Below are positions 1 through 20,833 of a stretch of DNA of 20,833 nt, one piece after another. The notes under the pieces are model-generated. The model was not told where the DNA came from. It searched no databases and worked only from the letters and a program-made list of their open reading frames with translations. The stretch is from Hysterium pulicare CBS 123377. Lineage: Eukaryota > Ascomycota > Dothideomycetes > Hysteriales > Hysteriaceae. Position 1 is the stretch's first letter. Each line of letters begins with the position of its first letter. The stretch lies in contig AJFK01000339.1 of the NCBI GenBank assembly GCA_000467715.1, positions 1 through 20,833 of the forward strand, given 5' to 3'. The position numbers were made by a program, and so were the translations under genes.

Positions 1-200
1 CTTAGAGTAGCCTATAGCTTTCTCTAACAAGAGGTTATATATTTAGTTTTAATATAAAGAGAATATTAAAGTAGATATTTTAATAGTAATAGTAGTAAAA
101 GGTAGCTAAAATAATAAACTATAAACTAGCTATAATAAAAAGTTAAATAGTTAAATAGATCTAATTAGATAATAACACTACTAATAGGCAACTATGTTTA
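1..200. repeat. AT-rich, RIP-like stretch
   Basis: Seen: the first 200 bases are overwhelmingly A and T, with long runs of TA-rich words, very few C residues and almost no CpG. The composition changes sharply to near-average after about 200. Known: repeat-induced point mutation in ascomycetes converts CpA to TpA in duplicated DNA and leaves such AT-rich remains of transposons. Inferred: this is the edge of a RIP-mutated repeat that continues to the left of the window. No open frame is readable here. Confidence 0.5.
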
Positions 201-255
201 GGTTAGTAACGTGACGCGGTTTGGGGGTAATAGAAAGGCTTACCGCAATTTGGAT

Positions 256-477
256 CTAGGATCCATATAAAGAAGTGCATTCATGGTACGTATTCCAGCC
301 GCAAGCCCGACATAATTGTTTATGGCCATTAAGGTTAAGCAAGCTTGCGTTCTGTTGTATATCCAAAAATTCTTTAGGCACATCACGATCAGGTGCCATT
401 GTCTTCAGCTCTTGTTGGATTCGCTCCGCCTCTCTTTGTGCTCACTTAGCATCTTCACGCCTGCGTCGTTCCTGCAG
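256..477 (-). pseudogene. Degraded coding relic with a Cys/His knuckle, possibly a transposon C-terminus
   Basis: On the minus strand a frame from 477 down to a TAG at 256-258 reads as a charged, Arg/Glu-rich helix-like segment, then a KEFLDIQ segment, then a CRACGWNTYHEC motif (C-x2-C-x5-H-x-C), with the stop eleven codons after that motif. An in-frame TGA lies at 442-444. A likely continuation further upstream (KRLQATTARLIDRT, about 520-570 on the minus strand) is in another frame, so the unit looks frameshifted as well as interrupted. A coiled, basic segment before a small Cys/His knuckle next to AT-rich repeat DNA fits the tail of a DNA-transposon protein, but I do not recognise the family. 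The plus-strand ORFs over the same bases look like shadows. Confidence 0.3.
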
Positions 478-675
478 TCAGAGAGCTTTGTAGTTTGCAT
501 GCCTGAAAGTTCCGGCAGCTTGGTAGTCCTATCGATAAGGCGTGCAGTAGTTGCTTGCAACCGCTTTGCAAGGCTGCTGTGCGGCTGGTATGGTAAGTTA
601 AAGTTGAGAGTTATCTACCTTTATCAGCAAAGGAGTTGAAACAATGCAGTAGTAACTCTTGCTGTTTCATCGGCT

Positions 676-1013
676 TCATGACCGGGATCTAGCACCAATC
701 AAGTCATCAAAGTCGATAAGGCAGTCGTAAATCTGCGGGTGATGCTTGCTGACGAACGTCTTTACGGAGGCGTTGCTGTAATGCACCCCGGACTTTTGAC
801 ATGTGCACTGAACCATCTGCAGGACTAGTCAGCTGGTCTTTGTTATGTGGGCTTCTCTACAGCGACGTATTCGGATTCCTGCATTGCAGAGGAACGATTA
901 GGCCTCCGTGAGATCGTAAAGGAACTCCGAGAGCATAGGATTGGCAACATGATAGCGAACTCTTCCTCGTCCGGGGGCGTTTGGTCCGGCGGTGATAGAA
1001 GAAGGGCATCCAG
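676..1013 (-). pseudogene. Possible minus-strand coding remnant, unrecognised
   Basis: Two open stretches lie on the minus strand. One runs from 1013 to 843 (56 codons, beginning LDALLLSPPDQTPPDEEEF after a stop). The other starts at an ATG at 816 and ends at a TGA at 676-678 (46 codons, containing HHPQIYDCLIDFDDL). A CTGAC branch-like site followed by CCTGCAG lies just before that ATG on the minus strand, and a GTAGAG donor-like site lies upstream, so the two could be joined exons with an intron of about 44 nt. The composition looks protein-like, but no family is recognised and the left end abuts a decayed repeat. It could equally be non-coding. Confidence 0.22.
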
Positions 1014-1543
1014 TCAGAGAGCATGATATCTAGTTCGAGCTATGCAGTGTGAACAGGATCCCGTCGCTGGATTGGTTTGTGAGTTGGTTTAGCGGCAAAA
1101 GTGTATAAATAGAAGCACATGTGGCTTCAAAGCGCGACAGGCCTTGGCGCAGACTTCCCAAGCAAAATCGACCCGAAATAGATCCATGAGTCCGCAAATT
1201 ATCAACACTTTGACCTCACCTGGTTCCATTCCTCCGTACTGCAAAAATCCGAATCCCAGCCCGTAAGCTATACAAACACGAAACTCTCATAGCTTTCCCG
1301 TGGCGCGGAAGTCGACAAGTGACGCGCTGGACGTGGCACTTTGCGCAATCTCTCCTTCACCATTTTTCACTTCTTGTAACTACATGGATCCAAATTCAAG
1401 ACGAGTCTCAACTTAAGCTACTTCGACATCATACATAGCTCCATGTTACCCTCTGTTCTGGATATCTAGATCGCCCGCGATACGAGGATCGCCAATGGCT
1501 TGCTGACATTGGCAGAGGTCGACCCTAATTTACTCCTTCTGCC
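1014..1543 (+). promoter_or_regulatory. Upstream region and leader of the Abp2-like gene
   Basis: A TATAAATA box is present at 1104-1111. If it is used, the transcript would start near 1135-1160 and carry a leader of roughly 400 nt. The leader contains an upstream ORF at 1186-1266 (26 codons, Pro-rich, beginning MSPQIINTLTSPG). Its end overlaps a GTAAGC donor-like site at 1263, so a leader intron is possible. No strong alternative in-frame start for the main protein was found upstream of 1544. All assignments here are inference. Confidence 0.35.
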
Positions 1544-4533
1544 ATGATCATGCAGGTTGACTTCAGCACCCAAACAGGCCATGAGTCGGAGCATAACCTC
1601 CATCTTTCACCCCACTCTCATTACGATCACCAAGGAAACAATAGCAGCCCGGCTTTCTCTTTTCGACACCCTGCTGTGCCAGCAATTGATCCGGGCTTGA
1701 GCGACCATAGCTCGAGCGCCCGCAATGGACACGCGCATATATCCAGTGTTCATCAGTCTGCCTCTCCGCACCTCCTCCAAGCAGACAATGCTCCCCTCAA
1801 CAACGCGCACATGTCCCACGGCTTCTATGGTGATATGTCGCGTAGCTCCGCGACTCCTTCGACCCCCTCTAATACCGCCTCTCCACGCTTCACCTCTGCT
1901 ATATCTCCCAGCCAGTCGAAGCAGTTAACTCCTAGCTTTGTCCCCAGCGACCGCGCTCCTCCTTCTCGAGATGTTACCGACGATACGATTGACGATACCT
2001 ACGCTTCCTTTATCTTATACTGTAATCCTAGTTTTCCGATTTCGACGGATACATCCGAGCTCACAAAGGCTTTCCGAGCGCCGCCTAGGAGTGATGGAAA
2101 TGCTTTCAGCATATGGACACTCTTTGAGCTCATTGGGAAATATGATGCCAAAGAAATCAAGACGTGGACACAGTTGGCGCTGGATCTGGGCGTGGAACCA
2201 CCGGATATGGATAAGGGACAGAGTACGCAGAAGGTGCAGCAGTATTCGGTCCGATTAAAGGTGAGAATCAGCTCTTTTGCCAGACGCCATATCTCGGTCT
2301 TTTCCAGAATTGCCAATTTAAGACAATTCTACTGACCGTGGAGCTTTCTTGAGTGAAAGGGCTCTTAACTATCTCATCATTTCAGCAATGTGTAGTTCAA
2401 GCTTCTCTCTGAGTCTTCCTCGCAGCGGAAGCCTCCCTGGTTATCATGTGAAGCATCATGTATTAAGATCTTAGAATTCGTTTGACTTCTTTCAAGCGCC
2501 TCCTAGGATTGATTTTCGTATTCTGCGCTATTGCTTCTATTCCTCTATTTCGTTGGCGTGCAGGTCGACTTAGAATACCTTGGTCTGCAATTTCATAATT
2601 TTCCTTCGCTTCCTCATTCGTTTATTTATCCTTGGAATGATCAATTCATGGAGCGCTTCATACTAATTAGATGCAGCGGTGGATGCGCGCAATGCATGTC
2701 GATGCTTTTTTCGAATACTTACTGGGCAAACAACACGCGTACTACATGCAAATACCTCCGTTACATGCTCCTTTCCCGGAAAGTGGTCGTGATGGAGTGC
2801 CCTTGGAAGAAGACTTGGCTATCCGAGCGCTGGACCCCAAGTTTCGACCCAAGCGAGGGCGCCGGAAAGCCGACGATGGAGAGGAAGAGCTGGATCCTTT
2901 GGAACAAACACCACCTCGGAAAAGGCCTCAGCTAGATACTTCCATTCCATTTGGGAATGTGATACCACCTCAGTCAGCATATCCGACCAGTGCACATCCA
3001 GATGACATGGAGCGATTTCTTAGTGCTCATGATCCGTGGACGGCAGCCTCTGCAATAACACCCGCTTCTGCAATGACAACAGCTTCAGCGCCAAGTAGAT
3101 TGAATCCACACTCCAAAGGCCTGACTCCATTTACAGCGACACCAATGTCAGCGGGACAGCAGCTGCGCTGGCGTCTCAATACCCAGGACAACCCTACGAC
3201 TCCGCATCCGATGTCCGCTATAACGCCGCAGTCTGCTCATCCCGATTATTTCGACGAACCTCAATCAGCGACCACCCCTTCTGCTTCCAAGTCGCGGTCA
3301 CGGCGTCGTCATGGTCCAGCAGTCTCATCAGCTTGGCCGAGCAACAGCACCTCCTCAACCGGTAAACTGCGTGGTCGACCTCCCAGTAATCGTTCTGTTC
3401 GAGACGGCCCTTTCGTCACGTTTCCTGCGAACCCGAAAACCAAGGAAGGCCCTACAATTGAGATGAACCGAAATACAGGAACGCTAACGCCGATTGTTGA
3501 GCGCGCACAATCCGATCCTCCGATGGCCGAGCACCACTTCCGATTCCCGCCAACACCAGCTTCTGCTGTCTCAACAGTCAGCCTACAAGAACCACTACAA
3601 AGCTCGCAGGGAAGGCCGTCACGATTGAGCCTTCAAGTACCGCAGCATGTTGGCAATCCAGTTCGATTAGTCACGCCCACCGTCCTTGTAACCGGTGAAC
3701 AAGATGTGGTTCCCTCCGGTGGACTTGGTCCATCACCGATGAGCACAACCTCACAGCGCGCATCATCATCCCACTATTTCGAAGAGAGCATCGGCGATAC
3801 TCCACACCAACAAATCCCCCCAACACCCTTACAGTCCGCGCAAACGCAACCAGCGACTCAAATCCCAACTCCCGCATCAGCACCGGCAACTGCTTCAATA
3901 CCTTCGATCCCCCAGGAAACTCTCAACCGCGCACTCGCCGCCGAACTCATCCGCGCACCCATCTCCGGCCGCCGCAAACGCCTCCGAGGCACAGAAGCCA
4001 AGAACCTAGCCTCCGCCATCCTAACCCCTCTCTACTCGACCTCGAAATCTGGATCTGCGGGTAAAGCGATGACGGAGCAGATCCTCAGCATCGCAATATC
4101 CAGCTGTCTAGGCCTCGCCACGCAAGTCGGTCTCGGGGCCGGAGGACCAGCGGGTGGAGTCAAGAAAGTCGTTTGTCAACGCTACAGAGTGGGAGGTGAT
4201 GGATATGATTCCCCGGTCGATGAAGATGAAGAGGAACCTTCTTCTGCTGGACTCACGATACGGGAGACGTTTGACGTGGTGTTCAATGTGCAGTTTGGTC
4301 CCTTGGCGGGGGAATGGACCATCAATGCCATCTCTGTACTCGATGATAACGGCGGTGGACCCGGTGCTGCTAGAGTAGCTGGGAGTGCAGGGCAAGAAGA
4401 GAGTGCGGGACAGAATACTCAAGATACGGTTGTGTGCTGGCGGACTAAGTTCCTAGAAGCGCAGAGGAGGCTTTGGGAACGCGAAGAGGAGGTTCGAGGA
4501 TTGAGGGAGAAGGTTTTGGAGGCGGTGTTGTGA
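1544..4533 (+). CDS. abp2: ARS-binding protein 2 (Abp2) family protein
   Basis: Two-exon model: 1544-2260 and 2677-4533, giving about 857 aa. The donor at 2261 is GTGAGA. A perfect TACTAAT branch site at 2661-2667 sits 7 nt before the CAG at 2674-2676, which favours that acceptor over the AG at 2669-2670. The join restores VRLK-RWMRAMHVDAFFEY, which I recognise as the Abp2 domain core, spanning about residues 153-310 (YASFILYCNPSF to PKRGRRK). Abp2, named from fission yeast, binds autonomously replicating sequences and has been tied to replication and the cell-cycle stress response; the protein is expected to be nuclear. Around the domain are long Ser/Thr/Pro-rich disordered stretches, AT-hook-like basic patches near residues 297 and 471 (LRGRPPS), a basic conserved-looking block at about 668 (GRRKRLRGTEAKNLASAIL) and a charged C-terminal helix likely to form a coiled coil. 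The 416-nt intron is long for this window and could hide a further small exon. Confidence 0.85.
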
Positions 4534-4723
4534 TCACTCCCCCCAACCCCCTTTTCTGGATTTAGACGGTCATAGTCATGATGATTGGGTTCTTGAAGAT
4601 TGAATTTGAGTTGTTGTAGATATTGGTATATTGGCTCGTTTGTATTCTGATGCTTGGGTCATGCATGCATAGTCATTGGAGCGAGCATTCTTAGCGAGTT
4701 GGTATAAGGGCACTGGACTTGGG
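4534..4723 (+). other. 3' flank of the Abp2-like gene
   Basis: About 190 bases between the Abp2-like stop codon and the nearest minus-strand coding signal. It is T-rich in places and probably holds the 3' UTR and polyadenylation region, but no canonical AATAAA is seen. Confidence 0.3.
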
Positions 4724-5084
4724 TTATGGGAATGGGTTATTGGCATTTCTTTGGGTTATTGGGGAATTGCATTGCATCTTGGCATCAAGCATTGGAGGGC
4801 GTATACCCCTTAGTGGTTCTGGACTTTGACTGAAGTACTCGACGTCATCGAAATTGAGATGCATTACATCGCCATCTGCTAGCATAATTCTCCCCCAGCC
4901 CGCTCGCGGTTGTGATTGGGCTCCGTCCTGTTCCTCAAATCTATATGTCCACTTGTAGGGCATCCGAGAATATGTGTATGCTTCTAATGATGGCAAAGAC
5001 GCATCATCGATGTCAAACCTCCATCAGTTTCCTTGGCTTTGGGAGTATACGTATGCTGGGCTCAGATCTGAGGCGTTGAGAATT
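4724..5084 (-). pseudogene. Unrecognised minus-strand coding stretch with an in-frame stop
   Basis: The minus strand is open from about 5018 to a stop at 4724-4726, with protein-like composition: WRFDIDDASLPSLEAYTYS, then KWTYRFEEQDG, then GWGRIMLADGDVMHLNF and an acidic DDVEYF. In the same frame upstream, RILNASDLSPAYVYSQSQGN reads straight into a TGA before WRF. A good branch site and acceptor (CTAAC, then CCCGCACAG) end at about 5085 on the minus strand, suggesting that the stretch was once the last exon of a spliced gene. No normal-sized intron removes the TGA; the only candidate is 32 nt, too short for fungi. There is no ATG at the start of the open part. It is either a decayed gene or an unusual short gene. 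Family unknown. Confidence 0.3.
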
Positions 5085-6315
5085 CGTGCTGTGCGGGGTT
5101 AGTGATGGGCGTAGTAGGTGGCTTTTTTTGTGGTCTGCCAATGCCTTGTCGGGGTGTCACATGGTTGTTGACTGATATGAAGCAATGAATTGGATATGAA
5201 TTTGGTGCTTTATTGGTCGCTCTAATACCTAATCTCATGCAGAGGGTTGGAGGCGTTGTTGATCGTATCCTTGTGCTATAGACAACACGCATATGAGGGG
5301 GCTACGATGATTGAAGGACGATGCTTGGTACATTGCAATGTGTTTACCTAAATGATATGATATAGTAGATCTCCGATCCCATTGCATGTCTTCGATCTCA
5401 ACGTGAGAAAGTCAGTGACTAATTCGACGGGTGAATCAGGAATTTTGAGACATTGAGTCTTGTCCGGTAGATGACGTGTAACTCGAGACTTCGCCTTCGT
5501 AACTTGGACTTATGCATAGATATAAGAATAAAAACCACATGACCGCTGGGTGACATCTGCATCCACTCCCGAATAGAGACCCAAGAACCAGGTAGATACA
5601 GACGGCCCGATCCTAGTATTGAGCCCGCGCGTTGTTGTGTTGTACGTGTCGAAATTATGACTGGACCAGGATTTTCGCAATGCTGAAGATTGGGTTGAAG
5701 TCACAAAGGACTGTGGTATGGTAGTACGTATGCCTCTGTCAATTAGGCGACCGTGCATCTTGATCGACAGGTAGTGGCTTTGCCATATGATCATCCTAGA
5801 GCCTATGATGAGAGGATATATTCGAGCTGTTGATAATTAGGTGAATCCATCGATAGCTGGATCATTTAAGGGCCATTGCGGATGGCTTCGGATTGCTGGC
5901 GTAATTACGCCCAAACCTGTGTTGACGAGTACGGCGGGGCAAACAAGAGCCAGGTTCCAGTTGCATGTGCTCTGTTGAGTTCTCCGTATGCAATTCCGTG
6001 TCTCAAAATACACGATGGATCCCTAACTCCGGTTTGTGCTGCCATCGAACCTCGTAGAAGATGGAGCATATTGATGGAGTACGGCCAATGATGATAGGTT
6101 CATTCGATAAACTGTCGTGTTTATTTGATAATCGGTATGGCGTACTGTGCGATTTGACCCAATTGTGTCGCGTGATCCATGGACGTTTGCCCGAAGTCCG
6201 AAAACGATGCACCGCGACTATCGCCCGAGATAAAACCATTTTGATGCATGTCTCTCCTGTGCCCCAAGGAAGTCTATTCTGGCTCTTTTTGTGAATATTG
6301 TTGATGAAGCCTAAG
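5085..6315. other. Intergenic region, no supported gene
   Basis: Several ORFs of 70-95 codons exist on both strands (for example 5062-5292 minus, 5510-5794 minus and 6061-6294 plus). They overlap one another, have no recognisable motif and lack convincing start or splice context. I treat them as chance. The 5062-5292 minus ORF may overlap the missing 5' part of the decayed gene at 4724-5084. Confidence 0.4.
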
Positions 6316-6960
6316 TCAAGCTTCCCTTGCCTGTGGCTGCTGCACTACACCAGCGGGTCCTGCAGACGCCTCATCTTTCTCCCACGGCTTCTTCCGCTTA
6401 GGCTTCACCGCTTGAGTGCCCTGACCTTCTAGGACTGTATCTGGTATCTCTTTGATGCCTGGTATTGGTTGACCGGTGGTAATAAGCTCGACGATATGAG
6501 CAAACGAGGTGGGGTAGGGCGCGGGTGGCTCTGCAGCACCGACTGAGGGCGTTGGAAGTATCCCGCCTGAAGACTCAGGTGGATCGGGAATTGCAGATGA
6601 TGCGGGGTTTGGAAGACCGTTTGTGGAGGTGTTTGGGCTAGTAGAGGAGTGGCTGCTGCGGTAGGCTTTGTAGGAATCGAAGTCGACATTAACGTTGAAT
6701 TTTCTGAGACAAGTTAGTGGAAATTTGAGAGGTAGTTTACGAATTGGTAATATGAAAGATACTCAGATATAGTACCTCGAGTAATAAAAACATCTTGCAC
6801 GTAATGCTAGTTCGGATGCTTGTTCGGGCGTACTGTTTGTACCCAGAATCGCACTGAGGCCTGATTGAAACTCGACATCGTCGTCCCAAGGATAATTCTC
6901 TAGTGCTTCATAGATAGAATCAGGGCTTCTTGAAGGTTCCGAAGCTTGACTCAAGCTCAT
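6316..6960 (-). CDS. PEX39: PEX39-like peroxin (KPWE-motif protein)
   Basis: Minus-strand gene, exons 6960-6776 and 6703-6316, 190 aa. The 72-nt intron has donor GTACT, branch CTAAC and acceptor CTCAG; it splits an Arg codon and restores FYYSR-KFNVNVDFDSYKAY. The start is the ATG at 6960; an in-frame codon at 6966 is GTG. The N-terminal part (about residues 14-78) is acidic then helical (IYEALENYPWDDDVEFQSGL) and resembles the small helix-turn-helix of PEX14-like/KPWE proteins. A Ser/Pro-rich linker follows, then TSFAHIVELITTGQPIPGIK (127-146) and a basic RKKPWEK segment with KPWE at 167-170. Known: PEX39 (human C6orf226, yeast Yjr012c) is a cytosolic peroxin that binds the PTS2 receptor PEX7 through an (R/K)PWE motif shared with PEX13 and stabilises receptor-cargo binding. 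Inferred: this protein aids PTS2 import into peroxisomes. It has no membrane segment, as expected for a cytosolic factor. Confidence 0.82.
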
Positions 6961-7235
6961 GTTCACGATTTGAAGGGCGATTGGAGACGTTCAAGAAGTG
7001 TTCGCATTGTGGGGTTTGGAAGGCGTTAGTATGGACTTAGGCCCGTGCGTTGATGCCAAGGCCATCACCAAGTGTAGCTTCATTTGGCGAGAGCCTTTTA
7101 CAACACACATTCACCTCAACACCTCACCTCACTCTCTTCTCCCTCCACAACTCCACTCTCTCTTACTGTCGCTCCCTCAGTTATACCTGCTAACAATTCA
7201 ACTCATCAGCAGTACCTACTCATCAAGCGCTCACC
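6961..7235. promoter_or_regulatory. Divergent promoter between PEX39 and SCD6
   Basis: Only 275 bases separate the two start codons, so both promoters and both leaders lie here. The SCD6 side has a long pyrimidine-rich tract (about 7105-7185, repeated CTC/ACCTC words), typical of the core promoter or leader of well-expressed fungal genes. No clear TATA box is present on either strand. Confidence 0.6.
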
Positions 7236-9371
7236 ATGTCCGAGTTCATTGGGTCAGTCGCACCAGGCCATAATCATTGCGCACGAGCTACGGCTAACAT
7301 GAATACGCGTAGATCACGTATATCTCTCATCTCAAAGAGTGATATCCGGTAAGCATATGTCGTTGAGATTGTCATTGGAAGCTTCCACTTACCGCTGCCG
7401 TAGATATGTCGGCACTCTTCACGAGATCAATTCGGAAAACTCCACTGTCGCACTCGAGAATGTACATTCATACGGCACCGAAGGTCGGCGAAATGGCGAT
7501 GACGAGATCCCCGCATCAGACAGTATCTACGAATACATTGTGTTTCGTGGCAGCGATGTGAAGGATCTTAGAATTGAGGAACCAGCCAAGGAGACCAAGC
7601 CGGCACCGCCACCGATGCCCAATGACCCAGCTATCCTTGGGGTAAGATGCCCATTAGCACTCCTAGAGCATTATTTCTGTGATGAAGCATACCGGATGTA
7701 AATTTCAGTATACCACCGAGAGCGCAAAACCCGTGTGGAAATTTCCGTTGCCTTCCTTCTGAGACTCGAACTGCTATCTTCTCTATATCTAAGGACACGA
7801 AGAAGAAACATTAGCTAACAAAGTCTTGCATGCAGGCCCAGCGACCACCTCAAGCCCCGCAAGGCGCACCTCAGAACCAGCAACCACGTGCGCAGCAACC
7901 TCCAAACTTCCCGCAACAAGGACAGTTTCCTCCTGGTTACCCGCCATATGGCCCACCGTTCCAGAACCAACGATTCGGCCCTGGTTTTCCTCCAGGTGGT
8001 CCTGGCGGTCCTGGCGGCCCCGGCGGTCCTGGCGGCTTTGGCTATCCTGGCATGCCTCCATATGGAGCACCACCGGGATGGTATCCTCCGCCTGGCCAAG
8101 GATTCAATCAACCCCCCGGACCGTTCTCTCCTCCTATGCCAATTGGTCCGCCAGGTCAGCAGAACCAAAATCAACAACCACCTCAAGGCCCAAAAGGTGC
8201 AACCGCTGCTCCAATTGGTCCACCAGTGAATAAAGACGAGAAGCCCAACGCGCAGCCAAAGGTCGCTGAGGCAGATGGAACGACAAAGGCCGTGGAGCCA
8301 AAATCACTTGCCAAGCCTACAAGTCAGACGGCTACGCCAACTCCCGCCGCCGCTGCCAAACAAGCGCCGCCACCGCCGGTAGACTCGAAACCTGACGTTG
8401 CTGCCGCTCTTGCTCCCGCGCAAAGTTTAGCACCACCTGCTCAACACGCCGCTGTCCCAAAGACAGCACCAACCGGACCCAAGAGTGGACGGATAGTTCC
8501 TGCAGTACCTCTACCAAGCCCTGGTATTACAAAGGCTTCTATTCCCCAACCAGCAGCACAATCAACCTCTGCAGCGCCTGCTACCCAGTCTAGCCAAGCG
8601 ACAGTAAATCCTGTCTCTCAATATCAAAATGCCACCCAAAGAGCTACCGAAGCAGTTGCCGCCGCGATGGCGAAGCTGGGTGCTGGACCAGGCCCGAAAG
8701 TACCAAACCAGAGTAAGCCACAGGGCGATACGGCGATCGATAACTTGACGAAGAAAGTGAATGAGATGCGTGCGGACGATCAAATTCGCCACGGAAGACA
8801 GCCTGGCACGGGTGGCTTCGCCGCTGGTCATCGTGGAGGCCGTGGCGGGAGAGGCCGTGGAGGACAGCAAGCTCAAGCGCAAGCAGCCAAGATCGAGGTT
8901 CCCACCACTGACTTCGACTTTGAATCTTCAAACGCAAAGTTCAACAAGCAGGATCTAGTCAAAGAAGCCATCGCATCTGGCTCACCTATTGGCGGTGATA
9001 TTGCCTCTCCTCCAGCGACGGAGGCGACATTGAATGGACATGCCAACGGATCCACCGAAACATCTGCAGAGAAGGAGGTTGTGATCCCAGGTGCTACAGC
9101 CTATGACAAAGGTTCCAGCTTCTTCGACAACATTTCGAGCGAGCTCAGGGATAGAGAGGAGGCTGCCGCTCGTAGGGGACAGGAGTTTAGGTCAGAAGAG
9201 CGACGAAAGAATATGGAGACGTTTGGTCAGGGCAGCGTCGATGGATACAGAGGTGGCTTTAGGGGACGCGGACGCGGACGTGGCTTTGGCAGAGGCAGAG
9301 GAGGTGGCTTTAGGGGTCGTGGCGGGCAGCGCGGAAGAGGCGGTGCTCAGGCTGCGGTCGCTGAGTCTTAG
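7236..9371 (+). CDS. SCD6: Scd6/LSM14/Sum2-type mRNP protein
   Basis: Four exons: 7236-7252, 7313-7348, 7404-7641 and 7836-9371, giving 608 aa. Introns are 60, 55 and 194 nt, with branch-like CTAAC or CTTAC sites before each acceptor; the first two interrupt the LSm domain after MSEFIG and after SKSDIR. The LSm domain covers about residues 1-85 (SRISLISKSDIRYVGTL, EYIVFRGSDVKDLRI). A long Pro/Gln/Gly/Ala-rich region follows, an internal RGG cluster (nt about 8810-8870), the FDF box (TDFDFESSNAKFNKQD, about 455), the FFD box (YDKGSSFFDNIS, about 520), the TFG box (METFGQGS, about 557) and a C-terminal RGG/RGR tail. Known: Scd6/LSM14 family proteins bind mRNA and eIF4G or 4E partners, contact Dhh1/Edc3/Pat1 modules, repress translation and act in decapping and P-bodies. 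All family boxes are present and in order, so the gene looks functional. Its start is fixed by the split LSm domain. Confidence 0.93.
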
Positions 9372-10196
9372 GGAATTCCTTACGGTTTTCATTATTGCGG
9401 GCTACCAAAAGTGAGCTCTCTTGCAGGGAATACCACGGCGAAAAGGCAGGAGCATGCTTGAATCTTGGCGAATGGTACTGATCAATGGGAATTAAGCTAC
9501 CGATCGGATATGTGTTTGAGCTTAAGCTTGAGCTTGAAAGGACTATGAATTCAACAAACTCATTTGAGGAAAACTTGCTTTTTGGGCTTTGAAGCTTGTT
9601 TGTTATGTACTAGTATCTCAGCGGATTGTACTATAGCTGAGGAGCTTCATTTCCTTGATTCTGTAGTGGAAGTCAATGGAGAACGATAGCTCGATGGGGA
9701 TGTCCAGTGATCAGAAAAGTAATGAATGGCTTGCTGGTCTCGCTATTGTCATGTCATGTACCAGTGTCATTAATTCGGAAGGCGTGTCTGCGACTATCAA
9801 CTCCTTTACTGCCAGCTCTGGGAGGGTATGCAAGTGAGTTGCCCTCCATAAAACGGTCTGGAAAGTAGCATAAGAAATATGACTTAGTTTGAAGGGGTCC
9901 GATAATGCCAGGAAGAATGACTACCTGCCCTACCAACGCGAACTCCTCATCGACTGTTAAGCAGCACGTACAATGCTCGATACACGACCGGGATACTGTG
10001 AAAAAGAGGTTCATCAGTATGACTTGACTAGCATTTCCACTTCTGATTAAATTAATATGAGCTTAGGAAAGTTCAGCTACCGAAATTCCTTTCGTCGGCA
10101 TAAGGTAAACCGACCTACCCTGGACATCGTAACGCCTGGACTTCCCATCTCATTTCATGGTCGATTGAATGTATTATGGTCGACCCGCTGTTGCAC
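9372..10196. other. Intergenic region between SCD6 and the F-box array
   Basis: No supported gene. The first few hundred bases are the likely SCD6 3' UTR and contain a short direct and palindromic repeat of GAGCTTAAGCTTGAGCTTGA at about 9517-9536. Small ORFs (9754-10014 minus, 10057-10245 plus) lack motifs. The 3' end must hold the promoter of F-box member a. Confidence 0.4.
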
Positions 10197-12294
10197 ATGG
10201 CGCAAACTAGTTGCAAAACTATTGAGAATTTACCGCCAGAGCTAGCGGTCAACATATTCAGCTTCGTAAGTACTGGTCCGGGAGGGACACGGTGGGTGTC
10301 ATTATTCGTCGTATTGCGAACTTTGAAAGCCGTACGAGTCTAGGTAGATTTATCTTTAAGCTACTTTTCGAATAATCCCAAGGATGGCAAATTGCTTAAC
10401 GCATTGTACAGAGGCTGAATTGACTTTGTAGGTTAAGTAATGGCTAAGAAGGCGGTAGGCGCAGACCCATCTTCTGAAAACGACGAATTATGACACCCCG
10501 TGTGGCATGTGGAATACTACGCCAATGCACTAAGCTGACACAATCAGGTTCGTAGTAAACAAGACTTGAGAAGTCTCTGCCTGGTGAGCCATAGAACGAA
10601 ATCTTTGATGGCTCCTATCATATGGCACGATCTGGACACCAATCTGGAAACCGACACCGACAGATCGCTATACTCGCTAATTCGACCCACCAATGGCATT
10701 TTCCCGCATGTCCGGGAGATTTATCTTGACTATCCAAGGGAAGGAACAGATCCCAAGACTTTTAGCAACAATCTAGTCGCACTCCTGACTTGCTTCCGAA
10801 GAAACTCGTTGCTCGAATTTAGGTGTGTCCCTCAGAACAAAATAGGTGAACTGCTTCTGCTACTTGAGACGCAGCAAATATAGCCGCCTGCCCTCCTGGA
10901 GCTTTGAGTGCGATCACCGTATCCCTTTTGGGTGCAGAAAGCTTGTCTGAACTGGAAGTTCTTACCGTAGCAATCCATAGAGGAGTATTGTATGATGTTT
11001 CCTGCAAGAACTTTCTGTGGTTCTTTGAGAACGCACCAGAATTAGCCGTTCTTAGCGTATTTGGTTACAATTTCAAAAGGACTATCATCAAGGACATCTC
11101 TCGTGATCTTTTCGGCCATCCCCAAGATGCAATAGATGATGCTCCTCAGTACCAACTCACGGCGCTTCAATTATACTATCTCATTCTACCACTGAATTCG
11201 AACGTTCTTTGGAGACACATCGACTCTTCTGTGCTTTTGGATTTACAACTTGTGGAGTGTAAAAACATTGAACCTCTTCTTCGGGCGCTTTCTGATGATT
11301 TTACTAAAAATGAGTTCAGTCTCACGGGGTTCAACTTTGCACAAGCCAAGTTTTTGCGATCCGAGCAGAGCCCGAAGAATTCACAACTGGAAGCCATGGA
11401 AAATTTTCTGTGCTCTTTCTCCGGACTGTTAAATATCTCTTGATCTTCAGCCCACAAACACATCACTGCTTCGCAAAGATTGCCACATTCAGCATGGAGA
11501 TACGCTGAACTACCTTCACTTGGATACTCCCGGGATGCGTGCAGATATGCAGGAGCTTTACTATCCTGCAGCAGATCCGGCTTCCATACTCATGGCATGT
11601 CGGAACTTGAAGCAGCTCAGCATTAGCCTATGTCCAATCTCATTTGGAAGTCCTGCAAACCCGGATGTCACCATGGTCCTCTGCTCCACATCCGCAGGTC
11701 AGTATGCTCACACAGAACTCAAAGCGATGCTGGTAAGTGTCATTCAAGGCCCCGGTATTTCTAAATACTTCGCATGCACTATTTGAGCTTGGTGATGCGA
11801 TCATTGAGGAGTATCTAGCCTTCAGCGGACGTCGGAACTGTCATGCGCCTAGCCTTCTATTCTTGAATGTGCAGGAAAAGGGAAGCTTAAATACATGCTA
11901 ACTTCGAGATTAGGAGTCCATAGCAACCCTCCCAAAGCTTCATACACTTCGAATAAACTCGTTGCCCTCCTTCAAAGAGAATCATGAAGGCCAGTCCGAG
12001 ATTACCGATACCATGAGCATTCTACTCCAATTCATGATGCAAAACCTCGCAACCAAGATTCTACAATTCCTCGTAGAGCGCGGATCCAACATTAAAGTGC
12101 TTGCGATATTGCCGCGTCCCACCACAGCTGTTACTCGACCGAAACCGGACCTCAATGGCCATCGTTGGCCTCGATATTCCTATCTCAAAGGACGATCAGT
12201 CGATGTAACGGGGCGGGTGACTATTAGTGCAGTTCCAGTTACCAATTGTGAGGCAGAAATGCCGGAGTCCAATATTCTACATCGCCAAAGCTGA
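10197..12294 (+). pseudogene. F-box/LRR-like member a, reading frame broken
   Basis: Exon 1 (10197-10265, 23 codons) ends in the F-box (ENLPPELAVNIFSF). The first intron is 10266-10547. Exon 2 continues with VRSKQDLRSLCLVSHRTK and APIIWHDL, completing the F-box. The second intron, 11733-11913, has donor GTAAGT and branch GCTAAC. The last exon, 11914-12294, carries SIATLPKLHTLRI, ERGSNIKVLAIL and EMPESNIL. Both intron positions are identical to those of member d. Within exon 2 the frame stops at 10881-10883 (after LLLLETQQI), resumes in another frame by about 10946 (LSELEVLTVAIH), and breaks again near 11440 (after CSFSGLLNIS), where LDLQPTNTSLL continues in the original frame. The segment between QQ and SELEV is also shorter than in the paralogues. 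I infer a decaying gene; sequencing errors are the main alternative. An intact product would have been an SCF substrate receptor. Confidence 0.75.
10287..10503. mobile_element. MITE-like inverted-repeat insertion in intron 1 of member a
   Basis: Imperfect terminal inverted repeats of about 26 nt bound a 217-bp segment. The left end begins ACACGGTGGGTGTCATTATT. The right end, read on the minus strand, begins ACACGGGGTGTCATAATT, and both then continue with the shared CGTCGT block. The left copy has two extra bases after ACACGG plus a few substitutions. The interior has no coding capacity. Removing it leaves an intron of 65 nt, close to the 56 nt of the matching intron in member d. No clear target-site duplication is visible, so family assignment (Tc1/mariner, hAT, Mutator-like) is not possible here. 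Confidence 0.6.
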
Positions 12295-12376
12295 GGGAGT
12301 GATCGAAACATTCGGGAGCTATTTTCTGTGCCTCGGATATCATGTAAAGCTTGAACACCCTTGGCTTCTTTGACTA

Positions 12377-12643
12377 GAATTACTTGCCACGAGAGTGTTG
12401 CGTCTCTTTTCGCAATTTGGTTCTCATATTAAGCTACTCGGTATTTCTCCGCTATTCTACTTATCTCATTGGGTGTCTCTCCTCGAGACTGACTATCTTT
12501 GGTCCAATCATTACTACATTCGAAGGCGAACCCTAAGTGCCTCAGGTCTTGAAGAGATAGTCGCAGCTCCGGTAGCAGACTGGAAGATTGATATGCCTGA
12601 AGCTACTATCTTGTGGTTCAAGAATCGAGAGACCTTCTGGTGA
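12377..12643 (+). pseudogene. Orphan C-terminal fragment of a further F-box paralogue
   Basis: An open frame ending in TGA encodes only the last part of the array family: ELLATRVLRLFSQFGSHIKL, then EEIVAAPVADWKIDMPEAT and a short tail ending RETFW. It matches the C-termini of members c (GSNVNALAIS ... PVADWKAKLPDATIF) and d (GSNIKVFSVW ... DWKSTMPESSIL). No F-box or LRR-like body precedes it: a TGA lies in frame at 12371-12373, and the 3' end of member a is only about 80 bases upstream. The closest match by eye is member c, so this looks like the 3' remnant of a c-like gene left by deletion or unequal crossing-over rather than an extra exon of member a, which already ends in its own copy of the motif. 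Confidence 0.7.
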
Positions 12644-13353
12644 GCTAGTGAAAGCCAGACTAAGTGGAAATATTGTGTCTACCAAGATGCACTAGATCAG
12701 CTAAACCCTTCGACAGCATTCGCATAGTCAACAGCTCCCGGTTCGGAGTATTTTCTTTTCCTTTCACTTGTATTAGCTCTGAAGGCATCGCAACATGTGC
12801 GATTGTGCAAACTAGGTGAAGTCTCCTACCTTAAACGTGTTTCGGGAATTACGACGTTCATGATATGGGCAATCAGGGTTATGAGCAGATGATAAGAGTC
12901 AGTGAGCCACAGGATATCACTAGCAGTAATCATGAGTCACCTTCACCCAGGTTTTCGGGGTATCAACGCTTTATTTATGTCAAGTATTCAAGTTCGTAAT
13001 GGAGTACGTGACTTCGGGTACCTAGCAAATATAGTACGTCCATGCAGACGCTGAGAGTGAATTAGATATATAGAATCACGGGCGCTTGATCTCAGCGGTG
13101 TGTTGTAAAGTCTGCGCTCAATCGATCAATGAATGAACCCGATGGCAATTCCTTCACACTTCGATAAAAACTGTACCCCTCACCTACGAATGGTCGTCAC
13201 ACAGCCGACATGTGAATGCCACCGTTCATATTAAATAACTCTAAGCTCTCTAAAATTTCTCTTCTTATTTTCTCAGCTTTTCAAACTTTCTACAAGTCAA
13301 CCATCGACTTACTCAGTTACAGCGCTTCGACTCCACTCACTCATTAACCTGAA
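12644..13353. other. Intergenic and promoter region of member b
   Basis: About 700 bases with no supported ORF. The last 120 bases before the ATG of member b are pyrimidine-rich (about 13240-13300, TTTCTCTTCTTATTTTCTC), typical of a fungal core promoter or leader. A GATAAAAAC stretch at about 13163-13171 could serve as a weak TATA-like element. Confidence 0.4.
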
Positions 13354-14952
13354 ATGGCATCGCATACTCGCAAAGGATTCGGTGCTCTACCACCAGAATT
13401 GAAAGATACGGTGTTCAGTCAATTGGATTCGATAGATGACATGAAGAATCTTTGCCTTACAAATAAGGCGTGCAGGAAGAGTGCCGCACCTTTACTATGG
13501 AGTATTCTAACATCGGGAATCTTCGGAAATACGCCGCAAAAATCGATGAAGGCCCTTTTCGATCCTGGCAATGGGATACTGCAACACGTCCGTTGTATTC
13601 ACATCAGCACTTCCATTATGAGCCCAGGCTGGGAGAAGAACCTTAGACTGGTACTTCTTGCCATTCCCGAGGACGGCCTGCGAGACTTTATCAGCGAATG
13701 TCCCATTGAACTCGAAACGCTGCTCGTCATGTTGCAGATGCATCGGAAGATGAAGTATCTCTGTGCGCGAATTCATTCAGAAACACCTCCTGACCTTCTG
13801 GTCCCATATGACCGAGCGGCAAATAGCTTCCACGAGTTAGAGAACCTCTCTTTGTACATCGACCCCAACGGGTATGTGGAGTTTTTTAGGCAGCTCCAAT
13901 GTGGGTCAAAAGATTTGCCAAATTTGAAAGGATTGAGCATTGGTCTTCAGACTCAGAACTTCATTTGTGTTTCGCAAGTTCTATTCAATCCTCGACTAGT
14001 TGAGAAATCGAGTCCCTCTCAATGCCTCATGCTGCGCCGACTGGCCCTCTCGGACCTTGAGTTCCCTTCATCGTTAAACTCCATGTTGAACGCTATCGAC
14101 TTTTCAGTCCTTGAAACCCTTGGTTTCTACCGTTGTAGACATGCTGAAGGTGTTCTATTAGCTCTAGCGGAGAGGTTCCACGGGCGGCAACCAGTCTTGA
14201 AACATTTCGAGTTTGAAGGTGATGGCTCAGCCTCAACCATTCAAGATCCCATCACTCGATTCCTTTGCTCTTTCTCAGGCCTAACCATTCTCTTGTTGAA
14301 GTTATTTGGCACTTGGCTGGTTGCAAAAGAGTGTTTCATCAAACATGGTCACTCATTGCGAGGCATCTTTATTCACACTCACGATCACACTGACATCCCT
14401 CAAGTCAACTACTCGACCGAAGAATTAGCAGCGATTCTTCGTGGGTGTCCGATGCTGGAGCAACTGGCGATGGATTTATGTTCTACGCTACTTGATCCGA
14501 GGGACTTGATGCCCGTCGTTCAGATCTATCCTACCCCTCCGGGCATGCACATCAAGACGGAGTTTGAGACGATGCTCGAAGAAATCGCTCGCGCTCCACG
14601 GCTTCGGGTTCTCCGTTTGACTGCATACCCTGGACTTTTTTTCCCTAGAGGACCCCCTTTCGAAGAAATCGCAATGGATAAATACCAAAGACACTACCAG
14701 TTCTTGATGCAAGAGTTTGCAACACAGATTTTGGGATTCCTTGCAGATCGCGGCTCTAATATAGACCGGTTCGCCAGCTTATCCGCTTGGGTCCTTGAAC
14801 ATTATTCTCCCGACTCAAATGGCCATATTTGGCCCAATTACGCCTATTTCAGAGGCCAAACCAAGGAGACTTACGGACCCCGTGGATCGGCTGTAGTGGC
14901 GATACCGACCGCTCAATTAGCATTGCTTGACTACTACAACCCCCTAATATGA
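13354..14952 (+). CDS. F-box/LRR-like protein, member b
   Basis: A single uninterrupted exon of 532 aa, starting at an ATG in good context (GAAATGGC). The N-terminal F-box spans about residues 12-50 (LPPELKDTVFSQLDSIDDMK, then LCLTNKACRKSAAPLLW). The rest is a Leu-rich, LRR-like solenoid sharing landmarks with its paralogues: HELENLSLYI, FLCSFSGL (about 306), a CFIKHGHSLR segment (about 328), YSTEELAAILRGCPMLEQLA and RGSNIDRF near the end. Known: F-box proteins use the F-box to bind Skp1 and recruit substrates to SCF ubiquitin ligases through C-terminal repeats. Substrate unknown. It lacks both introns found in a and d. Its final 20 residues (IPTAQLALLDYYNPLI) do not carry the DWKxxMPEAxIL-type ending of the other copies. 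It is the only single-exon member that is fully open. Confidence 0.85.
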   Translation: MASHTRKGFGALPPELKDTVFSQLDSIDDMKNLCLTNKACRKSAAPLLWSILTSGIFGNTPQKSMKALFDPGNGILQHVRCIHISTSIMSPGWEKNLRLVLLAIPEDGLRDFISECPIELETLLVMLQMHRKMKYLCARIHSETPPDLLVPYDRAANSFHELENLSLYIDPNGYVEFFRQLQCGSKDLPNLKGLSIGLQTQNFICVSQVLFNPRLVEKSSPSQCLMLRRLALSDLEFPSSLNSMLNAIDFSVLETLGFYRCRHAEGVLLALAERFHGRQPVLKHFEFEGDGSASTIQDPITRFLCSFSGLTILLLKLFGTWLVAKECFIKHGHSLRGIFIHTHDHTDIPQVNYSTEELAAILRGCPMLEQLAMDLCSTLLDPRDLMPVVQIYPTPPGMHIKTEFETMLEEIARAPRLRVLRLTAYPGLFFPRGPPFEEIAMDKYQRHYQFLMQEFATQILGFLADRGSNIDRFASLSAWVLEHYSPDSNGHIWPNYAYFRGQTKETYGPRGSAVVAIPTAQLALLDYYNPLI

Positions 14953-16071
14953 TCCTCGAGGTGGGCAAGGCTCTATGACGAGGAGCTAGTATGTCTAATC
15001 AGTCGATAATATTAACTTGTTATTTCTAGCCAGAGCCTACACAATTTGATCGTCCATTTGCAGGATAGTGGTTCAAAGCGAGTTGTAGTTTATGCTGCAG
15101 GGGGAACAGGATGATAACAATTGCCTTCTCGTTTCCCCTTCTCTATAGTAGAGTATGGCACATTGGAACGTGTTCCGTAAATGCAGCTCAATGACGCAGG
15201 CTTGAGGTTGGTAGATATAGGTAGATTTATGGTCACTGCCCTGGCTCAAATAACCTTACTCAGAACTGTGCATGGTTCACTTCGTTGACATAGGTGGATG
15301 TGCGCTAACCTCAAATGGAATGGAGCAAAGCCAGATATGGCTTGGTCACTAACTTTTACTCCGACGACGCGTCTGAACGTTCCTTCACCCACAATGCAAC
15401 ATCGTCGCAGTTGACTATTGCCAAATAACGACCATTTCGAACCCGGCATTTGCTTTTTGTTCCACACTTCAATCAATAATGGCTTCGCAGCTGTGCCCTC
15501 GATCGCCCTTTGTTCATTTCACAATGACTGGTCTCACGTTGCTGAAAGTTAAGTTCCGTGCAGAGCTATGAGCCAAGGGCACACAATGTTAATACTCTAC
15601 TAAAGAGTTGCGTATCATCCACAATGCGAAATGTCGCAGGAGTTCCTCCCGGCCGACCGGGTATTCCTATTCGAAAAATCGAATCTGTGGGATCTGGTCT
15701 TCGTAAGCGAATCGAAAAGAGTCCACTTGACGACGCCATTAGAGGAAGTTTGATTGTGCTCCAACTAACTCACGACAATACAAACATTTGTTTATTGGCC
15801 ATTGAGATCTCCCGCGCAAGAAGTTTCGTCTCTAGTTTTTTGGGGTAGTGCACAACGCCTAACCTTTTGAACCCTGATGGTGATCACCTTGCTCTTCCCA
15901 GATTTTTGGCTCGGTACTCGATATTGTGCGTACACAAAATATATTTCCATCTCGTCATACCAACCATAAACCGGACGATGTGGATAGCAAAGGATAGTTC
16001 CGATCAAAACGATTACAGCTTCCCTTCAAATTCCCCCTACGATACAACCCTTCAACGATCTCATCGACCAA
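14953..16071. other. Intergenic region between members b and c
   Basis: About 1.1 kb without a supported gene. ORFs at 15246-15476 (minus), 15558-15848 (plus) and 15792-16007 (minus) overlap, lack recognisable motifs and show no paralogue similarity by eye. The promoter of member c must lie in the right part; the bases before its ATG are C-rich (CCCTTCAAATTCCCCC, 16022-16037). Confidence 0.4.
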
Positions 16072-17662
16072 ATGGCCCGATTTCAAGATTTACCCACTGA
16101 GATGAAGGATGCGGTCTGTGAAGCCGTAGTTTCCAGGACTGGCCTGAAGAACCTTTGCTTGGTAAGTAAGGAACTTAAGGATAGTGCAGTGGAGAAGTTA
16201 TGGCACAGCATTACGATCGATGTTGAAGAGTCGGAGACAAAGTTACGTAGCACGCTCATTCGTGGTGGAGTTCTGAAACATGTTCGGTACCTTCATATCT
16301 CCCGCCCACGCCGGTGTAAGCGTAGGACTCTCGACTTCACACGCAGCGAAGAAGAGTCTATTCATCGTGAGCTTGAAAGCCTTCTCTACGCTCTTCCAAG
16401 AGACAGATTACTGAGATTCCGATGCGACTTTGAGCTTAATGTCGGTGTTCTCCGGACTTTATTTGAGACACAACAGGAACTCAAGATCCTCCTCTTATCC
16501 CAGCTTAAATTGCAACCTTCTCGTAACCTGCAGGTCAGTAAGGTCAACCAGGAATTCCTCACCTTATTGCAACTAGAAACTTTCCGTATATTTGGAATCT
16601 AGGGAGCTGAAATTCGACAATAGGATGGAGCTTATTCACAAAGCTATGCCAAATCTCAAAAATTTGAGCGTGTATTCAGCCATTATAGAATGGCATAATC
16701 CGGCACTATCGGTACAACGCCATCTCGAGCTCCGTCGCATAGCCTTATTTCGCGTCTCAGTGGATGTTGGTCGAGGCTTTCTGCGCCACGTTAACTTGGC
16801 GGTACTCCAAGAACTCACTCTTCATGCCTGCGTCGGTGTTGACGCTACTCTCAATGGGCTGGCAGACACATTCGCTCGCATGCCTCAATCGGCTTTGAAG
16901 AAATTCAATATTTCTCGCGTCCATCCGGCGGGATATGATGAGGAAGACATGGCGGCCGTCGGAAATTTTCTCCGCACAGTTTCTAGTCTAACTAATATTC
17001 AGATCGATTTTGGCAAAAACAGACTGGTGCCTAAAGAGTTCTTAGCTCCGCATTTTGGAACCTTACGCGTTCTGTCTATCAATAGCTGGTCGGACCATAA
17101 TTACGAATTCAGGGCACCCATATACTATTCAGCTAGTGACATAAGTGAAATAGTCACTGGCTCTCCAAATCTAGAGCAACTTGCTCTCAATTTCCCCGTC
17201 CTCTCGATCGGGTACGAAACCAGTATGGGATTTGGTTACATGTTTCGTCCGCAGATTTTCTCAAGAAACTCTCTTGTCCAAACCGAGGTTGAAACCATGT
17301 TAGGAGCAATAGCCAGAGCTTTAAAACTTTTGACGTTAAGGCTACTGACGCTTCCTACCATCGATGGTGGGTCCGATCGACCACGCGCTCTTTTTCGAGA
17401 TATAACATTTGATCGTCAAATCTTAGTAGTCGCAACGGAGATCATGCGATTTTTATTGCAGTACGGCTCCAACGTTAACGCTCTCGCGATTTCTCCGATT
17501 GCATTACGAAAGGCTCATTGGTATTTCAAGCAAGGCAACGTCGAAGCCTCAAATGGGCAAGAGGTGGTGCTTGCACGACCAGTCGCTGATTGGAAAGCCA
17601 AGTTGCCAGATGCGACTATCTTTCTAGATGAAAGGTTTCCGAAAATGCCCGCTCTGTGGTAA
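16072..17662 (+). pseudogene. F-box/LRR-like member c with an apparent +1 frame break
   Basis: The frame starts at ATG 16072 and encodes the F-box at once (FQDLPTEMKDAVCEAV, LKNLCLVSKELKDSA, EKLWHSI) and an LRR-like body to a TAG at 16600-16602. The next frame is open from about 16592 to the TAA at 17660-17662 with the rest of the protein: MELIHKAMPNLKNLSVYSAI, FLRTVSSLTNIQI, YSASDISEIV, LEQLALNFP, GSNVNALAIS, PVADWKAKLPDATIF. Aligned by eye to b and d, homology is continuous across the break (QLETFRIFG, then ELKFDNRME), which argues for a single-base indel. An intron from 16534 (GTCAGT) to 16606 would also restore the frame, but it would remove 24 codons that include this conserved stretch. 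The gene lacks both introns of a and d. It is either a recent pseudogene, a sequencing error or an unusually spliced gene; about 530 aa if intact. Confidence 0.7.
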
Positions 17663-18742
17663 AAACTTGATGGAGTGCAGACATTCCAAACCAATCCACC
17701 GTTTCTGGGCTTGTTCCAAGTCTAGGATTGAGACGGTGAAAAAGTTAGGCACGATTCGCGTGGATATCAAGTCTGAGCTAAACCTAAAGCTGACTTTCTA
17801 AATTGTTTCCTTGAAATTTACTATTCACGTTATCTACCCATTGCTATTTCTGCCTCCTTCTATTCCATGAAAGAGAATCATACTAACCGTACTTGAGGAC
17901 GTGCAATCAGGCAAGCAGAAAGGTCCAGTACTTGCTTTCTCTCGGATATTTCAACTATTTGAAGTAGTAGAAGGATTTGTAGTAAAGCTTGCATAATCGC
18001 TGATGCAATCGGGACGAGCTCGATGAAATAATAAACAAATAAATAAAACTACTTGAAGTATCGTCCCAATTAGGGCTTAGGGAGCAAGGCATCTATGGAG
18101 CAGCTTTTTGCTTGATCGTTTGCTGAAAGTTAGCGCTTTTTGTTTGACTACGATATATTACAAGTATGATGCTAGCTCGTCCATTCAATCTTTTACATCA
18201 TCCGATTTCCCACTATTATTCAATTTTCTCACTTTTTATTCATACCCTTTTATGTATATACCCCGAATTATCGAGTCCTGCATTTCAGATTGAATCTTTC
18301 TATGCTATACTAATGCAATAATTTCCAATATATGATCGCTGGTTGGGTCGCACATGCAGACCTTTCCAGCTGCCGTTAGCTGCAGCATAATCGCATTTCT
18401 GGCAGAATTGACTCGTTTTTTGGTTCTAAGCCTCTTTCCATTGTGAATTATCAAGGGCTCTCCTGTGCAATGGATGCGAGCTGCCGTATTCACAAGCCAA
18501 GATGGCTCAGCGTTTTTTGACCGAAATCATCAAGTTCCAGCATCACATCAGCGGCAAAGCATATTCAAGGTTTGGATGTGTCAATTCACACATTTCGACG
18601 CCGTTCGGGAAATCACACAGCTCCCCGCCCCTGATAAAGGCCATCAGGAACGACTCCAGGCTTGTCAATTGCTTTACCCTCTACTACTTGACTACACGAA
18701 AATCAAGAACAACTGTTGGAGAACACAGCCAAAGCCTTCTGA
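17663..18742. other. Intergenic region between members c and d
   Basis: About 1.08 kb with no supported gene. An A-rich cluster at 18031-18049 contains overlapping AATAAA-type words and is a candidate polyadenylation signal for member c, although it lies about 370 bases past the stop. ORFs at 18108-18293, 18305-18493, 18465-18818 and 18502-18801 have no motifs and overlap the promoter or first exon of member d in other frames. Confidence 0.4.
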
Positions 18743-20450
18743 ATGGCGTCAGGCACTACTGGACGACGATTTCTGGACCTTCCACCGGAAATGCTTACTA
18801 ATGTGCTGCAATTCGTAAGTCACTCTGCATTTACATTATAGTCTAGTAGATTTGACCAACTAGGAAACAGATACAACGCAAAGAAGACCTTAAGAACCTT
18901 TCGTTGGTAAACAAGACTCTCAAGGCCTATGCGGCACCTTTACTTTGGCATACGTTGAGCATTGAAATTCCAGAAACGGAGACACAGACAAAGTCAATCG
19001 ACACCCTTATTCGTCGGAAAGAAAAGATTCTCGGACTTGTTCGCCACCTCCATTTCCGCTGCCCAGAAGACCGCATGGGGGTAGCTGTGCCTTTTGTCAT
19101 CAGCAAGATTAGGCATCTCCTTTTGGCCATACCTAGGGACGGAATCTATCAATTCAGCAGTGAGGATGAACTCGAGATTGATATATTAGTGATCCTCCTG
19201 CAGAGACAAACAAAACTGAGGAGGCTTGAGCTCGACTGTTCGCTCTTCGGCTTAGCACTTGACATCTTCACCGAGTGCGACTGGAATATACCTATTTTGC
19301 CCGATCTAACTTGCTTGAGAGTAGAAGGTGGACAAGAAACCGATGAGACTTTCATCAAGGTGGTCCAGTCTGTTGTTCGGCGCTGTCCCAAACTTAAAGA
19401 CTTGGCGATGGTCTTTTGGCAAGTACCATTGAGCGACGACGTCATGAGTCGGTGTTTTGGCCGCTTGCCGCTCAATCTCCACCGTCTGCTTTTGTCTCAT
19501 AGCCCATTAGGTCTGCCGAGCTCGCTCTTCCAACAGATCAATTTCACGATGCTTGCGGAATTGTCTTTTCCCACATTCAGCGAGTCAGAACATGGGTTTC
19601 TGGACACGTTGGCAAGCACATTTGCTGCTAGCTCGCCAGCACTCAAGGTGTTCAATTTTCAACTCCACAGCCACGCTCCTGCACAACCACTTTTGGGCCC
19701 CCTTGAGCGTTTCCTGCGTGCGTTCTCTGGACTCGAGACGATTAACATCAATCTTGAGCAAAACAAGCTACTGCCTCCAGAATGCTTCATTCAGCACGGC
19801 AGAACTTTACGTACCCTGAGCACCCATAGCTGCTCTTGGCACACAATGGAGAGAGGGAAGTTGGTGTACTACTCTGCAACTGACTTAACTGCGATCGTCG
19901 CTGCTTGCCAAAAGCTCGAGCAACTTGCCATACCTTGTCCAGTTCGCCCAAGAGGGATGAAAGGCGAGGCATATCAGGCCCGCACTCTTCCAGAGAGAAG
20001 CCTGACACGAACCTGGGCGAGTCGACAGATTTCTCCGAACGTGCCTATGGTCTGGATTGAGTTTGAAGCTAATCTAGTAAGTATCATGCTCGAGTTTGTT
20101 GAGACGGAAATAACATACTAACTGGACCTTAGGAAGTAATAGCACGACTGCCAAACCTCCACACCCTCAGGATGCTCGTTGAATTGGGAACTTCTCACAA
20201 TGAACATCAAGGCAGAGCACTCGCAGCGCAAGTCTTGCGTTACTTAGCACTTCATGGCTCGAACATTAAGGTATTCTCAGTTTGGGAACGTTATCATTTC
20301 ATGAAGACGCGAACGGTGAATATCTTCGGTCAACATAAGATCTACCCAAATCGACTTCCCGATTGGAAATCGACTATGCCAGAGTCTTCAATACTGGCAT
20401 TTCCGAACTGCTTCTCTTGGTTGGGCGGAAATTTGGATAATAGGGTCTAG
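18743..20450 (+). CDS. F-box/LRR-like protein, member d
   Basis: Three exons: 18743-18814, 18871-20076 and 20133-20450, giving 531 aa. Both introns are 56 nt, phase 0 and start GTAAGT; the second has a perfect TACTAAC branch site. Intron 1 splits the F-box: FLDLPPEMLTNVLQF, then IQRKEDLKNLSLVNKTLKAY and APLLWHTL. The LRR-like body includes PDLTCLRVEGG, FLRAFSGLETINI, CFIQHGRTLRTL, YSATDLTAIVAACQKLEQLA, RLPNLHTLRM, GSNIKVFSVW and DWKSTMPESSIL. The length agrees with member b (532 aa) and all family landmarks are present, so it looks functional. Expected role: substrate-recognition subunit of an SCF E3 ligase in cytoplasm or nucleus; substrate unknown. The exon structure matches the broken member a exactly, indicating that the two-intron form is one ancestral form of the family. 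Confidence 0.88.
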
Positions 20451-20833
20451 GTCAATTGAGCGGATGCGTTGAGCGCCGGATTTGTACTCTTAGAGGATAT
20501 GGATCATTTGCTGCTCACTTTCTAGTGCATGTATCTATCATACATCTATATATTCAGTAACAAATTACAGAGGTTGATTGATATATGAACGAGATCAAGA
20601 GATCTAACCAAGTGGAAGTAGTCCAATTCAAGGCCCAGAAGCATCTGTTGTGTTCTACTTCCGGACTAGCTCCATGAATAGCTTATCGATACCTAGGTAC
20701 CTAGATAGGGGATCTATCCAGCCAACCCTCCACCTAAACATCGCACATCTATTTCTTTAGAGTTCTAACGTTCCTTACCACCTACCGAGGCTCACCGGCT
20801 ACTGAGACACTTCGTGTCGCACAGAACGATCTC
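20451..20833. other. 3' flank of member d, no gene seen
   Basis: The likely 3' UTR and intergenic DNA. It contains ACCTAGGTACCTAGATAGG at about 20690-20708, a palindromic CCTAGGTACCTAG unit, and a small perfect hairpin GACAC-TTC-GTGTC at about 20806-20818. No coding signal is recognised. Confidence 0.4.

Follow-up and report, generated by a model that had tools for sequence, protein, structure and literature searches.

PEX39 orthologues have been described across eukaryotes (Chen et al. 2025, PMC12339391). According to that paper and PMC12173945, PEX39 acts as a clamp on PEX7 together with its PTS2 cargo and is partly displaced by the co-receptor. It hands PEX7 over to the KPWE motif of PEX13, and it can also pull empty PEX7 out of the PEX13 conduit. 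Yeast Pex39 (Yjr012c) is described there as having an APH and, after it, an (R/K)PWE motif, with PEX7 as its partner. In the model presented in PMC12339391, human L21 lies over the PTS2, and Y9 of yeast Pex39 and F236 of Pex21 are equivalent to it. The legend of Extended Data Fig. 1 of the same paper states that most fungal PEX39 proteins carry an extra region 'X', the function of which is unknown.

The window analysed here, a stretch of 20,833 nucleotides from Hysterium pulicare CBS 123377, contains a PEX39 candidate gene on the minus strand which is real and consists of two exons. Residues 124-171 of its 190-aa product (6376..6519, minus strand) match the Pfam profile PF17733 (KPWE_dom) over its full length (positions 1-48 of 48) with 83.1 bits (E 1.4e-23, cut-off 27). 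Pfam names this family 'PEX14-like KPWE domain', and we take it to be the DUF5572 of the PEX39 work. The only other Pfam family found up to E 1 was LRRC37 (E 0.078, under its cut-off). Up to the same value there was no match to Peroxin-13_N or to any NCBIfam profile, and a search of the PDB with the sequence of the whole protein gave no match up to E 10. None of the 33 stretches obtained with the KPWE module from a viral contig collection was a relative. In its own genome (37,200,777 bases, 596 contigs, 37.2 Mb) PF17733 had two matches, of which only the candidate exceeded the cut-off, the second reaching 16.4 bits; in this forward profile search it is thus the best match of the genome, ahead of PEX13 and PEX14.

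The similarity extends well beyond four residues. The human PEX39 (C6orf226) sequence used for comparison, whose numbered residues fit those in PMC12339391, itself scores 52.7 bits against PF17733. Its residues 19-62 form an ungapped alignment with residues 127-170 of the candidate, in which 14 of the 44 positions are identical (E 9e-9), so that both proteins share the helix block and the KPWE motif at equal spacing. In this alignment, F129 stands opposite human L21, i.e. there is a large hydrophobic residue at the L21/Y9 place. The likely PTS2-covering helix block SFAHIVELITTGQPIPGIK (residues 128-146; 6451..6507, minus strand) was delimited by the same alignment to the human protein, and the block FAHIVELITTGQPIPGIK reported in the first-pass annotation is present at residues 129-146. 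The helical moment of the helix block is 0.42-0.45 at positions 126-129, which is below the values of 0.61 at position 11 and 0.59 at position 145 and counts as a point against the PEX39 reading. The KPWE motif (residues 167-170; 6379..6390, minus strand) lies at the C-terminus of the domain and is likely the binding site for the bottom face of PEX7, going by the role given in PMC12339391 and PMC12173945. The motif is intact as annotated earlier, but it is not strictly terminal, since 20 residues remain after it.

The candidate also differs from the described proteins. Human PEX39 comprises only 101 aa without room for an N-terminal region, and has L21 where the candidate has F129. Yeast Pex39, likened to the candidate via the published descriptions of its APH, (R/K)PWE motif and PEX7 partner, has RPWE (PMC12173945) and Tyr9 at the PTS2-covering position (PMC12339391), whereas the candidate has KPWE and F129. 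The sequence comparisons, i.e. the full-length KPWE_dom match, the similarity to human PEX39 and the lack of Peroxin-13_N and PEX14_N matches in the protein, together with the presence in this genome of PEX7 and of a PEX13 with KPWE, support the assignment as PEX39 and bear out the earlier proposal. We consider it very probable that the gene is a PEX39 orthologue acting with PEX7 as in yeast and human and carrying an added region X.

Exon 1 (6776..6960, minus strand, 185 nt) contains the ATG (6960-6958) and encodes most of the N-terminal region (residues 1-61, plus two bases of codon 62). It is followed by a GT-AG intron of 72 nt (6704..6775, minus strand; GTACTA...CACTAACTTGTCTCAG), which was placed from the DNA sequence and shows a branch-point-like CTAAC box near its CAG acceptor. 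Exon 2 (6316..6703, minus strand, 388 nt) encodes the rest of the N-terminal region, a linker and the PEX39 module, and ends with the TGA at 6318-6316. Joining the exons on the minus strand gives 190 codons plus TGA and thereby reproduces the spliced product predicted in the first-pass annotation. The assumption made there that neither exon alone gives a convincing long ORF does not apply to exon 2, which suffices to identify the gene because its frame is open over 148 codons and contains the entire KPWE module.

It might be that the family is correct but the gene model is not, with another start or intron and a mistranslated N-terminal region. As a donor, GTACTA departs from the usual fungal form, and the present model rests on sequence. 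In a scan for introns of 40-200 nt, 13 GT-AG pairs yielded more than 150 aa from the ATG at 6960. One of them, 6833/6762, likewise gives 190 aa, but it translates intron sequence as protein. The acceptor at 6704 is used by two of the 13 pairs, with donors 6775 and 6871, the latter losing 32 residues. The CTAAC box and the CAG acceptor of the 6704-6775 intron, its low GC content (33% vs 45% and 55% in the exons) and the stop closing the frame 5' of the ATG all argue against a wrong model, as which we consider the present one quite unlikely to turn out; the unspliced frame of exon 1 runs into a TGA within the intron. A chance occurrence of KPWE in an unrelated disordered protein would be conceivable inasmuch as words encoding this motif are common: the pattern AAACCNTGGGAR, which covers one lysine codon only and misses the candidate's own AAGCCGTGGGAG, matched 41 times in the genome compared to 42 times for the reversed pattern. 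The PF17733 match over 48 positions, far above the cut-off, and the alignment over 44 residues of the human protein refute this explanation, leaving it a negligible probability.

Alternatively, the gene could encode a PEX14 paralogue or a PEX14/33-like docking factor, the N-terminal helices of which bind receptor WxxxF/Y motifs and to which KPWE has been added. The Pfam name of the domain and the three short helices in a single-sequence model of exon 1 point in this direction, as do the PEX39-related sequences reported to be fused to PEX14 outside opisthokonts (Chen et al. 2025, PMC12339391). However, exon 1 matched no Pfam family up to E 10, a range in which the HMMER filters drop most matches above 0.1. 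The genome has two separate genes with Pex14_N matches over the cut-off (contigs C107 and C355, neither contig with a PF17733 match), and the alignments of residues 12-79 to both stretches scored below the mean of the shuffles, 1945 and 1827 of 2000 shuffled sequences reaching the score. The two PEX14_N stretches aligned to each other with z 14, a score reached by none of 2000 shuffles. BLASTP of the N-terminal region against the PEX14 of C107 gave no match either. A search of the literature for PEX14-like proteins with a helix-turn-helix returned none. Of the 'PEX14-like helical N-terminus' in the first-pass annotation, the helices are therefore found in the model, whereas Pfam, shuffles and BLASTP reveal no PEX14 similarity in sequence. 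We regard a PEX14 paralogue or PEX14/33-like docking factor as very improbable and retain the reading as PEX39.

For a fungal PEX39, an additional region is expected from the published descriptions (PMC12339391), in which region X is an extra part besides DUF5572, as in the candidate; this likeness is one of description. Residues 12-79 (6652..6927, minus strand, a span including the intron) would then correspond to the published region X. The added part is probably helical: in the single-sequence AlphaFold2 model of exon 1 (mean pLDDT 71.9) helices are predicted at residues 13-20, 28-39 and 45-63, residues 63-65 of the modelled chain being encoded by the intron. No informative match was obtained in a structural search with this model, and there was no PEX14 entry among the 24 matches listed. 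By sequence, exon 1 retrieved a single PDB row, RuvB (E 2.1), and residues 1-79 had no match in the own genome besides the gene itself. Searching the genome contig collection with exon 1 gave 150 pattern stretches and one tblastn match, in Nocardia (L029, 40% across 47 residues, with an E value of 8e-7 that refers to the candidates only). This match was rejected because its frame resembles a cytochrome P450.

The same genome encodes import partners of PEX39. A PEX7 orthologue was found on C78, where three of the seven matches to yeast Pex7 are located; the best one shows 59% identity and contains one internal TGA, which we read as an intron. This PEX7 retains the pocket glutamate (LFDTAWSE compared to LFDLAWNE in yeast). 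We take this residue to be human E77. Human E77 is needed for binding according to Chen et al. 2025 (PMC12339391). Counting against the PEX39 reading, there is a lysine at the place of yeast R117, which is said to contact the glutamate of the KPWE motif (PMC12173945).

The PEX13 locus on C438 matches the Peroxin-13_N profile, and upstream of it MASPSPPKPWE can be read, MASPSPPKPWERGGG beginning right after a stop; its status as first exon and the join were judged by eye. The hand-joined N-terminus contains Peroxin-13_N and, up to E 1, does not match KPWE_dom. This PEX13 thus has the KPWE motif in common with the candidate but differs from it by its Peroxin-13_N domain. The upstream KPWE is what one would predict if PEX39 and PEX13-KPWE occur together, as reported (Chen et al. 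2025, PMC12339391), and counts in favour of PEX39. A co-receptor of the PEX18/21 type was not detected in the genome with the yeast-type profile PF25098 up to E 1, which counts against this reading, though Pezizomycotina are reported to use PEX20 (PMC3237427).

Thiolase_N had seven matches at six genes. The two of these six whose N-termini were read by eye, on C323 and C556 (28.4-29.2 kb; L026 and L028), carry RLNSILSHM and RLSQVTDHM near their starts, both of the form RLx5HM, which counts in favour of the PEX39 reading, a form which the first two PTS2 patterns used exclude. Both signals end with HM rather than HL, HA or HF; being off the usual pattern in this way is a point against that reading. 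Across the seven thiolase loci, the PTS2 patterns had one N-terminal match, RLAAVQRQF in another gene of C556 (L022). It fits the pattern but was set aside, since it continues to RQFSTS like a mitochondrial presequence, which it likely is. The remaining pattern matches were either internal or far upstream, or fell in another frame.

Further genes are recognizable in the window. Divergently to the PEX39 gene, LSM14 (Scd6-like Sm) and FDF domains were matched in two frames at 7236-9371 (plus strand), likely one gene of the LSM14/Scd6 type. Its likely ATG at 7236 is only 276 bases away from the ATG of PEX39, so that both genes may share a promoter region. At 1529-4533 (plus strand) two long frames match the halves of Abp2 (ARS binding protein 2, PF09441) and are likely one intron-split gene. 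Four long frames (534, 204, 361 and 421 aa) at 13348-20121 (plus strand) look by eye like a tandem of F-box/LRR-like genes; against Pfam they gave a single LRR match below the cut-off, in the first frame.

From the work on yeast and human, we infer that the H. pulicare PEX39 would bind PEX7 and function in PTS2 import. Its KPWE motif would attach to the bottom face of the PEX7 propeller, and the SFAHIVELI helix would cover the PTS2 on the top face, F129 taking the position of human L21. PEX39 would steady PEX7 and its cargo until the co-receptor arrives, PEX7 would then pass to the KPWE motif of PEX13, and later on PEX39 would help to return PEX7, once empty, to the cytosol.

The view of the first-pass annotation that the family is still overlooked has to be revised, because a Pfam model exists and Chen et al. 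2025 (PMC12339391) discuss fungal orthologues with region X. The gene adds one fungal case to a family already described, fungi included. Being short, it could easily be left unannotated. Here a single filamentous-fungal genome combines PEX39, PEX7, a KPWE-bearing PEX13 and thiolases with PTS2-like signals, matching the handover model. The role of region X is the single question of specialist interest raised by this gene. It might act as a small docking domain made of helices and hold PEX20 or another import factor, in addition to the PEX7 bound by the protein. Such a domain could have arisen, through extensive change, from the PEX14 N-terminal domain of an ancestral PEX14-KPWE fusion. We consider this unlikely; if it were true, fungal PEX39 would assemble a PTS2 pre-import complex and not merely act as a clamp.
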